From positions 1 through 64,000 of IMG/VR virus record IMGVR_UViG_3300049846_000848: 64,000 bases of DNA; one strand, written 5' to 3'. The position numbers and the translations under genes are program-made. The stretch comes from a virus. Positions 1 through 64,000 of this stretch are shown piece after piece (within the stretch, counting starts at the first letter, position 1; every line of letters starts with the position of its first letter). The notes beneath the pieces are model-generated. The model worked only from the letters and a program-made list of their open reading frames with translations. It did not search any database and was not told where the DNA came from.

Positions 1-577
1 CGGGCAATGAGCTAAGTGATTGAATATTGGCTATGGTTATAAATTTGTTTTTTGAGTTTTTAGCCGCTAGATTAACTTTTTGGCTACCAAAGAGATGCGC
101 TAATTCCCTATATAGTTGATTCTTAAGATTTAGATTAGGAGTTATGATCAAGGTAGGGACTCTTAAGGCATTTATGGCTAAGGCTATCACCCAGGACTTA
201 CCTACTCCGGTCGGGAGTATTCCTACCCCTCTATGATGAGCTACTAAACCTGTTACTACGGCGTCTTGTTCTACGTAAGGCGTGCCCCCTAGGTTACGTT
301 TAAAACGCACCTTATGGTCTATAATCGAGTCTGGTGGGGGCTTACGATGATCGACTATGCGGCAGGGGGTGACTCTACTGATCTTAGTAGAGATCTCTTC
401 GGCTAGTCCGCTACCAAACTCACCCTTAGCGGTTATGGCATGGATACGTACAGGGTACTGGGCGTGCTTGGTGGCATCTCTGTCTAGGTAGCTATAAGCT
501 AGTCGTAACTTAGCTAGTAGGCTACGGTCTAGGTTCTTGATCTGCGATGTAGAATTGTTTACGTGGATCTCTACCAT
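1..577 (-). CDS. SF2 DNA helicase, UvsW/ResIII-like (partial, C-terminus off the window)
   Basis: Reading the minus strand from an ATG at 577 gives about 192 residues that stay open to the window edge. Near residue 140 there is a Walker A motif, PTGVGKS, preceded by a Q-motif-like YVEQDAVV and followed by LIITPN (motif Ia) and a TIANIQSL segment (motif Ib-like). This is the N-terminal RecA-like lobe of a superfamily 2 helicase, as in T4 UvsW, which remodels replication and recombination forks. The DEAD/DEAH box and motifs III-VI lie outside the window. The start overlaps the upstream gene's stop as ATGA, so the two are translationally coupled. The family is clear; the exact subfamily is inferred. 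Confidence 0.8.
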   Translation of the reverse strand, partial: MVEIHVNNSTSQIKNLDRSLLAKLRLAYSYLDRDATKHAQYPVRIHAITAKGEFGSGLAEEISTKISRVTPCRIVDHRKPPPDSIIDHKVRFKRNLGGTPYVEQDAVVTGLVAHHRGVGILPTGVGKSWVIALAINALRVPTLIITPNLNLKNQLYRELAHLFGSQKVNLAAKNSKNKFITIANIQSLSSLP

Positions 578-960
578 CAGACTACCACTACCTTGTTACC
601 ACAAGTATTCAATGCATCCATTAGCTCTGATTCTTTTAGAGATAGTTCTTTAAACTCAGTAAGCTCCTCTAATTCCAATGGTTTAGATATCTTAAACCTA
701 GACTTCTTAACCATCCCTATAGTTAAACCCAGTACTTTCCTATTAGAGAATAACTGTACGGCTTGATCACTGTTATACTCACGCACCATTCGGTCTATCG
801 ATTCTAGGTATGAATCCTTACCGTAAGGACTAAGTTCTCTATGTTTAGTAAACTCCCATAGAAGTAAAGACCTCTTACGAGCCATACGTAAGGTGTTCAT
901 ACGTGAACGTACCTTTCTCAGTTCTTGTTTAATGATTGATTGGACACTCTTAACCTGCAT
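577..960 (-). CDS. Small basic protein of unknown function
   Basis: 127 residues, rich in Lys and Arg in the first 40 residues and predicted largely helical, with no motif I recognise. An AGGAGA ribosome binding site precedes the ATG, and a TTGACT/TACACT promoter lies about 20 bases further up. Its stop overlaps the start of the helicase as ATGA. Being first in a minus-strand early operon with a helicase suggests a role in early DNA metabolism, but this is only inference. Confidence 0.7.
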   Translation of the reverse strand: MQVKSVQSIIKQELRKVRSRMNTLRMARKRSLLLWEFTKHRELSPYGKDSYLESIDRMVREYNSDQAVQLFSNRKVLGLTIGMVKKSRFKISKPLELEELTEFKELSLKESELMDALNTCGNKVVVV

Positions 961-977
961 ACAGATCTCCTGTCACT

Positions 978-1006
978 AGTGTAGCAGGGTAGATAGGCAG
1001 AGTCAA
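978..1006 (-). promoter_or_regulatory. Sigma70-type promoter for the minus-strand helicase operon
   Basis: Read on the minus strand: TTGACT (1006-1001), a 17-base spacer, then TACACT (983-978), 17 bases before the start codon at 960. It matches the -35/-10 consensus well and is the only obvious promoter for the two minus-strand genes. Confidence 0.7.
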
Positions 1007-1334
1007 TAGGTGATATTTAAGGCACTGTTACTGAAATTAGACCTGACATGGCCAGTCCCATAGTTCTTAGCCTCCGTATATAACTATTATAACTTCAGTT
1101 AAACAGTTACATGCGATTGAGCACTAAGTACGGGGTATCATGGTCATCACCCCTAGTTAGTTGCTTGGTTTTACCTCGTTATAGCCGTGCTAGGATTTAA
1201 CATTGGTTACGGAGGACCTAGCCTGAAGAACTACTACCAGAAAGACAGGTAGCTATAACAAAGCGTATATTCCTTGCAGCAGAATAGTTAACCTAGGTGT
1301 TACTCTCCGTTGGGACTGTGTAGCTGGACCTACT

Positions 1335-1356
1335 TGAAATAACCCTAATTATTTCA
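1335..1356. repeat. Perfect inverted repeat, 8-base arms, 6-base loop
   Basis: TGAAATAA, loop CCCTAA, TTATTTCA. It is not followed by a T-run, so it is not a standard terminator. It could be an operator or a hairpin in an upstream RNA. Confidence 0.6.
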
Positions 1357-1489
1357 TCTATTCCAGATACTTGGTAGCCGGCATAACACTGGTAGACTAA
1401 CCTCTTTGATACTCAATAAAGAATATCACTAGTAATCATACGATTAATTCAACGATATGTCAACTACTTAAACCCATAAATAATAACAC

Positions 1490-1518
1490 TTGACTGTACT
1501 AAATAAACATTATATACT
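1490..1518 (+). promoter_or_regulatory. Strong sigma70-type promoter for the plus-strand early block
   Basis: TTGACT (1490-1495), 17-base spacer, TATACT (1513-1518). The start would fall near 1525, giving a leader of about 30 bases containing AGGAGGT just before the ATG at 1557. Confidence 0.75.
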
Positions 1519-1556
1519 GATCCTAGCCAAACTAAACCGAAGATAGGAGGTAACTA

Positions 1557-2129
1557 ATGGCTAATTATTCAAGAGTAAGTGACAAGAGTCTTTATTGCAA
1601 GATTGTGGCTAAGCCCACCAAACAAGGTGAAGTGAGTGAAGCTACCGGCTGGTATGTAGGTGGTACGCTACAGACCGGGGTTAAGTACAAGAACAAGCAA
1701 TTTACGTGCCATCTATTGCGGCCTAATGGTCAAGTCATCGGGGTTAACTTTACTCCAGGGGCTACTAAGCAGTACCTTAATGGACAACTAGCTCTATCTG
1801 AGTTGGTAGGTAAGTTCGTATCGATTAAAGCCGGAGAGACGGTTATGACTGAGCGAGGTCCTTTTACTCAGTTAGAGATCAGCGAGAAGCCAGCTCCAAG
1901 TGAGATGCCAGCTAATGACATCAAGATCTGTCATTTCGTAGACTTAGACGCAGTTAAGAGCGGACAAGGATTGCATAAGCGACCTACCGCAGCTAACGTG
2001 TCGGCTGAGGATATGGATGGACTAGCTGACGATGATGATGTATCGTCAAATCAAGCATTTACAGAAGCAGCTAGCAGCGTAGCTAGCAGCGCTAAGCCTC
2101 AATTTAATTCTAACCCATTTGCCGACTAG
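1557..2129 (+). CDS. Probable single-stranded DNA-binding protein
   Basis: 190 residues. The first 120 look beta-rich, consistent with an OB fold, with a hydrophilic, Asp-rich stretch (ADDDD near residue 160) and a flexible Ser/Ala-rich tail ending NPFAD. An acidic or flexible tail ending in a Pro-Phe pair is typical of phage and bacterial SSBs, where it binds partner proteins. The gene stands alone between a strong promoter with a perfect AGGAGGT site and a strong terminator, as expected for a protein needed in bulk, and directly precedes the primase-helicase. No signature residue proves the assignment; another early DNA-binding protein is possible. Confidence 0.45.
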   Translation: MANYSRVSDKSLYCKIVAKPTKQGEVSEATGWYVGGTLQTGVKYKNKQFTCHLLRPNGQVIGVNFTPGATKQYLNGQLALSELVGKFVSIKAGETVMTERGPFTQLEISEKPAPSEMPANDIKICHFVDLDAVKSGQGLHKRPTAANVSAEDMDGLADDDDVSSNQAFTEAASSVASSAKPQFNSNPFAD

Positions 2130-2163
2130 AAGGTTCACCTCCTCCCCCTCTAGTTGACATAAG

Positions 2164-2187
2164 AGCCCCCTTAACCGGGGGCTTTTT
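2164..2187 (+). terminator. Rho-independent terminator
   Basis: Perfect 7-base stem AGCCCCC/GGGGGCT with loop TTAACC, then TTTTT. It isolates the gene at 1557-2129 as its own transcript. Confidence 0.9.
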
Positions 2188-2228
2188 CATTTTATGATTT
2201 CGTGATATTATATTTATAGGAGGTAGTC

Positions 2229-4202
2229 ATGCGCTATCGTTTGATCCCAGCTAAGTGGAAGAAGGAAGAGGCTAAGGCCCAAAGTAAGGTACCGCCCAAG
2301 ATCCTAGAAGGAGAGTTCAACAATAACTCCCTAAAGCTGTATAACCGCGAAGGGTATAATATATACTTCTTTCCTAATGATTCTAAGACTAATAACTCTA
2401 AGGATGGGTGGTTTAGTGGCGAGGATATAGACAACTTTAAGTGGGTGTTTATAGACATAGACTTAAAGGATAAGGTTTATGCATCTATCACTGAGGCCGT
2501 GGATAAGATAAAGTCTTTTGAGCTACCGGCTAACGTGATAAACATTACGGGCAATGGAGTGCATGCATTCTGGCGGTTAGAGGATCTAGATGCGTTCAAC
2601 TACGTAACACTACAACAAAAACTCATAATACACTTTAAGTCAGATCCCAGCATCTACACTGTACTACAACTAATGCGAGTGCCTGGGTACTACAATACTA
2701 AAGACCAATACAATCCTAAGTTAGTGGAAACTATCCAACAAGATATGACTAAACGCTACAAGGTTAGTGACTTCGGATTTCTACCGGAGTTAGACGCTCT
2801 ACATAAGAGCCTAGTAGAAACTCACCTAACCCCCGCAGCAGAACGAGTGAAGAGAATTGAACTAGCTAGCACCGAACTACCTAGTAGGTTTACTGAACTA
2901 CTAAATAGGTCGGAACAAGTTAAAGACTTATTCTTATGTAAGTTTGGAGAAGATAGGTCTAGCTCGCTATGGCGGCTATGTCACATGTTAGTAAAGATGA
3001 ACTACGAAAGAGAAGAGATATTGCGAGTAGCCATTAACACCGATAAGGGTAAAGAGAAGGGAGCTGACTGGGTACAGAAGTATATCATGGATGATCTATT
3101 CACTCATGACATAAGAGGTCAAAAGGTAAACTTCCAGTGGCGTACCTTGGAAGAGGTTAAGACTAAAGCCGCCACTACGGTCAACTCCACTGTATTTAAG
3201 ATACCTACCACCCAGCTATGTCCATTCGACTATGGCTACAGGCCAGGCGACGTACTGGGCCTAATAGGTGGCTCTGGGGCAGGAAAGTCTACTGTATGCC
3301 TCAATATCATTAGAGAAGTAGCTGAGGCTAATCCTGATTTCGTGCATGTTTATATCTCATTAGAGATGAGTGAAGAGGAGATCTACGATAAGGTACGAAA
3401 ACAAGTAGGGGCGACGGAAACTATCCTACCTAAGATCATAATCATATCTAACGAGAACGACGACGGTACTTATCGCAATCTATCCCTACAAGATATCAAC
3501 GATAGTCTAACCCAGATTAAGAACGTGACAGGTAAGGCTATCGGGGTAGTAGTGTTAGATAATATTAACATCATGGATAAAGGACTAAGATCTAAAGGCG
3601 GCAGAGAATCTTACGAGAATGCTAACTTAATGCAGATATGCAAGGACATTAAAGAAGTAGCCCGCACCCAAGAAGTGTTCTGGATTACTCAATCCCAGTC
3701 TAGCCGAGAAAAAGCCGGGGAAGGCGACCTACCGCTGTACCAAGATGCCGCGTATGGTACCAGCAAGTTTGAGAACTTCTGTACTTTCGTTATCACATTA
3801 TGGCAGCCATTAAAGAATCAATATGGAGCCATAGCCCAGGATGATACTATCTCTAATAGAAATCTAAGAGTTATAGCTTTAAGATACTGCAAGAATCGCT
3901 TCCAGAGTGTAAACGATAAAGCTTTAGTAGGTGAAATAGGTTTACTTAAATATGATTTAGTTACAGATAGGTTCTCTAAGATGGACGAAAGAGACATGAT
4001 CATATACCATAAATATGAAGTACTAGCTAAAGATATAAATAAGAAAAAGAAGTCAGAAAGGGATATGAATATAGCTAGTTTTACTATCCCTACGGCAGCA
4101 GGTAAAGAGGAGAGTGCTAAGTATGATACCATCCACAAGCTTAGGGCAGAAGTATTTTCAGATAATAACATCGAAGTCACAGCTAAGCCTACTAACCAGT
4201 GA
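2229..4202 (+). CDS. Primase-helicase: AEP primase fused to a RecA/DnaB-type helicase
   Basis: 657 residues in two domains. Residues 70-160 carry the archaeo-eukaryotic primase signature: FIDID (D76, D78), GNGVHAFW (H112) and LMRVPGYYNTK (R150, N156, K158). Residues 330-560 form a RecA-like ATPase with Walker A GGSGAGKST (348-356), a SLEMS motif as in DnaB/GP4 helicases, and a Walker B-like VVVLDN. One protein would thus unwind DNA and prime the lagging strand at the fork. AGGAGGT lies just before the ATG. Its last 80 bases overlap the polymerase gene in another frame. Fold assignments are motif-based and strong; helicase polarity cannot be seen. Confidence 0.85.
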   Translation: MRYRLIPAKWKKEEAKAQSKVPPKILEGEFNNNSLKLYNREGYNIYFFPNDSKTNNSKDGWFSGEDIDNFKWVFIDIDLKDKVYASITEAVDKIKSFELPANVINITGNGVHAFWRLEDLDAFNYVTLQQKLIIHFKSDPSIYTVLQLMRVPGYYNTKDQYNPKLVETIQQDMTKRYKVSDFGFLPELDALHKSLVETHLTPAAERVKRIELASTELPSRFTELLNRSEQVKDLFLCKFGEDRSSSLWRLCHMLVKMNYEREEILRVAINTDKGKEKGADWVQKYIMDDLFTHDIRGQKVNFQWRTLEEVKTKAATTVNSTVFKIPTTQLCPFDYGYRPGDVLGLIGGSGAGKSTVCLNIIREVAEANPDFVHVYISLEMSEEEIYDKVRKQVGATETILPKIIIISNENDDGTYRNLSLQDINDSLTQIKNVTGKAIGVVVLDNINIMDKGLRSKGGRESYENANLMQICKDIKEVARTQEVFWITQSQSSREKAGEGDLPLYQDAAYGTSKFENFCTFVITLWQPLKNQYGAIAQDDTISNRNLRVIALRYCKNRFQSVNDKALVGEIGLLKYDLVTDRFSKMDERDMIIYHKYEVLAKDINKKKKSERDMNIASFTIPTAAGKEESAKYDTIHKLRAEVFSDNNIEVTAKPTNQ

Positions 4203-6210
4203 CCTAAAAGGTCGTGATGAATACATAGCTTACGACTTAGAGACTACTGGTCTTAATCCAAGGAAGGATAAGATCATAGGTATAGCCTTAGCTTATGGAG
4301 ATCTAAGTCATGTTAGATGCTATTATCTAGCTACTAGGGTATGGGATAAGGTACGTCAAGAGTTAGTTAATACCGAGATCTTAGAAGACATGCCTCAATT
4401 CTTAATTGATTATGTCAAGCCCTCTAAACTAATAACCCATAACGGAGTATTCGATGTTAACTTCACCTACCATGATTTTGAAGTAGAATTAGCCCAGTCA
4501 GTATATTCAGACACTCAGATGCAGCGTCATACTATAGATCCTACCTGCTCCACTAGATTCGCATTAAAAGAATTATCTAATAAGTATTGGCCCGGAGCTA
4601 GCCAAGAGCAGGCTGATTTAGCTGATTCAGTGGTAGCTAATGGTGGAATGTGGAAGGGTAAGCAAAAAGAGTTCTATAAAGCCAATTTAAAAATACTAAA
4701 ACATTATGCTTGCCAAGACGTATTCCTAACTCTAAATCTATTTCATTTACAAAATAAACAACTAGAAGAGATGCAGCTAACCGACTTGTTCTATAAAGAC
4801 GAAGTCATGCCACTATACCGAGAGTGCACTATTCCGATGAATCGCTATGGTCTTAAGATTGATATGGATAAACTGGCTAGGATTAGCCATGATATGCAAA
4901 ATACTATTAACAATATCACCAAAGAGATCTACGATGAATTAGGTGATATCTATCCTCCATTTGAAAAAAAGAAGAAACTAAACATAAATAGCAACATGCA
5001 TGTGGCTTGGCTATTATTCGCTCATTTTAAAGAGTTTCCAGAAGCTTTAACTGATGCCGGGGTAGAATTAGCTAAACGAATATCAGGCAAACGACCTTAC
5101 AATAAATCTGATATGTTGCAATTCTTATTAAGAGCTCGCGAGCAAGGGCACAACATATACAAGCTTGTATGCGTAGACGCAGATAATATAACTGAATACG
5201 CACCTAAATATAAATGGATAGATAACTTATTGAAATTAAAGAAAGAAGAGAAACTATACTCCTCCTACGTAGAATCAATAGGTGAGATGGCAGAGAATGG
5301 ATATATCTATCCACAATTCCTACAATTCGGTACCGTCACTGGTCGCTATAGTTCCTCTAAGCCTAATTGCCAGAATATCCCCCGCAAAGATGATAGGATT
5401 AAATCATTCATGATGGCTGACGAGGGTAAGTTGTTTATAGCAGCTGACCAGTCACAACTAGAACCTAGGGTACTAGCGCACTTAACTAAAGATCCTTTAA
5501 TGATTGCGGCTTTCCAGAACGGATTAGACTTCTATTCGGTTATTGGAATACAAGCTATGGGGCTAGACACTACTAAGTTTAGTGCCGATCCTAAGCTACC
5601 TAACTTCCTAAAAAACACCAAAGAAGGTGTAATGTATCGAGATACGGCTAAGGTCATCGCCCTAGCTACTGCCTATAATACCTCCAGTTTTCAAATGAAG
5701 CGCAGCCTAAAGAAGATGGCAGGACTGATTAGATCTATAGCTGAGACTCAAGAGATTATAACTAACTACCTAGATTCATTCCCCTCTATTCGTAACTACA
5801 TGGATAAGATGAAATCAGTAGCCATGAATAATGGAGTATGCTACAACATGTTCGGGCGTATAAGACAGATGCCAGTAGCACAGAGGCTAGCAGTTTTGGG
5901 CAAGACAGAGGATAACGACTATAACCTTAAAAGAGAGTTAAACGTCGCTTGTAATTACCCAATCCAATCAACCGCCTCGTCTATAATGAATAGATGCATG
6001 ATAGCCGTAGCCAAAGAGATACAATCCCATCCTGAATGGGGAGCTAGGATCGTGCTACAAGTCCACGATGCCCTGTACTTAGAGGCTAATGAGGAGTATG
6101 CTAAAGAAGTAGCTAATATGTTACAAGATAAGATGGAGAATACAATTAAGTTAAGATTACCATTAGAAGCAGTACCTAGCATTGGTAAGTACTTGAAAGA
6201 TTGTAAATAA
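4123..6210 (+). CDS. polA: Family A DNA polymerase with 3'-5' exonuclease domain
   Basis: About 695 residues. Exonuclease motifs: YDLETTGL near residue 38, HNGVFDVNF and YACQDVFLT. Polymerase motif A is ADQSQLEPR, motif B is the segment RDTAKVIALATAYN and motif C is QVHDAL. Motif C has HDA where E. coli Pol I has HDE. There is no 5'-3' exonuclease domain, as usual for phage replicases. I chose the ATG at 4123 because a GAGGAG site lies 10 bases upstream and the residues before the first exonuclease motif fit the family; this makes an 80-base out-of-frame overlap with the primase gene. It is the main replicative polymerase. Confidence 0.93.
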   Translation: MIPSTSLGQKYFQIITSKSQLSLLTSDLKGRDEYIAYDLETTGLNPRKDKIIGIALAYGDLSHVRCYYLATRVWDKVRQELVNTEILEDMPQFLIDYVKPSKLITHNGVFDVNFTYHDFEVELAQSVYSDTQMQRHTIDPTCSTRFALKELSNKYWPGASQEQADLADSVVANGGMWKGKQKEFYKANLKILKHYACQDVFLTLNLFHLQNKQLEEMQLTDLFYKDEVMPLYRECTIPMNRYGLKIDMDKLARISHDMQNTINNITKEIYDELGDIYPPFEKKKKLNINSNMHVAWLLFAHFKEFPEALTDAGVELAKRISGKRPYNKSDMLQFLLRAREQGHNIYKLVCVDADNITEYAPKYKWIDNLLKLKKEEKLYSSYVESIGEMAENGYIYPQFLQFGTVTGRYSSSKPNCQNIPRKDDRIKSFMMADEGKLFIAADQSQLEPRVLAHLTKDPLMIAAFQNGLDFYSVIGIQAMGLDTTKFSADPKLPNFLKNTKEGVMYRDTAKVIALATAYNTSSFQMKRSLKKMAGLIRSIAETQEIITNYLDSFPSIRNYMDKMKSVAMNNGVCYNMFGRIRQMPVAQRLAVLGKTEDNDYNLKRELNVACNYPIQSTASSIMNRCMIAVAKEIQSHPEWGARIVLQVHDALYLEANEEYAKEVANMLQDKMENTIKLRLPLEAVPSIGKYLKDCK

Positions 6211-6219
6211 GGAGTATGT

Positions 6220-6897
6220 ATGACATTTAAAGTAGTAGCATTCTGTGGCCCTGCCGGATCAGGTAAAGATACCTGTCACCAAATTCTAGCTGAATTAGGG
6301 GTAGTTAACCCTACTAAGATAGCTTTAGCTGGAACTTTAAAGAACTTATGCTCAGAATTCTTTCGCATCCCTATGAATTATTTTGAGGATAGAGATCTAA
6401 AAGAGAAGCCCTTTGATTATAGTAGACCATTAACTGAGCCTCAATTATATGAATTGATAGAGTTTATTTATGCTATCCTTCCTTATGATAGGGACAAGGT
6501 AGGTAATCTATCTAAGCATATAGGAGTATCATTTAGATCTCCTAGACATCTATTACAGTATGTTGGTACTGACATTATACGCAACACCTTAGACGTAAAC
6601 TGGCATCTTAGAGCTGCATTTTCTGATCCTAATAAGAAAGGTGTGTTCGCGGTGACTGATTGTCGCTTCGTATCTGAGGCCCAGTTTATTAAAGACTTTC
6701 TAGGTGATAATAGTAAAATATTCTTTGTTGATAATCCAAGGATTACAGTAGACTTATCGCATCCCTCAGAGGCTGAAGTACTTAAAGTTAAGGACTTATC
6801 TGGGGTCATCCGCATAGACAATAGTGGGGATCTTAATGATCTTAGGCTAACTATAGCTAAACAATTCCTATCTAACGCAGGAGATCTTATATGGTAG
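6220..6897 (+). CDS. Deoxynucleoside monophosphate kinase
   Basis: 225 residues. Walker A GPAGSGKDT sits at residues 10-18, and the central segment LLQYVGTDIIR followed by DVNWHLR matches phage dNMP kinases, which phosphorylate dNMPs for phage DNA synthesis. A GGAG site precedes the ATG. It follows the polymerase by 9 bases and fits with the dUTPase, dCMP deaminase and ribonucleotide reductase farther along. Phosphate acceptor specificity cannot be read from the sequence. Confidence 0.75.
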   Translation: MTFKVVAFCGPAGSGKDTCHQILAELGVVNPTKIALAGTLKNLCSEFFRIPMNYFEDRDLKEKPFDYSRPLTEPQLYELIEFIYAILPYDRDKVGNLSKHIGVSFRSPRHLLQYVGTDIIRNTLDVNWHLRAAFSDPNKKGVFAVTDCRFVSEAQFIKDFLGDNSKIFFVDNPRITVDLSHPSEAEVLKVKDLSGVIRIDNSGDLNDLRLTIAKQFLSNAGDLIW

Positions 6898-7166
6898 AAT
6901 GGTTGAAAAATAATAAGTGGTTATTCTGGATAGTGCCTATTATTTTAGGCGGTATTAAGTTGATTAATTTAATTAACTCTGTTAGACTAAATAAAGCTGA
7001 CTCCCAACTCAAGGACGCATTAGACGCGGGAGCGGACTCAAAGAAGAGTCAGGCTGTGCATGAGGCGCGGTCTGACTCTCATCTCGAACGAGCTAACGAA
7101 CTACGAGATAGGAGAGGTAGTCAAGCTGATGCTGGTTTAGACTGGCATAAGAACTATAAGGAATAA
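6891..7166 (+). CDS. Small membrane protein with N-terminal transmembrane helix
   Basis: 91 residues: a hydrophobic helix at about residues 11-28 followed by a charged, helical, Ala-rich tail. It overlaps the kinase gene by 7 bases and is followed at once by a secreted coiled-coil protein. The layout (N-terminal anchor plus long hydrophilic helix) recalls inner-membrane spanins, but also many unrelated small phage proteins. Confidence 0.6.
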   Translation: MVEWLKNNKWLFWIVPIILGGIKLINLINSVRLNKADSQLKDALDAGADSKKSQAVHEARSDSHLERANELRDRRGSQADAGLDWHKNYKE

Positions 7167-7168
7167 TT

Positions 7169-7552
7169 ATGAGAACATTATTAATATGTTTATTAATGAT
7201 CTATAATCAGGCATATTCCTGCGACTTCTCCTCCATCAAGCAAATTGATGGGGGATTTCTCTATCCACCAGAGTGCCACCGTACAGTGGGCAATGCCATG
7301 CAAGAACGTAAACTATTGAAACAAGAGAACGAAGAACTACGTAAGGCTATTACTTTTAAGGACTTAGCTATTAACGAGGCTAATGTTAGAGCTGATACCT
7401 TTCAAAAGGTAGCTATGGACAATACTGAGCGTATGCATGCAATGTCATCTAGTAGTCAAATCAAGGATATACTGACATTCTCTGGTGGAGTTGTAAGTGG
7501 ATTAGCTTTAGGTATAATCAGTACTAAGATTGCAGTGGAGGTAATAAAATGA
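7169..7552 (+). CDS. Exported coiled-coil protein with C-terminal membrane helix, u-spanin-like layout
   Basis: 127 residues. An N-terminal signal peptide ends AYS-C, close to a lipobox but with Gln at -4. Residues 45-95 form a charged helix likely to coil, and residues 100-125 form a Gly-rich transmembrane helix. A lipidated N-terminus with a C-terminal membrane anchor is the architecture of unimolecular spanins such as T1 gp11 (131 residues), which fuse inner and outer membranes at lysis. The position among replication genes is unusual for a lysis gene, so the call is tentative. Confidence 0.4.
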   Translation: MRTLLICLLMIYNQAYSCDFSSIKQIDGGFLYPPECHRTVGNAMQERKLLKQENEELRKAITFKDLAINEANVRADTFQKVAMDNTERMHAMSSSSQIKDILTFSGGVVSGLALGIISTKIAVEVIK

Positions 7553-8109
7553 GTGTTATAAACGTCTTACCTAATCCGTTGTTAGTTAACGTAGTTAAGC
7601 GACCAGATGATGGATTAGCTCAAGGTAGTTATGTTGTCACTGAATTCAAGATAAATAAAAATGAGAGACATCAAGCTGCTCTAGATGAGTTATTCGCTAA
7701 AGTAGATGAGGTATCTCAAGAAGTAGCCTTCTTCAAGAGAGGTGCTCATTCAGTAAAGTCCTGCGTATCCGATGATAGTATATCATTAATGATATTTAGC
7801 AAGTTACCTAATGGTAGTCGATTCAAGATAGCTCATAGTGATAAGCGTAGTTTTGCATTCTATCAAGATATCGTAGATATGCGATATGATGGAGATGCTA
7901 CTGCTACCTTAGCAGTAGTCGGTGATAGTATGACTTTCAAGATAGCAGAGGATATTGATATCAATGCACCTCAACCATTATGCTATAACTACCCTGAAGC
8001 GGTGCTATGGGACTTGTTAGAGTTTATAAACGTATTATCAATGCATATATTAGTGGAAGGCTTTGAAGAAGGGATTCTAATTGGCCCAGCTATAGTGGAG
8101 ATAGAATGA
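7549..8109 (+). CDS. Hypothetical protein, mixed alpha/beta
   Basis: 186 residues with no motif I recognise. No membrane segment or signal peptide. It overlaps both neighbours by 4 bases, so it is translated as part of the replication and recombination operon, just before the coiled-coil protein and recombinase genes. Confidence 0.7.
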   Translation: MSVINVLPNPLLVNVVKRPDDGLAQGSYVVTEFKINKNERHQAALDELFAKVDEVSQEVAFFKRGAHSVKSCVSDDSISLMIFSKLPNGSRFKIAHSDKRSFAFYQDIVDMRYDGDATATLAVVGDSMTFKIAEDIDINAPQPLCYNYPEAVLWDLLEFINVLSMHILVEGFEEGILIGPAIVEIE

Positions 8110-8498
8110 GCGAATCATCTTTTAAATTCAATCCAGAAATAGATCACACAATCAACGTAGCTAGACTACAAGAGGACTGCATCAATTTCCCCTCCATCCT
8201 GTACCATTACTGCACAGCTAAAGCAGATGCAGAGGAAGCCTTTGAGGCGTCTAAGCTTAGTTATGAGGAAGCTAAAGCCACGGTGTACCTACTTACTAAA
8301 CAAGGTGCAGATAAGATTACAGAGAAGCATTTAGAGGCTATCATTACTACCGATCATAAGGTACTTAAGGCTAAAGAGACTATGCTAAAAGCTAAGAGAG
8401 ATTTTGAAACTATTAAGGGTTATGTTGATTCACTTAGAGCTAAGAAAGATATGTTGGTGCAATTAAGTGCTGATATGAGATCAGAGAGGAACATGTGA
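8106..8498 (+). CDS. Coiled-coil protein preceding the recombinase gene
   Basis: 130 residues, nearly all helical and highly charged, with Ala/Lys/Glu heptads from about residue 40 on and an ending QLSADMRSER. Small helical proteins of this look often precede phage recombinase genes; their role is unknown to me. The stop codon overlaps the next start as TGATG. Confidence 0.65.
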   Translation: MSESSFKFNPEIDHTINVARLQEDCINFPSILYHYCTAKADAEEAFEASKLSYEEAKATVYLLTKQGADKITEKHLEAIITTDHKVLKAKETMLKAKRDFETIKGYVDSLRAKKDMLVQLSADMRSERNM

Positions 8499-9394
8499 TG
8501 AATACCAGAGATTTTGCAAAATCAATCCGTGAAGGAGTAAATAAAAGACTAGGTAAAGAGGCTATATTCGTAGCCGACGAGAATACCGAACTACTGCAGG
8601 TATCTGACTGGGTAGATATGCCTGACTTTTTTAAGACAGCTACCGGAGGTAAAGGTATCCCCTGCGGACACATTACCCAGGTAGTAGGAGACTCAGACAC
8701 CGGCAAGACTACTCTTGTAATGATAGCTATGAGAGAATGTCAGAAGCAGAATGGCCTAGTATTCCTTATTGACTCCGAGCATAAGTTCTCTATGGAAAGA
8801 TTCGCCTCCATGGGAGGAGATCCTACCGCGCTAGAGATCATACCATGTGAGTCATTAGAAGATGCCTGGAATGGACTAGACGCACTATTCCTACAAATTA
8901 GTGAAGTAGCCGCTAAGATGAAGGGAGAACTACCTAAGATACTCCTAGTATGGGATTCAGTAGCAGCCTCAGTAGCTGACCGTATCCTAACCGCAGATGC
9001 CGAGGATGCTCACGTAGCAGTAGAAGCTAAGATCAATAACATTCAAGTACGTAAGCTACGCCAGCAGATCAAGAGACTAAACGTAGCCGCCATGTTCATT
9101 AACCACACCTATATGTCCATGCCTAAGTTTGGTATAGCTAAAGAGATCATTAAAGGCGGAGCCGAGCTATATTACATGTCCACCCTAATAGTTAAGACTA
9201 AGCGTAAGTCATGGCTTAAGCGTACGGTAAAGGGCATAGATCAGAAATTCGGTATCGAATCCATCCTATCGGTCTTTAAAGGTCACTTCCACGGGCGTAA
9301 GAATGATATAGAATTCTTTATAGTAGATAAGAACGTCTTTACTACTAAAGAAGAACTAGAAGAGTATAAAGAATCTATTAAGGGAGAACTATGA
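8498..9394 (+). CDS. RecA/UvsX-like recombinase
   Basis: 298 residues. Walker A GDSDTGKTT lies near residue 66, FLIDSEH follows at the RecA position of the catalytic Glu, and Walker B is ILLVWDS. A segment FINHTY resembles the RecA L2-region FINQ. It is shorter than bacterial RecA (about 350 residues) and closer to phage recombinases. It would coat ssDNA and drive strand exchange for repair and recombination-dependent replication, together with the SbcC/SbcD-like nuclease encoded next. The ATG at 8498 overlaps the previous stop (TGATG). Confidence 0.85.
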   Translation: MNTRDFAKSIREGVNKRLGKEAIFVADENTELLQVSDWVDMPDFFKTATGGKGIPCGHITQVVGDSDTGKTTLVMIAMRECQKQNGLVFLIDSEHKFSMERFASMGGDPTALEIIPCESLEDAWNGLDALFLQISEVAAKMKGELPKILLVWDSVAASVADRILTADAEDAHVAVEAKINNIQVRKLRQQIKRLNVAAMFINHTYMSMPKFGIAKEIIKGGAELYYMSTLIVKTKRKSWLKRTVKGIDQKFGIESILSVFKGHFHGRKNDIEFFIVDKNVFTTKEELEEYKESIKGEL

Positions 9395-10386
9395 TCTTAA
9401 TCACAGACCTACATTACAATAGAGGTAACGTAGAGACAGTGGATAAGGTAGTCCGATATGCGTTTGAATTAGCAAGACAAAAAGGTGTGCCACTAGTATC
9501 TCTTGGAGATACGCATGATACTAAGGCTATAATGAGAGGTGAATGCGTATCAGCCCTGCTAAGCACCTGTAGAGCCTACTCAGATGTAAAGTTCTACGTA
9601 CTGATTGGAAATCATTGCTTATGGAATGTTAAAGATGATAAAAGACATTCATTAGAATTTCTAGAAGAGGTTAGCAATGTCTACGTAATGTCTAATAAGC
9701 TAGAGCCGCAATTCCGTACGTTAGGTAACGTAGGATTTATACCATATAAAGCTAACGTAGAAGAGATAGATAAAGAGTTAGAATTCTTTAGGTCTATCGG
9801 AGTAGACACCTTATTCATGCATCAAGGCATCAAGACTGCCTTTCAAAATGCAGGTAGACTAGACGAGGATGGTTACGACCCAGACAAGCTAAAAGGATTC
9901 AATGTCTTCGTAGGGCACTACCATAATCCGCACTACGTAAACGATCATATCTATTACATCGGATCAACCTTATCCCATTCTTTCGGAGAAGCTAATCAAA
10001 CTAAATCTATAGTAAGTTTAGATACTAGTACTGGGATTATGGAGCTTATCCCATCACCTGCCCCGCAGCATCGTTCATATACTATATCAGAAGATAATCT
10101 ATCTAATATCAATAACATAGATCATAAGTCAGGCGATCCAGTAAGATTAGTCCTTAAAGGTTCAAAGACTTTTATTGACTCTTTTATTAAATCTGATAAG
10201 CTTAAGGAATATGGGGAAGCAGTTAAGGTAGTTAAAGAATATACCAAGACTGAGGGGGCTATTAATCTTAACCCTAAAGCATCTAAGATAGAGATCTTCT
10301 CTAAGTTTATAGAGGGGCAGAAATTAGATGAAGCTACTAGCCAAGCCTTATTAGATAGAGTAAAAGAGGTACAGACTAGCCTATGA
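9391..10386 (+). CDS. sbcD: SbcD/Mre11-like nuclease subunit (T4 gp47-like)
   Basis: 331 residues. Metallophosphoesterase motifs in order: DLHYNRG, SLGDTHD, IGNHC, FMHQG and GHYHNP, which place the two metal ions. The third motif is GNHC rather than the common GNHD/E. With the ATPase encoded next it would form the SbcCD/gp46-gp47 end-processing complex that resects DNA ends for recombination. Start and stop overlap both neighbours as ATGA, giving a recombinase-sbcD-sbcC operon. Confidence 0.88.
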   Translation: MILITDLHYNRGNVETVDKVVRYAFELARQKGVPLVSLGDTHDTKAIMRGECVSALLSTCRAYSDVKFYVLIGNHCLWNVKDDKRHSLEFLEEVSNVYVMSNKLEPQFRTLGNVGFIPYKANVEEIDKELEFFRSIGVDTLFMHQGIKTAFQNAGRLDEDGYDPDKLKGFNVFVGHYHNPHYVNDHIYYIGSTLSHSFGEANQTKSIVSLDTSTGIMELIPSPAPQHRSYTISEDNLSNINNIDHKSGDPVRLVLKGSKTFIDSFIKSDKLKEYGEAVKVVKEYTKTEGAINLNPKASKIEIFSKFIEGQKLDEATSQALLDRVKEVQTSL

Positions 10387-12296
10387 AATTCTCTAAGCTA
10401 TATATTCGTAACTTTAGATCTATTCAATCACATCTATATACTTTCGATCATAGTGGACTATGTGGCATCATAGGATCTAATGGAGTAGGTAAGTCCTCGT
10501 TATTATTAGCTTTAGTTTATAATTTATTTGGAAGAATATCTAAAGACGTAAAGCTATCGGAGGTAGTTAACTGGGATTCTAAAGGAGATTTATTAACTCA
10601 ATTAGAATTTACTAATAATGGCAGCAGCTATACCATTATACGTACCGTAGACTCTACCGAGTATGGTACTGATTTAATCATTATAAAAGACGGTCAACGT
10701 ATTAGAGGAGCTAATAAGACTGAAACTCAGACAATTCTAGAAGAACAAATACTAGGGATGAATTTCGATACCTTCTGCAGCTCAGTGTATTTCAACATAC
10801 AGTCAGCAGCTGGCTCCATACTGTATGCTACCGAGGCTAATCGCCGTAAAGCTTTTAATGAAATCACAGGCTTAGACTACTATGATAAGTTCTTTGCTAA
10901 AGTAAAAGATAAATGTAAGGAATTAAAGGAGACGCTACAATCGGCTAAGATTAGATTAGATGAGGTATCCAGGTCAGTAGAATCCGATGGGACTGTAGCG
11001 CTAGCAGCTAAGGTTAAAACTTGGCAAGATGAACATGAGGCTAAGATATCAGAACTAACTATTAAGGATTCTAAATATAGCTTAGAGGTTAACCAGAAAG
11101 TATTAGAGATGGATAAGAAGATGGATCAGCTACGAGCTGCTATCCAAGATCTAGAAAATCTATTAAGTAAAGAGGATAATGCTAGTAAAGATGCCGCAAT
11201 AGTATCAGCTGAGATTAGTATATTATCTGAAGAGATTAGTGATTACTATAAGAAGATGCCAGAATTAGAAGTATTAAATTCTAAGACAGGTGAGTTGATT
11301 ACTAGTTTAAATGCCTATAAAAATAGATTAGCTAACCTAGATTCGGAGGTGAATAGTAATTGTGACGAATGTGGCCAACTAATAACTAGGGAAGGATTAG
11401 ACCATATCAGGTCTTATTTAAACAATAAAACAACCGTAATCAAACAAGCTGGAGCCCCACTATATGAACGAGCCACCGAGATAAAGAAAGAGTTAGATGC
11501 TATGGGTTCTATAGAAGATAAAGAATCTAAACTAAAAGAGCTTAAAGCTAAGTTAAATAGTCATAAGGCATCTAATAAAGCTCCAATGCTTAAAGCATCT
11601 ATAGAGGCTAATAAGAATAGTTTATCCAATCTAGTACAACGAAAGGCAGAGGTTAAAGCTACTCCCAGTCCGTATAAAGCCGAGTTAGATGTATTATCTA
11701 ATCAGACTAATCCTTACACTGAATTATTAGAGAAACAAAGAGAACAGTATATAAAGCTATTAGAACGTAAACAAGCTGCTACTACTATTCTAGTAGACAT
11801 ACAGACTGATCTAGCTTATTGGGAACGCTTAAAAGATTATGAGAAAGAACTAAAGCTATACTTAGTCCAAGATACTGTAACCAGCATTAATTACTATTTA
11901 GCGTCATTCCTAGATACTCTAGGGGACGGGGTCATAAAGTGTGAGTTTATAATCAATGAAGGATCTAACATAACCATAGATATAGCAGTTAGAGGTAATG
12001 CTACCTCATTCTTCTCGTTATCCCTGGGCCAACAAGCCATCGCACGATTCTGCACTCAACTAGCTTTTTTTAAGCATATTCAGGAATCTCTAGGACTTAA
12101 CTTCCCTTTCTTATTCTTAGACGAGGGATTAGATGGGATGGATGAAACTAATAAAGCTAAAGCCGCAGACCTTATTCGTAATGTTTTCAATAACTTAGAA
12201 TGCGTTTATATTATTGACCACGATAAACCATTCCTATCTAAACTAGATACTTACATTGAAGTAGAGGCAGATAATGGTATTACCAAATTCTTATAA
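10383..12296 (+). CDS. sbcC: SbcC/Rad50-like ATPase subunit (T4 gp46-like)
   Basis: 637 residues. Walker A GSNGVGKSS near residue 34, two long coiled-coil arms around a zinc-hook CDEC near residue 325, an ABC signature SLSLGQQAIARF and Walker B FLFLDEGLDGMD near the C-terminus. The arms are short compared with cellular SbcC (about 1050 residues) and match phage gp46 size. It powers and gates the SbcD nuclease. The 3' end overlaps the resolvase gene by 23 bases. Confidence 0.9.
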   Translation: MKFSKLYIRNFRSIQSHLYTFDHSGLCGIIGSNGVGKSSLLLALVYNLFGRISKDVKLSEVVNWDSKGDLLTQLEFTNNGSSYTIIRTVDSTEYGTDLIIIKDGQRIRGANKTETQTILEEQILGMNFDTFCSSVYFNIQSAAGSILYATEANRRKAFNEITGLDYYDKFFAKVKDKCKELKETLQSAKIRLDEVSRSVESDGTVALAAKVKTWQDEHEAKISELTIKDSKYSLEVNQKVLEMDKKMDQLRAAIQDLENLLSKEDNASKDAAIVSAEISILSEEISDYYKKMPELEVLNSKTGELITSLNAYKNRLANLDSEVNSNCDECGQLITREGLDHIRSYLNNKTTVIKQAGAPLYERATEIKKELDAMGSIEDKESKLKELKAKLNSHKASNKAPMLKASIEANKNSLSNLVQRKAEVKATPSPYKAELDVLSNQTNPYTELLEKQREQYIKLLERKQAATTILVDIQTDLAYWERLKDYEKELKLYLVQDTVTSINYYLASFLDTLGDGVIKCEFIINEGSNITIDIAVRGNATSFFSLSLGQQAIARFCTQLAFFKHIQESLGLNFPFLFLDEGLDGMDETNKAKAADLIRNVFNNLECVYIIDHDKPFLSKLDTYIEVEADNGITKFL

Positions 12297-12870
12297 GCTA
12301 TTAGCCCTAGATATCAGTACTAATACTGGGTGGGCGCTATTTGATTCTAACCCCACCTCATTGGTAGCTCACGGACTACTAGAAGTATCTGTAGAAGACT
12401 TCAATGTAAACAATAAACCAGAGACTAGGTCAATATATCCACGTAATATAAAAGACGCCGCAGATGCTATGGCTCTACAGATATACAATCTATGCAGGGG
12501 GTATGAGCCCTCTATTATAGTCATAGAGAATACAGTCAGAGGACGTAACCGTAACACCCAGAGATTATTAGAGTGGATACATAAATCAGTCTATGACCTA
12601 CTCGGCTCCGAGTTCCGGGTCCTGTACCTAGACCCATCGCAATGGCGTAAGATTCTAGAACTAAGATTATCGAAAGACGATAAAGATCATAACGCACAAG
12701 TTAAGAAGGGGGCTACTAGAGGTAAGTTAACTCAGAAGCACTTGTCAGTTAGGCGAGTTAATGATAAATATAATCTAATGCTTAAATTGCAAGACAATGA
12801 TATAGCAGATGCGATTAACTTAGGTGAAGCCGCAGTATCAGTATTTAATAAACTAACCCAAGGAGAATAA
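12274..12870 (+). CDS. RuvC-like Holliday junction resolvase
   Basis: 198 residues with an RNase H fold: LALDISTNTGWA near residue 11 (first Asp), IVIENTVRG (Glu, strand 4) and a C-terminal DNDIADAINLGEAA segment with the last acidic residues. RuvC-type enzymes cut four-way junctions before packaging. A GAGG site inside the end of the sbcC-like gene supports the ATG at 12274. Its place after the recombinase and SbcCD genes fits branch resolution. Confidence 0.8.
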   Translation: MVLPNSYKLLALDISTNTGWALFDSNPTSLVAHGLLEVSVEDFNVNNKPETRSIYPRNIKDAADAMALQIYNLCRGYEPSIIVIENTVRGRNRNTQRLLEWIHKSVYDLLGSEFRVLYLDPSQWRKILELRLSKDDKDHNAQVKKGATRGKLTQKHLSVRRVNDKYNLMLKLQDNDIADAINLGEAAVSVFNKLTQGE

Positions 12871-12871
12871 C

Positions 12872-13222
12872 ATGGGCGCTTTTGGACCGAACATTCATCA
12901 ACTAGACGCACGATCAAAGAAACTAGAGAAACTAGCTGAAAGATTCCAGCAGTTTGATTCATTCCTATTCCAGACTATGCGTAAGCAAGATCAGATCCTG
13001 GCTATGCATGATTCAGTACTAAACTCTCTTAAGACTAACCTAATTAATAAGGGGGTAATTACTGAGGAAGAATATACTAAGATCTTCGAGGAATCTAAGG
13101 CCAGCGTAAAGCAACGGTCAGAGGACGTACTAAAACAGATTCAAGAAGCTAATAAGCCTACAGAGGAAGTGAAGACAGAGGCTAAGGCAGAAGTTACGGA
13201 GTCTACTGAATCACAAGGATAA
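12872..13222 (+). CDS. Hypothetical helical protein with acidic tail
   Basis: 116 residues: a helical body, then a Glu/Lys/Ala/Thr-rich low-complexity tail from about residue 85. AGGAG precedes the ATG, two bases after the resolvase stop. No known family recognised. Confidence 0.7.
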   Translation: MGAFGPNIHQLDARSKKLEKLAERFQQFDSFLFQTMRKQDQILAMHDSVLNSLKTNLINKGVITEEEYTKIFEESKASVKQRSEDVLKQIQEANKPTEEVKTEAKAEVTESTESQG

Positions 13223-13226
13223 GTCT

Positions 13227-14579
13227 ATGACCAAAGCTAGATACGTAGTTACTTCTATTATACCTGGGGCTAGTTTAAATTCTGAATTTATCAGAGCATT
13301 AAACACCTACTGTAAGGTTAATAACGCTAAACTTAAAGTACTAGAATGTGATTACAACTATATAGACGATATTACCGATAATGGATATAACGAAGCAGTT
13401 AAACAAGAATTAGCTGAATTCTTAATAGCTGGTGGTTATATATTCAATAACTCGTTAAGGGCGTCTACCTTTAAGTCTAAAGTTAATATCATTGACCCGT
13501 TAGCTTCAATGGAAGCCTTAGTATCTAGCGAAGGTAATCTAATCGTACCATTTCCTAGACATCGCTTTAAATCAGTAGCCAGAAGCCTAAAGCACTCGGC
13601 TACACCTAGAGGTATCTGGTGTACCGGAACTATATCAGAACCCTATTACAAATCATCTAAGTCAGGCAGGATCGCGGAATGCTACCATACCTTAGGTGCT
13701 CTTTCAATAGAAATAGAGAACGAGGATATATTTCATATTCGCCAACTACAATTCGATGGGCAGGGCTTCTATGATCTAGATACGTACTACACTAAAGATG
13801 GTCATACAAAGACAGAAGACGCAGTATTGGGTATATCTCTAGGGGATCTTCATCCTCCATTCCTAAATGATTTCATAATGACTCAATCAATTTCTTTACT
13901 GAAAGAACTTAAACCACTACACGTCATATACCACGACACCTTCGATGCCTGTACCATCTCACACCATGTAGAGAATAAGAAGATAACTAAGTCATTAATT
14001 TTAAATGAGGTTGATTCATTACAGGGAGAGTTGAAGTTAACAGCTTCCATCTTGAATAGCTATCAAGCTGCGGCACCTAACGCCGAACACCATATAGTAA
14101 AGTCTAATCATGACGAACATCTTGATCGTTACTTAGATGAGTTTAGATTCAAAGAAGATACGCTTAACTTAAAGTTAGCTCTAGAATTAGCTTTACAATT
14201 AGTTAAATATAAGCAAGCAGATGCTACCCAGGGGCCATTAGAGTATGGCTTAAAGAAGTTCGAGAAGCTAGATAAGTTTATATTCCATGAGAGAGATAGT
14301 AAGTTAGCATTAGCCGGTATAGAAGTACTTAACCATGGGGATCATTCAGCTAATGGAGCTAAGTCTAATACTAAGCAAAACGGCTTAGCCTTTACAGGTA
14401 AACTAGTTACCGGGCATACACATGCACCTGAGATAGGTCCCTACAATAACTTTGTAAACGGTACCAGCACCCATCTGTCACTAGAATATACTAATGATAG
14501 CGGTACTAGCAGCTGGCTAAATACCCATACTCTCATATATAAGAATGGGACAATGACTCATTATCACATCATACCGTAG
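13227..14579 (+). CDS. Calcineurin-like metallophosphoesterase, possibly a T5 A1-like nuclease
   Basis: 450 residues. The C-terminal half carries phosphoesterase motifs: LGDLHPP, YHDTFDA, KSNHDEHL, NHGDHSANG and TGHTHAPE. The N-terminal ~200 residues have no motif I know. The size and motif order resemble the T5 pre-early protein A1, a metal-dependent nuclease linked to host DNA degradation. It closes the recombination operon. The phosphoesterase fold is well supported; the A1 link is from memory and uncertain. Confidence 0.65.
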   Translation: MTKARYVVTSIIPGASLNSEFIRALNTYCKVNNAKLKVLECDYNYIDDITDNGYNEAVKQELAEFLIAGGYIFNNSLRASTFKSKVNIIDPLASMEALVSSEGNLIVPFPRHRFKSVARSLKHSATPRGIWCTGTISEPYYKSSKSGRIAECYHTLGALSIEIENEDIFHIRQLQFDGQGFYDLDTYYTKDGHTKTEDAVLGISLGDLHPPFLNDFIMTQSISLLKELKPLHVIYHDTFDACTISHHVENKKITKSLILNEVDSLQGELKLTASILNSYQAAAPNAEHHIVKSNHDEHLDRYLDEFRFKEDTLNLKLALELALQLVKYKQADATQGPLEYGLKKFEKLDKFIFHERDSKLALAGIEVLNHGDHSANGAKSNTKQNGLAFTGKLVTGHTHAPEIGPYNNFVNGTSTHLSLEYTNDSGTSSWLNTHTLIYKNGTMTHYHIIP

Positions 14580-14583
14580 TACC

Positions 14584-14593
14584 CGTATAATTA
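14584..14593 (+). promoter_or_regulatory. Late promoter motif CGTATAATTA (site 1)
   Basis: Exact copy of the 10-base motif found nine times on the + strand. Its TATAAT (14586-14591) ends 6 bases before the ATG at 14598, so transcription would start at or next to that ATG. Confidence 0.6.
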
Positions 14594-14597
14594 CATT

Positions 14598-14777
14598 ATG
14601 GGTCAAGCGAAAGAAAGTAAGCCTATTACTATATCAGAACATGAGCTTACCGTCTTAGTTGACACCGTTAATACTACGTTACTAGAACTTATAAGGATAA
14701 GATCTCAATTAAAGAAGTTATTAAATGAATCGCAAGCAGACCGCCCTAACCTTAGAGTGCTCCCTACAGATAGTTGA
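14598..14777 (+). CDS. Small protein, probably translated from a leaderless transcript
   Basis: 59 residues, helical, no known family. The ATG lies 6 bases after the -10 element of a late promoter motif and has no ribosome binding site. It overlaps the next small reading frame by 53 bases. Its reality rests mainly on promoter placement. Confidence 0.5.
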   Translation: MGQAKESKPITISEHELTVLVDTVNTTLLELIRIRSQLKKLLNESQADRPNLRVLPTDS

Positions 14778-14907
14778 ATTTAGACTACATACGTTACGAT
14801 CTAGTCCCTATATATCATTATCCTACTATCGTCATCTCCTACAGCTAAAGAAGTCATTACTACTAGAATTAGTAGCCCTACGTAAAATCAGTTATTTACG
14901 CGCCTAA
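14725..14907 (+). CDS. Small basic helical protein
   Basis: 60 residues, Leu/Arg/Ser-rich, starting inside the preceding small gene in another frame. No clear ribosome binding site; GAAGTT lies upstream. It could be translated by coupling or could be a chance frame. Confidence 0.4.
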   Translation: MNRKQTALTLECSLQIVEFRLHTLRSSPYISLSYYRHLLQLKKSLLLELVALRKISYLRA

Positions 14908-14917
14908 ACCAATTTAA

Positions 14918-14947
14918 TTGACACTACCCAAGATTCTATGATATTAT
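14918..14947 (+). promoter_or_regulatory. Sigma70-type promoter for the transglycosylase gene
   Basis: TTGACA (14918-14923), 18-base spacer, TATTAT (14942-14947). The ATG at 14955 starts 8 bases after the -10 element, i.e. at the expected transcription start. Confidence 0.65.
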
Positions 14948-14954
14948 ATCTAGC

Positions 14955-15458
14955 ATGGTAGTCTTATTACTATTATTATCATTTAGTACCTTTGCCGATG
15001 ATCTATTAAGTGCCCATATCGCAAAGAATAACCCTAAGCTAGATAAAGTCTATATTAACAGACTAGCTAAAGCTATTAAGGTGTCTAGTAATAGACATGG
15101 GATAGATGCTAAGATCTACTCAGCTATGTTAATGCAAGAATCTGGCTATAGGATGGGAGTTCATAACTGCTATAAAATACCAGCCGATTCTAAGGCACTT
15201 AAACTAAATCACTGCGAAGACTTCTCTATATCTATGATTAATAGAAAGACGATAGAGGCTTATGGCTTTAACAAGCAGCGACTTATCACCAGTCTAGAAT
15301 ACGCCGTAGATTGTGGGGCTATAGTTTTAAAGGATCTAAAGAAGCGCTATGGACATGACTCAGATTATTGGGTACGATATAACGTAGGCACTAGACCTAA
15401 ACACAAGATTCCTACTATATGGAATGATTATAAGGTAGCGGTATTAAGATGGCTCTGA
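14955..15458 (+). CDS. Exported lytic transglycosylase (SLT fold)
   Basis: 167 residues. A signal peptide (MVVLLLLLSFSTFA, cleavage before DD) is followed by a goose-lysozyme-like SLT domain with catalytic Glu in MLMQESGYR (near residue 57) and a C-terminal YNVGTRP segment as in SLT enzymes. It would cleave peptidoglycan in the periplasm for lysis, or for entry if packaged. The gene has no ribosome binding site and its ATG lies at the predicted transcription start. Starting at a later Met would remove the signal peptide and part of the domain, so I keep 14955. Confidence 0.8.
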   Translation: MVVLLLLLSFSTFADDLLSAHIAKNNPKLDKVYINRLAKAIKVSSNRHGIDAKIYSAMLMQESGYRMGVHNCYKIPADSKALKLNHCEDFSISMINRKTIEAYGFNKQRLITSLEYAVDCGAIVLKDLKKRYGHDSDYWVRYNVGTRPKHKIPTIWNDYKVAVLRWL

Positions 15459-15637
15459 CCGACATTAAAAGAGAAGAGTTAAAACTAGTGCTGAATAAGC
15501 TAGCTGAGAAAGTAAAAGACGCTGCTGCAAAGATAGGTAAATTATATAACGTAGGTATAAAGATAAATATAGTATGGGAATGGGAAGACTTAGATGAATC
15601 AACCACAAGAAGTACTGAGTCAAATCTTAGAGACTAA
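15449..15637 (+). CDS. Small hypothetical protein
   Basis: 62 residues: a Lys-rich amphipathic helix, then a short beta-like segment. It overlaps the transglycosylase end by 10 bases and the protease start by 44. It may be coupled to the lysis gene; no function is visible. Confidence 0.5.
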   Translation: MALTDIKREELKLVLNKLAEKVKDAAAKIGKLYNVGIKINIVWEWEDLDESTTRSTESNLRD

Positions 15638-16151
15638 GATAGACATTCAGCTACGACGAATATATCTAGTAGGAGAGATAGGCGAAAGTAGCGCCTTCCT
15701 AGTTGAATCTGGACTAACTCTATTAGAGTCTATAGATCCGGTAGCTCCGATAACTATATGGATATGTTCTGAGGGTGGGGATATTAATGCTGGCTATGCT
15801 ATTATAGATTCTATAATAAGCCGAGAGATAGAAATAAATACTCATTGTTTCGGTAATGCTTTCAGTATGGCTGCCTGGATATTGGCGGTAGGTGACAATA
15901 GAAGTATGACTGCTCACTCCTTCGCAATGATACACGAGGGGCAGTTTAGCTTCTCTGACGAGACTATGAGCCATACTAAACTTGAGCAGTACCGTAAATT
16001 TCATAAAGAACTGGAACGTCAAGGATGGAAGATACTAGGAGAACGCACCAAGCGTACTGCCGGATGGTGGAAAAAGAAATGTGAATCAGGGGAACTGTTC
16101 CTCTCTGCTGTAAAGTCAAGGTCATTAGGTTTAATAGATAGAATAACGTAA
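15594..16151 (+). CDS. clpP: ClpP-like serine protease
   Basis: 185 residues matching the ClpP/crotonase fold: ICSEGGDINAGYAI, then FGNAFSMAAW with the nucleophile Ser, then MTAHSFAMIHEGQ with the catalytic His, and the C-terminal SLGLIDRI typical of ClpP. The usual GxASMA nucleophile loop is GNAFSMAA here. Phage ClpP-like enzymes can act as head maturation proteases or modify host proteolysis. This phage also has a separate S78-type prohead protease, so a host-directed or regulatory role is possible. It lies directly before the sigma factor gene. Confidence 0.8.
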   Translation: MNQPQEVLSQILETKIDIQLRRIYLVGEIGESSAFLVESGLTLLESIDPVAPITIWICSEGGDINAGYAIIDSIISREIEINTHCFGNAFSMAAWILAVGDNRSMTAHSFAMIHEGQFSFSDETMSHTKLEQYRKFHKELERQGWKILGERTKRTAGWWKKKCESGELFLSAVKSRSLGLIDRIT

Positions 16152-16166
16152 TCTAAGGATAGGTTT

Positions 16167-16757
16167 ATGAAGTCCAGGAAGGACCCCCCACCATCGTACT
16201 ATATACGGAAGTTAAACTTTCTCTATAAGAGGTATAGAATTTTATTTAAAAGTTATTTCGGATGGACTTATGAAGATTTCGTATCTGAATTAACTGCAGT
16301 CTATTATAAAGCTAGAGGTAAGTGGAACCCAGATAAATCCCAGCTCACCACCTTCATCATCAACTGTATGACCAACTTCATACTAGATAAATATAGGGAT
16401 ACTACCTGGCAGAAGAGGGCACCGTTTGTATCATTTGAACCTACTACAGAAGAAAGCTATAATAACTATGAGTCCACCATTAAAAGTAAGGATGGTCAAT
16501 TGGAAGCTTTAGTAGCCTATAACGATCCAGAATCTAATATTCTAGCTAAGGAAGAGATCACTGAAAGACTAGCACTAGTATCAGGTGAAGAGCGAGAGAT
16601 ACTAACCTTATTGATTCATGAAGAGGCTACCGCATTAGAGATAGCCTTATATCTTGATAAGACCGAGCAAGAGGTCATAGATATAATGTCTCGTATGGAG
16701 AAAAAGTTAATGCGAAAGGAGGCTCATGGAAAAAGAAGCGTTAAGACAATTAATTAG
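16167..16757 (+). CDS. Phage sigma factor, probable late sigma (T4 gp55-like role)
   Basis: 196 residues. Residues 29-75 match sigma region 2: YEDFVSELTAVYYKARGKW then TFIINCMTNFILDKYRD, the core-binding and -10 part. Residues 130-180 match region 4: LVSGEEREILTLL, then a helix-turn-helix ALEIALYLDKTEQEVIDIM. It resembles a two-domain (ECF-size) sigma factor. It sits just before the terminase and head genes, and the conserved CGTATAATTA motif occurs upstream of late genes, so it probably directs host RNA polymerase to late promoters. The family call is good; the motif pairing is inference. Confidence 0.72.
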   Translation: MKSRKDPPPSYYIRKLNFLYKRYRILFKSYFGWTYEDFVSELTAVYYKARGKWNPDKSQLTTFIINCMTNFILDKYRDTTWQKRAPFVSFEPTTEESYNNYESTIKSKDGQLEALVAYNDPESNILAKEEITERLALVSGEEREILTLLIHEEATALEIALYLDKTEQEVIDIMSRMEKKLMRKEAHGKRSVKTIN

Positions 16758-16986
16758 AGAAGAGCTAAACAAGCTTATTCTAGAAGACTTTCCTATTAAG
16801 CTTAGTAAGATAACATTAGAGCCTAATGAGTTCCTAATAGTTAAAGTTGAAGGAGAATTAGACAATACATTCTACAAAAATACTCAGGCTGTACTAGCCG
16901 AATATTTCGGAAAGAGAGCTTTAGTTATGGGATCTACTAAACAATATCACATAGAGATAGTTAAAGGAGTTACTAAAAATGACTAA
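16726..16986 (+). CDS. Small hypothetical protein
   Basis: 86 residues, an N-terminal helix and an alpha/beta remainder, no motif. A strong AAAGGAGG site precedes the ATG, which lies inside the sigma gene (32-base overlap). It ends inside the start of the next gene, so expression is coupled to the sigma/terminase operon. Confidence 0.65.
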   Translation: MEKEALRQLIREELNKLILEDFPIKLSKITLEPNEFLIVKVEGELDNTFYKNTQAVLAEYFGKRALVMGSTKQYHIEIVKGVTKND

Positions 16987-17323
16987 GTTAGCTAAAGTCT
17001 TCGAGCAAGGTGACTACTCAGTAATAGTATCTCGGGACGGTGCTCAAGCCATGATAGTACAATTGGTAAAGACCACTACTGTACGCTACCGGGAACTAGA
17101 TGGGTCAGAGACTTCCAGACCTACCCAGCAGGCTATTGAGACAATAAGCGTATATTTAGAAGATAAGAAGGGTGAGGTACGAAATTACGATGAGTTAGAC
17201 AAAGAGTTAGAGACTAGAATCTCTGAACTATCCAGAAGAGCGAAATCTATGGCCACGAAAGAGGCATTAGGTAACAATCTTCTAAATAAGGTAACAAGAA
17301 AATATGACGGATCAGACAAATAA
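16979..17323 (+). CDS. Hypothetical protein
   Basis: 114 residues; a beta-rich N-terminal half, then a charged helix. No family recognised. It overlaps both neighbours (8 and 20 bases) and lies directly before the terminase genes. Confidence 0.65.
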   Translation: MTKLAKVFEQGDYSVIVSRDGAQAMIVQLVKTTTVRYRELDGSETSRPTQQAIETISVYLEDKKGEVRNYDELDKELETRISELSRRAKSMATKEALGNNLLNKVTRKYDGSDK

Positions 17324-18035
17324 AGACAAAGAAGAAATGCTGCTAAAGGCAGGGGCGGAGATAGCTCCTGCTCCAGAAGTTAAGTATAAGCATCCAGATG
17401 CTGAACTAGATGTAGCAGATCAAGATAAGATCTTCCAACTTTACTGCATGGATAGGAAGTCAGTGACATCTATATCTAGGGAGTTAAAGATATCTAGAGA
17501 ATTGATATCTAACCTAATTAGAAGTAAACAACTCACCAAGCTTCGAGATGATATAATACTTAGTGAACGTAAGGAATTAATTAAAAGTGCTCGTCATAAA
17601 ATAGCCACCGGATTTAGCGATAACATAACTGTAGCGTCAGAGATAGCCGGGTTCTATAAGCGTAAGTTATTGAAATCAAAGAAAGCCCATGGAGATATAT
17701 CTCATTTTATCTCTACATTATCGGAAAAAGATTTCTCTATAATGAAATACACCATGGATATTCTACACCGATATGTGCATACAGGATTAAATTCGGAGTT
17801 AGCTAAAGGTGATGCCGAAACTAATGCCGCTACAGCCCCGGTAGTAGTGGAGTTCTCCGAGGGGTATAAGCCTGAGTTATTAGAGGATTCTAGATTTAAA
17901 GCCGCAGATATCATAAAAAGCGTAGAGGCTAGGACTGCAGCAGAAGAGAAAGAATCAATTGAATTAATTGAAGTAATTGATACCGATCACGTAAAGGAAA
18001 TGGATGTCGAAGACGACTCTAAAGATAAATTATAA
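17304..18035 (+). CDS. terS: Probable terminase small subunit
   Basis: 243 residues. A helix-turn-helix is visible at about residues 46-76 (segment QLYCMDRKSVTSISREL then KISRELISNLI), followed by a helical middle and an acidic tail. A DNA-binding protein directly upstream of, and overlapping, the large terminase gene is the expected small subunit that recognises the packaging site. The fold and position support the call; no sequence signature proves it. Confidence 0.65.
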   Translation: MTDQTNKDKEEMLLKAGAEIAPAPEVKYKHPDAELDVADQDKIFQLYCMDRKSVTSISRELKISRELISNLIRSKQLTKLRDDIILSERKELIKSARHKIATGFSDNITVASEIAGFYKRKLLKSKKAHGDISHFISTLSEKDFSIMKYTMDILHRYVHTGLNSELAKGDAETNAATAPVVVEFSEGYKPELLEDSRFKAADIIKSVEARTAAEEKESIELIEVIDTDHVKEMDVEDDSKDKL

Positions 18036-19362
18036 GCCCCATGATGGGCAGCGAGAAGCCTTATCTCAGATTAAAGCTTGTCGCTCTCAATTCATAACCC
18101 TCTCCTGTGGTAGAGGCTGGGGTAAGACTACCTTCGTAGCCGGAGATCTAGTATTACCGTTCATGTTAGCTAACCCAGGCTGCCAAGTAATGTGGGTAGC
18201 CCCAGTGCTATCTACCGCACGTACCCCAATAGATGAATTCTTTGTACCTAACCTACCTAAGTTTGATGAGCATGGCCGTAAAGTATGGGAATACTTCTGG
18301 CAGAAGAACGAGCTCCACCTATACGTAGGGGATAAGGTATCTAAAATATTCTTTAAATCAGCAGATGCACCTGATTCCATAGTGTCTAAAGGCTACCATC
18401 TAATCGTAGTGGATGAGGCTGCTTTAATTAAACGTGAAGTCTTTGAACAACAAATCATAGGATGCGCCCGTAAAGGTAATCCATTAGTAGTATTGATATC
18501 CACTCCTAGGGGAAAGAATTGGTTCTGGGAGTATTGGCAAAGAGGGCTAAACCCACTAGCTCCTCTATTCGCATCAATACACCAGCCTTATTTTAAGCGA
18601 CCTGATTATCCTAACTTCTTAGTAGAGATGATGAAGGTACTACCCGCAGATGTAGTTAGACAAGAGTACTTTGCGGAGTTTGTTGATAGTGGTGGCCTAG
18701 TATTTAAAGGTTTAACCGAGGTATTATTTGGATCAGCAGTCAACTTTAATACCCCTATTCAATACTGGGTAGATCCAGAATCAGTTATAGACGGCATGGA
18801 TAGTTATATCTTGGGATGGGATTTGGCTAAGCAACAAGACTATAACGTATTCATGGTGATGAATTGTCGCACTAGGAAGGTAGTAGAATACCACCGAGAG
18901 AATCAGACTGATTATAAGATTCTAGTAGCCAAGGCTAAGGAGCTATCCGAGAAGTACAATAATTGCCCTATCATATATGACCATACCGGCGTGGGATCGG
19001 GTGTATCTGACTTCCTATCTGATAGTTTAGAGACTATCCCATACCAGTTTACTAATGAATCTAAGAATGAGCTGATCAATACCCTAATATTATCTATAGG
19101 TAATAAGGAAGTAGGCATACCTAATATAAATACTATACGATCAGAGTTAGAAAGTTTTGAATTCATCTTTACTAGAACAGGTAAACTAAGCTATAATGCT
19201 CCTGCAGGCCAACACGATGATACCGTGATAGCCCTAGCCTTATGTAACCTTTATGCCCGTGAACACTTTGGAAGTGACGTGATACAGCAGATAGAGGATA
19301 GTATTGGATTAAATAAGACAGCTAATAATTTCTATGATTTTATAGAACAGGACGATGATTAG
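18004..19362 (+). CDS. terL: Terminase large subunit
   Basis: 452 residues. ATPase: Walker A SCGRGWGKTT (34-43) and Walker B LIVVDEAA (D137, E138), then ISTPRG as the coupling motif. RNase H-like nuclease: GWDLAK (D273), YDHTGVG (D326) and HDDTV (D405/D406). It pumps DNA into the prohead and cuts the concatemer. The length is normal for the family. It overlaps the small-subunit gene by 32 bases, and a late promoter motif lies just after its stop. Confidence 0.95.
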   Translation: MSKTTLKINYKPHDGQREALSQIKACRSQFITLSCGRGWGKTTFVAGDLVLPFMLANPGCQVMWVAPVLSTARTPIDEFFVPNLPKFDEHGRKVWEYFWQKNELHLYVGDKVSKIFFKSADAPDSIVSKGYHLIVVDEAALIKREVFEQQIIGCARKGNPLVVLISTPRGKNWFWEYWQRGLNPLAPLFASIHQPYFKRPDYPNFLVEMMKVLPADVVRQEYFAEFVDSGGLVFKGLTEVLFGSAVNFNTPIQYWVDPESVIDGMDSYILGWDLAKQQDYNVFMVMNCRTRKVVEYHRENQTDYKILVAKAKELSEKYNNCPIIYDHTGVGSGVSDFLSDSLETIPYQFTNESKNELINTLILSIGNKEVGIPNINTIRSELESFEFIFTRTGKLSYNAPAGQHDDTVIALALCNLYAREHFGSDVIQQIEDSIGLNKTANNFYDFIEQDDD

Positions 19363-19370
19363 CCTAATAT

Positions 19371-19380
19371 CGTATAATTA
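19371..19380 (+). promoter_or_regulatory. Late promoter motif CGTATAATTA (site 2), before the portal gene
   Basis: Exact motif followed by CTAGAGA, an extension shared with the sites at 30198 and 57318. No TTGACA-like -35 at 16-18 bases upstream. It lies between the terminase stop and the portal start. Confidence 0.65.
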
Positions 19381-19399
19381 CTAGAGAGGTTCTATCCCT

Positions 19400-22291
19400 A
19401 TGGGTTTATTCGACTTTTTCAAATCTCGCAAGAATATAGAACCTACTATCAAGGACTTAGCTCAAGAGGTAATCGACCAACTAGAGGTCGACGACGTTAA
19501 ATCTCTGACTGCTTTTGATCCTATAGTAGGGGGTGCTAATAGCATATCATCTGAAAATATATCACTCACTAAGCAGGACGCTCAGCGCCTGTACATATCT
19601 GATATCTGGATCTACTCAGCCATAAACGCCATAGCATCTACTGTATCCTCTATCCCGTTAGTCACTAAAGTTAAGAAAGTTACTCAAGGAAAGGTCAGCT
19701 ACGAGATTAATACCGAGACTGAATTACAAGCCCTAATATCATACCCTAACCCATACTGCAGCATTACTGAGCTCCTAGCTTTAATAGCCATAGATCTAAA
19801 CTCTACGGGAGAAGCATTCCTATACCTTGATGGTATCGGTCGAGGATCTATGTATAAGATGCCTAAGGCTATCTATAGATTGAACCCTGCCATGATAGAG
19901 ACTGTAGAATCAGACAAGGGACCTTTCGTAGACCATTATAAACTGGTTAGCGAATATGGTGAGGTTAGATATAGCCCTAAAGAGATATGTCACATTAGAT
20001 TACCTAATCCATTCTCTAACCTACAAGGGTTATCGCCCCTAGTAGCGGCTTTCCAGAATATCAAGTTAGATAGAATGATAACCGAGCATGAGGTTAACTT
20101 TTATCAAAAAGGGGCTAGACTAGGTGGAGTTCTAACTCATACTAAAGCCCTAACTAAGCAACAACTATCAGCTATCCAGCGATCATTCGAGTCTAACTAT
20201 ACCGGGCATAGGAATACCCACCGTACCTTAGTACTTCCGTCAGGGATGGAATATAAAGTAATCTCTGGTAGTTCTAGTGATTCTCAGACCTTAGAGAAGG
20301 CTAAGTACAACCGTGATGCCATAATCTCTGCGTTAAAAGTACCGCCAATTAAGTTAGGTTTTTTAGAGCAAGCATCCTACTCTAATGCTGAGGTTCAAGA
20401 GAAATTCTATTACTCAGATACTATCCTACCTTTGTTGACTTTAATCCAGAACTCATTGAATTTACACGGGTTTATCACTCCACCTGACTATTCAATCTTA
20501 TTAGAATTTGATACCTCCAACATAACTGCTCTACGTGAAGACTACAATATGCTAGCTGAGACAGCTGAGCGTATGATTAAAGCTGGCTTAACTATAGACG
20601 AAGTCAGAGAAATGATCTGGAAAAAGGAAGCCCTCAATCTTCCTACTACCATGGTACCCTATACTGCTGCTGAAATAGCTGCACTAGAAGCTAAGCGTAA
20701 TCCCCAGCCACCTACTCCATCAGAGGACGTACAACACGAAGTAGATATGCAGCCGGAGGAGAAGTCCCTGGCTACTAAAGAACTACCCTCAGGCGACATG
20801 CCTCACATATCCCAAGATGTAATAGACTCACAGGCTACCTTCCAAGATAGAGTGGCTCAACTAACTTCAGCCTTTATAACTCAGGGCGTACCTCCAGCGG
20901 ATGCTGCTAGGGGGGCCGTAGAACAAGCTATGCAAGAGTATGGCTTACCTGGGGCTACTACTCAACCTCAAACAGAACCTACTCCGGCTCCAGAGAATAT
21001 AGGTGGAACTACTCCTGCACTAACTAAAGAAGAAGTAAAGAAGCCAGAGACTCCAAAGCAAGAACATTGCCATAAGGTAACTATCGGTGAGTTAGTATGT
21101 ACCACCAGCATGTCTGAGCCAGGCCCAGAGCATACTCATATCTTGTTTTATAAAGACCGCAATATAGAATCAAGCAAGCCTATAGCTACCCCAGATGGCC
21201 ATAAGCATACTTACGACCTACCAGATACAGAGTCAGATGCATCTACACAAGAGCACATGAACAATGAAGGTAAGGACGTAAAGGTAGAGCGTCAGCCGGG
21301 GGAGTCTCTAGATGATTGCGTCTCTAGGGCTATTCCTAAGCTATTAGACGAGGGTTATAGCCGTGACCAAGCTGTAGCTATGGCTTATTCAATGTGTGAG
21401 CTACCAAAGAATCAAGACGAGAGTAAAGATATAACTCCTGAGGTCAGTGATCCCTGGACTAACATAGCTCAATCTAAGAAAGAAGCTATGCTAACTGTCT
21501 ACAAGAATTTCCAGGATAAGACCGAGAAACTAGTAACCGAGCGAGAGAAAGAGTTAGGAGAGTTCTTTGCGGGGTATAAAGAGATTATAGTTAAAGGCGT
21601 TAAGCGAGAAGCTAAGCGCCTAGATAAGGCTTGGAAGACCAAAGCCAACGATGATGATGTTCGTAAAATCTTAAATCTAAAAGAACTAGATGCCTATGTC
21701 GCTGCTTGGATAGCTAAGCATCATCCCTCCCTAGCTGAATCAATTAAACAAGGCTATGACAATACTCTTCCAGGTATTACTATAGATTTTACTTTAACTG
21801 ATCCTATAGTCGAAGCCTTGATGAAAGAGATAGAACTAGATCAAGTTAAATTATACGATGAGACTACCCGCAAGCAACTAGCCACTGTACTATCGGAGCA
21901 GTTCGCTAATGGTGCTACAATAACTGAAATAGGTAGGGCTATTAGTAGGAAGTTTGATCAAATCTCTGCAGGCAGAGCCCAGACCATAGCGCGTACAGAG
22001 GTGCTATCCGCCTATAGTGAAGCCGAAGAATTACGTCAAGACGAGATAGAGAAATCATTCCCAGATCAAAAGATTAAGCGTACTTGGATCACCATGCTAG
22101 ATGAATTCGTACGCGATGGGAGCTCTCATCCAGCTAACCACGTAAAATTACATGGAGTGGAGAAACTTAGAGGTAAAGCCTTCGACGATGGATTGTCAAA
22201 ACTAGAATATCCCCGCGATCCATCAGGTGCTGCCGGCTCAGTCATTAACTGTCGCTGCACCCTTCTAAAAGAACTCGTAGGTAAGGAGTAA
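19400..22291 (+). CDS. Portal protein fused to a MuF-type minor head protein
   Basis: 963 residues, more than twice a typical HK97 portal (about 400-450). Residues 1-430 are portal-like: DIWIYSAINAIASTVSSIP, and a middle part with the SGSSSDSQTLEKAKYNRD-type loop. Residues about 555-603 carry His clusters (EHCHK, EHTHIL, GHKHTYD) with a Cys, suggestive of metal binding. A short helical motif PGESLDDCVSRAIP to AYSMC follows near 631-668. The C-terminus has the MuF features ARTEV, the NHVKLHG segment and INCRC near residues 863-953. The protein would form the DNA entry ring with an internal minor head component. GAGAGG lies 11 bases upstream. Confidence 0.88.
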   Translation: MGLFDFFKSRKNIEPTIKDLAQEVIDQLEVDDVKSLTAFDPIVGGANSISSENISLTKQDAQRLYISDIWIYSAINAIASTVSSIPLVTKVKKVTQGKVSYEINTETELQALISYPNPYCSITELLALIAIDLNSTGEAFLYLDGIGRGSMYKMPKAIYRLNPAMIETVESDKGPFVDHYKLVSEYGEVRYSPKEICHIRLPNPFSNLQGLSPLVAAFQNIKLDRMITEHEVNFYQKGARLGGVLTHTKALTKQQLSAIQRSFESNYTGHRNTHRTLVLPSGMEYKVISGSSSDSQTLEKAKYNRDAIISALKVPPIKLGFLEQASYSNAEVQEKFYYSDTILPLLTLIQNSLNLHGFITPPDYSILLEFDTSNITALREDYNMLAETAERMIKAGLTIDEVREMIWKKEALNLPTTMVPYTAAEIAALEAKRNPQPPTPSEDVQHEVDMQPEEKSLATKELPSGDMPHISQDVIDSQATFQDRVAQLTSAFITQGVPPADAARGAVEQAMQEYGLPGATTQPQTEPTPAPENIGGTTPALTKEEVKKPETPKQEHCHKVTIGELVCTTSMSEPGPEHTHILFYKDRNIESSKPIATPDGHKHTYDLPDTESDASTQEHMNNEGKDVKVERQPGESLDDCVSRAIPKLLDEGYSRDQAVAMAYSMCELPKNQDESKDITPEVSDPWTNIAQSKKEAMLTVYKNFQDKTEKLVTEREKELGEFFAGYKEIIVKGVKREAKRLDKAWKTKANDDDVRKILNLKELDAYVAAWIAKHHPSLAESIKQGYDNTLPGITIDFTLTDPIVEALMKEIELDQVKLYDETTRKQLATVLSEQFANGATITEIGRAISRKFDQISAGRAQTIARTEVLSAYSEAEELRQDEIEKSFPDQKIKRTWITMLDEFVRDGSSHPANHVKLHGVEKLRGKAFDDGLSKLEYPRDPSGAAGSVINCRCTLLKELVGKE

Positions 22292-22296
22292 CACAA

Positions 22297-23427
22297 ATGC
22301 AGAAATTAGAATTTAAATGGGCTATTAAAGCCTTAGACTATGAGAAGAAAGCTGCCGGAGGTTCCGGTAAATTAACTATAGAGGGATTCGCATCCACCCC
22401 AGACCGCGACCGTGTAAAAGATATAGTAATCCCACAAGCCTTCCAAAATTACTTGGCTAAATTTTTAGAAACTGGTACAATGTTATTAAATCATGACCCT
22501 TCAACTCCAGTCGGAAGATGGACTGAGGCGAAGGTAACTGATGCTGGCTTATACGTTAAAGGCTTTATATCGGAGACAGAGAAAGATCTCCAAACTAAGA
22601 TCAAGGAAGGTATCTATTCTACATTATCTATTGGTTTTAATACCCTAGAACAAGAATGGAATGCAGCCCTAGAATCTAATGTTATCAAGGAGTTAGAGCT
22701 TCTTGAGGTATCAGTAGTAACTATTCCAGCTAACCCAGAAGCACGATTTCAAGTAGCTGAAGTACAAGCTGGCAAGAGTTTAGAAGTAGATGCAGCTAAA
22801 GCTTTATCTACCGAAGCAGTACTAGGAGCCTTTATTATTGATGAGTTAGCCGATGGTACTACGTATAATTATAAGTACGTACGCGGCTTAGTAGCTAAGT
22901 CCCTAGCAGTAGATGAGAACGAATTAGACCAAGCGTATGTTGCAGTTATCCTAAACGAAGAAGAGGATGCTATGAATATAAAGCAATCAATAAAAGAAAT
23001 TCAAGCACAGCTAGAGACGGAGAAGAAATCCACTACAGTAGAGACTACTGAAGTTAAGGAAACTCCAGTAGCTGAAACTAAGTCAGCTCCCTCACTAGAG
23101 GAATTAGCTGGAATAGTAGCTGGATTAGCTGAACAAATTAAATCTATCGAAGCCTCTATAACTGAGGTTAAATCTCTTGTTACTCAAAAATCTGAAGTCG
23201 TTGAGGAAGCTAAGGCTGCTAAGCCTAAGCAAGGCGAAGACGGATCTATGTGTGAGGAAGAAGAGGATATGATGGACGAGGAAAAAAAGCCTTGTGAAGA
23301 TAAGAAAAAAGAAGAAGTAGCACAAGAGACTAAGTCGCTAGACGAAGAGGAGCAAGCTATCTCTGCGTTAGAGGCAGAATGTCTAGCTCTTGAAAATGAA
23401 ATATTAGAAATTGAATTAGGTAAGTAA
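22297..23427 (+). CDS. Prohead protease (S78, HK97 gp4-like) with scaffold-like C-terminal extension
   Basis: 376 residues. Residues 20-160 are the protease: GFASTPDRDRVKD, LLNHD (H66), TLSIGF (S111) and ELLEVSVVTIPANP (E about 136), the His-Ser-Glu arrangement of the family. Residues 226-376 are coiled, extremely Glu/Lys-rich and look like a scaffold. A Met at residue 226 preceded by GAAGAGG may start a separate in-frame scaffold. The enzyme would assemble inside the prohead, cleave scaffold and capsid N-termini, then itself. Confidence 0.9.
   Translation: MQKLEFKWAIKALDYEKKAAGGSGKLTIEGFASTPDRDRVKDIVIPQAFQNYLAKFLETGTMLLNHDPSTPVGRWTEAKVTDAGLYVKGFISETEKDLQTKIKEGIYSTLSIGFNTLEQEWNAALESNVIKELELLEVSVVTIPANPEARFQVAEVQAGKSLEVDAAKALSTEAVLGAFIIDELADGTTYNYKYVRGLVAKSLAVDENELDQAYVAVILNEEEDAMNIKQSIKEIQAQLETEKKSTTVETTEVKETPVAETKSAPSLEELAGIVAGLAEQIKSIEASITEVKSLVTQKSEVVEEAKAAKPKQGEDGSMCEEEEDMMDEEKKPCEDKKKEEVAQETKSLDEEEQAISALEAECLALENEILEIELGK
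22862..22871 (+). promoter_or_regulatory. Late promoter motif CGTATAATTA inside the prohead protease gene (site 3)
   Basis: An exact copy of the motif lying within coding sequence. It is about 100 bases upstream of the nested scaffold start (22972) and could give extra transcription of scaffold and capsid. It may be a chance match because the bases encode Tyr-Asn-Tyr. Confidence 0.35.
22972..23427 (+). CDS. Probable nested scaffold protein, in-frame internal start
   Basis: 151 residues sharing frame and stop with the prohead protease (Met 226 of that protein). GAAGAGG lies 7-8 bases before this ATG. The product is a long charged coiled coil with acidic low-complexity stretches and no protease residues, as expected for a scaffold. 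Nested scaffolds within head protease genes are known, for example lambda C/Nu3. An exact late promoter motif lies about 100 bases upstream. Confidence 0.5.
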   Translation: MNIKQSIKEIQAQLETEKKSTTVETTEVKETPVAETKSAPSLEELAGIVAGLAEQIKSIEASITEVKSLVTQKSEVVEEAKAAKPKQGEDGSMCEEEEDMMDEEKKPCEDKKKEEVAQETKSLDEEEQAISALEAECLALENEILEIELGK

Positions 23428-23437
23428 TATAGAACTA

Positions 23438-23452
23438 ACCTGGGACCCAGGT
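23438..23452 (+). repeat. Inverted repeat in the capsid gene leader
   Basis: ACCTGGG, one base, CCCAGGT. It lies between the protease stop and the capsid ribosome binding site and lacks a T-run. It may be an mRNA processing or stability hairpin, or a protein-binding site. Confidence 0.5.
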
Positions 23453-23479
23453 AGTATTAACCACCATAGGAGTATATTT

Positions 23480-24829
23480 ATGGAAAACAAGAAAGAGGCG
23501 CTGGTAGCTCGGCAAGAAGAGCTGATGAAACAAAAGGCAGCCCTCCAGTCGAACACCAAGAGCGAAGTGACTGTTAAATCTGCTCTTAGTGGCTGGGGAG
23601 TAAAGAGCTTTGACGAACTAGTCGGAGTTGCATCACACAAGGAAGACGGTCTATTCGGTGTTAACGTAGCCGACAAGAGATTCGCTTACCTTTCAGCTGA
23701 GAAGCGGGAAGCAGTAAAGAATCTTAAAGAAGCTACTGATATCGCCATTATGGAATCAGTTCTTTTTAAGAGATCAGTAAAAGAAACTCAAGCTTACAAT
23801 ACAATGATTATACCAATCGTTGAAAAAGCTTTCGGTATCTCTTCTGGTAGCGACGGTTTTGAGTGGATTCCTACAGGAGTTTCTACTTCATATATCGATG
23901 AATTTAATTTGGAAAGAAAGGTATCATCTCTTTTTCAAGAGATCCGTATGCCAACTAACCCATTTAAGTTCCCAGTTCTTACTAACGGTGCAGTAGCTCG
24001 TCTTCTTGCCCCAGTAAGCGCTGTATCTCCAAAGCAAAGCTTCGACACTGATTCTACAATCACTTTCGACGCAGTTAAATTGTCTAGCCAGTATCTTCTT
24101 CCAGAAGAACTTAGCGAAGATTCAGCTGTAGCCATCCTCCAAGTTATTCGTCAAGAACTAGTTGAAGGAATGGAAAAGTCAATTGAAATCGCTATCCTTA
24201 ACGGAGATACAACTGGTCCTCACATGGATGCATTCTCTGTACTTGGTACAGGAGCTGCTCCTGCTGCTGATTCTCCTGAAAAAGCTTGGATGGGACTTCG
24301 TAAGAGAGCTTTCGCTGCTGGCGCTGCTGCTCAACACGATGCTGGTGGAGATCGTTTGATTTCTCAAGATATCGTTACTGTTCGTGAGAAGATGGGAAAA
24401 TTCGGAGTTAATCCTCGTGATCTTGCTTTAATCGCTGGTCCTCGTGGATATAATCAACTTATCGACCTAGACGAAGTTACTACTCTTGAGAAGTATGGCC
24501 AATCAGCTACTATCCTCTCTGGAGAATTAGCTCGCGTTTATGGTATCCCAGTCATCGTATCTGAATATATGAGAGAAGATCTTGACGCCACTGGTGTTAA
24601 TATCCTTCTTGCAGACAATAAGATAGCTATGCTTCTTGTTAACCGCCGAAGATTTATGGTAGGCTTACGCCGCGCCCTTCAAATCAGAGTCGAGAAGAAC
24701 AAGACCGACTATGATGCTACTGACCTAGTATCATACGCTCGATACGCTTTCCAAGGTGTATTGAAGGCTGATGGATCTAACTACTCTAGCGAGAGCTCAG
24801 TAGCTATGATTCGTAACATCGGAGCATAA
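23480..24829 (+). CDS. Major capsid protein (HK97 fold)
   Basis: 449 residues. An N-terminal helical delta-like region (about 1-100) is followed by the HK97-fold core, with an E-loop and P-domain (PEELSEDSAVAILQVIRQEL) and the C-terminal A-domain part ILSGELARVYGIPVIVSEYM. It follows the protease, has a GGAGT site, and ends in a strong terminator. Codon use differs sharply from neighbours: Leu is mostly CTT, Val GTT and Ile ATC, while most other genes prefer CTA/TTA, GTA and ATA. That is the mark of a gene tuned for very high expression. The N-terminal 100 residues are probably removed by the protease. Confidence 0.93.
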   Translation: MENKKEALVARQEELMKQKAALQSNTKSEVTVKSALSGWGVKSFDELVGVASHKEDGLFGVNVADKRFAYLSAEKREAVKNLKEATDIAIMESVLFKRSVKETQAYNTMIIPIVEKAFGISSGSDGFEWIPTGVSTSYIDEFNLERKVSSLFQEIRMPTNPFKFPVLTNGAVARLLAPVSAVSPKQSFDTDSTITFDAVKLSSQYLLPEELSEDSAVAILQVIRQELVEGMEKSIEIAILNGDTTGPHMDAFSVLGTGAAPAADSPEKAWMGLRKRAFAAGAAAQHDAGGDRLISQDIVTVREKMGKFGVNPRDLALIAGPRGYNQLIDLDEVTTLEKYGQSATILSGELARVYGIPVIVSEYMREDLDATGVNILLADNKIAMLLVNRRRFMVGLRRALQIRVEKNKTDYDATDLVSYARYAFQGVLKADGSNYSSESSVAMIRNIGA

Positions 24830-24857
24830 TACTTCGAGGTTAAATTAAATCCCTAAG

Positions 24858-24884
24858 GGGCGGGGCTCATGCCTCGCCCTTTTT
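24858..24884 (+). terminator. Rho-independent terminator after the capsid gene
   Basis: 9-base GC-rich stem (GGGCGGGGC/GCCTCGCCC with one G-T pair), loop TCAT, then TTTTT. Confidence 0.9.
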
Positions 24885-24899
24885 ATTTTGGAGGGTGAC

Positions 24900-25136
24900 A
24901 TGAAGTTAAAATCTAAGGTTAAGTGTAAAGGAAAGTATAAAGGTAACATCGATGGCCAGGTAAAGGAAGTATCTGCCGGGGATGAATTCCTTTGTGACCC
25001 ATGGTTAGCTTATAAGCTAATAGCTCACTACCCAGCTATCTTTGAGATCATAGGATCAGAGAGTGTAGGGGAGCTACCTAAAAAGAAGTTTGAAGTAGAA
25101 CAAAACAAGATCTTAGCTGACTACGAGAGTAAATAA
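24900..25136 (+). CDS. Small hypothetical head-region protein
   Basis: 78 residues. The start is the ATG at 24900, 7 bases after GGAGGG; a TTG upstream would lie in that site. An N-terminal Lys-rich beta-like part is followed by a helical Lys/Glu tail. It may be a head completion or decoration protein by position. It overlaps the next gene at the stop (TAATG). Confidence 0.6.
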   Translation: MKLKSKVKCKGKYKGNIDGQVKEVSAGDEFLCDPWLAYKLIAHYPAIFEIIGSESVGELPKKKFEVEQNKILADYESK

Positions 25137-25963
25137 TGGCTATAGCAGTAAACCGCCCTAGCTTAAAGTTATTCGAGACTAGACAGATCGTAGACTTTAA
25201 AGCTGGCAGCGGAGCAGGATTCCAAGACTTTACTATCCAAGAAGGTTCTAGGATCATCGTTTCATTGATCGTCCGTAACTTGAGTGGCGGTGGTAGCGTA
25301 GATCTATCTATCGAAAACTCCGGTGACGGAGATAACTGGCTAGAAGTATTAAGCTTTAGCGCCGGAGTTAATGGTATAAGTCAGAAGATCTATTCAGACT
25401 TCCACGGTATATTCCGTATTAACTACATAGTATCTGGATTAGCCGACGTTAAAGTCATAATCACTGTAAGAGATAACTCAGCCTCTACCTTTATTGAGAA
25501 CGCTAATCTATTAGTCGATATAGATCATACTAAAGGCGATTCAGTCCAAGTAGGTGATGGCGAGGATGTATTAGCGGTTAACGACGACGGTTCCATCAAC
25601 GTACAACTAGTAGAGAATGCCAACTCTCGTCATTATATGTTTGCAGATAATACCATCAATCCTAACGTAGACGGTTATGGGTATAAGCAGATAGCCTCTT
25701 ATACCGCAATAGACAGCCTAGACCGCATACGTAAAATGTATGTCCATAGTCAAGGCTCTGCCCAGATTAGAATGCTTATAGACGGGCAAGAGGTACGAGT
25801 AAAGGACGTAGATCCAATGACTTCAGTAGCTGAGATAGTATTTGAAGTACCTAAGCCATTGATAGTAGGAAACGTATTGACGATTCAGGCACGTATAGCA
25901 CCAGAAATAAAGAAGCCTATATTATTTAGGACTATAGCTATCGAAGCTTATAAAGCATCCTAA
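25136..25963 (+). CDS. Virion structural protein, beta-rich (head fibre or decoration type)
   Basis: 275 residues, Gly/Ser/Asp-rich and beta-stranded throughout, with no catalytic motif. The C-terminal ~90 residues look like a jelly-roll ending in a hydrophobic strand, similar in layout to the end of the protein at 27921-28697. It lies in the head gene cluster after the capsid protein, so a surface fibre or decoration role is likely but not shown. Confidence 0.55.
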   Translation: MAIAVNRPSLKLFETRQIVDFKAGSGAGFQDFTIQEGSRIIVSLIVRNLSGGGSVDLSIENSGDGDNWLEVLSFSAGVNGISQKIYSDFHGIFRINYIVSGLADVKVIITVRDNSASTFIENANLLVDIDHTKGDSVQVGDGEDVLAVNDDGSINVQLVENANSRHYMFADNTINPNVDGYGYKQIASYTAIDSLDRIRKMYVHSQGSAQIRMLIDGQEVRVKDVDPMTSVAEIVFEVPKPLIVGNVLTIQARIAPEIKKPILFRTIAIEAYKAS

Positions 25964-25964
25964 C

Positions 25965-25974
25965 CGTATAATTA
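25965..25974 (+). promoter_or_regulatory. Late promoter motif CGTATAATTA (site 4)
   Basis: Exact motif beginning 2 bases after the previous stop. It is followed by AATA as at the site at 29840, and precedes a gene with an AAAGGA site at 25978-25983. Confidence 0.65.
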
Positions 25975-25990
25975 AATAAAGGAATATAGC

Positions 25991-26248
25991 ATGGAAATTA
26001 TAGTAAGCCAAGATGGTACGTCTTTAAAGGTAGTTAAGTCTCTACAAGAAGAGATTGATACCACCAAAGACCCGGAGCTTAAGGCCAAGCTCGAAGCTTT
26101 CCAGCGTGAATTTGTATCGATAAAGGCGCAGGAGCAGGCGTATCGTGAGCTATTAGAGCCAGGTCTTAAACGACTAGGCGATAAGCTCAAGGACTTTAAC
26201 AAAAGCGACTCACCCCCACCTGTACCACCAGAAGCAGTAAAGCCCTAA
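25991..26248 (+). CDS. Small helical protein with Pro-rich tail
   Basis: 85 residues. A helical, charged body ends in a Pro-rich tail (SPPPVPPEAV). It lies directly after a late promoter motif, with AAAGGA upstream. It may be a minor structural or assembly protein. Confidence 0.6.
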   Translation: MEIIVSQDGTSLKVVKSLQEEIDTTKDPELKAKLEAFQREFVSIKAQEQAYRELLEPGLKRLGDKLKDFNKSDSPPPVPPEAVKP

Positions 26249-26272
26249 TAGGTAGGGCAGTGGGAGGATAAT

Positions 26273-27076
26273 ATGTTTAGTAACACTTCATTTCTAAGGT
26301 TAGCGCAGTACAATTCAGCGCTACCTACTATCACTGACGGAGAGTTTGCACCATTGCAAGTAGACTCTACTGGTAGATTGATAGTATCGCAAGACGTTAA
26401 TGTAACTATCGATGCCTTAGGATTGAACGGAGCCGGTGACGATTCTAACATCCTAATGGTAGGCAGTGAGGATGGTACTGGACTGGGCACTCGTCACGCC
26501 CTAGTAGTTGATACTCTCGGTCGTTTGATCATAAAGATGACCGATGGTACCGATGAACTAGCTATCGTTAAAGAAGGTGACTCACTAGCTGTAGCAGCTG
26601 ATGGAGCCGGAGTAGTTGTTTATGGCGTAGATCCTAGCGGCAACGCTAAGATGATGTCATTCGATGACAACGATAACTTAAAAGTAGTTATTGGGGCTAG
26701 CGGAGCAGCCTCTAACGCCTACAGTGATGTAGCTGTAGACGGTGTAGTAGAATCTATCGGTCAGACTTTCCTAGCCGTAGCTTCTGCTATTACAGTACCT
26801 GCTGGACAAGCTCTTGAGATCTACGGAGCTCACGGAGAAGGCGATAAAGATGCTTACTTTAGAGTAGTACGCAAGACTGCTGGTACAGCTGATGCATTCT
26901 ACTGGGTAGGTCATGCTAAAGATTCTAAAGACTATGAAGTTATGGCCCCAGCTAATTGCCCTCTAGTTATCACTGGTGGAGCTACTATAACAGTAGAACT
27001 ACAAGCTCGTAAGATGCAAGGTGGTACTGACTTGGCTGCTTCTGGTACCTTGTTCGCTCGTTTGATTACGCTTTAA
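26273..27076 (+). CDS. Virion structural protein, probable head decoration or fibre protein
   Basis: 267 residues, rich in Gly, Ala, Asp and Val, predicted all-beta, opening with LQVDSTGRLIVS-type strands seen in phage surface proteins. GGGAGG precedes the ATG and a strong terminator follows, as for the capsid gene, suggesting abundant expression. No enzyme motif is present. The exact role is inferred from composition and place. Confidence 0.55.
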   Translation: MFSNTSFLRLAQYNSALPTITDGEFAPLQVDSTGRLIVSQDVNVTIDALGLNGAGDDSNILMVGSEDGTGLGTRHALVVDTLGRLIIKMTDGTDELAIVKEGDSLAVAADGAGVVVYGVDPSGNAKMMSFDDNDNLKVVIGASGAASNAYSDVAVDGVVESIGQTFLAVASAITVPAGQALEIYGAHGEGDKDAYFRVVRKTAGTADAFYWVGHAKDSKDYEVMAPANCPLVITGGATITVELQARKMQGGTDLAASGTLFARLITL

Positions 27077-27080
27077 TTAT

Positions 27081-27104
27081 AGGGGGCCTAGTGCCCCCTT
27101 CTTT
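27081..27104 (+). terminator. Rho-independent terminator
   Basis: GGGGGC/GCCCCC stem with a 5-base loop (CTAGT), then TTCTTT. It follows the structural gene at 26273-27076. Confidence 0.85.
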
Positions 27105-27119
27105 ACCTAAAGAGTAGGT

Positions 27120-27428
27120 ATGTTTAATGATGTTCAAAATGATCTAGATGTTCAATTTTTAGGAGTACCTGAGGCTAAGACCGTAGGAGTCACCGCAGTA
27201 CGACTAGACACAACCGTATTAGATGCCCGTGAGGGTATCACTCTATTCGCTAATAAGCGAGTCTATATCGGCGTAAGCAACGCCGTCACTACTTCAAATT
27301 ATTACTGGGTACGCTTAGAGAAAGGTACCTTTATAGCATTAGGTCTTAAGGCTGGCGTCCAGGTATGGGCCATCTCTGATTCAGCTTCAGCTGGGGCGGA
27401 CGATGTTATGATAGGACAATTCAAATAA
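27120..27428 (+). CDS. Small structural-type protein
   Basis: 102 residues, beta-rich, ending in a Ser/Ala/Asp-rich loop and short strand. It belongs to a run of small beta proteins (25136-29325) that look like virion surface components. No family recognised. Confidence 0.55.
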   Translation: MFNDVQNDLDVQFLGVPEAKTVGVTAVRLDTTVLDAREGITLFANKRVYIGVSNAVTTSNYYWVRLEKGTFIALGLKAGVQVWAISDSASAGADDVMIGQFK

Positions 27429-27910
27429 TGATACGATGGATTATTCAAGTAGCTAGATCTATCTTCTATGATAAGCTACTTATCCCCACTAACTTAGGCG
27501 ATACGATCCAAGAAGCGATCGACAACCTGTATTTGTTGCAACAAGGTACTGCTACCCCTAACCCATCCTTCGGTAGATCCGGTAACGTGACTCCAAATAC
27601 CTGGTTATACCGTGTAGGATTGATACCTAGTAATAAGACTGGAGTACCCGTAGTATTAACTAATGCTAAGATAACTAAAATACAGATAGGTACTGAAGAC
27701 GTAGCCAATTATAGTTTAGAGATATATGAGCATGAAGGTAACGAAGTAAACCTAACTTATATAACTACTGTCAACGTATCTGGGGTCAGAACCTACGGGT
27801 TATCTACCTCACTAAATGTAACCACAGGAAGACAACTAGCTGTAATGGTTAAAACAGGTAGCCCTAAGAATATTGGAGTAGATCTAGTCTTAAAGGGTGG
27901 AGTAGTTTAA
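27428..27910 (+). CDS. Structural-type protein, short helix plus beta sandwich
   Basis: 160 residues: an amphipathic N-terminal helix, then a helical AIDNLYLLQQ segment, then a beta-sandwich-like domain. Such proteins are often attached to fibres or decoration. The start overlaps the preceding stop. Confidence 0.5.
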   Translation: MIRWIIQVARSIFYDKLLIPTNLGDTIQEAIDNLYLLQQGTATPNPSFGRSGNVTPNTWLYRVGLIPSNKTGVPVVLTNAKITKIQIGTEDVANYSLEIYEHEGNEVNLTYITTVNVSGVRTYGLSTSLNVTTGRQLAVMVKTGSPKNIGVDLVLKGGVV

Positions 27911-27920
27911 GGATGATTAT

Positions 27921-28697
27921 ATGTCTAAAATACTAAAGAATACAACTGCAAGCCCTATAATTATATCAGATACTGGTATAACTTTACCAGCTTCTCCTGC
28001 TACCTATACTATACCCTATCAGGATTATCTTATATGGGGAGCTTCAAGTAATATAGTAGCTCACGTAGGCACTGGGGCAGTCATAGTTAACGATGGTAGT
28101 CAAAACTTAAGCGCATCCGATGGGATGTCATTATTAAAAGGATTCTACCCTCACCAGATAATAGGAGCTACGACAGGTACTCCTATAGGTAATATTGCAG
28201 ATCGTTTAAAAGTAGATACGATTATTACTCCTACTGCAGGGTCCATACCTAGCACGGATAATAAGCTTAGGTATGATGACATGAACGCATCTACTGGAGG
28301 TGTTGCTAGAGGTACTATAGTGCCTATTACTGGATGGACTCAAGTCTATTCATATACGGGTACTGGAATATTGTTCTCTTTTTTATTGAATATTGAAGAA
28401 AAATCATCATGGAGAGTAAGATTAGTAGTAGATGGTAATGAAATCTTTGGGTCTAACGGTATGTTAATGGGCGATCTGGTGTCAGATACTGCTTATGATT
28501 TAGACGATGCAGGTTCTCCTCTTTCATCTAATGAAGGTAACTTCGGATTAAGTTTGGAAGAGCATGATCGATTCGTGTGGAACTGCCCAAACTCTTTCCC
28601 TATAAGATTCGATACCTCAGTACAGCTACTCGTCCAGCGTATAGCCACTACTAAGAAATTCCAAGCTGGTTTAATTATCTTAACTAAAGAGACTTAA
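27921..28697 (+). CDS. Structural-type protein, possible fibre or receptor-binding component
   Basis: 258 residues, beta-rich throughout, with a C-terminal ~120-residue jelly-roll-like domain whose plan (VVDGNEIF core, final LIILTK strand) resembles the C-terminus of the protein at 25136-25963. AGGA lies upstream. The shared domain suggests paralogous surface modules. Confidence 0.5.
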   Translation: MSKILKNTTASPIIISDTGITLPASPATYTIPYQDYLIWGASSNIVAHVGTGAVIVNDGSQNLSASDGMSLLKGFYPHQIIGATTGTPIGNIADRLKVDTIITPTAGSIPSTDNKLRYDDMNASTGGVARGTIVPITGWTQVYSYTGTGILFSFLLNIEEKSSWRVRLVVDGNEIFGSNGMLMGDLVSDTAYDLDDAGSPLSSNEGNFGLSLEEHDRFVWNCPNSFPIRFDTSVQLLVQRIATTKKFQAGLIILTKET

Positions 28698-28698
28698 T

Positions 28699-29325
28699 AT
28701 GTTTAAAGTTACTTGGCCAGAAATTAAATCATTAGTCACCAGTAAACGATTGAATTTACAATATCTAGAGAATGATACTACTTATAAGTTATGGATATTA
28801 GAAGGAAGTATGCCTATAATATGCGAACTATCTAAGAATCCTTCAGATACTACTCATTTAGATGATTTCGTAAATAACTACAAAGCCTCATGCAATAAGC
28901 CGTCGGTGACTAATACCTTAAACGTAGGAATAAGAGAGGCCCACAATCACCGAGCTAGATTGAAGGGTATAATTAATAATGCATCTGCTCCAGTAAATAC
29001 CACTACTTATTTCTATTGGACTATACCTCAATTAACTTGGCTGGGAGTTAATAAGCAATCCTATTTCGACGGGGTACAGTTCTTTACGGTGGACTCCTCT
29101 GCAGGAGATACCATATCACTATCAGTTACCGATGCCAGTGACAATGTATTAGAAACATTCTGCGAGGACTGGAATGTATTCCCTAATACTTTAGAGGAAG
29201 TAAAACTATATAAAGCTAGATTATATCCAGGTTATAAACTTAGGATAGCCTATACTAATTCATCGGCTACTAACGTAGCCAAGATATCAGTAAACATATT
29301 TAGGCATTTAGATGAACTCACCTAA
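28699..29325 (+). CDS. Structural-type protein of unknown role
   Basis: 208 residues with an alpha/beta N-terminal part and a C-terminal beta-sandwich-like part. Last of the run of surface-type proteins. It overlaps the following peptidase-like gene by 14 bases. Confidence 0.5.
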   Translation: MFKVTWPEIKSLVTSKRLNLQYLENDTTYKLWILEGSMPIICELSKNPSDTTHLDDFVNNYKASCNKPSVTNTLNVGIREAHNHRARLKGIINNASAPVNTTTYFYWTIPQLTWLGVNKQSYFDGVQFFTVDSSAGDTISLSVTDASDNVLETFCEDWNVFPNTLEEVKLYKARLYPGYKLRIAYTNSSATNVAKISVNIFRHLDELT

Positions 29326-29854
29326 TAAGATATTCTTTGGTTATTCCAGACCAAAAAAGAAACTTCCTCTGCCTTTATTTAGCTGGGCTATACGCCTATT
29401 CTATGGGTGGATACCCTTCTCTCACGTAATGGTATTCTGGTATTCAGAGACAGCTAAAAGCCCTGTATATTATGAGGCTAGCGGGCATGAGCTAAAGTTC
29501 CTAGGGTTTAGAGCATTCCATCAACGATCGGAGCTAGTGGAAGTATGGTCCAGGGAAGTAACCCCTCTACAGCAGGCTCAATTAACCGACTACTGTATGC
29601 GTAAAGCCGGTACCAAGTATGGTACCTTGCAGATAATTGGGATCATCCTAGCCCGTCTATTAAGACTTAAATATAATCCTATAGATAGGGGTAGTTCAGC
29701 CCAGGTGTGCTCAGAAATAGCGGGGCGTATTATAGAAGATATCTTCAATGAATCCACGCACTTAGACTTAGATCTAGCTGGACCCCCGGAATTACGGGAG
29801 TTTATGTTTCATTCTCCTAACTTCAAACTAGAGTGGTCGCGTATAATTAAATAG
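29312..29854 (+). CDS. Permuted papain-fold (YiiX/LRAT-like) hydrolase
   Basis: 180 residues. His comes first, in WIPFSHVMVF (near 39), then YYEASG, and Cys comes late in QVCSEIAG (near 134), with a TKYGTLQ segment between. This order is the circularly permuted NlpC/P60 arrangement. Members act as peptidases, amidases or acyl hydrolases. Next to a membrane protein it could serve in lysis or in wall processing. No signal peptide is seen. Confidence 0.6.
   Translation: MNSPNKIFFGYSRPKKKLPLPLFSWAIRLFYGWIPFSHVMVFWYSETAKSPVYYEASGHELKFLGFRAFHQRSELVEVWSREVTPLQQAQLTDYCMRKAGTKYGTLQIIGIILARLLRLKYNPIDRGSSAQVCSEIAGRIIEDIFNESTHLDLDLAGPPELREFMFHSPNFKLEWSRIIK
29840..29849 (+). promoter_or_regulatory. Late promoter motif CGTATAATTA (site 5)
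   Basis: Exact motif overlapping the last codons of the hydrolase gene, with the AAATA extension also seen at 25965. It lies 30 bases before the next start. Confidence 0.6.
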
Positions 29855-29878
29855 ATAGGCGTGGGGCAGGATGTTATT

Positions 29879-30184
29879 ATGAATAATGATAAGTTGTTAG
29901 AGTTGATTATCGCTAAGCAAGACCGAATGGACGACCACTTATCTGACATTAAAACTACACTAGCTCAGAACACCTCCGTTCTAGAAGAGCACCAAAGACG
30001 CTCCCTGGCCAATGAAGAAGCTGTATCCCTAATGCGATCTGAGTTTAAGCCTATCCGAGAACACGTTATTAAAGTCCAGACGTTCGCCCACATATTCAAG
30101 CTTATATGTGCCTGGACTGCCGGTATAACCGCCTTTCTACTGTCAGCCTTAGGGATATACGAGCTTATCCTAAAGCTATTCTAA
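29879..30184 (+). CDS. Membrane protein, holin-like or XhlA-like
   Basis: 101 residues: an N-terminal coiled coil with the common phage pattern HLSDIKTTLAQNTSVLEEH, then a hydrophobic C-terminal region (about residues 72-98) forming one long or two short membrane helices. Proteins of this build occur with phage lysis enzymes. I chose the ATG at 29879 with AGGA upstream rather than the GTG at 29861. Confidence 0.55.
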   Translation: MNNDKLLELIIAKQDRMDDHLSDIKTTLAQNTSVLEEHQRRSLANEEAVSLMRSEFKPIREHVIKVQTFAHIFKLICAWTAGITAFLLSALGIYELILKLF

Positions 30185-30197
30185 TACCCCTTAAACC

Positions 30198-30207
30198 CGT
30201 ATAATTA
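30198..30207 (+). promoter_or_regulatory. Late promoter motif CGTATAATTA (site 6), before the connector genes
   Basis: Exact motif followed by CTAGAGA. It lies 26 bases before the connector start, which has an AAAGGAG site. Confidence 0.65.
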
Positions 30208-30232
30208 CTAGAGACACCTTAAAGGAGCCCCC

Positions 30233-30946
30233 ATGGCTACTAATCAGACTCTTAATTCATTCGGGGTAAGACAACCAGCCCGCCCCATCGTAAGCCTATC
30301 CGATATTAAGGCATGGCTTAACATCCCAGAATCAGAGACTAAGTACGACCTAACCCTAAACATAATCAATGCGTCGGTAGCCCAAGAGTTCGAGCAATAT
30401 ATCGACAGCCCTATCCTAACTATCACCGTAGACGAGATATTTGATGCCGATAACTCCGACTCCATTGTACCTAGCCAGCGCCCAGTAAGACAGATCGACT
30501 ACGTGTTTATGGATGACTCCGGTCAGTTTGATGGATTAACTACCCCAGCAGATCGGGAGGCTTCTAACATGAAGCTAGACCCTAGTTCATACTTCCTTAG
30601 GGATGATGGCACTATCGTAAGTAATAACTCTGCAGCTGGTATTGATCTATGGAACTATGTCTTCGGTTATGGTAAAGGTTCTATCATGGTCCAGTATAAA
30701 GCGGGCTATGCTGATACTTTAGGTGAAGTGCCCTCAGATCTTAAGCATGCTGCGTTAATGCGCATTAACCAGCAATATCATCTAAAGCAAAACAATGCTA
30801 TCAATGTTAAATCAAAATCAGCTAATGAGTCTTCCGTAACTTATGAGCTAGGTATGCCTAAAGAAGTTAAAGATATCCTAGATCGCTATGTAGACTATTC
30901 GTTCCATAAAGCTAATACTAGAATCAAAAAGTATTACGAGTTATAA
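30233..30946 (+). CDS. Head-tail connector, HK97 gp6-like adaptor
   Basis: 237 residues. The N-terminal SLSDIKAWLNI then LTLNIINASVAQEFEQYI and the later VPSDLKHAALMRINQQYH helix are the usual features of the gp6/gp15-like adaptor that docks under the portal. The following two genes are the next connector components in the usual order. Confidence 0.78.
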   Translation: MATNQTLNSFGVRQPARPIVSLSDIKAWLNIPESETKYDLTLNIINASVAQEFEQYIDSPILTITVDEIFDADNSDSIVPSQRPVRQIDYVFMDDSGQFDGLTTPADREASNMKLDPSSYFLRDDGTIVSNNSAAGIDLWNYVFGYGKGSIMVQYKAGYADTLGEVPSDLKHAALMRINQQYHLKQNNAINVKSKSANESSVTYELGMPKEVKDILDRYVDYSFHKANTRIKKYYEL

Positions 30947-30949
30947 TCT

Positions 30950-31486
30950 ATGTTAGGCATAGAAGTACAATCCGCCCTTAAAGAGTTCGGCTTAGCTATG
31001 CGTAACCTAGATCGCAAGCTAGATGCCGTTACTAAGTTATGGATTGTTCAAGCTGCCTTCATGATAGAGAATTCAGCTAAGAAAAAGGTATCGGAGACAG
31101 TCAATAAGAGGGTTAAGATACCTGGATTAATGCGTAGCGGATTATTATTAAACTCTATATCTAGTTCATTCGATTATAAGAATGGACGAGCAGAAGCATT
31201 AATAGGCCCTAGAAACGTAATCTACGCTCGTATGAGAGAATATGGTGGAGTAGTCAGACCAAAGAAAGCTAAACGCTTATTCATCCCTATATCACGTAAA
31301 GGTCAGCGTATTGGTCCTCAAAGAGATAAGTCTAAACGAGGAGACTTAAAGATGGGGGTAGACTTCGTCCTAGCTAAGCAAGCTGTAATACCAGCTAGAC
31401 CATATATGCGGCCAGCTTACTTTAACAATCAAGACAAGATGATAGAGCTATTATTAGATATGATAGCTAAACGTCTATTAGGATAA
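30950..31486 (+). CDS. Neck/tail completion protein, HK97 gp10-like
   Basis: 178 residues. GPRNVIYARMREYGGVVRP in the middle and a C-terminal PARPYMRPAYFNN are the signature segments of the HK97 gp10 family, which joins the adaptor ring to the tail. Three bases after the previous gene. Confidence 0.8.
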   Translation: MLGIEVQSALKEFGLAMRNLDRKLDAVTKLWIVQAAFMIENSAKKKVSETVNKRVKIPGLMRSGLLLNSISSSFDYKNGRAEALIGPRNVIYARMREYGGVVRPKKAKRLFIPISRKGQRIGPQRDKSKRGDLKMGVDFVLAKQAVIPARPYMRPAYFNNQDKMIELLLDMIAKRLLG

Positions 31487-31489
31487 TAT

Positions 31490-31960
31490 ATGGCTTGCGG
31501 TAATGGATCACGACGAGAGATACTAGACTCGCTAATACTTAGAGTAAAAAGTGTCACCAAAGCTAACGGTTATAGATTTAACGTAGTCGACTGTAATCTA
31601 GACTTAAAGAATCCAGAGCAACTAATGGAGCACGAGACTCCAATGGTTTACGTTATACCTACATCTGAGCGCAGGACTGGTGGAGTAGGCGGATTATACA
31701 AGGCTACATGGTCTATTGATCTCTATATCGTAGCTAAGCAAGTATCAATCCTAGAGATGTATGACCTAGTAGATGATATCGAAGATGCTTTATATGGGAT
31801 TAAAGGACAACTACCTAAGCTACAGGGATGCTCTATTAATATGCTACGGGTAGTAGACGTAGCTATAGACGGTCAGATGCTAACCCAAGAACAAAACTAT
31901 AGCCAAGCCTTAATAGCAATAGAATTAGACTGGAGCCATCAAGCTCATCGCCAGCCTTAG
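31490..31960 (+). CDS. Probable tail terminator/completion protein
   Basis: 156 residues, alpha/beta, with VYVIPTSERR and WSIDLYIVAKQ strands and an LVDDIEDAL helix, as in tail terminator proteins. The call rests mainly on order: adaptor, gp10-like, terminator. Its 3' end overlaps the convergent glycosylase gene by 4 bases. Confidence 0.6.
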   Translation: MACGNGSRREILDSLILRVKSVTKANGYRFNVVDCNLDLKNPEQLMEHETPMVYVIPTSERRTGGVGGLYKATWSIDLYIVAKQVSILEMYDLVDDIEDALYGIKGQLPKLQGCSINMLRVVDVAIDGQMLTQEQNYSQALIAIELDWSHQAHRQP

Positions 31961-32391
31961 ATCTTATCTATCTCACTAAATATATAATTATTACATTCAG
32001 TTAACTTCTGCTCTAGCATGGCTTTGTCGTTGTTCTTACGACATAACCCGCTGGGATGGGGCAGCTCGAAATAATCTATACCCCACTTATCTAAAGTCTT
32101 AACCGCCTCTTTACCTAAAGCCACCACCTTACAATTAGAGATATATTCAGTATTAGTAGAATCTAATCCAGTCTTATAATGCACTGTAATAAAATCAACT
32201 ACTTGTCGTATAGATATTATATGACATTGATTAATCATGTTGATCTGACTGTGATGGACATACATTCGACGACACCAATCCATCAAGGTATCGTAGCTTT
32301 TAGTCCCCCAAAAAGCTAGGTAAGGGTGGACATTCTTAGGGCTAGGTTTATCTCCTACGAATAGAATCTGAGGGTAGTTAGCTGGCTTCAT
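31957..32391 (-). CDS. Uracil-DNA glycosylase superfamily protein
   Basis: 144 residues from the ATG at 32391, which has AGGAGGTGGG before it; upstream ATGs would lie in the promoter. Motif 1 is VGDKPSPKN and the late motif is ELPHPSG, the arrangement of UDG/TDG-like enzymes; AFWGTKSYDTLMDW lies between. It may remove uracil or a modified base, alongside the dUTPase and dCMP deaminase encoded nearby. It is the only minus-strand gene among the head and connector genes and has its own promoter. Confidence 0.6.
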   Translation of the reverse strand: MKPANYPQILFVGDKPSPKNVHPYLAFWGTKSYDTLMDWCRRMYVHHSQINMINQCHIISIRQVVDFITVHYKTGLDSTNTEYISNCKVVALGKEAVKTLDKWGIDYFELPHPSGLCRKNNDKAMLEQKLTECNNYIFSEIDKI

Positions 32392-32410
32392 CCCACCTCC
32401 TGTATCAATA

Positions 32411-32439
32411 AAGGTACTTGACATTAAGATCATAGTCAA
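32411..32439 (-). promoter_or_regulatory. Promoter for the glycosylase gene (minus strand)
   Basis: Read on the minus strand: TTGACT (32439-32434), 17-base spacer, TACCTT (32416-32411). It occupies nearly the same bases as the plus-strand promoter at 32418-32446, so the two probably compete. The -10 is weak. Confidence 0.45.
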
Positions 32440-32446
32440 CTAAACT
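32418..32446 (+). promoter_or_regulatory. Sigma70-type promoter for the gene at 32453
   Basis: TTGACA (32418-32423), 17-base spacer, TAAACT (32441-32446). The ATG at 32453 is the seventh base after the -10, so the message would have no leader. Confidence 0.7.
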
Positions 32447-32452
32447 AATTTT

Positions 32453-32725
32453 ATGGATGAAAAGAAATATCCCGACATGATTAAAGACATAGCCAAGACT
32501 GACCCTTCGATCTATGCCAGCTATGATATATTAATAATCAAGTACTTACGATCATTAGAGTTATTAAATAAGCTGCATAAGGATATGACTACCTTAATGG
32601 ATACGGCTAATGAGATAGCCTTTCACGTCCCCGAGCAGTATATCCTTAAGTTCTCGCAACATTACGCTACTATTAAGGGTATGAAGTATGAGATCGAAGA
32701 CAATATTAAAGAGATTAATCAATAA
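32453..32725 (+). CDS. Small helical protein from a probably leaderless transcript
   Basis: 90 residues, helical and charged, no known family. No ribosome binding site precedes the ATG, which falls at the predicted transcription start. Followed by a gene with GGAG. Confidence 0.65.
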   Translation: MDEKKYPDMIKDIAKTDPSIYASYDILIIKYLRSLELLNKLHKDMTTLMDTANEIAFHVPEQYILKFSQHYATIKGMKYEIEDNIKEINQ

Positions 32726-32734
32726 GGAGTATAG

Positions 32735-33043
32735 ATGGGAGCAGCATTAGCTATCTTAAATGAGACTGAAGTACTTGAGCCTAAGTTTAAAGATGGAGAT
32801 GACGGAGGGGAAGCATTACCTCCAGATAAGATTACGGTACATAATACGGTTAATGGATGGTCTATTAAGCTATCTTTTACCCAAGAAGATGGGACTATTC
32901 TAGAAGAGCGGTTCTCATTCGTAGCCGGAGCTGAGCCAGCAGAACAAGCTGGATTTAACGCGGCTATTAAATTGATAGCAGCTGCCATGGGAACCGATCC
33001 AGCGAAGGTTAATATAACTAGTGATGAGGCTGTGGTTGAATAA
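32735..33043 (+). CDS. Small hypothetical protein
   Basis: 102 residues: an acidic N-terminal loop, a beta-hairpin-like middle and a helix near the end. AAGGAG lies upstream. Unknown function. Confidence 0.6.
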   Translation: MGAALAILNETEVLEPKFKDGDDGGEALPPDKITVHNTVNGWSIKLSFTQEDGTILEERFSFVAGAEPAEQAGFNAAIKLIAAAMGTDPAKVNITSDEAVVE

Positions 33044-33323
33044 CGCACAATCATTCAAAGATGCGGTACTGGCACTACGTCACTGTACCAGTGAATATAT
33101 TATAATTAAGAATAAAAAGGTAGCTGATCCAGAATTAGTAAACATAAGAAGGGAATTATTAGTATCTGCTCTATTCAGATATAGAAGAGTTAAAGCCGAT
33201 GTACTCAGGGAGATAGCTAATAGGATCTTCACCCCAGATCAGACAAAGATACTAGACGCGGCTATGCGAACGGGGGATGCCGCTTATTCCAGAGCTAGAC
33301 TAGCCATAAAGATAGGAGCATAA
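33024..33323 (+). CDS. Small hypothetical basic protein
   Basis: 99 residues, helical and Arg/Lys-rich, with no motif. It begins within the previous gene; the ATG at 33024 has no obvious binding site and a later start is possible. Confidence 0.5.
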   Translation: MRLWLNNAQSFKDAVLALRHCTSEYIIIKNKKVADPELVNIRRELLVSALFRYRRVKADVLREIANRIFTPDQTKILDAAMRTGDAAYSRARLAIKIGA

Positions 33324-33325
33324 CT

Positions 33326-33514
33326 ATGGCATGTAAACGATGCAAAAAGACCGTGTACGGAGTATTCGTTACTTATACTGAGAGCGGAGTCATAGCTTTA
33401 CTTAAACTATTTCATAGACAAGAACAAGCACAAGCATTCGCTGACTTACAGTCCAATACTTTAGATACTAATATATTCACTATAGCGGTACAAGAACTGC
33501 CAGTAGAGGCTTAG
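33326..33514 (+). CDS. Small protein with CKRC motif
   Basis: 62 residues. One N-terminal CKRC pair is followed by an alpha/beta segment. No second Cys pair, so a zinc site would need a partner. Its stop abuts the exonuclease ATG. Confidence 0.55.
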   Translation: MACKRCKKTVYGVFVTYTESGVIALLKLFHRQEQAQAFADLQSNTLDTNIFTIAVQELPVEA

Positions 33515-34108
33515 ATGATTAAGATAGCTATAGACCTAGAATTAGAAAGAAATAATGACGGAATACAGGTCACTGATTCCACCGTAGATAAGCCAGAAAT
33601 CATTCAGCTAGGTATATGCGTATTCAATTCAGTTACTGGAGAGATATTACAGACTACCTCATTGGATATTCATAAGCCTTATAGACTATCCACCTATATA
33701 CAAAAGCTAACTAAGATTAAGCCAGAAGATTTAAATAATTCTAGTTTAACCATCCATGACGCCTATAACTACCTAGTAGCTATCAGGGATCAGTATGATG
33801 CTTCAAGGAATATTATTGAGTGGGGTGCCGGAGACATGGCTGCTCTTCTAGCTGAAGTTCAACCAGAACAGTCTAGCTTCGGCTCAGCTATAAACGCCAA
33901 GCACCTATACCAGATGATTATGCAGGCTAAGGGACTAAACGATAAAGGCGGATTAGCCAAATCCTTAGGTAAGCTAGGGATGCAATTTAAACCCTGGAAT
34001 AACCACGGTAAGCACCAAGCCGGAGCTGACTCGTTTAATACTGCCAGGTTATACCTTAAGTTATTAGAATTATGTAAGACTATTGACTTAACTATCATTA
34101 AGGTTTAA
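33515..34108 (+). CDS. DEDDh 3'-5' exonuclease (DnaQ/RNase T-like)
   Basis: 197 residues. Motifs: IAIDLELE (Asp/Glu pair), IEWGAGD (second Asp) and HQAGADSFNT (His and last Asp), giving the DEDDh active site. Length suits a free-standing exonuclease. Since the DNA polymerase has its own proofreading domain, this enzyme may act in repair, end trimming or on RNA. Translation is coupled to the small gene before it. Confidence 0.75.
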   Translation: MIKIAIDLELERNNDGIQVTDSTVDKPEIIQLGICVFNSVTGEILQTTSLDIHKPYRLSTYIQKLTKIKPEDLNNSSLTIHDAYNYLVAIRDQYDASRNIIEWGAGDMAALLAEVQPEQSSFGSAINAKHLYQMIMQAKGLNDKGGLAKSLGKLGMQFKPWNNHGKHQAGADSFNTARLYLKLLELCKTIDLTIIKV

Positions 34109-34129
34109 CCTCTAGTAATGGAGGTACGT

Positions 34130-34354
34130 ATGAATACAGCTACTAACTACGCAGAAGAACATCGTAAGGAAGAAGAGTATCAAGCCAGGATAGCTAAGAT
34201 ACGTCAGATTCAACAATCTGGTGTATTTATGGATAGACTATACCCAGGTCCAGGTAAAGTTATTTATGTAGACTTTAAGTCTAAGCGCAAGATTAAAGAA
34301 GAAGTGTATGAATACGTCGGTAGCAGTCACTATTATGCCGGCAATCTTGAATAG
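34130..34354 (+). CDS. Small hypothetical protein
   Basis: 74 residues. The start is the ATG at 34130 after GGAGGT; the upstream ATG at 34118 overlaps that site. A charged helix is followed by a beta-like Tyr-rich end. Unknown. Confidence 0.6.
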   Translation: MNTATNYAEEHRKEEEYQARIAKIRQIQQSGVFMDRLYPGPGKVIYVDFKSKRKIKEEVYEYVGSSHYYAGNLE

Positions 34355-34363
34355 GAGTTATTT

Positions 34364-34696
34364 ATGTCTAAAGTAATTTTCATCTCATTACCTGTAGCGG
34401 ACTATAAAGATCAGGTTATAGGCGATAAGGTTAGGGTAGAAAATGATAGTGGAGGTATCGAAAGTCTAGTAGAATCCTTTGGTAACTTCCTTAAAGCCAT
34501 TGGATACAGTGAACAGACGGTAGACGCTTATCTAAATCCAGAACGAATAGAGCTAGATGAACGTGAACAAGAGGCTAAGATAGAAGCAGAGGTAGCTAGG
34601 AGAGTATCAGAAGCTCTGGAGGAGAAGCCAACTAAAAGAAAGTTACCTAAGTCTATGCCCTCATTCCTAATCAATGACGAGGAAGAGCATGCATAA
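34364..34696 (+). CDS. Hypothetical protein with charged helix
   Basis: 110 residues, with a Glu/Arg-rich helix at about 62-88 and an acidic C-terminus. GGAG lies before the ATG. Its end overlaps the zinc-ribbon gene. Confidence 0.6.
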   Translation: MSKVIFISLPVADYKDQVIGDKVRVENDSGGIESLVESFGNFLKAIGYSEQTVDAYLNPERIELDEREQEAKIEAEVARRVSEALEEKPTKRKLPKSMPSFLINDEEEHA

Positions 34697-34874
34697 CGAC
34701 ACGCTAACTATCCAATGTCCAACATGCGGCGAGACTGACGAGATAACTGAATTAGCCTATCGCAATGCCGATAGACTGTGCTGTAGACACTGTAATAAAG
34801 CTACTGATAAGTCAAGATTTAAGGCCTATATAACGGACACTAATTCTAGTGAACCTGACTGGGAAATGGATTAG
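34689..34874 (+). CDS. Small zinc-ribbon protein
   Basis: 61 residues with CPTCG and CCRHC, two Cys pairs 21 residues apart, forming a zinc ribbon. I chose the ATG at 34689 (GAGGAAG upstream); an in-frame ATG at 34674 is the alternative. Possibly a nucleic-acid-binding accessory factor. Confidence 0.6.
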   Translation: MHNDTLTIQCPTCGETDEITELAYRNADRLCCRHCNKATDKSRFKAYITDTNSSEPDWEMD

Positions 34875-34896
34875 CGGCCTACTCCGGTAGGTCCGC
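34874..34896. terminator. Hairpin terminator between convergent genes
   Basis: Stem GCGG-CCTAC/GTAGG-CCGC with one bulged T and loop TCCG, followed on the + strand by TTCTCCTTCT. It overlaps the two convergent stops and could stop transcription in either direction. The T-run is imperfect. Confidence 0.55.
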
Positions 34897-35202
34897 TTCT
34901 CCTTCTGGTGCCCTTAGATTCTCTGGGGCAATTAAATCAAAATTATAGTAACAATCGTCGATTTCAAATTGTCTATCTTCTTCCGACATAACGAAGTCAG
35001 GATTCTCCCTAGTCTCTAACGCTATAGCATGATCTACTCGACCAGTACAGTACTCTAGTATCTGATCAAAATCTACCCCAGTCTCAACGTCATTATCTGA
35101 GTCTATAGTAAATGACTTAGGTACCGCCCCGTCTAGACCCTTATGCTTGACCTGGATGTTACACCCAACTACCACTAAACCTATCAACCAACTGTATTTC
35201 AT
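34879..35202 (-). CDS. Small lipoprotein
   Basis: 107 residues from the ATG at 35202 (GGAGGT upstream). Signal peptide MKYSWLIGLVVVG-C with lipobox VVGC at residues 11-14, so it would be lipidated and exported. The mature part is acidic with two further Cys. It has its own minus-strand promoter. Candidate roles are superinfection exclusion or an outer-membrane spanin partner; nothing in the sequence decides. Confidence 0.65.
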   Translation of the reverse strand: MKYSWLIGLVVVGCNIQVKHKGLDGAVPKSFTIDSDNDVETGVDFDQILEYCTGRVDHAIALETRENPDFVMSEEDRQFEIDDCYYNFDLIAPENLRAPEGEADLPE

Positions 35203-35219
35203 ACTTACCTCCATAATTA

Positions 35220-35248
35220 ATATTACTACACTTGCAAACTAAAATCAA
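35220..35248 (-). promoter_or_regulatory. Sigma70-type promoter for the lipoprotein gene
   Basis: Read on the minus strand: TTGATT (35248-35243), 17-base spacer, TAATAT (35225-35220), just upstream of GGAGGT and the ATG at 35202. Confidence 0.65.
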
Positions 35249-35294
35249 TTGATATAAACTAATCTAGACCGCCACCCAAACATAGGAGTACCCA

Positions 35295-35549
35295 ATGTCT
35301 AAAGGTAAACGAGTAGCAGCTGGATTAGTAGGATCATTACTAGTCCTAAGTATTGGATTTAACGTAAAGCAAAGCCAAGATCTTAAATCAACTAAGGAAG
35401 AGCTAGCTCAGACCCAGACTCAATTAACCGAGCTAGAGCAAGCTAGTACCCAAGTTTTCAATAACTTAATGGGATGCGCTAGTGTGATTCAGATGGCTGC
35501 GCCTCAATGTCCGATCATTAAACAAATCATAGAATCAATGAGTAAGTAA
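35295..35549 (+). CDS. Small membrane-anchored coiled-coil protein
   Basis: 84 residues: an N-terminal membrane helix (about 7-23), a coiled coil (about 28-55), then two Cys. The layout is that of an inner-membrane spanin or another anchored periplasmic helix. GGAG upstream. It lies beside, and diverges from, the lipoprotein gene. Confidence 0.55.
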   Translation: MSKGKRVAAGLVGSLLVLSIGFNVKQSQDLKSTKEELAQTQTQLTELEQASTQVFNNLMGCASVIQMAAPQCPIIKQIIESMSK

Positions 35550-35550
35550 T

Positions 35551-35883
35551 ATGAAACGTACATTGACATGGGCTATAGCCTCAGTAGCTATAGCCGGTTT
35601 ACTATATAGCGTAAATGATTATAAAAAGGTAGCTGACTTTAGGATTAAGCTAGATCACCTTAAATTTAGGCAAGGTGCTATCGTAAAGTTTAAAGTACCT
35701 AAGTTCTTCTCAGCTGTATGCCAGCCTATAGGAACAGTGGTAGCTTATGATATTGAGCTAGACGCCTATATTATAGGGGTAGGGTCAATACCAGAATTTA
35801 GTAACAATTGTCCTAATCCTCATTATATAAATGAGAGTGAGTTAACCTTAGTAAGAGATTCTATTTTGAAATTTTCAATTTAA
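35551..35883 (+). CDS. Exported or membrane-anchored hypothetical protein
   Basis: 110 residues with an N-terminal hydrophobic segment (about 6-20) and a beta-rich domain containing two Cys that could form a disulfide outside the cytoplasm. Directly follows the membrane coiled-coil gene. Confidence 0.55.
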   Translation: MKRTLTWAIASVAIAGLLYSVNDYKKVADFRIKLDHLKFRQGAIVKFKVPKFFSAVCQPIGTVVAYDIELDAYIIGVGSIPEFSNNCPNPHYINESELTLVRDSILKFSI

Positions 35884-35899
35884 CTAAACAAGGAGAAGT

Positions 35900-37951
35900 A
35901 TGTCAACCAAGTACGATGTATTCAGTAATAAGTTTTCAGAAGATATCTTTCGTCAAAAGTATTCATTGAATGGTCAGGAGACTTGGGCTGATATGTGCCG
36001 ACGAGTAGTATCGGCGGTATGCGGTCAACTGCTATCTCAGAAAGATCAAGATGAAATCTATAAGCTTATGCTGGCTAGGAAGTTTATTCCAGGCGGGCGG
36101 TATCTATATGCCTCTGGTCGAGCTAAGCATCAAGTTAATAATTGTTTCTTGTTTAGAGCTGAAGATTCGAGAGAGGGGTGGGCTGATTTAATGTCTAAGA
36201 TTACCTCTAGCCTAATGTTAGGAGGAGGTATAGGCGCTGATTACTCTAAACTTAGATATGAGGGTGCTCCTATTGCAGGTACTGGTGGAGTATCCACTGG
36301 CCCAATAAGCCTTATGAATATGGTAAATGAAGCTGGTAGACATATAATGCAAGGTGGCCAGAGAAGGTCCGCAATCTGGGGGGGTCTAAACTGGAAACAT
36401 AATGATATACCTGAATTTCTAGCATTAAAGAATTGGTCGGATGAACTAAAAGCTTTAAAAGAAAAAGACTTTAACTTCCCACTTCCTATGGAAGGAACTA
36501 ACATAAGTGTTATTTATGACACTGAGTTCTTTATAGCCATAGAGGATGAGAATCATCCACTGCATTCTAAGGCGAAAGAAGTATGGCTAGCCAACTGTAG
36601 GCAAGCATTTACTACTGCTGAGCCAGGATTCTCAATGAATTTCTTACGTGATAATGAATCACTTAGGAATGCACCAGTCTCGGCTAGGACTAGGGTACTA
36701 ACAGACAAAGGCTATGTAACAGTAGGCTCCATCGTAGGTAAAGAAGTTAGATTGTGGACTGGGGATAGATGGGCTCTAACTACGTTCAAACTTACTAAAA
36801 AGAACTCTGACCTAGTAGAAGTACACATGTCTAATGCGCTATCAATAGTATGTGACCCCGAACATCCTTTCATCATAAAGCCACATAGCGATTGCACTAA
36901 GTCTGATTTAAAGAGAATAGCAGCTGGGCAGTTAGTACCAGGAATGCTAATTAGATCCGATGCCCCCGGTAGAAATGAGTTTGATCCTGACGTAGAAGTA
37001 GTTTCAGTAGAAACTCTTGACTATAAAGAAGATGTTTACTGCTGCGATGTTGGAGTAGAGGAGCATTCCTTCATGGCTGAGGGCGTAATCATTTCAAACT
37101 GCACGGAAGTAGTATCAGAAGATGACTCCGATAAGTGTAACCTAGGTACTGCTTGGATCAATAGATTCAAGACTAAAGAAGAATTCAAGAAAGCCATACC
37201 ATTCATGGTAAAGTTTTTACTATGTGGCGGCATCTACTCAGATGTACCTACCGACAAGATAAAGGAAGTAGGTACCAAGAATAATCGTATTGGACTAGGC
37301 ATAGGCGGTATACATGAGTGGCTTATCACTAGGGGTATGGATTACGAGGTTACTCCAGAGCTACATAAGTGGCTTAAAGTGTATGAAGATGAGTCTACTG
37401 CTAGCGCCTACATATTTGCTAAGGAACTGGGAGTATCTATCCCTAAAGGAGTTAGAGCTATCGCACCTACTGGCACCATAGGGATTATGGCTGAGACTAC
37501 CACTGGAATCGAACCACTATTCTGCAAGGCATACAAGCGACGCTATTTAGAAGGATCTAGTTGGAAACATCAATACGTAGTAGACGGTATGGTTAAGCGC
37601 TTATTAGATCAAGGCGTAGCATTATGCGATATTAAAGATAGCTATGATCTTACATTCAAGCAGCGCGTTAAGTTTCAAGCTGACGTACAGAGTTACGTAG
37701 ACATGGCCATATCATCCACATGTAATATGCCAGCATGGGGTTCTGAGACTAATAATGAGAAGACACTTGAATCTAATGCTAAAATACTGCTAAAGTATGC
37801 TAAGCGACTCCGAGGCTTTACTGTCTATCCTGATGGGTGTCGAGGCGGTCAACCCCTAACTAGAGTATCCTTAGAGGAAGCATTAGAGTATGAGGGTACA
37901 GTATTTGAAGAGACTGAAAATAAATGCCTTAATGGCGTATGCGGATTATAG
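35900..37951 (+). CDS. nrdJ: Class II (B12-dependent) ribonucleotide reductase NrdJ, interrupted by a mini-intein
   Basis: 683 residues, of which 259-400 are an intein; the spliced enzyme would be 541 residues. Extein features: VNNCFLF (redox Cys near 82), GGQRRSAIWGG, the active-site NxCxE motif split as N257-A258 and C401-T-E403, CNLGTAW, PTGTIGIMAETTTGIEP near 523-539, and a C-terminal CLNGVC pair for re-reduction. No small subunit or activase gene is near, which fits the cobalamin class. It makes dNTP precursors with the dUTPase, deaminase and dNMP kinase of this phage. GGAG upstream of the ATG. Confidence 0.9.
   Translation: MSTKYDVFSNKFSEDIFRQKYSLNGQETWADMCRRVVSAVCGQLLSQKDQDEIYKLMLARKFIPGGRYLYASGRAKHQVNNCFLFRAEDSREGWADLMSKITSSLMLGGGIGADYSKLRYEGAPIAGTGGVSTGPISLMNMVNEAGRHIMQGGQRRSAIWGGLNWKHNDIPEFLALKNWSDELKALKEKDFNFPLPMEGTNISVIYDTEFFIAIEDENHPLHSKAKEVWLANCRQAFTTAEPGFSMNFLRDNESLRNAPVSARTRVLTDKGYVTVGSIVGKEVRLWTGDRWALTTFKLTKKNSDLVEVHMSNALSIVCDPEHPFIIKPHSDCTKSDLKRIAAGQLVPGMLIRSDAPGRNEFDPDVEVVSVETLDYKEDVYCCDVGVEEHSFMAEGVIISNCTEVVSEDDSDKCNLGTAWINRFKTKEEFKKAIPFMVKFLLCGGIYSDVPTDKIKEVGTKNNRIGLGIGGIHEWLITRGMDYEVTPELHKWLKVYEDESTASAYIFAKELGVSIPKGVRAIAPTGTIGIMAETTTGIEPLFCKAYKRRYLEGSSWKHQYVVDGMVKRLLDQGVALCDIKDSYDLTFKQRVKFQADVQSYVDMAISSTCNMPAWGSETNNEKTLESNAKILLKYAKRLRGFTVYPDGCRGGQPLTRVSLEEALEYEGTVFEETENKCLNGVCGL
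36674..37099 (+). other. Mini-intein inside nrdJ (142 residues, no homing endonuclease)
   Basis: Block A: PVSARTRVLTDKGYVTVGSI. Block B-like: IVCDPEHPF with the conserved His. Block F: DVYCCDVGVEEHSF. Block G: GVIISN followed by the +1 Cys. Its first residue is Pro rather than Cys/Ser/Ala, and the residue before the terminal Asn is Ser rather than His. Cys replaces the usual Asp in block F. Pro1 and a block F Cys are features described for class 3 inteins, but the Trp and Thr of their WCT set are not seen. The edges are fixed by the NxCxE motif of the host enzyme. Confidence 0.85.
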
Positions 37952-37960
37952 GAGGACAAT

Positions 37961-38485
37961 ATGGCTAAGAAGTTTAAAACCAAAGAAGGTCAAGATGTAC
38001 CGATGGACCAAGAAGGTAGACCTCTAATTCCTAGCGGACTCTTTATATCTAGAGGTCAGTTACCAGTCAAAGCATTAGTAGCTAACGCTAAGCTACCAAC
38101 CAGAGCGCACCCAAATGATGCAGGCTTAGACCTATACGCTCACTCCGAGACTAAAGACCCACAAGGTCGCTTCGTTGAATACGATACCGGCATAGCTGTA
38201 GCCATCCCAGAAGGATATGTCGGATTACTCTGCCCTAGGTCATCTATATCTAACACTTCACTAATGCTGCGTAACCATGTAGGCATACTCGATTCAGGTT
38301 ATCAAGGTCCGATAACCTTTCGATTCAAGCGCCTACCTGATTGTAAAGGATTACACTTCTATAACATAGGTGATCGCATTGGCCAGCTAGTCATAGTTCC
38401 TATCCTACTATTAGATCCGGTATTCGTGGATGAGCTACCTCAATCAGATAGAGGTAAGGGTGGCTACGGATCTACCGGGGTGTAG
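37961..38485 (+). CDS. dut: dUTPase
   Basis: 174 residues with all five trimeric dUTPase motifs: DAGLDLY, PRSS, GILDSGYQGP, GDRIGQLV and the C-terminal RGKGGYGSTG. An N-terminal extension of about 45 residues is unusual for the family. It hydrolyses dUTP to dUMP, keeping uracil out of phage DNA and feeding dTMP synthesis. It directly follows nrdJ with AGGAGG. Confidence 0.95.
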   Translation: MAKKFKTKEGQDVPMDQEGRPLIPSGLFISRGQLPVKALVANAKLPTRAHPNDAGLDLYAHSETKDPQGRFVEYDTGIAVAIPEGYVGLLCPRSSISNTSLMLRNHVGILDSGYQGPITFRFKRLPDCKGLHFYNIGDRIGQLVIVPILLLDPVFVDELPQSDRGKGGYGSTGV

Positions 38486-38486
38486 C

Positions 38487-38921
38487 ATGCGAGCACCAGG
38501 ATATCAAGGTATGCGCAGCTCCCATAGCGGTCCGGTCTATGATTTTTATGGGGATTTACAAAACGTACCATCATGGCGTATCAATGCCAAAGGCCTAATC
38601 TCAATAGCTGTAATGGACGCGGATGATAAGATACAGCTGGATGAGGTTACGTTAGATGAACTTAAGATGGTAGACGCTGTCCTACCCTGGTGGTTCCAAG
38701 ATGAAATCCCAGGATCAACCGACCCTAATGACCACGATCGTTTCAAGCATAACGTATGCTCTAATCCGGTATGGCATGATATGAAGAAGATCGTATATTT
38801 CAACATCCCTTATTTAGAATGTGATAGATGTGGATTTTGTCCTGATTTAGATCAGCATAAACCTAGATACAAGAAAGCTTATTTAGACTGGGTGGAGTAT
38901 TATGGCCATAAAAAAACCTAA
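38487..38921 (+). CDS. Hypothetical protein with CDRCGFC motif
   Basis: 144 residues from the ATG at 38487, right after the dUTPase stop; an in-frame ATG at 38430 would lie inside that gene. A C-terminal CDRCGFC and nearby His residues may bind metal. Unknown role. Confidence 0.6.
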   Translation: MRAPGYQGMRSSHSGPVYDFYGDLQNVPSWRINAKGLISIAVMDADDKIQLDEVTLDELKMVDAVLPWWFQDEIPGSTDPNDHDRFKHNVCSNPVWHDMKKIVYFNIPYLECDRCGFCPDLDQHKPRYKKAYLDWVEYYGHKKT

Positions 38922-39294
38922 GAAGCCTATATTTCCTAAGCGCATACCTCCGGTAATACGCTACTATCCTGGACGTAGTCAAGGAATCTATACGCTTAAG
39001 TCCACGTTCATCAACATGTCTACCGCTACCGCAATAGTTTTAGCTGACCCTACCGCCCGTATCATAAACACTAAGACCAAGAAAGAAGTTACCTGGGACG
39101 TAATCAATCGCACCTTACCACGTATTATCGGATCGTTATCTAATAAACGAAGTTTGTTACGTGAAATTATTGCTTTACTTGTAACAAAAGGACGCTATAC
39201 TAATGGAAGGATGGTTAGCGAGGTGTTAACCGAACTAGCCAAGACACTAGAGGATATCAATGACCGCACAAGAACTAAAAGACCTACTAACTAA
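38902..39294 (+). CDS. Small basic hypothetical protein
   Basis: 130 residues, Lys/Pro-rich at the N-terminus and helical later, possibly nucleic-acid binding. GGAG upstream; overlaps both neighbours. Confidence 0.6.
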   Translation: MAIKKPKKPIFPKRIPPVIRYYPGRSQGIYTLKSTFINMSTATAIVLADPTARIINTKTKKEVTWDVINRTLPRIIGSLSNKRSLLREIIALLVTKGRYTNGRMVSEVLTELAKTLEDINDRTRTKRPTN

Positions 39295-39445
39295 ATATAT
39301 GCTCTACTTATTGATACTCTCTACTATCAGCGTAGCATTAACTTCAATCTTATACGTACATAGGAAGACTGCTTATATAGACTTCATATCAAACGAGCTA
39401 CTAAGAGACTATCCATGCAGTCCAGTCACTAAGGAGTCTAAATGA
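39260..39445 (+). CDS. Small membrane protein
   Basis: 61 residues with one transmembrane helix (about 14-31). GAGG upstream and overlaps with both neighbours support translation. Unknown. Confidence 0.6.
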   Translation: MTAQELKDLLTKYMLYLLILSTISVALTSILYVHRKTAYIDFISNELLRDYPCSPVTKESK

Positions 39446-39678
39446 GCGCCGATACTCTAATCAAACTATGTGTAGCTAAAGGTTATTCTATAACTATAAA
39501 GAACTACGTGACCGAAGCTCCATTTAAGATTGACCCATTCGTAGGTGTCTTTATAGACACTAAAGGCCAGCTAAAGCAGCCTACCGCAGGCTTTCAGATC
39601 TACGCCGGTACATTGGATGAGGCTATATCGGATGCCTCTAGGGTACTATTTGAAGCATCCAGAGGGGAGGTAGTTTAA
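39442..39678 (+). CDS. Small hypothetical alpha/beta protein
   Basis: 78 residues, no motif. AAGGAG precedes the ATG, which overlaps the previous stop; the next gene follows at once, making an operon with the dCMP deaminase. Confidence 0.6.
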   Translation: MSADTLIKLCVAKGYSITIKNYVTEAPFKIDPFVGVFIDTKGQLKQPTAGFQIYAGTLDEAISDASRVLFEASRGEVV

Positions 39679-40167
39679 ATGAATCTAGACGCCCAGATCA
39701 AATGGCATACCTTAGCTAGATGTTACGCTGATATGTTCTCCCAGGACCCAGACACCAGGGTAGGATGCGCTATTATAAGCCCATCTAACCGCCTTATATC
39801 ACTCGGAACTAATAACCCAGTATCCACCCTAGGGAGACGTGAGGACTGCCGCCATAAGCCATTAAAATATGGAGTCACGACCCATGCAGAAGCAGCTGCC
39901 ATCCTAGAAGCCAAGCGAGACTTAACTGGATGCTCCGCCGTTATGACCGACGCACCCTGCTCTAACTGCCTAAGATTACTATTAGAATCAAACATCTATC
40001 GCATCTACTACGGTACAGCTGAGATCATGCTAACTAGATCTACCACCGATGACCGGATAGCCTGCCGTCACATGCTCACCAATACTTACGAAGACATCAC
40101 TTGTACCAACATATTCACCCAACATCACTATGCTGCCGAGTTACATCAGTCCCTAAACCAAGGATAG
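39679..40167 (+). CDS. Deoxycytidylate deaminase family protein
   Basis: 162 residues. Zinc motifs THAEAAAILEA and DAPCSNCLRLLLE, giving His-Glu and two Cys, mark a cytidine/dCMP deaminase. It would convert dCMP to dUMP for dTTP synthesis. A DPDTRVGCAI segment near residue 23 is typical of dCMP deaminases. Confidence 0.85.
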   Translation: MNLDAQIKWHTLARCYADMFSQDPDTRVGCAIISPSNRLISLGTNNPVSTLGRREDCRHKPLKYGVTTHAEAAAILEAKRDLTGCSAVMTDAPCSNCLRLLLESNIYRIYYGTAEIMLTRSTTDDRIACRHMLTNTYEDITCTNIFTQHHYAAELHQSLNQG

Positions 40168-40169
40168 CT

Positions 40170-40559
40170 ATGGGCAAGACCCGCCGCTCCTCTCGTGATC
40201 TAGATGACCTAAAAGCTTTAAAAGAGAAGAACTCGCGTCTCAACCAAGAGAACCGCCAACTTAGACGTGAAATCAGTAACTTACGAAAACAACTATCCCA
40301 ACTAGACATAGACCGCCGATATGATGTACAAGATCTAATCCTAGCTCATGACCAAGAACTATCTGAGCGTCAGTCACATAAGGCCCTAATAGCTAAATGG
40401 TCATGTCACCAATGCGGTAGAGGAACTTTAATCCTACATATACTAAACATACCTGGAGGCTCCCGCTACTACCGTCACTGTAACCTATGTCCGCATCGAA
40501 CACCCCTACAACCATATACAAAAGATGTTGAAGGAGTGTTAGAGTCTGATCTAAGATAA
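40170..40559 (+). CDS. Coiled-coil zinc-ribbon protein
   Basis: 129 residues from the ATG at 40170. A coiled coil (about 8-50) is followed by CHQCG and CNLCPH, two pairs forming a zinc ribbon. Possibly a nucleic-acid-binding regulator. Last gene before a promoter-bearing gap. Confidence 0.6.
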   Translation: MGKTRRSSRDLDDLKALKEKNSRLNQENRQLRREISNLRKQLSQLDIDRRYDVQDLILAHDQELSERQSHKALIAKWSCHQCGRGTLILHILNIPGGSRYYRHCNLCPHRTPLQPYTKDVEGVLESDLR

Positions 40560-40666
40560 TAAACTTTACTAATCAGTAAAGAAGTTAAGGCCTTAAAATT
40601 TACTATTAGTAAAGAATGACTCTAACTACTTGAAATCACATTCATTATTTAGACTTAACTTTTAGC

Positions 40667-40694
40667 TTGTCTTATGGATATTTTCTGATAATAT
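40667..40694 (+). promoter_or_regulatory. Sigma70-type promoter
   Basis: TTGTCT (40667-40672), 16-base spacer, TAATAT (40689-40694). It leads the accessory small-gene block, whose first gene has GGGAGGT. Confidence 0.5.
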
Positions 40695-40716
40695 GATCTA
40701 TATCAGGGAGGTGCCA

Positions 40717-41205
40717 ATGAGAAATTTAATAAATAAATTACTTAAAGTTATAGGCGCTACTCTAGTAGATAACTCTTATTCTAAAGAGAAAGAAAAATAC
40801 AATATAGTAAAGTCACTATCTCTGACTTTAGATACAGCGGACCTTGATCTTATCTCTATAGCTAATAGAGAGCTTGAACTAGAGAAGCAACTACTTGAAT
40901 TAGCTAAAGATAGACAAAGATTAAATGAACTAAAACTAAAGATAGAACGTCATATAACTAGACTAGCTAAAGAACATGGACTTATATCAGATACTGACGT
41001 ACTTAAAGTAAAGGGCTCTAGAGAAGCGTACAACACTGTATCACGAGTACCCTTAGACTGTACTTATAAATTTAATGCTAAAGTAATCTCTCGCAGTCAA
41101 GAGACTGAAGCTAGACTACAGGAGCAAGCCGATAGACACGACCAAGCTACTAAGGCTAAGGTAGTTGCTCCGACGGATAACTTTTACGTTAAGGCTAAAG
41201 CATAA
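40717..41205 (+). CDS. Helical coiled-coil hypothetical protein
   Basis: 162 residues from the ATG at 40717, after GGGAGGT; the ATG at 40693 lies in the promoter. The central part is a Leu/Glu/Lys-rich coiled coil. Unknown. Confidence 0.65.
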   Translation: MRNLINKLLKVIGATLVDNSYSKEKEKYNIVKSLSLTLDTADLDLISIANRELELEKQLLELAKDRQRLNELKLKIERHITRLAKEHGLISDTDVLKVKGSREAYNTVSRVPLDCTYKFNAKVISRSQETEARLQEQADRHDQATKAKVVAPTDNFYVKAKA

Positions 41206-41217
41206 TAGGAGGACTAT

Positions 41218-41520
41218 ATGGAACGACGATCAGACTTCGCCTTAAGACAAGCCAGATTCATGCATGAGCTTATGGTAGCAGAACCTATAGATCCTATTTA
41301 CAACAAGAGATTAGCCGAGGAAGGACGTAGACTGGTAGAGCTACATGCCATCTTAAAGGTCAAAGAAGACCGTAACGAAGATACTACCGCAGTATTGAAT
41401 CTAAATGATATAGGTGATATAGTAACTAAGGAGCATCCTTTAGCTATAGAGGAGGCTAAACATAACCCTAGATACGCTAAACCAGTAAGTTATGGGCGTA
41501 TCAAATTAGGATGGAGGTAG
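41218..41520 (+). CDS. Small helical hypothetical protein
   Basis: 100 residues, charged and helical. AGGAGG before the ATG and AGGAGG-coupled spacing to the preceding gene support it. Unknown. Confidence 0.65.
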   Translation: MERRSDFALRQARFMHELMVAEPIDPIYNKRLAEEGRRLVELHAILKVKEDRNEDTTAVLNLNDIGDIVTKEHPLAIEEAKHNPRYAKPVSYGRIKLGWR

Positions 41521-41522
41521 TT

Positions 41523-41630
41523 ATGAACGAGTTAATTGAGTATGCCACTTTGATAGTAATATTCTTTATATTACCAGCGGCTATAGGCTATGCCATAGAA
41601 TACCGCGAAGAACCACCTAAGGACATATAA
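41523..41630 (+). CDS. Tiny membrane protein (35 residues)
   Basis: One hydrophobic helix (about 8-24) and a short charged tail ending PPKDI. GGAGGT lies before the ATG. First of four tiny membrane-protein genes in a row. Confidence 0.6.
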   Translation: MNELIEYATLIVIFFILPAAIGYAIEYREEPPKDI

Positions 41631-41633
41631 CTT

Positions 41634-41741
41634 ATGACTCTAACTGATTTCACGATATTGTATTTTGCACTGACTATGGCTATAGGATTCGTCTTATGGT
41701 CTATAGTCCAGTCGGGAGATAGCCCGGATGATTGGGATTAA
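41634..41741 (+). CDS. Tiny membrane protein (35 residues)
   Basis: One hydrophobic helix (about 7-25) and an acidic tail. Starts three bases after the previous stop with no clear binding site, so translation may be coupled. Confidence 0.5.
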   Translation: MTLTDFTILYFALTMAIGFVLWSIVQSGDSPDDWD

Positions 41742-41744
41742 GGC

Positions 41745-41894
41745 ATGAACCAGTTAGAAGCTTTAACCATAGGAATCACCGCATTAGGGGCTATCGCTTG
41801 TGGTATGGGGTTGACTATGGCTGAGCCTATGGTTATGCTAGGGTTAGCGATGGTATCGTTATGGGTCATTATAGAGGTTATAATAGCGTTATAA
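41745..41894 (+). CDS. Tiny membrane protein (49 residues)
   Basis: Two hydrophobic helices separated by a short TMAEP turn. Three bases after the preceding stop. Possibly a small membrane-active protein. Confidence 0.5.
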   Translation: MNQLEALTIGITALGAIACGMGLTMAEPMVMLGLAMVSLWVIIEVIIAL

Positions 41895-41907
41895 AGGAAG
41901 ATGCCAC

Positions 41908-42051
41908 ATGAAAGCTAAACTACTAAGAACCACCAAAGACATAGCCCTATTGACTGGATCAGCTATAGCTATGGTAGGGCTACTATACGTAGCATTTGAA
42001 CATCCAGTAGAGGCTATCTTAGCCATAGCTTTAATAGCGGGGGGATTATGA
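41908..42051 (+). CDS. Tiny membrane protein (47 residues)
   Basis: A basic N-terminus and two hydrophobic stretches. AAGGAAG lies 8 bases upstream. Stop overlaps the next start as ATGA. Confidence 0.55.
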   Translation: MKAKLLRTTKDIALLTGSAIAMVGLLYVAFEHPVEAILAIALIAGGL

Positions 42052-42239
42052 CCCTAAAACTACTAAAGCCTAAACCAGGATACTACTATAGCCCAGTATC
42101 AGATCAACTAGCTATCATATACCCCGATAATAGGGTAGAATTGATATGGCGTAGCGAAGGGTCACAGCATACCCGCATGACTACTTACTGGTTTATGCGG
42201 TCTATAGTAGCTGGATGGGAATATATAGGTGGATTATGA
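42048..42239 (+). CDS. Small hypothetical protein
   Basis: 63 residues, Tyr/Trp-rich, beta-like. Coupled to neighbours by ATGA overlaps at both ends. Confidence 0.6.
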   Translation: MTLKLLKPKPGYYYSPVSDQLAIIYPDNRVELIWRSEGSQHTRMTTYWFMRSIVAGWEYIGGL

Positions 42240-42592
42240 CCTCACCTACTACCCCAGAACTCTCCATACGCATCATACCAGGCCACAAGAACCCTAATAA
42301 GCACTCGGCTCTACCGTGGCGATGGACTCTCCTAGGTATCCATGACGAGGTAGTAGCTGAGTCACCCGAGTATCCTAGCCTATTTGAATGCACGGTATAT
42401 GCTAAGACATTCATCTTTAATATGAATAATCCTATACTTATCAAGAACTTAGACCCTAAACTAGAGAAGCGATATGGCTCACCTATGAACCGAGTTGACG
42501 ACTACTTCAACCACCTATATGATGAAGTAGTAAGAGAGCGAGGGGTGCCTACAGTTAGACCTAAGCTAGGAGTAGTACGTAATGAAGATTAG
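42236..42592 (+). CDS. Hypothetical protein
   Basis: 118 residues from the ATG at 42236 (AGGTGG upstream, ATGA overlap). An N-terminal beta-like part with WRWTLLG and a helical C-terminus. Unknown. Confidence 0.6.
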   Translation: MTSPTTPELSIRIIPGHKNPNKHSALPWRWTLLGIHDEVVAESPEYPSLFECTVYAKTFIFNMNNPILIKNLDPKLEKRYGSPMNRVDDYFNHLYDEVVRERGVPTVRPKLGVVRNED

Positions 42593-42791
42593 TATATGGC
42601 CTTATAAGTCTATGATAACACAAGGACGCCTTAGAGGCTGGATGATTCAGTACGTCTGGATCAATGGGATAATCCTAGGTAGATACTTTAGCTACCGCAT
42701 CCCACTGTACCCTACCTCTAAGCTCAGTAAAGAAGTAATGTTAAGACTCGATGAGACCATAGAGCGTATCAACGCATTAGGAAAGGACTAA
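42582..42791 (+). CDS. Small hypothetical protein
   Basis: 69 residues, aromatic-rich beta part plus C-terminal helix. Overlaps the previous gene by 11 bases; GTACGTAATG context lacks a clear binding site. Confidence 0.55.
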   Translation: MKISIWPYKSMITQGRLRGWMIQYVWINGIILGRYFSYRIPLYPTSKLSKEVMLRLDETIERINALGKD

Positions 42792-42794
42792 TAT

Positions 42795-43007
42795 ATGGCT
42801 AAGAAGACTAAAACCAAGAAGAAGACTAAGACCCTAAAGAAGGTAGGCTACTCCGAGGTATGGTACTTTACCACCTCTGACCGCCTAGTCATGGTTAACA
42901 TAGGCTTTGGCATCTATAGGTCTAAGACTAATCCAGACTTAGTAGAGGTCAGTGCTATGGATGGTGACCGTAGGATGGGCTATCTACGTGTTTATAGAGG
43001 TCATTAA
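42795..43007 (+). CDS. Small basic protein
   Basis: 70 residues with a Lys/Thr repeat N-terminus (KKTKTKKKTKTLKK) and a beta-rich remainder; likely nucleic-acid binding by charge only. Confidence 0.55.
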   Translation: MAKKTKTKKKTKTLKKVGYSEVWYFTTSDRLVMVNIGFGIYRSKTNPDLVEVSAMDGDRRMGYLRVYRGH

Positions 43008-43074
43008 GGGGCTATAGACTATTGATTGGTGGTATGCTACGATAGCTATATGAACTTAAACGGGGAGGTAAGTA

Positions 43075-43286
43075 TGAGTTCTAAAGAGTTCTTAGAGAAG
43101 TTAGTGTCAATGAAGCAAGCTATATATGAGACAAGGGGAGATCCTGAAGTAGCTCATGGTAGGGAAGACTCTATGATGGAATTCTATATAGACCATAGTT
43201 TAGAATTCGATAGAGATACCCTAGCCCAGGCTGTTAAGATTATATTAGAAGTTAGGGCTATGGAGTTCTCTAGATGGGGTGCTTAA
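43075..43286 (+). CDS. Small helical hypothetical protein
   Basis: 70 residues from the ATG at 43075, which follows GGGGAGGT. A TTG further up at 43026 would lie in the probable promoter, so it was not used. Unknown. Confidence 0.65.
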
Positions 43287-43320
43287 CCTAATATATGAAT
43301 CAAAACCTGGGGAGGTTTAT

Positions 43321-43941
43321 ATGATACGTAAAGTCGTTGGTGTGGAAAGATTCCACGTAACCTATGATCAGCAGTACGATCTAACCTTAGAATACTGGGT
43401 TAGTATTGCCGATGAAACTAGCACTACCTATGCTATCGATAGCTTCCACGCTACTATCTACTATAAAGGAGCTTACCTCTCTAGCGCCTCCTACTGTAGC
43501 CGTAAGCCTACAAAGCTTAACAAAGATCTAGTCAGAGCATTCATAGATACCGAGGATCTACCTAAGAAAGCTATGGCTTATGCTAATACCAGACTAGTAA
43601 CTAGGGGCCAGAAGTGGACTCTCAAGGTACTAAGCTGGGATACTAATAGAGGCCAAGGTTACGGTATAGTCGAAGAGCTAGGCTATTTCACTGATATCCA
43701 TGGCTGCAACGCTACCAATGCTTTGACCTGCTACGATGAGACAGCTTGTATCAACCTAACTAAAGGTGACCTAATAGAGATAGAACTAGCGGACATGGGA
43801 TCGCATCTAACTCCTACTAAGTTTATGGGTCAATTTGATGAAGCCAAGTCTAAAGGACTAGACCATAGTAAGCTTGCGTTCCTTAGAAGAGATGATAAGA
43901 TAGTGTCAGGTATGTTACCTGAGGGTGAGTCGTTGTTTTAG
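43321..43941 (+). CDS. Hypothetical protein
   Basis: 206 residues from the ATG at 43321 after GGGGAGG. Mixed alpha/beta with several Cys (HGCNATNALTCYD near 140). No family recognised. Confidence 0.65.
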   Translation: MIRKVVGVERFHVTYDQQYDLTLEYWVSIADETSTTYAIDSFHATIYYKGAYLSSASYCSRKPTKLNKDLVRAFIDTEDLPKKAMAYANTRLVTRGQKWTLKVLSWDTNRGQGYGIVEELGYFTDIHGCNATNALTCYDETACINLTKGDLIEIELADMGSHLTPTKFMGQFDEAKSKGLDHSKLAFLRRDDKIVSGMLPEGESLF

Positions 43942-43952
43942 GGAGGTAAATT

Positions 43953-44873
43953 ATGAATTATGGTATTCCTTATATGGGTAGTAAGTCTAAGATCTTAAAG
44001 GATATATGTCCTCTATTCCCTAAGGCTACTCACTTTTATGATCTATTCGGAGGGGGCTTCTCGGTAACTGATTATATGCTTAGACATAGAGGTAACGACT
44101 TTAAGCACTTTCACTTTAATGAGATTAAGCCCGGAATATGTGAACTAGTGCAGGATGCTATTAAAGGTAAATATAACTATGATAACTTTAAGCCTGAATG
44201 GATCTCAAAGGAGAAGTTCTTTGCTAGCGGGGATGTCTACGTAAAGACTGTGTGGTCATTTGGGAATGATGGTAGAACCTACATGTTTGGAAAGAATATA
44301 GAGGAGTATAAACGATCATTGCATCAAGCAGTAGTATTTAATGAGTTCGATCAATTCTCTAAAGATTTCCTAGGTATAGGTAGATTCGAGAATTCTATGC
44401 CTATTAAGGATAGAAGACTCTTAATTAAGAAACTTACTAAAAATACCACCATGTCACCTAACCCTGCTATACGACTCCAGCAACTCCAGCAACTCCAGCA
44501 ACTCCAGCAACTCGAGCGACTCCAGCAACTCGAGCGACTCCAGCAACTCCAGCAACTCGAGTCAAGGCTATCATTTTATAATCTTGATTATAGGGAGGTT
44601 CCTATAAAAGAGGACAGTATCGTATACTGCGACATTCCCTATAAAGGGACTAAGGACTATAGCGTTAGCAGATTCAACCACTCAGACTTTATAGAATGGG
44701 CTGCTAATAACCCTAACCCAGTGTTTATCTCAGAGTACGAGATTCCAGATACTAGATTTTCCATAGTACATGAGGTGAGGAAGAGAGTACTTTTAGACTC
44801 AGCTCAAGCAAATAAATATAAGATAGAAAGGCTATATGCTAACGAAGCTGCTATGCGTAAGTTAAATAAGTAA
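43953..44873 (+). CDS. D12-class N6-adenine DNA methyltransferase with Leu-Gln-Gln repeat
   Basis: 306 residues. MGSKSKI near residue 8, YDLFGGGFS near 29 (AdoMet motif I) and YCDIPYKGT near 225 (DPPY-type motif IV, here DIPY) define the class. A run of ten three-residue units (LQQ/LER) at 175-204 sits between the motifs, probably a helix. It would methylate adenine in a short site, giving protection from restriction. The Pro-to-Ile change in DPPY is unusual and might affect activity. GGGAGG upstream. Confidence 0.75.
   Translation: MNYGIPYMGSKSKILKDICPLFPKATHFYDLFGGGFSVTDYMLRHRGNDFKHFHFNEIKPGICELVQDAIKGKYNYDNFKPEWISKEKFFASGDVYVKTVWSFGNDGRTYMFGKNIEEYKRSLHQAVVFNEFDQFSKDFLGIGRFENSMPIKDRRLLIKKLTKNTTMSPNPAIRLQQLQQLQQLQQLERLQQLERLQQLQQLESRLSFYNLDYREVPIKEDSIVYCDIPYKGTKDYSVSRFNHSDFIEWAANNPNPVFISEYEIPDTRFSIVHEVRKRVLLDSAQANKYKIERLYANEAAMRKLNK
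44475..44564 (+). repeat. 9-base tandem repeat in the adenine methyltransferase gene
   Basis: Ten units of CTCCAGCAA or CTCGAGCGA type, coding LQQ and LER. Such repeats can expand or contract by slippage in steps of three residues without breaking the frame. Confidence 0.9.
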
Positions 44874-44887
44874 CAAGAGGAGACCGA

Positions 44888-45154
44888 ATGAAAGTATTAG
44901 AATCAGCTAAAGTATTGAAAACACTAGACATATCTCTATTACCAGAAGTTAGAGTGGTACTAGGTTACAAGAATTGTAGTGAATCCCAAAGAGACGGTGA
45001 CCTATGGCTGTTCTTTGATCGCGACCAAGTTACCAAAGAGCCTATCTCTATGCGCAAACTACATAAAGCCACCGTAATTCTACAAGTCAAGGACGATAAG
45101 ATCCTAGTCTATAAAGACCAACAAAATCTATTGGCTCAATTTAAAGGGGAGTAA
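44888..45154 (+). CDS. Small hypothetical protein
   Basis: 88 residues, alpha/beta, no motif. AGAGGAG before the ATG. Confidence 0.6.
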   Translation: MKVLESAKVLKTLDISLLPEVRVVLGYKNCSESQRDGDLWLFFDRDQVTKEPISMRKLHKATVILQVKDDKILVYKDQQNLLAQFKGE

Positions 45155-45157
45155 CGC

Positions 45158-45409
45158 ATGGACTCCCCCTCATTCCCTAAGTTTCGTAACTTAGAGGTAG
45201 GCACTATCGTCTACTGCCTTGATATAGGATACGCTACCGTCATCACAGTCAATAAGGAGGATGACTACATCTGTCTCAAAGCTCAATACAAGAGGGATGC
45301 TTCTGGCTTAGAGCTCTTCCGTGACTGTAAGTTCGACGGTAGATATTGCTCCGAGGATGAGAATCCTATGGTGTATTGGGTTAATCCTGGGCTCATCCAT
45401 AACAACTAA
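45158..45409 (+). CDS. Small hypothetical protein, beta-rich
   Basis: 83 residues with an SH3-like look (VGTIVYCLDIGYATVITV), unknown role. GGGGAG upstream; last gene before a promoter-bearing gap. Confidence 0.6.
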   Translation: MDSPSFPKFRNLEVGTIVYCLDIGYATVITVNKEDDYICLKAQYKRDASGLELFRDCKFDGRYCSEDENPMVYWVNPGLIHNN

Positions 45410-45459
45410 ACCTACCTTATTTAGCCTATAACTACTTAGAATCATTAATCTTTTACCTA

Positions 45460-45488
45460 TTGACTTTAAACCTCCCACAGAGTAAGAT
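45460..45488 (+). promoter_or_regulatory. Sigma70-type promoter
   Basis: TTGACT (45460-45465), 17-base spacer, TAAGAT (45483-45488), in a 117-base gap before a gene with GGGGAGGT. Confidence 0.5.
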
Positions 45489-45526
45489 ACCAGAATAGAA
45501 ACAAACATATACCTGGGGAGGTACTT

Positions 45527-45736
45527 ATGCTAGTTTTCATTCAATCAGTTCGCTACCTTAAGTCACTCGGTTACACTAAGCCAGCGATCCTATCTACCGT
45601 ACAGTCACCTAAAGACTTACAAGAGATCGGTATCGAGCTAACCCTAACTCAAAAGCTACAGCTAACTAATCTTATCATTAAGGCTGATCCTAAGCGCCTC
45701 AATGACCTATACGACCTAGCTGTAGGGGCGTTCTAA
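45527..45736 (+). CDS. Small helical hypothetical protein
   Basis: 69 residues, helical, no motif. Strong GGGGAGGT site. Unknown. Confidence 0.6.
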   Translation: MLVFIQSVRYLKSLGYTKPAILSTVQSPKDLQEIGIELTLTQKLQLTNLIIKADPKRLNDLYDLAVGAF

Positions 45737-45828
45737 TGTACTGGGGTAACATTCACTGGGGGTGGATACTACGGTGCCACCTCCTAGTAGGGTTCATGTT
45801 ATTAATCGCAGAAACAATGGGAGGATAA
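45736..45828 (+). CDS. Tiny membrane protein (30 residues)
   Basis: Trp-rich N-terminus then one hydrophobic segment (LLVGFMLLIAE). The start overlaps the preceding stop (TAATG); the next gene follows one base after. Confidence 0.4.
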   Translation: MYWGNIHWGWILRCHLLVGFMLLIAETMGG

Positions 45829-45829
45829 T

Positions 45830-46126
45830 ATGTCTAATATTAAACTAACTAAAGAACAAGAGATCATGATGGATGCCTTTGAGAAACATATCCAAGCCAA
45901 CCCTACGCCTAAGGCAGTTACTCAGGCTACAGTCGAAGAGATAGTAGCTGAGATGACCATAGAGGCTCTCTTATTCGAGCTAGACGTGGCCAAGAAAGAA
46001 GCCAACACCTACCGTGGCAGCCAAGACGGTAGCATGAGAGCTTGTTATGTTAGCTACTGTGGCCCAGAGATCGAAGCAGAGTTAGAGCGTCGAGGAGTAC
46101 CCTTTACTAAGCAGTCATTCAACTAG
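45830..46126 (+). CDS. Small acidic helical protein
   Basis: 98 residues, acidic and helical. GGGAGG precedes the ATG. Unknown. Confidence 0.6.
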   Translation: MSNIKLTKEQEIMMDAFEKHIQANPTPKAVTQATVEEIVAEMTIEALLFELDVAKKEANTYRGSQDGSMRACYVSYCGPEIEAELERRGVPFTKQSFN

Positions 46127-46135
46127 GAGTAAACC

Positions 46136-46381
46136 ATGTGTAATAACAGACACTTACAGTACGAACCTAATATCACGTACTTATGCAACTGTGACGGCCC
46201 CGATAGAGTTAAGTCTACCTTCCGTCCAGTAGAAACATACCGCGACGGTATATGCCTAGAGTGTCATTACATGGCGGTAGCTCAGCTAACCCCAGCCACT
46301 GTACAGGCACCTAGACGTAAGGCTAAGAGCCATAGTAACCTTAAAGGCGGAGGTAGCCATGCTAACTTGCACTTGTCTTAA
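46136..46381 (+). CDS. Cys-rich small protein, possible zinc finger
   Basis: 81 residues with CNCDGP and CLECH, pairs that can hold zinc, then a basic Ser/Gly/His tail. AGGAG upstream. It is followed by a related-looking Cys-rich gene. Confidence 0.6.
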   Translation: MCNNRHLQYEPNITYLCNCDGPDRVKSTFRPVETYRDGICLECHYMAVAQLTPATVQAPRRKAKSHSNLKGGGSHANLHLS

Positions 46382-46727
46382 GTCTCATCCAGATAAGCCC
46401 TATGCCTTCTGTGAGGTAGAGACTGTAGACGGATACTGCGTCCATTGTGGTCATGCAGCCGTAGAGTTTCCCGATGGCGCTAGCTTGGTTAGACCCAATC
46501 ACTACCTATTAGGAGAGGCTGGCCATAAGTTCTGGCGTCACTGTAGTCAGTGTAACGCGGCTACTAGGATAGAAGATCTAGTGGCTGTCACCCCGAGAGA
46601 GATACGATGTAAGCTATGCCGGTGTAGGGTGTATAATAAGTGGCGAGCAGCTACGGGTAGAACGGCTAAGAGCCAGTGTAATGACCTAGGGGATTGGGTA
46701 GCTAAGTCGGAACGGAGACGGGAGTAA
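46359..46727 (+). CDS. Cys/His-rich protein, possible double zinc finger
   Basis: 122 residues with three Cys groups: CTCLKSHPDKPYAFC, CVHCGH, and HCSQCN with CKLCRC. Likely two or more zinc sites; role unknown. Overlaps the previous gene by 23 bases; GGAGGT upstream. Confidence 0.6.
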   Translation: MLTCTCLKSHPDKPYAFCEVETVDGYCVHCGHAAVEFPDGASLVRPNHYLLGEAGHKFWRHCSQCNAATRIEDLVAVTPREIRCKLCRCRVYNKWRAATGRTAKSQCNDLGDWVAKSERRRE

Positions 46728-46730
46728 GGT

Positions 46731-46988
46731 ATGATATATAAGTTATTGATAAGGCTACATAGATTTTATTCCTATACCTTTAACGACATGGTGCCAACTA
46801 GATGGCTGGTCCGACAAGGTATGCCTTATGGGGCAGCTTTGTTGCCTGGTAACGTAGGTAAGAATACTAAGTATATAGCTCTTAGATACTACCATAGTGG
46901 TATGTCTATTGACGCCATAGCCAAGAGGTGTAATATGACTAGAGAACGAGTAAGGCTGTACTTAGCTAAAGCAGCTAGAGGAGGATGA
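46731..46988 (+). CDS. Small helix-turn-helix protein resembling sigma region 4
   Basis: 85 residues. Residues 48-83 read as a sigma region 4.2-like helix-turn-helix: SGMSIDAIAKRCNMTRERV followed by RLYLAKAARGG. There is no region 2, so it cannot act as a sigma factor alone. It may be a DNA-binding regulator or a factor that blocks or redirects RNA polymerase at the -35 element. Confidence 0.6.
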   Translation: MIYKLLIRLHRFYSYTFNDMVPTRWLVRQGMPYGAALLPGNVGKNTKYIALRYYHSGMSIDAIAKRCNMTRERVRLYLAKAARGG

Positions 46989-46989
46989 T

Positions 46990-47838
46990 ATGCGATTTAA
47001 ACTTAGATTAGATTTAAAATTAGAGTTAGTGGGTAGAACTCTCTATAGGATAGAGGCTACTGAGGATCAGAAGTATGCTAAGAAAGGTGATTTGGGCGGG
47101 TATATTGAGAAGGTAGAAAATCTCCAAGATAACGCCTGGGTCTCTGGTAATGCCCAAGTCTATGGTAATGCCCAAGTCTATGGTGATGCCCAAGTCTATG
47201 GTGATGCCCGAGTCTCTGGTGATGCCCAAGTCTATGGTGATGCCCGAGTCTATGGTAATACCCTAGTCTCTGGTAATGCCTGGGTCTCTGGTAATGCCCG
47301 AGTCTATGGTAATACCCTAGTCTATGGTGATGCCCGAGTCTATGGTAATACCCTAGTCTCTGGTAATGCCTGGGTCTCTGGTAATGCCCGAGTCTATGGT
47401 AATACCCTAGTCTATGGTAATACCCTAGTCTCTGGTAATGCCCAAGTCTATGGTAATGCCCAAGTCTATGGTGATGCCCGAGTCTATGGTGATGCCCGAG
47501 TCTCTGGTGATGCCCGAGTCTCTGGTGATGCCCAAGTCTATGGTGATGCCCAAGTCTATGGTGATGCCCGAGTCTATGGTAATACCCAAGTCTATGGTAA
47601 TGCTGAAGTCCGTACCAGATTCTCGGTGCAAAATATAATAGGTTTATCGTTTAATATGACACTAACTAACGAAGGAGTCTCAATAGGATGCAAGTTCTTT
47701 AAGCATCATGAGATTGATCGTGTTACTTATCAAGACTTAAAGACAGAAGTATTAGATGAAGAAGAGTTTAATCTCTTAAAGAATATATACTTGATTCATT
47801 ATGAGTATATGCTTAAAATGGAAGACAGTGTTAAATAG
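46990..47838 (+). CDS. Hexapeptide-repeat (left-handed beta-helix) protein
   Basis: 282 residues. A short N-terminal domain with KKGDLGGYIEKVENL is followed by 26 near-perfect six-residue units of the type NAQVYG/DARVSG/NTLVYG (48-203), then a 70-residue C-terminal domain. Such repeats build a left-handed beta-helix. The N-terminal GDLGGYIE motif recurs in phage and bacterial proteins of this kind, of unknown function. GAGGAGG upstream. Confidence 0.75.
   Translation: MRFKLRLDLKLELVGRTLYRIEATEDQKYAKKGDLGGYIEKVENLQDNAWVSGNAQVYGNAQVYGDAQVYGDARVSGDAQVYGDARVYGNTLVSGNAWVSGNARVYGNTLVYGDARVYGNTLVSGNAWVSGNARVYGNTLVYGNTLVSGNAQVYGNAQVYGDARVYGDARVSGDARVSGDAQVYGDAQVYGDARVYGNTQVYGNAEVRTRFSVQNIIGLSFNMTLTNEGVSIGCKFFKHHEIDRVTYQDLKTEVLDEEEFNLLKNIYLIHYEYMLKMEDSVK
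47131..47616 (+). repeat. 18-base tandem repeat, about 27 units
   Basis: Units like GTCTATGGTGATGCCCGA repeat in frame. A five-unit block (90 bases) is duplicated (units 8-12 and 13-17). The near identity at DNA level, including synonymous positions, points to recent expansion. Confidence 0.95.
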
Positions 47839-47849
47839 AGGAGTTTAGT

Positions 47850-48053
47850 ATGAAAGATATATTAGAACTATTGGGATACCTAACAATACCAACACTATGC
47901 ATGGCGATGCTAGCCTACCTAATGCTTACTGCGCCACCTATACTCTCATCATTCGAGCAGCACATCCAAGACCGCATTAAAGCCGCGGACTCTATGGCTA
48001 TTACAGCGCAGGAGAAGGCAGTGAGGGCTAGGACTGAGGGAGGTGGGAAGTGA
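47850..48053 (+). CDS. Small membrane protein
   Basis: 67 residues: an N-terminal transmembrane helix (about 8-28) and a charged helical tail with many Ala/Arg/Lys. GAGGAG upstream. Ends in a GTGA overlap with the endonuclease gene. Confidence 0.6.
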   Translation: MKDILELLGYLTIPTLCMAMLAYLMLTAPPILSSFEQHIQDRIKAADSMAITAQEKAVRARTEGGGK

Positions 48054-48625
48054 GGACAGGGTATGGTCTGAATGAAGTCGTGGATATAGAATGGAGACCA
48101 ATAAAAGACTACGAAGGGCTCTATGAAGTCTCTAACTATGGTGACATAAAACGACTAGGGAGAACAATAACGTATCCATGCGGAAGAAAGGTAGTACTAA
48201 AAGATATGATACGAGCGAGGTGTCAAAATTCATCGGGCTATACCATAGTGGATTTAACAAAGAACAGAAAGGGCAAAAGTTATAGAGTTCATATTTTAGT
48301 GGCACAAGCTTTTATTCCTAACCCAGATAATAAAAGTCAGGTTAATCATAAGGATTTTAATAAAACTAATAATCACATTGATAACCTAGAATGGGTGCAT
48401 CCGATAGAAAACACCAGGCATGCTATTAATTCCAAAAAACATAACCATGGAGAGATTCACTACGAAGCAAAAATCACCAATAATGATGCAAAAGAAATCT
48501 ATAGGTTATATGCCCTAGAGGGAGTGAGTGCTAAGTTGGTTGCTAAAAAGTTTAATATTACTACCAATATAGTCTATAATATAAAAACAAAGAGAACATG
48601 GAAACATATACACGAGGAGAACTAG
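48050..48625 (+). CDS. Free-standing HNH homing endonuclease with NUMOD4 domain
   Basis: 191 residues. NUMOD4-type start EWRPIKDYEGLYEVSNYG, then the HNH core VHILVAQAF, QVNHKDFNKTNNHIDNLEWV, and a C-terminal helix-turn-helix (GVSAKLVAKKFNITTNIVY). It would cut related phage DNA and spread by repair copying. The start is GTG at 48050, overlapping the previous stop, with GAGGTGGGAA before it. Confidence 0.85.
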   Translation: MRTGYGLNEVVDIEWRPIKDYEGLYEVSNYGDIKRLGRTITYPCGRKVVLKDMIRARCQNSSGYTIVDLTKNRKGKSYRVHILVAQAFIPNPDNKSQVNHKDFNKTNNHIDNLEWVHPIENTRHAINSKKHNHGEIHYEAKITNNDAKEIYRLYALEGVSAKLVAKKFNITTNIVYNIKTKRTWKHIHEEN

Positions 48626-48699
48626 CCAAGTTATACCTCTTGGGGTATAGTTATATAGGCAATAGAGTTATTTATACCCGATAGGGATTGGAGGAATGA

Positions 48700-48927
48700 A
48701 TGGAAACATCTTACTATAGGGATCTAGTGGCGCGATTAGATTCTGCTATGAGTGCTTGGGACAATTACAACGCATCGCATGAAATTGATGAAGCCTACGA
48801 ACAGTACTTACTTAGTAGTAGAGAAGCACTTTTATCAGAAGTAACTGATTACTTATATCCTATTCAAGGTAATCTCGTCCCATTAGAGCGAATCAAATGG
48901 AAGGCAGAACTTCGGAGAAGTAAATGA
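48700..48927 (+). CDS. Small helical hypothetical protein
   Basis: 75 residues, helical and acidic. GGAGG upstream; overlaps the next start. Unknown. Confidence 0.6.
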   Translation: METSYYRDLVARLDSAMSAWDNYNASHEIDEAYEQYLLSSREALLSEVTDYLYPIQGNLVPLERIKWKAELRRSK

Positions 48928-49289
48928 ATAACACAAACTTAGACTGCCGTATAGCTACTGAATTTATGGGCTGGGAGTTAAGCCATAACAGTGAGATATG
49001 GTGTCAGGATGGTGAATGTTTGAGGGACGTAGAGGACTTCTCCCCAACTACCGACATGAACGCGGCGTATGTTGTGCTGGAGAAGATTGCGAGTAAAACA
49101 GACGTTATTATGGGGACTTTACTAAATAAAAAGTGGACAATAGATGCCATGGATTTAAAAGGACCTTACGGAATAAGTATCTACGATCACTTACATATTG
49201 AAAGTAGTTCACTACCACTCGCAGTTAGTTTATTAGCCGAGAAGATCATGGACACGCCGGAGTATATGGCGTTATTTAAGGGGGAATAG
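48924..49289 (+). CDS. Phage ABA-sandwich-type hypothetical protein
   Basis: 121 residues. The pattern IATEFMGWEL, W-x-DG, then FSPTTDMNAAYVVLEKI is that of the widespread phage ABA sandwich domain proteins, whose function is unknown. CGGAG upstream. Confidence 0.65.
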   Translation: MNNTNLDCRIATEFMGWELSHNSEIWCQDGECLRDVEDFSPTTDMNAAYVVLEKIASKTDVIMGTLLNKKWTIDAMDLKGPYGISIYDHLHIESSSLPLAVSLLAEKIMDTPEYMALFKGE

Positions 49290-49290
49290 G

Positions 49291-49575
49291 ATGTTTGGAT
49301 ATACCATTGTCAGAAAGGATTATTTAGAAAGACTAGAACGCAATCACACTAAACTGCGGAAATTGGTGTATGTCACATCTTGGTTCTCCGGATGGAGAGA
49401 TCTTAAGATTATATGGGATTACGTATTTACTGAGACATATTATGGAGGAATAGAGTCCTGCCGCAGGGAGTACGCTAAATCTAGGGGTACAGACGAGTAT
49501 GGAAGTCCTAGGAAGTGTGAGATCAATATACCTAAAGTCATTCCAGCCGAACTAGACGGACTACCGGAGGATTAA
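49291..49575 (+). CDS. Small hypothetical protein
   Basis: 94 residues, basic, helical N-terminal half. GGGGAATAGG before the ATG. Unknown. Confidence 0.6.
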   Translation: MFGYTIVRKDYLERLERNHTKLRKLVYVTSWFSGWRDLKIIWDYVFTETYYGGIESCRREYAKSRGTDEYGSPRKCEINIPKVIPAELDGLPED

Positions 49576-49576
49576 T

Positions 49577-49780
49577 ATGGACGCTAAAGCAAGATTAGAA
49601 GTATTAAAGGAAAGATTCGATCTATTGCAATCTTACTACAACTCCTATACTGAGGACGCATTAGCCGCACTATCATTGGCTTCAGCAGAGATATCTAGGT
49701 TAGAGGCAGAGATAGCGGAAAAGAGCGCTCCAATGAAGCCTAAACCTGGCATAAGGAGCTCTGAATGGCACCCATACTAA
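49577..49780 (+). CDS. Small coiled-coil protein
   Basis: 67 residues, Leu/Ala/Glu coiled coil then a Pro/Lys tail. GGAGG upstream. Confidence 0.55.
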   Translation: MDAKARLEVLKERFDLLQSYYNSYTEDALAALSLASAEISRLEAEIAEKSAPMKPKPGIRSSEWHPY

Positions 49781-49968
49781 TCACCTGTATCGTATCCACC
49801 CTAGGACTCTCCCATACCTTTAGTTATAATAATACTAAGGTGCATAAAGAGACTATAGATTCTACCTTTAATTTCGAGGGGTTAGAGTCTATTGACAATT
49901 ATTGGGCTATAAAAGACAATGAGGGTAGGGAAGTTACGTTCTTTCCTGAGTGCAAGGAGACTAAATGA
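49765..49968 (+). CDS. Small exported protein
   Basis: 67 residues with a hydrophobic N-terminus resembling a signal peptide (to about residue 20) and a polar remainder. AAGGAG upstream; overlaps both neighbours. Confidence 0.5.
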   Translation: MAPILITCIVSTLGLSHTFSYNNTKVHKETIDSTFNFEGLESIDNYWAIKDNEGREVTFFPECKETK

Positions 49969-50372
49969 AAATAGTTAATATTAAAGAACTAAGAGACTAT
50001 AAAAGAGATAATGAAAGCTACGCGAATTTTGATGGTTATGAGATCGAGACTGAGACCGATATTATTAGATTATTAATATCTAACTATCAAGCCTGCTGTG
50101 AGACTTGGGGGCAGATAACCTCTGCCGACGACTTAAAAGAGTTTATAGGAGCTGAGATCCTACGTTTAGAGACGGTATCTTCTGGTGATTGGACTAAGTC
50201 TGAGATCATTAAAAATAAGATAGATGAGTACTACGACGAAGTGGAAGCAGCCTTTATCAACATAGAGACTGACCGTGGACTACTACAGCTAGCCGTGTAT
50301 AATCACCATAACGGGTACTATGGGCATGATATACTTATAGAGAGCACCGCTAAGGTAGGAGAGACTAAGTGA
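49965..50372 (+). CDS. Hypothetical protein
   Basis: 135 residues, acidic, with YQACCETWG near residue 45 and HHNGYYGHD near 118, a pattern I have seen in small phage proteins without known function. Stop overlaps the methyltransferase GTG start. Confidence 0.6.
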   Translation: MKIVNIKELRDYKRDNESYANFDGYEIETETDIIRLLISNYQACCETWGQITSADDLKEFIGAEILRLETVSSGDWTKSEIIKNKIDEYYDEVEAAFINIETDRGLLQLAVYNHHNGYYGHDILIESTAKVGETK

Positions 50373-51271
50373 CCAAGAAGCTTAAGGTACTCGATTTATT
50401 TAGCGGCTGCGGAGGTTTTAGCCTAGGTTTGCATCGTACCGGTGGCTATTCTACCGTAGGCTTCTGTGAGATCGATGCTACCTGCCAGAAGGTGCTAGCT
50501 AAGAACTTCCCTGGAGTACCTATACTAAAAGACATTAGAGATTTAAAGTACTTAAAACCCTCCAAGGAACTATGCGAACATAGCCTTAACTATGACTTGT
50601 ACTCTGGAGATATAGACGTTATAACCGCGGGGTGGCCTTGCCAAGGGTACTCGGTCGCAGGTAAGAAGAGAGGATTTAAAGATGAACGAAGTGGACTTTG
50701 GACAGAGGTTAAGAGAGTCATTAAAGAAGTTGGACCTAGATGGGTCATCCTTGAGAACAGTCCCAATCTGCGAAATCTCGGACTTGCAAGAGTCCTTCAA
50801 GATCTCTGGGAGATCGGGTATCATAACATCCGATGGGACATTCTCTCTGCAGAAGCCTACGGTGCCATTCACAAACGAGAACGCATCTATATCATTGCCA
50901 ACCGTGACGGTTATGGACTCGATAGCCAAGCCCATGCCCCCGCGGAAGAAGCACAACGGAGGCGGACAGAAGCCTGGGCTGATTTCAGTCGCGGGAGATG
51001 CCCTGAACCCCGCTTTTACCGAATGGATGATGTCGCTACCAATGGACTGGACCCTTCCTGCGGGATTAGTTCAAACGCAGGAAGACGTAGAGGAGATCCA
51101 GAAGTGGAACGAATCAGAAAGCAACGAGTAAAGCAGTGCGGTAACGGCGTTTATCTACCCATAATCACTGAGATAGGTCGTTATATTCAACACATAGAGC
51201 TGGCTAACAACATTAATAGGCAGTCTATCCCAACTCAATCTAAAGAAGCTAACCAAACATCAACTACTTAG
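50369..51271 (+). CDS. C5-cytosine DNA methyltransferase
   Basis: 300 residues starting with GTG (GGAGAGAC upstream). Motif I LDLFSGCGGFSLG (8-20), motif IV GWPCQGYS with catalytic C91, motif VI ENS (E129), motif VIII AEAYGAIHKRERIYII (R169, R171), and motif X QCGNGVYLP (255-263). Motif IX is not obvious in this frame. The gene methylates cytosine in a short DNA site, probably against host restriction. A second open frame of 149 codons with its own ribosome binding site lies wholly inside. Confidence 0.88.
   Translation: MTKKLKVLDLFSGCGGFSLGLHRTGGYSTVGFCEIDATCQKVLAKNFPGVPILKDIRDLKYLKPSKELCEHSLNYDLYSGDIDVITAGWPCQGYSVAGKKRGFKDERSGLWTEVKRVIKEVGPRWVILENSPNLRNLGLARVLQDLWEIGYHNIRWDILSAEAYGAIHKRERIYIIANRDGYGLDSQAHAPAEEAQRRRTEAWADFSRGRCPEPRFYRMDDVATNGLDPSCGISSNAGRRRGDPEVERIRKQRVKQCGNGVYLPIITEIGRYIQHIELANNINRQSIPTQSKEANQTSTT
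50682..51131 (+). CDS. Overlapping gene inside the C5 methyltransferase (+1 frame), target-recognition-like protein
   Basis: 149 residues, in the +1 frame relative to the methyltransferase, with AGAGAGGA 7 bases before its ATG. It contains DGSSLRT (20-26), SLPTVTVMDS (71-80), NGGGQK (92-97) and GDALNPAFTEWMMSLPMDWT (105-124). The last segment resembles the LPTPT ... LNPxFVEWMMGFPxxWT region found at the C-terminus of many phage and bacterial C5 methyltransferases, near motif IX. So both frames look like methyltransferase parts over the same bases. It could be a separate recognition subunit, be joined by frameshifting, or be a relic. Confidence 0.55.
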   Translation: MNEVDFGQRLRESLKKLDLDGSSLRTVPICEISDLQESFKISGRSGIITSDGTFSLQKPTVPFTNENASISLPTVTVMDSIAKPMPPRKKHNGGGQKPGLISVAGDALNPAFTEWMMSLPMDWTLPAGLVQTQEDVEEIQKWNESESNE

Positions 51272-51279
51272 GCTACTCC

Positions 51280-51309
51280 TTGACTCATCCCTCATTCCGT
51301 CTGTAATAT
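51280..51309 (+). promoter_or_regulatory. Sigma70-type promoter
   Basis: TTGACT (51280-51285), 18-base spacer, TAATAT (51304-51309), just after the methyltransferase stop and 30 bases before the next start. Confidence 0.6.
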
Positions 51310-51338
51310 CCTCCTATAACCACTACTTAGGAGGCATC

Positions 51339-51578
51339 ATGACTTTAAAGCAATATAAGACACTTACCGGAACTTACCTTTATAGCCACAATGAAGGTCG
51401 CCACGGCGAAGACTTCCGTGAAGTCCAGATACATACTAGATCTAACGATGCTGATCCCAACAATAGAATCTATCTAGTCATCATAACTGACGGATTCAGA
51501 TACTTAGATCAATGCCACGTAAAGGGATCTAATAACGCCAAAGAAGCCGCTTTAAAGCTACTTAAGTCGATATCCTAA
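51339..51578 (+). CDS. Small hypothetical protein
   Basis: 79 residues, alpha/beta, no motif. AGGAGG before the ATG and its own promoter upstream. Unknown. Confidence 0.6.
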   Translation: MTLKQYKTLTGTYLYSHNEGRHGEDFREVQIHTRSNDADPNNRIYLVIITDGFRYLDQCHVKGSNNAKEAALKLLKSIS

Positions 51579-51618
51579 ACAACATCTATCGGAATCGTAT
51601 CAATGCTTTAAAAAGGTA

Positions 51619-51649
51619 TTGATCGAGGCTATAGATATGCTACTATACT
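51619..51649 (+). promoter_or_regulatory. Probable promoter for the small membrane-protein pair
   Basis: TTGATC (51619-51624), then an extended -10 TGCTACTAT (TACTAT 51641-51646) with a 16-base spacer; TATACT at 51644-51649 is an alternative -10. A similar TATGCTACGATA stretch lies at 43034-43044 before another small gene. Confidence 0.45.
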
Positions 51650-51665
51650 TGAAAAGGAGGTAAGT

Positions 51666-51746
51666 ATGAGACATGTTTCAAACTCAGACTCGGTACTGTT
51701 AATAGCAGTAGTGATCTGGTTAGTAGCCATACTAAACCAGATCTAG
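51666..51746 (+). CDS. Tiny membrane peptide (26 residues)
   Basis: A short polar start then one hydrophobic helix (LLIAVVIWLVAIL). A strong AAAGGAGGT site precedes the ATG, and the next gene starts one base after its stop, so both would be translated together. Confidence 0.5.
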   Translation: MRHVSNSDSVLLIAVVIWLVAILNQI

Positions 51747-51747
51747 T

Positions 51748-52059
51748 ATGTGGCCCTATCTATTAGTATTAATAGCAGCTGCTTCAACTAATGCGGCGCT
51801 GCCATTCACTCGATTCGCCCAATCAAACTACCTATATCTAATAGGCTTAAGCTCTGCATTAGTATCCAACGTAGCGTGGCTATCATTAGCCCGTATCACG
51901 CCTAAACTAGAACTAGCTAGAGTAGGATTAATATGGGATGCTACCCTAACTATATGTTATTTAGTAGTGCCTATAATGCTAGGGGCTAGATTTAATATGC
52001 AAATGGGATTAGGATTGACTTTAATTATAACAGGCGTCTTAATAGTTAAAGGCGCATAG
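51748..52059 (+). CDS. Four-helix small membrane protein
   Basis: 103 residues with four hydrophobic helices, of a size like small multidrug resistance (EmrE-type) or small holin proteins, but without the SMR Glu in helix 1. Coupled to the tiny membrane peptide before it. Function unknown. Confidence 0.6.
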   Translation: MWPYLLVLIAAASTNAALPFTRFAQSNYLYLIGLSSALVSNVAWLSLARITPKLELARVGLIWDATLTICYLVVPIMLGARFNMQMGLGLTLIITGVLIVKGA

Positions 52060-52071
52060 AGGAGGATATAG

Positions 52072-52803
52072 GTGAGATTAAAACCATTTTTTACTTATTA
52101 TGGAGGAAAATATAGGATTGCTCCTAAATATCCCTCCCCTAAATACGATAAGATAATAGAACCGTTCTGCGGTAGTGCTGGATATTCTCTAACTTATTCT
52201 CAAAAAAGAATTCATTTATATGATGTTAATGAGCGAATAGTAGGGTTATGGAATTATCTAATAAAAGTAGACGAGAAGGAGATCTTAAATTTACCAGAGA
52301 TATTTAATCATATTAGTGAATTAACCAATATTCCCCAGGAAGCTAAATGGTTGATAGGCTTCTGGTGTAATAAGGGATCGTGTGAGCCTAGGAATATGCC
52401 TTCTAGTTGGATGAGATCAGGAGTTAGACCCAATTCTTATTGGGGAGAGGCTATAAAGAATAGAATAGCATCTCAACTTAAACACATAAGGCACTGGAGT
52501 TGTGAGCTTAAAAGTTATAACCAATTAGTAGATAATTCACCCGCTACTTGGTTTATTGACCCTCCTTATTCATCTACTGCGGGAAGGCTATACACTTACG
52601 ATAGTATAGATTACACGCAACTCTCTGAGTTTTGTATGAATAGAAACGGACAGACTATAGTATGTGAATCAGAGGGAGCCTCATGGCTACCGTTCACCCC
52701 CTTATGTGTAGCTAAGGGGTCAGAAAGTCCTAGGGGCGGGAAGAAAATAATAGAATCGATATGGTATAATGACATTAAGATCATCATAGAGGAGGACAAA
52801 TGA
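52072..52803 (+). CDS. D12-class N6-adenine DNA methyltransferase (second copy type)
   Basis: 243 residues, GTG start with GAGGA upstream. FFTYYGGKYR near residue 5, EPFCGSAGYS near 32 (motif I), DVNE near 53, and WFIDPPYSS near 162 (motif IV). It has the intact DPPY, unlike the adenine methyltransferase at 43953. It would methylate adenine in DNA, probably as anti-restriction. Sequence differs clearly from the other copy, so they are not a recent duplication. Confidence 0.82.
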   Translation: MRLKPFFTYYGGKYRIAPKYPSPKYDKIIEPFCGSAGYSLTYSQKRIHLYDVNERIVGLWNYLIKVDEKEILNLPEIFNHISELTNIPQEAKWLIGFWCNKGSCEPRNMPSSWMRSGVRPNSYWGEAIKNRIASQLKHIRHWSCELKSYNQLVDNSPATWFIDPPYSSTAGRLYTYDSIDYTQLSEFCMNRNGQTIVCESEGASWLPFTPLCVAKGSESPRGGKKIIESIWYNDIKIIIEEDK

Positions 52804-53579
52804 ATAAGTTATTGATTTTACTATTAGTATTCACAGTATCATGCGGTAAAAAGCGCCATGGCGTATCAGATGGAGGCGGTGGTAGCTCTAACCCAGCTCA
52901 ACCAGCCCCAGTAGGCACCGTATCGGATCAATATGTCTCAGTACAGCAGGCAGTTATATGCCTATCCACTGACACCAGCTGTACCGCCGAGGAGGATGAG
53001 GTAGTCGAACATGGTCATTCATATTCTAAAGGGCATAGACGCTATAAAAGACTCTTATTGGAGTTCATGAATCCAATGAAGCTAGCCTTAGCTGCCAGCA
53101 CTAGTCTATCTACCGTGATATATACGGCTACCAATAGCGGTAGTATCGTGCTGGGACCATTAACTACGTCTACCTCGACTGGCTTTGAGATAGCACCTAG
53201 CTTCGGTACCGTCAGTGTAGCCTCATTCGACAGTAACGACCTAAAGAAATGTGGCATTAGTGGCACCGATCGCTGTACTACTACCATAGTTAGGGCCTAT
53301 ATTTCTAGTCGCTCACCTAACTTTGTTGAGGATGGTGCTAAAGTGATGATCGGTGGCGTAGTCTTGAGCGATATAGACGGCGTAGGTGAGGCTGTGACGC
53401 TCATATCTGGGCCTATTGGGTCGAATCAGAACCGTATCCGTAACTCTCCGATAGGACAGAATCCATTTGGAGGAGCTGAGACAGATCTAGGCGAGTTAGT
53501 ATTAGATCTAAGCAACGCTAATCTAGGTAGTTACAGCGTGACGGTGGTTATAGAGTTAGCAATTGGGCCGCTACCATAG
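52800..53579 (+). CDS. Predicted lipoprotein, host-like cargo gene
   Basis: 259 residues. Signal peptide MNKLLILLLVFTVS-C with lipobox TVSC at residues 12-15, then a Gly/Ser/Pro linker and a beta-rich domain with extra Cys. It looks like a bacterial outer-membrane or surface lipoprotein rather than a virion protein. Carried lipoproteins often block superinfection or alter the host surface. AGGAGG upstream; overlaps the methyltransferase stop. Confidence 0.65.
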   Translation: MNKLLILLLVFTVSCGKKRHGVSDGGGGSSNPAQPAPVGTVSDQYVSVQQAVICLSTDTSCTAEEDEVVEHGHSYSKGHRRYKRLLLEFMNPMKLALAASTSLSTVIYTATNSGSIVLGPLTTSTSTGFEIAPSFGTVSVASFDSNDLKKCGISGTDRCTTTIVRAYISSRSPNFVEDGAKVMIGGVVLSDIDGVGEAVTLISGPIGSNQNRIRNSPIGQNPFGGAETDLGELVLDLSNANLGSYSVTVVIELAIGPLP

Positions 53580-53589
53580 GAGGTATAAC

Positions 53590-53940
53590 ATGTTGATATT
53601 AGGTGTAATGTTAGCCGGAGCTTTAAGTGGATGTATTATTGGTTATTTCATTGGCCAATCTATTGGATTCGATAGAGGCGTAGCGTTAGCTGAAGTAGCA
53701 GAGAACAATATGGATTACTATAGGGAGTATCTTTTAGAGGAGGTATGGGAGATTAGAAAGACCTTATTATTCAAGACCTCCTATTACGAAGGGATAGTAG
53801 CGGCTCATCTGTTAGCCTTATTACACTGCCTCATAGATGAGAATGATGATACTATTAAGAACTCAGATGAGGTGGTGACTGCCTTCTTAAAGGCATTCCC
53901 TATATTAGGTCAAGGAGAATCTAATGATACTATCAAATAG
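53590..53940 (+). CDS. Small membrane protein
   Basis: 116 residues from the ATG at 53590 after AGGAGGT. An N-terminal Gly-rich transmembrane helix (about 3-27, contains SGC, so lipidation is possible) followed by a helical acidic domain. Unknown. Confidence 0.6.
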   Translation: MLILGVMLAGALSGCIIGYFIGQSIGFDRGVALAEVAENNMDYYREYLLEEVWEIRKTLLFKTSYYEGIVAAHLLALLHCLIDENDDTIKNSDEVVTAFLKAFPILGQGESNDTIK

Positions 53941-54196
53941 GACTGGTCGATACCGTAGCGCTAATGAACCTACTAACTACAACTGCGACGACTGTAATAA
54001 GCCTATATGGACTAGGATTGGAGTGTTTACTCAGTATCATGGCCAATGCTATTACAATAACGATTGTAGTAAGACTGAGCCTGAATCAGTGCTTGTATGG
54101 GATGATAAACTATGGCAAGATACACCTAGACAAAAGATTGTATGCTACGAGTGTAGCAATAAGTATCTAGAATCACGTAAGGGTACAGAACTATAA
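53924..54196 (+). CDS. Cys-rich small protein, possible zinc finger
   Basis: 90 residues with CDDCN near residue 21, single Cys residues in the middle (QCYYNNDC) and CYEC near the end. Probably one or two zinc sites. AAGGAG upstream. Confidence 0.55.
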   Translation: MILSNRTGRYRSANEPTNYNCDDCNKPIWTRIGVFTQYHGQCYYNNDCSKTEPESVLVWDDKLWQDTPRQKIVCYECSNKYLESRKGTEL

Positions 54197-54206
54197 GGAG
54201 GACCAA

Positions 54207-54464
54207 ATGAATCGAGCACAACAATTGAAAGCATTAGTAGCCAAGGCCCACACGTTCGCTAAGGACGCTAACCTAACTTATAACGATAAGAACCTATCGC
54301 TATTCGTTAATGATGGGGGAAGTATTACCATTCAACGTCACTACAACCAGGATACCTCAGTGATAACATTGAGCGAGGAAGAGGCTAAGATTCTAGCTGG
54401 TTTTATTAACAACGCTTATAAACCAATTGATTCTAATGAGTCAGATATGACTATTAATAACTAG
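54207..54464 (+). CDS. Small hypothetical protein
   Basis: 85 residues, alpha/beta. AAGGAGG before the ATG. Unknown. Confidence 0.6.
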   Translation: MNRAQQLKALVAKAHTFAKDANLTYNDKNLSLFVNDGGSITIQRHYNQDTSVITLSEEEAKILAGFINNAYKPIDSNESDMTINN

Positions 54465-54475
54465 AGGAGCATACC

Positions 54476-54781
54476 ATGTCAATCCATGACCAAGCACCGA
54501 TCGTTAAACTAGAGAAGAAAGTAGCTAAGAAGTTCTCAGAAGCCTTAGTATCTGAGATGCGAGGCTTGACTCAGTCCCAACTAGAGGACGAAGTCTTCCG
54601 CTTATCTAAGAACGTAGAAGAAGTAGTTAAAGCCAAGGAAGACGACGAGAAGCTAAAGCAGCTACAGTCCGAGATTAATGAAGCTAGAGGCGTTTATGAT
54701 GACGCTAAGCGCGGGTTGAATCTTAAGATTAAGTTCCTTCTGGCGTTGTATCTAGACAAGTACGGTACTGACTTAAAATAA
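54476..54781 (+). CDS. Small coiled-coil protein
   Basis: 101 residues, helical, Lys/Glu-rich, likely coiled coil. GAGGAG upstream. Unknown. Confidence 0.6.
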   Translation: MSIHDQAPIVKLEKKVAKKFSEALVSEMRGLTQSQLEDEVFRLSKNVEEVVKAKEDDEKLKQLQSEINEARGVYDDAKRGLNLKIKFLLALYLDKYGTDLK

Positions 54782-54791
54782 GGAATTAGCT

Positions 54792-55550
54792 ATGAGTGAA
54801 TTAGAGTGGTTCGATTCATACAATCTCATACATGATAAGCCGCAGCCTAGGGCGTCAGAAAATGCTGCAGTTTATACGGTTCTATATCATACGTTATGGG
54901 AGTTATGCATGTTTAATCATGTCATGGCTAACGTATCGACAGCCCTATTTTCAGACCATGCCTTAATCAACCCCTCTAACTCTCTGAGCTATCGTCAAGC
55001 CCCGTGGCTTAATATTCGTGCTAGTCACGATAATGCTACGGGGCTTATTTCTATAGCCAGCGCATACCATGACCTAGTTGATAAAGGTAGCCAATGGCAT
55101 AAGATCCGTATCTTACCAGACTACTTACACCCCCGCGATATCATCTATTACGGCTACGTCCAGCGTAAATGGTGGTCATACCCACTACTACCTGTATTGT
55201 TTTGTATTCTTTTGATTACAGTTATGACTAGATATAAGACTAGGCCCGGTCTAATTGACTGGATTAAGTCTGGATTTAAGGCTGAGCGACGTAAGATGTT
55301 GAAATCAGATACAGAGATACTAATGTGGATGAGATTCCGGCTACTTAGCCATCGTAAATGCATCTCTCTAATGGCTAAGGTGCTAGAACCTATGATGAAT
55401 AGACGCTTTCACCTACAGTCCAAGCATCCGGTCTATATCATGGACTTAGTCGATATATATTTTAAGCAGGATGATCCTTCTACCCTACACCCGCTGCAAG
55501 AACTAGCCCGTGAGTATGCCTTCCGATGTAACTATAGGAGAGTATTCTAA
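54792..55550 (+). CDS. Hypothetical membrane-associated protein
   Basis: 252 residues. One transmembrane helix near residues 128-146, flanked by an N-terminal domain with SHDNATGLISIAS and LHPRDIIYYGYVQ and a basic C-terminal domain. The SHDN and HPRD segments recur in phage proteins of unknown function that I cannot name. AAGGAA upstream. Confidence 0.6.
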   Translation: MSELEWFDSYNLIHDKPQPRASENAAVYTVLYHTLWELCMFNHVMANVSTALFSDHALINPSNSLSYRQAPWLNIRASHDNATGLISIASAYHDLVDKGSQWHKIRILPDYLHPRDIIYYGYVQRKWWSYPLLPVLFCILLITVMTRYKTRPGLIDWIKSGFKAERRKMLKSDTEILMWMRFRLLSHRKCISLMAKVLEPMMNRRFHLQSKHPVYIMDLVDIYFKQDDPSTLHPLQELAREYAFRCNYRRVF

Positions 55551-55780
55551 TGCCATATACCACTACCCCAGTTCTACTATATCTAGTAAAGCTAACCAAG
55601 GCTCAATGGGTTATAACTGCTGGGGTGGATAAGCCTCTATCCGGCGAGATGATATTTACCAGTGATTTTGAGGCATTGGAATGGGCTACAGCTTATGTAT
55701 CCACTTGGACCGACCGAATCAATCTAATCCCGGTAGATTCTACCTATAAATCCATAAGATTAGAGATAGACCAGCGTTAA
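55550..55780 (+). CDS. Small hypothetical protein
   Basis: 76 residues, alpha/beta. GGAG upstream and a one-base overlap with the previous gene. Last gene before the tail module. Confidence 0.55.
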   Translation: MPYTTTPVLLYLVKLTKAQWVITAGVDKPLSGEMIFTSDFEALEWATAYVSTWTDRINLIPVDSTYKSIRLEIDQR

Positions 55781-55799
55781 GCGTAACTCCTTATTTATT

Positions 55800-55809
55800 C
55801 GTATAATTA
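55800..55809 (+). promoter_or_regulatory. Late promoter motif CGTATAATTA (site 7), before the tail tube gene
   Basis: Exact motif followed by CTAAGA. The leader to the ATG at 55865 is about 50 bases and contains a palindrome CCTTACGTAAGG at 55844-55855 that includes the AAGGAG ribosome binding site. Confidence 0.65.
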
Positions 55810-55864
55810 CTAAGATAGGTGGGACGCCACTTAAGTTACAATACCTTACGTAAGGAGTATTATT

Positions 55865-57112
55865 ATGGCAACTAGAAACTGGCTTGAAAATTGCGGATCA
55901 GGGCGAGAAATCGGCCTAACGCAAGATTTATGGATTTCTACAGAGGTAGGCGGATTCGGAGACGCAGCTACCGGAGGATTATTCCCCGTAGCAGCTGACG
56001 CATTAGAACATTTAGGCTTTACTCTTACTTTTAACCAAGCAAGAGAAGACTCTGAGGCTAGATCTGGACGTTCTGTAGCTACTCGTTTGAGCGGCAAGAA
56101 AGAAGTAACCTGGGAAGGAAACTTCTATATCGTTCCAGCTGACCCTACTGGATCTAACCCTAACCTACCTAATATTCATAAACTATTGAATGGATTGTTT
56201 GGATCATTCGATAACACTAACCCACTAGAAATAGTCTACAGCTTCACCGCATGTACTGACGTATCTCTAAGAGCTTATATCTTAGGCATGCAATACGGTC
56301 AATTAGGTATCGGCTTATATGTCGATACAGCTACTTTCAGCTTACCTGGAGATGGTACAGCTCAAGCTACTTTCGGTGGTGGAGCTCAAGACGTAATCGA
56401 CTCTTATAAAGCTTCTCTATCAGCAGCTACGGTAGCTGCTAACGACGTTGTGTTACAGACAGGTGAAGGCAAGCTATACGACGTAGGCGCAGTAGTAGAC
56501 GTAGTAAATGGTATTACTGGTGCTACAATCGCTACTGGACGTACTATCACCGCTATCGTAGGTGATACTGCTACTCTAAGTGGCGCTCCTTTTAGTGCTA
56601 TCATCGGCGACTTAGTTACCCCAGCTGTACTAGCTTCTACTGGAATGCTTACTAGCGATAACGCTATGGTCGGTATCTCAGGTGAAGTATTGATCGATGG
56701 GTCAGCTTTAGATTGTTCTGTATTGTCAGCTGAGATATCTGTTAGCAATAACTTCACACCTAAGAATAACATCTTTGGAACAGATAAGATCTGTGGATTC
56801 AATAGCGACCAACGCCGTGAGGTTATGGTAACTATGGAGATCGAGATGGATTCTAATACTTACGAGTTATACCGTAAGTCTAAGAGATTTGAATCAGCCG
56901 ACGTTAAACTACGCCTATTCCCTAACAACGGAGATAGCGCTGTAGGTCGTACCTTTACATTTCACATGCCTAAAGTAGAGTTTAATATACCTGCAGTAGA
57001 GTTTCCTGCTGACGGTGTAGTAGCTCTTAGCTTTGAAGGTAAGGCATTATCTAGCGGTGTTCAATCACCTAACGACGAGATGACTCTTAAAGTTGGCCCA
57101 GTAGCTGGATAA
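55865..57112 (+). CDS. Major tail (tube) protein
   Basis: 415 residues. A beta-rich body with GNFYIVPADPTGS, and a later SAEISVSNNFTPKNN segment typical of siphovirus tube proteins. Residues about 176-265 look like an inserted Ala/Thr/Val-rich beta domain, perhaps an Ig-like add-on. Its own late promoter, tandem terminators behind it and position before the chaperone and tape measure genes all fit the tube protein, made in hundreds of copies. Confidence 0.7.
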   Translation: MATRNWLENCGSGREIGLTQDLWISTEVGGFGDAATGGLFPVAADALEHLGFTLTFNQAREDSEARSGRSVATRLSGKKEVTWEGNFYIVPADPTGSNPNLPNIHKLLNGLFGSFDNTNPLEIVYSFTACTDVSLRAYILGMQYGQLGIGLYVDTATFSLPGDGTAQATFGGGAQDVIDSYKASLSAATVAANDVVLQTGEGKLYDVGAVVDVVNGITGATIATGRTITAIVGDTATLSGAPFSAIIGDLVTPAVLASTGMLTSDNAMVGISGEVLIDGSALDCSVLSAEISVSNNFTPKNNIFGTDKICGFNSDQRREVMVTMEIEMDSNTYELYRKSKRFESADVKLRLFPNNGDSAVGRTFTFHMPKVEFNIPAVEFPADGVVALSFEGKALSSGVQSPNDEMTLKVGPVAG

Positions 57113-57148
57113 TCTCAACTAGGACTAGATCCTATAGTAGGATTCATA

Positions 57149-57174
57149 GGGGCTGGGTAACTGGCCCCTTTTTT
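57149..57174 (+). terminator. Rho-independent terminator after the tail tube gene
   Basis: Stem GGGGCTGG/CTGGCCCC (two G-T pairs) with loop GTAA, then TTTTTT. Confidence 0.85.
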
Positions 57175-57270
57175 ATGTTGCATCCTAGCACTTCTGATGA
57201 AGGCTAGTTTACCGGGGAGTGAACGGGCTCGCTGGTTGATACCTCGACTGACTACGGTTAGCGGGAATTA
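57175..57270 (+). other. Structured noncoding segment between two terminators
   Basis: About 96 bases with no reading frame of note. CTAGC-A-CTTC, loop TGAT, GAAG-GCTAG forms a hairpin at 57184-57206; CTGAC, loop TACG, GTTAG forms another at 57248-57261. Flanked by terminators on both sides. It could be a small phage RNA or the remnant of one; no promoter is obvious inside. Confidence 0.3.
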
Positions 57271-57293
57271 GGGGCGGGTAATCCTGCCCCTTT
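57271..57293 (+). terminator. Second terminator-like hairpin
   Basis: Stem GGGGCGGG/CCTGCCCC with one G-T pair, loop TAAT, followed by TTTACTTTTA. The T-run is short. Confidence 0.65.
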
Positions 57294-57317
57294 ACTTTTA
57301 AGCTATTACCTCATCCT

Positions 57318-57327
57318 CGTATAATTA
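57318..57327 (+). promoter_or_regulatory. Late promoter motif CGTATAATTA (site 8)
   Basis: Exact motif followed by CTAGAGA, 33 bases before a gene with a CGGAG site. Confidence 0.65.
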
Positions 57328-57360
57328 CTAGAGATACCTCAATCCCCTTTCGGAGACATT

Positions 57361-57741
57361 ATGGCTCTACAACTAAAGCAATCCCTACAGCTTATCCTAA
57401 GCCAAGATAGCGGCACTGTGCCTAGGCTTAAGATAGCTGATTTTGATGAGGCTTTTACTGACGCTACTTCAGTCAACGAAGGTGGAGCATTAGTCCATCG
57501 TATCAATACCGGGGTAACTGACGCAGTTGTCTCTCTAGGTTCTGTAGCTGCCGCTAAAGGGCTAGCTATTATAGCTGATAAAGCTGTATCAATTAAGTTT
57601 AATGATATAGATGGTACTAATAGAAGTCTAACTCTAGTCCCAAATAAGACTAGTGTTATTCATGCTAACTTCACTGCTCTATATCTATCTAATGCTACCG
57701 GCGACACTTCTTACGTGAGATACGTAGTATGGGGCGACTAA
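57361..57741 (+). CDS. Small structural-type protein
   Basis: 126 residues, beta-rich, Ser/Thr/Ala-rich, no motif. First gene after a late promoter within the tail module; probably a virion or assembly component. Confidence 0.55.
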   Translation: MALQLKQSLQLILSQDSGTVPRLKIADFDEAFTDATSVNEGGALVHRINTGVTDAVVSLGSVAAAKGLAIIADKAVSIKFNDIDGTNRSLTLVPNKTSVIHANFTALYLSNATGDTSYVRYVVWGD

Positions 57742-57998
57742 TTAAGCTATTCTACGACTGGATGGCCGCTAGGATATCTAACCTAGAAGGCTATCGCAAG
57801 TGGTCTGTAATGGCCTCTATTGTCGTATTAGCTGCAGTATTTCGCCACCTAAGTTATATCAGTGGTGCTGAGTGGGTGCATGTTATGGAAGTAACAGTCG
57901 TAGCATTCTTCGGTACCAACTTAAGTGAACACGCTATTAAAGCCTACAAAGACATAAAGTCGACCGTAGGATCTATATCTAAAGGATTAGGAGATTAA
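57729..57998 (+). CDS. Small membrane protein, possible holin
   Basis: 89 residues with two hydrophobic helices (about 26-44 and 52-66) and a charged C-terminal helix. Size and layout fit a class II holin, but phage membrane proteins of other roles look alike. Overlaps the previous gene by 13 bases. Confidence 0.45.
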   Translation: MGRLIKLFYDWMAARISNLEGYRKWSVMASIVVLAAVFRHLSYISGAEWVHVMEVTVVAFFGTNLSEHAIKAYKDIKSTVGSISKGLGD

Positions 57999-57999
57999 C

Positions 58000-58422
58000 A
58001 TGGCTATCAAGAAGATTGACATCAATGCAGAGCATAAGTACGTATCATTGGCTGACGATGCCATAGATAGAGAGAAGTCTAACTTAGAAGAATACGCTAA
58101 AGACTTTAATATCAAGCACTTAGTATTCGATCCTACTAAGCAGCCTACATTCTTCATCTTAAAGAATCTATCAGCCGATCAATACTCTAAGTTGATCTCT
58201 ACTTTTATGCGCTTTGACTTTAAGACTGGTGGATTAGTAGGTAAAGAAGACGGTGACATCATGGCTATGTCATTCAGTGCCTTTGAGATGGGATGTAAAG
58301 AGCTAGAGGATGGAGGTAAACGATCTCCAGCTAACTTTAAAGAGCTCCCTATGAGCGTAGTACAGGAAGTGTCTAACGCGGTGATGGGGTTAGCTCAGTT
58401 AAATGAGTCTGAAAAAAAGTAA
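58000..58422 (+). CDS. Tail assembly chaperone, short (G-like) product
   Basis: 140 residues, alpha/beta then helical, ending ESEKK at a slippery A-AAA-AAG site followed at once by TAA. Position between the tube and tape measure genes is that of the lambda G/GT chaperones that guide tape measure and tube assembly. GGAG precedes the ATG. Confidence 0.75.
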   Translation: MAIKKIDINAEHKYVSLADDAIDREKSNLEEYAKDFNIKHLVFDPTKQPTFFILKNLSADQYSKLISTFMRFDFKTGGLVGKEDGDIMAMSFSAFEMGCKELEDGGKRSPANFKELPMSVVQEVSNAVMGLAQLNESEKK

Positions 58423-58844
58423 TAGGGGCGCTGCTAGACGTATCGCTAGACGAGAAGGCATCCCAAACATATAGCTGCAGTGAATGTCCAGCGTCCCTAA
58501 GGAAGATACGTAATTGTAATGGAGAGTATAAGGACGTATCGCTATACATTAACGGCAATAGATACACCCAATGCCCTGTATCTATCTATATGGCTAATCT
58601 GGACTTAAAGTTATTAGTCTCAATGTACCTACAAGGTAAATCAACTAAGACTAAGTTCACGGATGCCCCCATCATGTACCAGACTAATTGGTATTATGAG
58701 TTTAGCGGCTATATCGAGGGCAAGATAAGAGACTCGGAGCATAAAGCATTAGATAAGATGCAGTCTAAACAAGAACCTAATAAGGCTGAATCTAAGTTAA
58801 AGTCCACCCCTAAGCCTAAAACGGCACCAAAGAAGCGTAAATAA
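58000..58844 (+). CDS. Tail assembly chaperone, long (GT-like) product by -1 frameshift
   Basis: A -1 shift at 58413-58419 bypasses the TAA and continues as GTA ATA GGG, open without a stop through 58423-58589 and on to 58844. The product would be about 281 residues. The added part has CSECPAS and a basic Lys/Pro C-terminus. The region from 58423 to 58589 has no other gene, which the frameshift explains. The shift is predicted from sequence only. Confidence 0.75.
58413..58497 (+). promoter_or_regulatory. -1 ribosomal frameshift signal: slippery site plus downstream stem
   Basis: A-AAA-AAG (58413-58419) is the same heptamer used in E. coli dnaX. After a 5-base spacer, GGGGCGCTG (58425-58433) can pair with CAGCGTCCC (58489-58497), nine pairs with one G-T. 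The loop of 55 bases is long, so the stem might be helped by internal pairing. Confidence 0.75.
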
Positions 58845-58846
58845 CT

Positions 58847-61800
58847 ATGGCTATTAATCGTGATGTCAATGTAAGCGTAAATGTAATAGTTAACTCTAAG
58901 ACAGTTAGCGCCGGCATTAAAGCTACTGAGTCTCAATTCAAATCATTCTTTAATAATGTAAGTAAACTAGCTTTAGGCTTCTCGATAGGTAATATAGTAT
59001 CTGATAGCTTAATGAAAGTACGACAGTCTATAGCAGCTACTATAGCTGAAGTAGTTAAGTACGATCAGACCCTTAAGTCAGTGCAGAAAACTACTGACAT
59101 GAGTGATGCTGAGATTCAGAAGTTATCTGATACCTTCCTAGAACTATCTACTAGACTACCTATATCAGCACAGCAGTTAGCCGAAGTAGCTACCCAAGCT
59201 GGTCGATTAGGTATTAAGGGTACCAAGGCTTTAGAGGGATTCGCTGAGAACGTCTCTAAAACTGCAGTAGCCTTAGAGATATCCGCCGGAGAAGCCGCTG
59301 AATCACTAGCCCAAGTCGCCAACTCCGTAGGGATAAACTTAAGTAAGACTCCGGGAGTACTACTCAATATAGCGTCAGCAGTTAACTCATTGGACGATAG
59401 TTCTGCTACTAGCTCACCTAGAATTATTGATGCGCTGGTTCGTATCGGAGGAGCTGCTAAAGGATTCGGAAAAACCTCCGTAGATAACTTAGCTGCCTTA
59501 TCTACCGCGATGTTGGAACAAGGGGTATCGGCGGAGGAGACTGGTACCGCTATAAAGAACGCCTTTATATTCGCATCAACCCATATAGAAGATTTTGCTA
59601 AGGTAATGGGAGTAAGCGTATCTGAAGCCTCACAGATGCTGCAGCAGGACGGTGTAGGGGCGTTACAGCGATTCGCCCAGGCCGCTCAAAAAGCCGGTGA
59701 CTCAGCTGGTTCATTGAATGCTATAGCTGAGGTATTCGGATCTAGATCATCTAAAGCCTTATTTATTATGGCTGGTAGTTCTGAGCGAGTAGCTCAGTTA
59801 CAGAAGTTAGCTAACGACGAGTTCATTAAAGGCACCTCTGTACTTACCGAGTATGAGCGTCAATCTAAGGGTGCAGAACAGATATTAAATCTACTTAAGA
59901 ATCAATTCACTACTGCTGCTATTGAGATAGGTCTTAAGTTTATACCTGCTCTTAAAACTGGGGCTACGGCTCTTATAGAGTTATTCGGAGCTGCTAGACA
60001 AGGGCATTTATTGGATGCCTTAGCTGCTTCTATAAGTAGCATAAATCCAGCAGTAAAGACTCTAGCATCTACTATAACCAGCTTAGGTACTAGTTTCTTA
60101 ATAGTAAAGAATTTCGATGCTATTAAGGCGACAATATCCAATTTTGTAACATCTACATCTACCTCTATATTAAGCTTACAGTCATCTGTCTTGAAAGCTC
60201 GCACATCTCTATCTGATTTATTCAAGCCGATTACAGTAAAGGGGGTAGTAGACTCCTTAAAAGCATTTAAAACTAATCTAACCTGGGCTTTCGCGGCTAA
60301 TCCAGGAAGATCTTTCTCTACGTCCATGAAGACGGCGATGCTACAATTTAAGTTATTATTACGCCAAGGTATAATTGGCTTTGATATGTTCAAGATAAAT
60401 CTAATAGCTGGATTCAAGTCGTTGCAGATAGGTGCTAAGTTATGGGCTTTCTCTATGAAAGCTGCCATGGCAGGAGCTACCTTAGGCTTAAGTATCATAA
60501 TAGACGTACTAATAAACTATGCCCTAGAATTCGTAGAGACTGTCGGAGGATGGAGTAAAGCCTTCGATATAGTCATGGGCAAGATGAAGGAATTCGGTAA
60601 GGTCATAGCTACTTATGTAATAGACCATTTAACTATGGTGTTAGGATTATTAGCTAAATTACCATTTATAGGCTCTAAGATCCAATCTATGATAGATGGA
60701 TTAAATGGAATTAAAGGGGCTATGAACGATACAGCGGAGGAGGACTTTACTGATAGTCTAAGCCGCAGAGCTGCAGCTCACGCATCTTCCGTAAAAACTA
60801 TGACGGCGGAGGAGAAGGCTGCGTACGATGAACGTACGGCGCAGACTAAAGATTATTTAAAGGGTACTGAAAACTTAACTAACGAGAATAATAAGAAGGT
60901 AACTGCACTTACCGCCGAGGAACAAGATAAGCGAGATAAAGAGGCTTTAGCTGCATTCGAGAAGCAGCAGCGTAAGATACTGGGCCTCACCATGTCTCTA
61001 GAGGAACAGAAGAATAAGATGCAAGAAGATTTAGGCGTAGAGTCATTGACTAAACGCTTAGAAACTGAGATGGGATTGCGTCAGACTTACGGTGAAAGAC
61101 TAGCCGAAGTAGTGATGCAGAAGTCTGAGGAGCAATTAACTAAGCAGTTAGATACTGAATACGGGTTAAAGCTTACTTTAGAAGAAAGATTACAAGATAT
61201 ACGCCTCAAGAAGATGGAAGAAGCTCGTACCAGAGCCCTAAAAGACGCCAAAGAAGTAGCCGACGTAGTTAGCTCTAACTTCGTATCTATCTTCGAGGGC
61301 GGTCAATTTTCTAAGTTTAATCAACTTAAAGCTAGCCAAGGTACTGGAGCAGCAGTAGCTGGAGCAGTAGGGTCAGGCTTAACTGCTATGGGTAAAGGAG
61401 CCCAAGGCGGAGCTGACCTAGCTAAAGATGTGCTTAAGACTGCGGCTAGTGCCATTCCAGTAATAGGCCCTATAATGGCTCCATTAATAGACATGATGTC
61501 TATGTCAGGTGAGCAGCTAAGGGAGACTATCCGCGGCTTTATTGATGCCAGCGTACAGATACCTTTACAGATAATCGAGAATATCCCGGTTATTATAGAG
61601 GAATTATTGAATGGGGTACCACGTGTTATCGAGGGGTTACTAGAAGGTTTACCCCGTGTAATAGATGGGCTAGTAGAAGGCTTACCTAGAGTTATAGAAG
61701 GATTCGTAAATAACCTACCTACTTTAATAGATCGTCTAGTAGGGATGCTACCTCGATTCATTGAATCGATGATAACTAATTTTACCCTAGGCTTTCCTAT

Positions 61801-62335
61801 GATGGCCACTAGGATGGTTACTGCCCTAGCCGGTAAGATGCCTATGGTAGCAGTTAGCTTCGCCACTAGCATGGTACAACAAGCCCCTCGCATCGTGACT
61901 GAAGTAATAAAAGGCTTAGGAGACGGAATTAAGAACATCTTCAAGAACTTCAACCCATTTGGTGGTGGAGGCGGAGGTGGCGGTATATTCGGATCTATCG
62001 GCAAGATATTTAAGTTTGCCGAGGGTGGGGTAGTCCCAGGCAACTCCTATGTAGGTGATCAGATTAACGCTAGAGTTAACTCAGGCGAGCGTATCTTAAC
62101 CGCTAGACAAAATAACTTGTTTGAACAACTCATAGACTCGTCTACTGATAGAGGTCAAGCCGGTGGTACTATGGGTACCGCTCAAGTAGGGCCTGCTATA
62201 GGTACCGTAAACATCGTTATAAACGGTTCCGGTGTAACCGACGAGAAGAAGTTAACTGACATGATCATAGAGCGCTTACGTACTGAATCTCAGCGCGGTA
62301 GAAAGATCATACAAGCCTCAGGTATAGGAGCATAA
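58847..62335 (+). CDS. Tape measure protein
   Basis: 1162 residues. The N-terminal part has the TP901-type core: LKSVQKTTDMSDAEIQKL, ISAQQLAEVATQAGRLGI, then MLEQGVSAEETGTAIKNAF. A hydrophobic stretch lies near 515-560, charged helices at 600-800, a repeated GLPRVIEGLLEGLPRVIDGL-type segment near 925-975, and a Gly-rich linker followed by FAEGGVVPGNSY. It fixes tail length; at about 0.15 nm per residue this predicts a tail near 170 nm. The longest gene in the window. Confidence 0.92.
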   Translation: MAINRDVNVSVNVIVNSKTVSAGIKATESQFKSFFNNVSKLALGFSIGNIVSDSLMKVRQSIAATIAEVVKYDQTLKSVQKTTDMSDAEIQKLSDTFLELSTRLPISAQQLAEVATQAGRLGIKGTKALEGFAENVSKTAVALEISAGEAAESLAQVANSVGINLSKTPGVLLNIASAVNSLDDSSATSSPRIIDALVRIGGAAKGFGKTSVDNLAALSTAMLEQGVSAEETGTAIKNAFIFASTHIEDFAKVMGVSVSEASQMLQQDGVGALQRFAQAAQKAGDSAGSLNAIAEVFGSRSSKALFIMAGSSERVAQLQKLANDEFIKGTSVLTEYERQSKGAEQILNLLKNQFTTAAIEIGLKFIPALKTGATALIELFGAARQGHLLDALAASISSINPAVKTLASTITSLGTSFLIVKNFDAIKATISNFVTSTSTSILSLQSSVLKARTSLSDLFKPITVKGVVDSLKAFKTNLTWAFAANPGRSFSTSMKTAMLQFKLLLRQGIIGFDMFKINLIAGFKSLQIGAKLWAFSMKAAMAGATLGLSIIIDVLINYALEFVETVGGWSKAFDIVMGKMKEFGKVIATYVIDHLTMVLGLLAKLPFIGSKIQSMIDGLNGIKGAMNDTAEEDFTDSLSRRAAAHASSVKTMTAEEKAAYDERTAQTKDYLKGTENLTNENNKKVTALTAEEQDKRDKEALAAFEKQQRKILGLTMSLEEQKNKMQEDLGVESLTKRLETEMGLRQTYGERLAEVVMQKSEEQLTKQLDTEYGLKLTLEERLQDIRLKKMEEARTRALKDAKEVADVVSSNFVSIFEGGQFSKFNQLKASQGTGAAVAGAVGSGLTAMGKGAQGGADLAKDVLKTAASAIPVIGPIMAPLIDMMSMSGEQLRETIRGFIDASVQIPLQIIENIPVIIEELLNGVPRVIEGLLEGLPRVIDGLVEGLPRVIEGFVNNLPTLIDRLVGMLPRFIESMITNFTLGFPMMATRMVTALAGKMPMVAVSFATSMVQQAPRIVTEVIKGLGDGIKNIFKNFNPFGGGGGGGGIFGSIGKIFKFAEGGVVPGNSYVGDQINARVNSGERILTARQNNLFEQLIDSSTDRGQAGGTMGTAQVGPAIGTVNIVINGSGVTDEKKLTDMIIERLRTESQRGRKIIQASGIGA

Positions 62336-62336
62336 T

Positions 62337-63146
62337 ATGGCTAACGCTACTGGTATAGCCTTCTTACATCAAATAGAACTAGGTACTATATCTGACCCTA
62401 ACGATCCTAACGCTAACCTACTATCGGTAACATCTACGGCAGCTGGTGACTTCGAGGGCTGGTATATGTTTACTGATACTATCCGTCAAGTATGGCGCTC
62501 AGTAGATACTAACCTGCAAGAGATCGTATTTAAGTCAGATATTCCAGTGAGAATAGATACCTTAGCTATCTTAGGACATAATTTCAGTAACTTAGCTGTA
62601 GTCACATTAGAAGCTAACTCAATCAATGACTTTACTGCTCCTCCAATTCAAGTCAATCTAACTGTAAGTGCCCGTAATATGGTAATGTTAAATGATCTAG
62701 GCTTCGATTTACAATATTATAAATTAAAGATTTTAGATCCACTAAATGAGTGTGGCTACATAGAGATAGGTCGTATATGTGGCGGGACTAGATTTCAATT
62801 CATAGAATGTGAAGATATTAAAGATGATTTTTCAATTAGTTACGTAGACTATGGACAAAAGCTCACGAATGAGGGCTTCAGTCGTCCAGCGAATAAGAAG
62901 ATCTTGGCTCGGCGATTGGATGCGTCTTTCGCTAAGATGTCTACTTTGGCAGGCCAGGATGACAACTACCAAGGTCTTCTTTCTCTTATAGACAATGTTA
63001 GAACTACTTTACCCTTTTTAACTATCCTAGATCCAGGTAATCCCACGTTATTCCTAGCGTGGACTGAATTCGAGGACTTACCTAGCTTTGAGTTCACTAT
63101 AAACGGTTACGTCGAGGCTAAGTTACGAGTAGAAGAAGTGTTCTAA
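62337..63146 (+). CDS. Tail tip protein, probably distal tail-like
   Basis: 269 residues, beta-rich, with conserved-looking PVRIDTLAILGHNFSNLA near residue 62 and a C-terminal FEFTINGYVEAKLRVEE. It directly follows the tape measure gene, where distal tail or adsorption-hub proteins are coded. No specific motif proves the role. Confidence 0.6.
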   Translation: MANATGIAFLHQIELGTISDPNDPNANLLSVTSTAAGDFEGWYMFTDTIRQVWRSVDTNLQEIVFKSDIPVRIDTLAILGHNFSNLAVVTLEANSINDFTAPPIQVNLTVSARNMVMLNDLGFDLQYYKLKILDPLNECGYIEIGRICGGTRFQFIECEDIKDDFSISYVDYGQKLTNEGFSRPANKKILARRLDASFAKMSTLAGQDDNYQGLLSLIDNVRTTLPFLTILDPGNPTLFLAWTEFEDLPSFEFTINGYVEAKLRVEEVF

Positions 63147-63159
63147 GTACCTATAAACT

Positions 63160-63169
63160 CGTATAATTA
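63160..63169 (+). promoter_or_regulatory. Late promoter motif CGTATAATTA (site 9)
   Basis: Exact motif followed by TTATA. It lies 21 bases before the next ATG, giving a leader of about 16 bases without a good ribosome binding site. Confidence 0.6.
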
Positions 63170-63190
63170 TTATATCGGAATATACCCCCT

Positions 63191-64000
63191 ATGGCACAAC
63201 CTATATTTTTCGATCCCGAAGTAGTATCGATAGTACCCGACCTCGGTAACGTAGGCGACGGCGTACTAACGGTCACACTACTTACTCACTTTACTATTAG
63301 TCAAGTCTATACCATAACCTGCATCCAGCTTGTACCTAACCCCACATTCGCGGTAGTAGGTAGCTTAGATGGATCGGTAGGATTAGCTACTCAAGGTATT
63401 CAGTTTACCGATCAAGACATTAAGATAAGATTCATCATAACTGGCGGAGCTACTCCTTTCAATATCGGCGATAAGTTTACTGTTACCGTCCAACAAGGTA
63501 CTGATTTAAACGAAGCTAATATCAATCTATATGATGAACTACCGCAAAAGAACTTCTCATTAGATAATGACGATAACTTAAGATACGATAATACGACTAA
63601 GAAGTTCTCATTTAACGCCGATGAAGTAACTGATCCATTAAACTTCTTTGAGGGTAATGCCTTAGTACAGGCTAGGGACTTTGTTACTCACGGCGACTCA
63701 GCTTATCCGCATATAGTCCAGTCTAGTCAGAAAGAGACTAGCGACGAGACTCTATTTCGTAAGATTCTTAAGATCACGCCCAATACTGTAGCAGATACCG
63801 CAGTCAATGTATCGGGAGCTACTGTAACTAGGGCTGATGGTACTGTGATGTCTATTGTAGACACCTCAGGCGCTAGGATTAAGTTTACGGGCGGTACCAT
63901 TGATTTAGCTACCGGCACTGGTACGCTATGTAGGCCATTTACCCCAGCTACTCTTACTGCCGGACAGTATGTCATATATGGCATAGGCTTAAATAACGAT
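63191..64000 (+). CDS. Tail structural protein (partial, runs off the window)
   Basis: 270 residues seen, open to the edge. Beta-rich throughout with no enzyme motif, and a segment DELPQKNFSLDNDDNLRYDN near 116-135. In the tail module after the distal tail-like gene this is most likely a tail tip or fibre protein. The leader has only a weak CGGA as a ribosome binding site. Confidence 0.6.
   Translation, partial: MAQPIFFDPEVVSIVPDLGNVGDGVLTVTLLTHFTISQVYTITCIQLVPNPTFAVVGSLDGSVGLATQGIQFTDQDIKIRFIITGGATPFNIGDKFTVTVQQGTDLNEANINLYDELPQKNFSLDNDDNLRYDNTTKKFSFNADEVTDPLNFFEGNALVQARDFVTHGDSAYPHIVQSSQKETSDETLFRKILKITPNTVADTAVNVSGATVTRADGTVMSIVDTSGARIKFTGGTIDLATGTGTLCRPFTPATLTAGQYVIYGIGLNND

Follow-up and report, generated by a model that had tools for sequence, protein, structure and literature searches.

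The locus considered here lies at positions 961 to 1556 of a 64-kb window, that is, the whole stretch of DNA that was analyzed, which forms the first part of a virus record of 81,383 bases. On one side is a leftward gene of 127 amino acids (577-960, minus strand), which has no PHROG or Pfam match and a predicted fold with a pLDDT of 63. It is followed on the same strand by a gene for an SF2-type helicase that runs over the record ends. On the other side, a rightward replication operon begins with a gene of 190 amino acids (1557-2129, plus strand) that has no family match and whose product gave no confident fold prediction (pLDDT of 37). The acidic C-terminal part of this protein, along with the place of its gene before the primase, suggests that it is SSB-like. 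The operon continues with a primase-helicase that has a DnaB-like C-terminal part (2229-4202, plus strand) and a family A DNA polymerase (4114-6210, plus strand). Further plus-strand neighbors include a deoxynucleoside monophosphate kinase, a UvsX-like recombinase, and SbcCD-like proteins, and the terminase, portal, and head genes are found at 18 to 25 kb. On visual inspection, window positions 1 to 127 recur at the end of the record. The map is probably circular and about 81.26 kb long, with the helicase gene spanning the join on the minus strand. This direct terminal repeat of about 127 bases, present at window positions 1 to 127 and at the end of L002, matches a common assembler k-mer in length and is therefore probably a sign of circularity and not a repeat of biological origin. 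L002 also holds a minus-strand frame of 277 amino acids (L002:15915-16748) with two similar halves; it matched nothing in Pfam at E up to 0.001 and, from its look, presumably resembles an HNH/homing-type endonuclease.

The 596 bases between the leftward gene and the replication operon contain no open reading frame of at least 30 amino acids on either strand. A noncoding stretch of about 600 bases with an AT-rich right part had been proposed in a preliminary description, and both features are borne out. Nowhere else in the window is there a stretch of this kind nearly as long; the runner-up, at 57113-57338, measures 226 bases in a ranking that left out positions 1 to 577, where the helicase gene extends past the window edge. 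GC content is 0.29 to 0.33 in 100-base windows starting at 1350 to 1500, compared with 0.38 to 0.46 for starts at 950 to 1300. The gap is stop-rich, with 104 stops in six frames versus 91.7 in shuffles (P = 0.012), and 5.2% of 500 shuffles were also free of frames of at least 30 amino acids. Repeats common to the gap and the remaining window were dropped from consideration, the six 12-mer matches being taken as chance. Positions 14580-14954 were rejected as a second gap of this kind, given that there are short frames inside and that the largest stretch without frames of at least 60 amino acids is 145 bases.

Two sigma-70-like promoters are predicted in the AT-rich right part of the gap (1435-1518). 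They stand back to back, and their 17-base spacers fall within the 16 to 18 bases taken to define a divergent sigma-70 promoter region. The leftward site (TTGACA-17-TATGAT; 1463-1435, minus strand) scores 11/12, with a putative start at about 1428, while the rightward site (TTGACT-17-TATACT; 1490-1518, plus strand) scores 10/12, with a putative start at about 1525. Across the scanned positions 900 to 2300 there were 8 sites scoring at least 9/12, as opposed to 2.8 in shuffles, and among 300 shuffled versions of the region, 4 contained a site of at least 11/12. Over both strands of the 64 kb, however, the two 11/12 sites are no more frequent than chance (0 to 4 sites of at least 11/12 in 10 shuffles), so that the match score alone is no proof of use. 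The second of them, at 14918-14947, is just upstream of a gene starting at 14955, which has a weak, sub-cutoff match to SLT transglycosylase. For the rightward promoter, position provides support, since the putative start is about 32 nucleotides from the ATG at 1557, with a perfect Shine-Dalgarno sequence (AGGAGG, 1545-1550, plus strand) before that codon. The leftward gene has a Shine-Dalgarno sequence of its own (AGGAG, 967-971, minus strand). Promoters had been described at both ends of the gap. The right end has two good divergent sites, whereas the left end has only a weak promoter-like site (TTGACT-17-TACACT with a TG before it; 1006-978, minus strand) that scores 9/12 and may be a chance match.

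A series of at least four short inverted repeats had also been described. Tolerating mismatches and G-U pairs, one can draw at least four hairpins (1407-1428, 1335-1356, 1132-1153, and 1078-1112), but they represent no excess, with 2 perfect stems of at least 6 in the gap versus 2.44 expected (P = 0.68). In folding predictions, it is the minus-strand structure as a whole, and not the small hairpins, that is modestly unusual. For positions 1428 to 1040 of the minus strand, the minimum free energy is -116.0 kcal/mol, and none of 300 shuffles was as stable (z = -2.9). Thirty-five of 300 shuffles were as stable as the plus strand of the same interval, and the structured RNA that had been suggested gains moderate support, for the minus strand only. 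The predicted structure comprises a 5' hairpin (1428-1407), a closing helix (1402-1394/1058-1050), internal helices (1388-1375/1192-1177 and 1310-1293/1221-1209), and hairpins at 1366-1324, 1153-1132, and 1112-1078. Other minus-strand runs gave z values of -2.64 (1010-1430; 1/100 shuffles) and -3.45 (1/100). For the whole 596 bases, z was -1.65 on the minus strand (6/100 shuffles) and -0.62 on the plus strand (25/100). Sub-ranges were scored with 60 shuffles each; the z values of these 22, which included two plus-strand ones, lay between -1.28 and -4.45, and between -1.7 and -4.5 when the 5' end was held at 1428 and 13 3' ends were tried. The most extreme sub-range (1160-1428, minus strand) shrank to a z of about -3.1 with 303 shuffles, none of them as stable.

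The rest of the phage provides a background for these values. When 389-nucleotide windows were scored in the same way, 2 of 80 equaled or exceeded the candidate, and z was -3 or lower in 10 of 178 windows of 269 nucleotides. The ends of the candidate RNA were picked after it had been inspected. Because of that choice, and because background windows are as extreme, the fold can be called suggestive, at a level of about 3 to 6%, and no more. The most extreme background fold (z = -9.1, a 269-nucleotide window) falls inside a gene at 46990-47838 with collagen-like or tail-fiber-like repeats, as judged from PHROG matches. Some of the predicted helices survive when the RNA is lengthened (1356-1348/1343-1335, 1112-1098/1093-1078, and 1428-1421/1414-1407), and the helix that joins the ends is lost on transcript extension. 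No strong terminator was found for the leftward RNA. We rejected the notion that the ribosome binding site of the leftward gene is hidden only in the long transcript, as the unpaired probability of the Shine-Dalgarno sequence was 0.35 in the long forms and 0.11 to 0.40 in the short forms, and exposure of the AUG likewise revealed no such difference.

Rfam returned no match at the gathering threshold for the whole 64 kb, and at E up to 5 positions 900 to 1620 matched only Mu-gpT-DE, at 17.5 bits compared with a gathering score of 49; no covariance model match placed the region in GOLLD, ROOL, OLE, or another Rfam family. A blastn search of window positions 1 to 6000 against phages had no match, tblastn with the 190-amino-acid protein had none, and a DNA search with positions 1000 to 1556 at E up to 10 gave only short matches of 20 to 47 bases, taken as chance. 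Likewise, single-protein scans of viral contigs with the 190-amino-acid protein, the primase-helicase, and the polymerase, and a scan of genome contigs with the polymerase, yielded nothing, and the polymerase alignment was too diverse to be used as a query. The terminase alignment recovered 345 relatives in IMG/VR and 103 in GTDB contigs, with at most 34% identity among the best 80 of the 345 and at most 33% among the best 80 of the 103. By terminase, Tunturiibacter phage Tunturi_4 (31%) and the Thermus phages of the P23-45 group (27 to 29%) are the closest named phages. When the primase-helicase was sought in 50 of the best 80 IMG/VR terminase relatives, it matched in one, over 53 residues only. 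In a set of 36 records (28 from IMG/VR and 8 named phages), the minus-strand DNA had matches in 8 at E up to 1, none longer than 31 bases and all taken as chance, and the 190-amino-acid protein was found in none. Across the phage, IMG/VR, and GTDB collections, no relative proved close enough for covariation analysis, although records very near this one may be omitted from them, and absence there is not absence in nature. Within these collections, the phage belongs to a lineage that has no close relatives.

Taken together, our results are best explained if the gap controls divergent transcription and gives rise to a long untranslated RNA in the leftward direction, either a leader or a noncoding RNA, a reading to which we assign a probability of roughly 0.55. 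It builds on the divergent genes at both borders, the back-to-back 11/12 and 10/12 sites, the absence of open reading frames of at least 30 amino acids, the excess of stops, and the minus-strand fold. Counted against it are promoter matches at chance level window-wide, a fold within the phage's own range, the closing helix that is lost on extension, the missing strong terminator, and the failure to find relatives. Promoter use, start points, and the existence and function of the RNA are inferred from the sequence. The two promoters would be of the host type. From the rightward one, transcription would produce a message for the 190-amino-acid gene, the primase-helicase, and the polymerase, its leader being about 32 nucleotides long. 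From the leftward one, transcription would start at about 1428 and read through the remaining gap, giving an untranslated RNA of about 390 to 470 nucleotides. This RNA could be a long folded leader of the operon of the 127-amino-acid gene and the helicase, or else a separate noncoding RNA that ends before 1006-978. The early control region envisaged at the outset gains support from the promoter pair, the Shine-Dalgarno sequences, and the divergent operons. As such, the region is ordinary in kind, and the leftward RNA is a candidate only.

The noncoding branch of this explanation can also be set out as a rival that overlaps with it: a free-standing, abundant, structured RNA of about 390 nucleotides, transcribed from the minus strand and belonging to no described family, with the 127-amino-acid gene served by its own promoter at 1006-978. 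In its favor are the fold that surpassed all 300 shuffles, the multibranched prediction with paired ends, and the promoter-like site directly before the gene. There is also precedent in the abundant noncoding RNA from an ORF-free gap in phage ICP1 (PMC7567579). Yet the RNA would lack a clear terminator, transcription from the weak proximal promoter would begin on the Shine-Dalgarno sequence, the fold lies in the tail of the phage's own background, and neither an Rfam match nor a homolog was found. We regard this version as possible but unlikely. The bolder proposal, that the minus strand encodes a large (about 390 nucleotides), multibranched phage noncoding RNA, the first known of a new family, expressed from a strong early promoter beside the replication genes of a phage lineage that lacks close database relatives, strikes us as quite doubtful.

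A different alternative is that the gap is a decayed gene or a spacer without RNA function, in which only the 80-base promoter segment matters. The chance-level short hairpins and a fold that is only modestly unusual within this genome are consistent with that idea. The excess of stops over shuffles argues against it, as does the lack elsewhere in the window of any stretch longer than 226 bases without frames of at least 30 amino acids, and we give it a rather low probability. Least probable is a replication origin, in which transcription from either promoter would open the AT-rich segment beside the replication genes. Transcription-primed origins occur in T7 or T4, the gap adjoins the primase-helicase and polymerase genes, and the cumulative GC-skew minimum near 1.5 kb lies close to AT-rich positions 1400 to 1550; nevertheless, this part of the preliminary description is weakened by the facts that skew tracks gene direction and its minimum is equally expected from divergent transcription, that promoter elements largely explain the AT-richness, and that neither DnaA-box-like sites (TTATNCACA, at one mismatch) nor iterons accompany the AT-rich segment in 961-1556, with direct repeat families never exceeding two copies in 901-1620.

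Divergent early promoter regions are known from tailed phages. The region described here resembles them in having back-to-back sigma-70-like promoters between leftward and rightward (replication) operons and Shine-Dalgarno sequences at both starts. It differs in that the gap of 596 bases is far beyond the need of two promoters and is mostly downstream of the leftward one. The Vibrio phage ICP1 has an ORF-less noncoding RNA locus beside its lysis cluster, with an RNA of about 800 nucleotides revealed by RNA-seq (PMC7567579). In both cases, a densely packed phage genome contains a large space free of ORFs, but our untranslated RNA is shorter (about 390 to 470 nucleotides), predicted only, and beside replication genes. 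GOLLD and ROOL are large structured phage RNAs of unknown function that have Rfam profiles and are often near tRNA islands (PMC12286853). The candidate would share with them its phage origin and its predicted large, structured form; unlike them, it matched neither profile at E up to 5, and ARAGORN identified 0 tRNA or tmRNA genes in the 64-kb window.

The window also contains another ORF-poor gap (57113-57360, plus strand) with two strong terminator-like stem-loops, each consisting of a 9-pair stem followed by T-rich sequence. Between them, about 100 nucleotides are well folded (z = -3.76; 0/200 shuffles), with the minimum free energy structure close to the centroid. On the basis of these predictions, it appears to be a better small-RNA candidate than 961-1556. 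If the leftward RNA described here is real and free-standing, it would join the few large structured phage RNAs, which are mostly of unknown function, and its possible partners would include the polymerase and primase-helicase encoded next door. If the gap is a promoter region only, it would be ordinary, yet it would still be the best place to seek early control in this phage.
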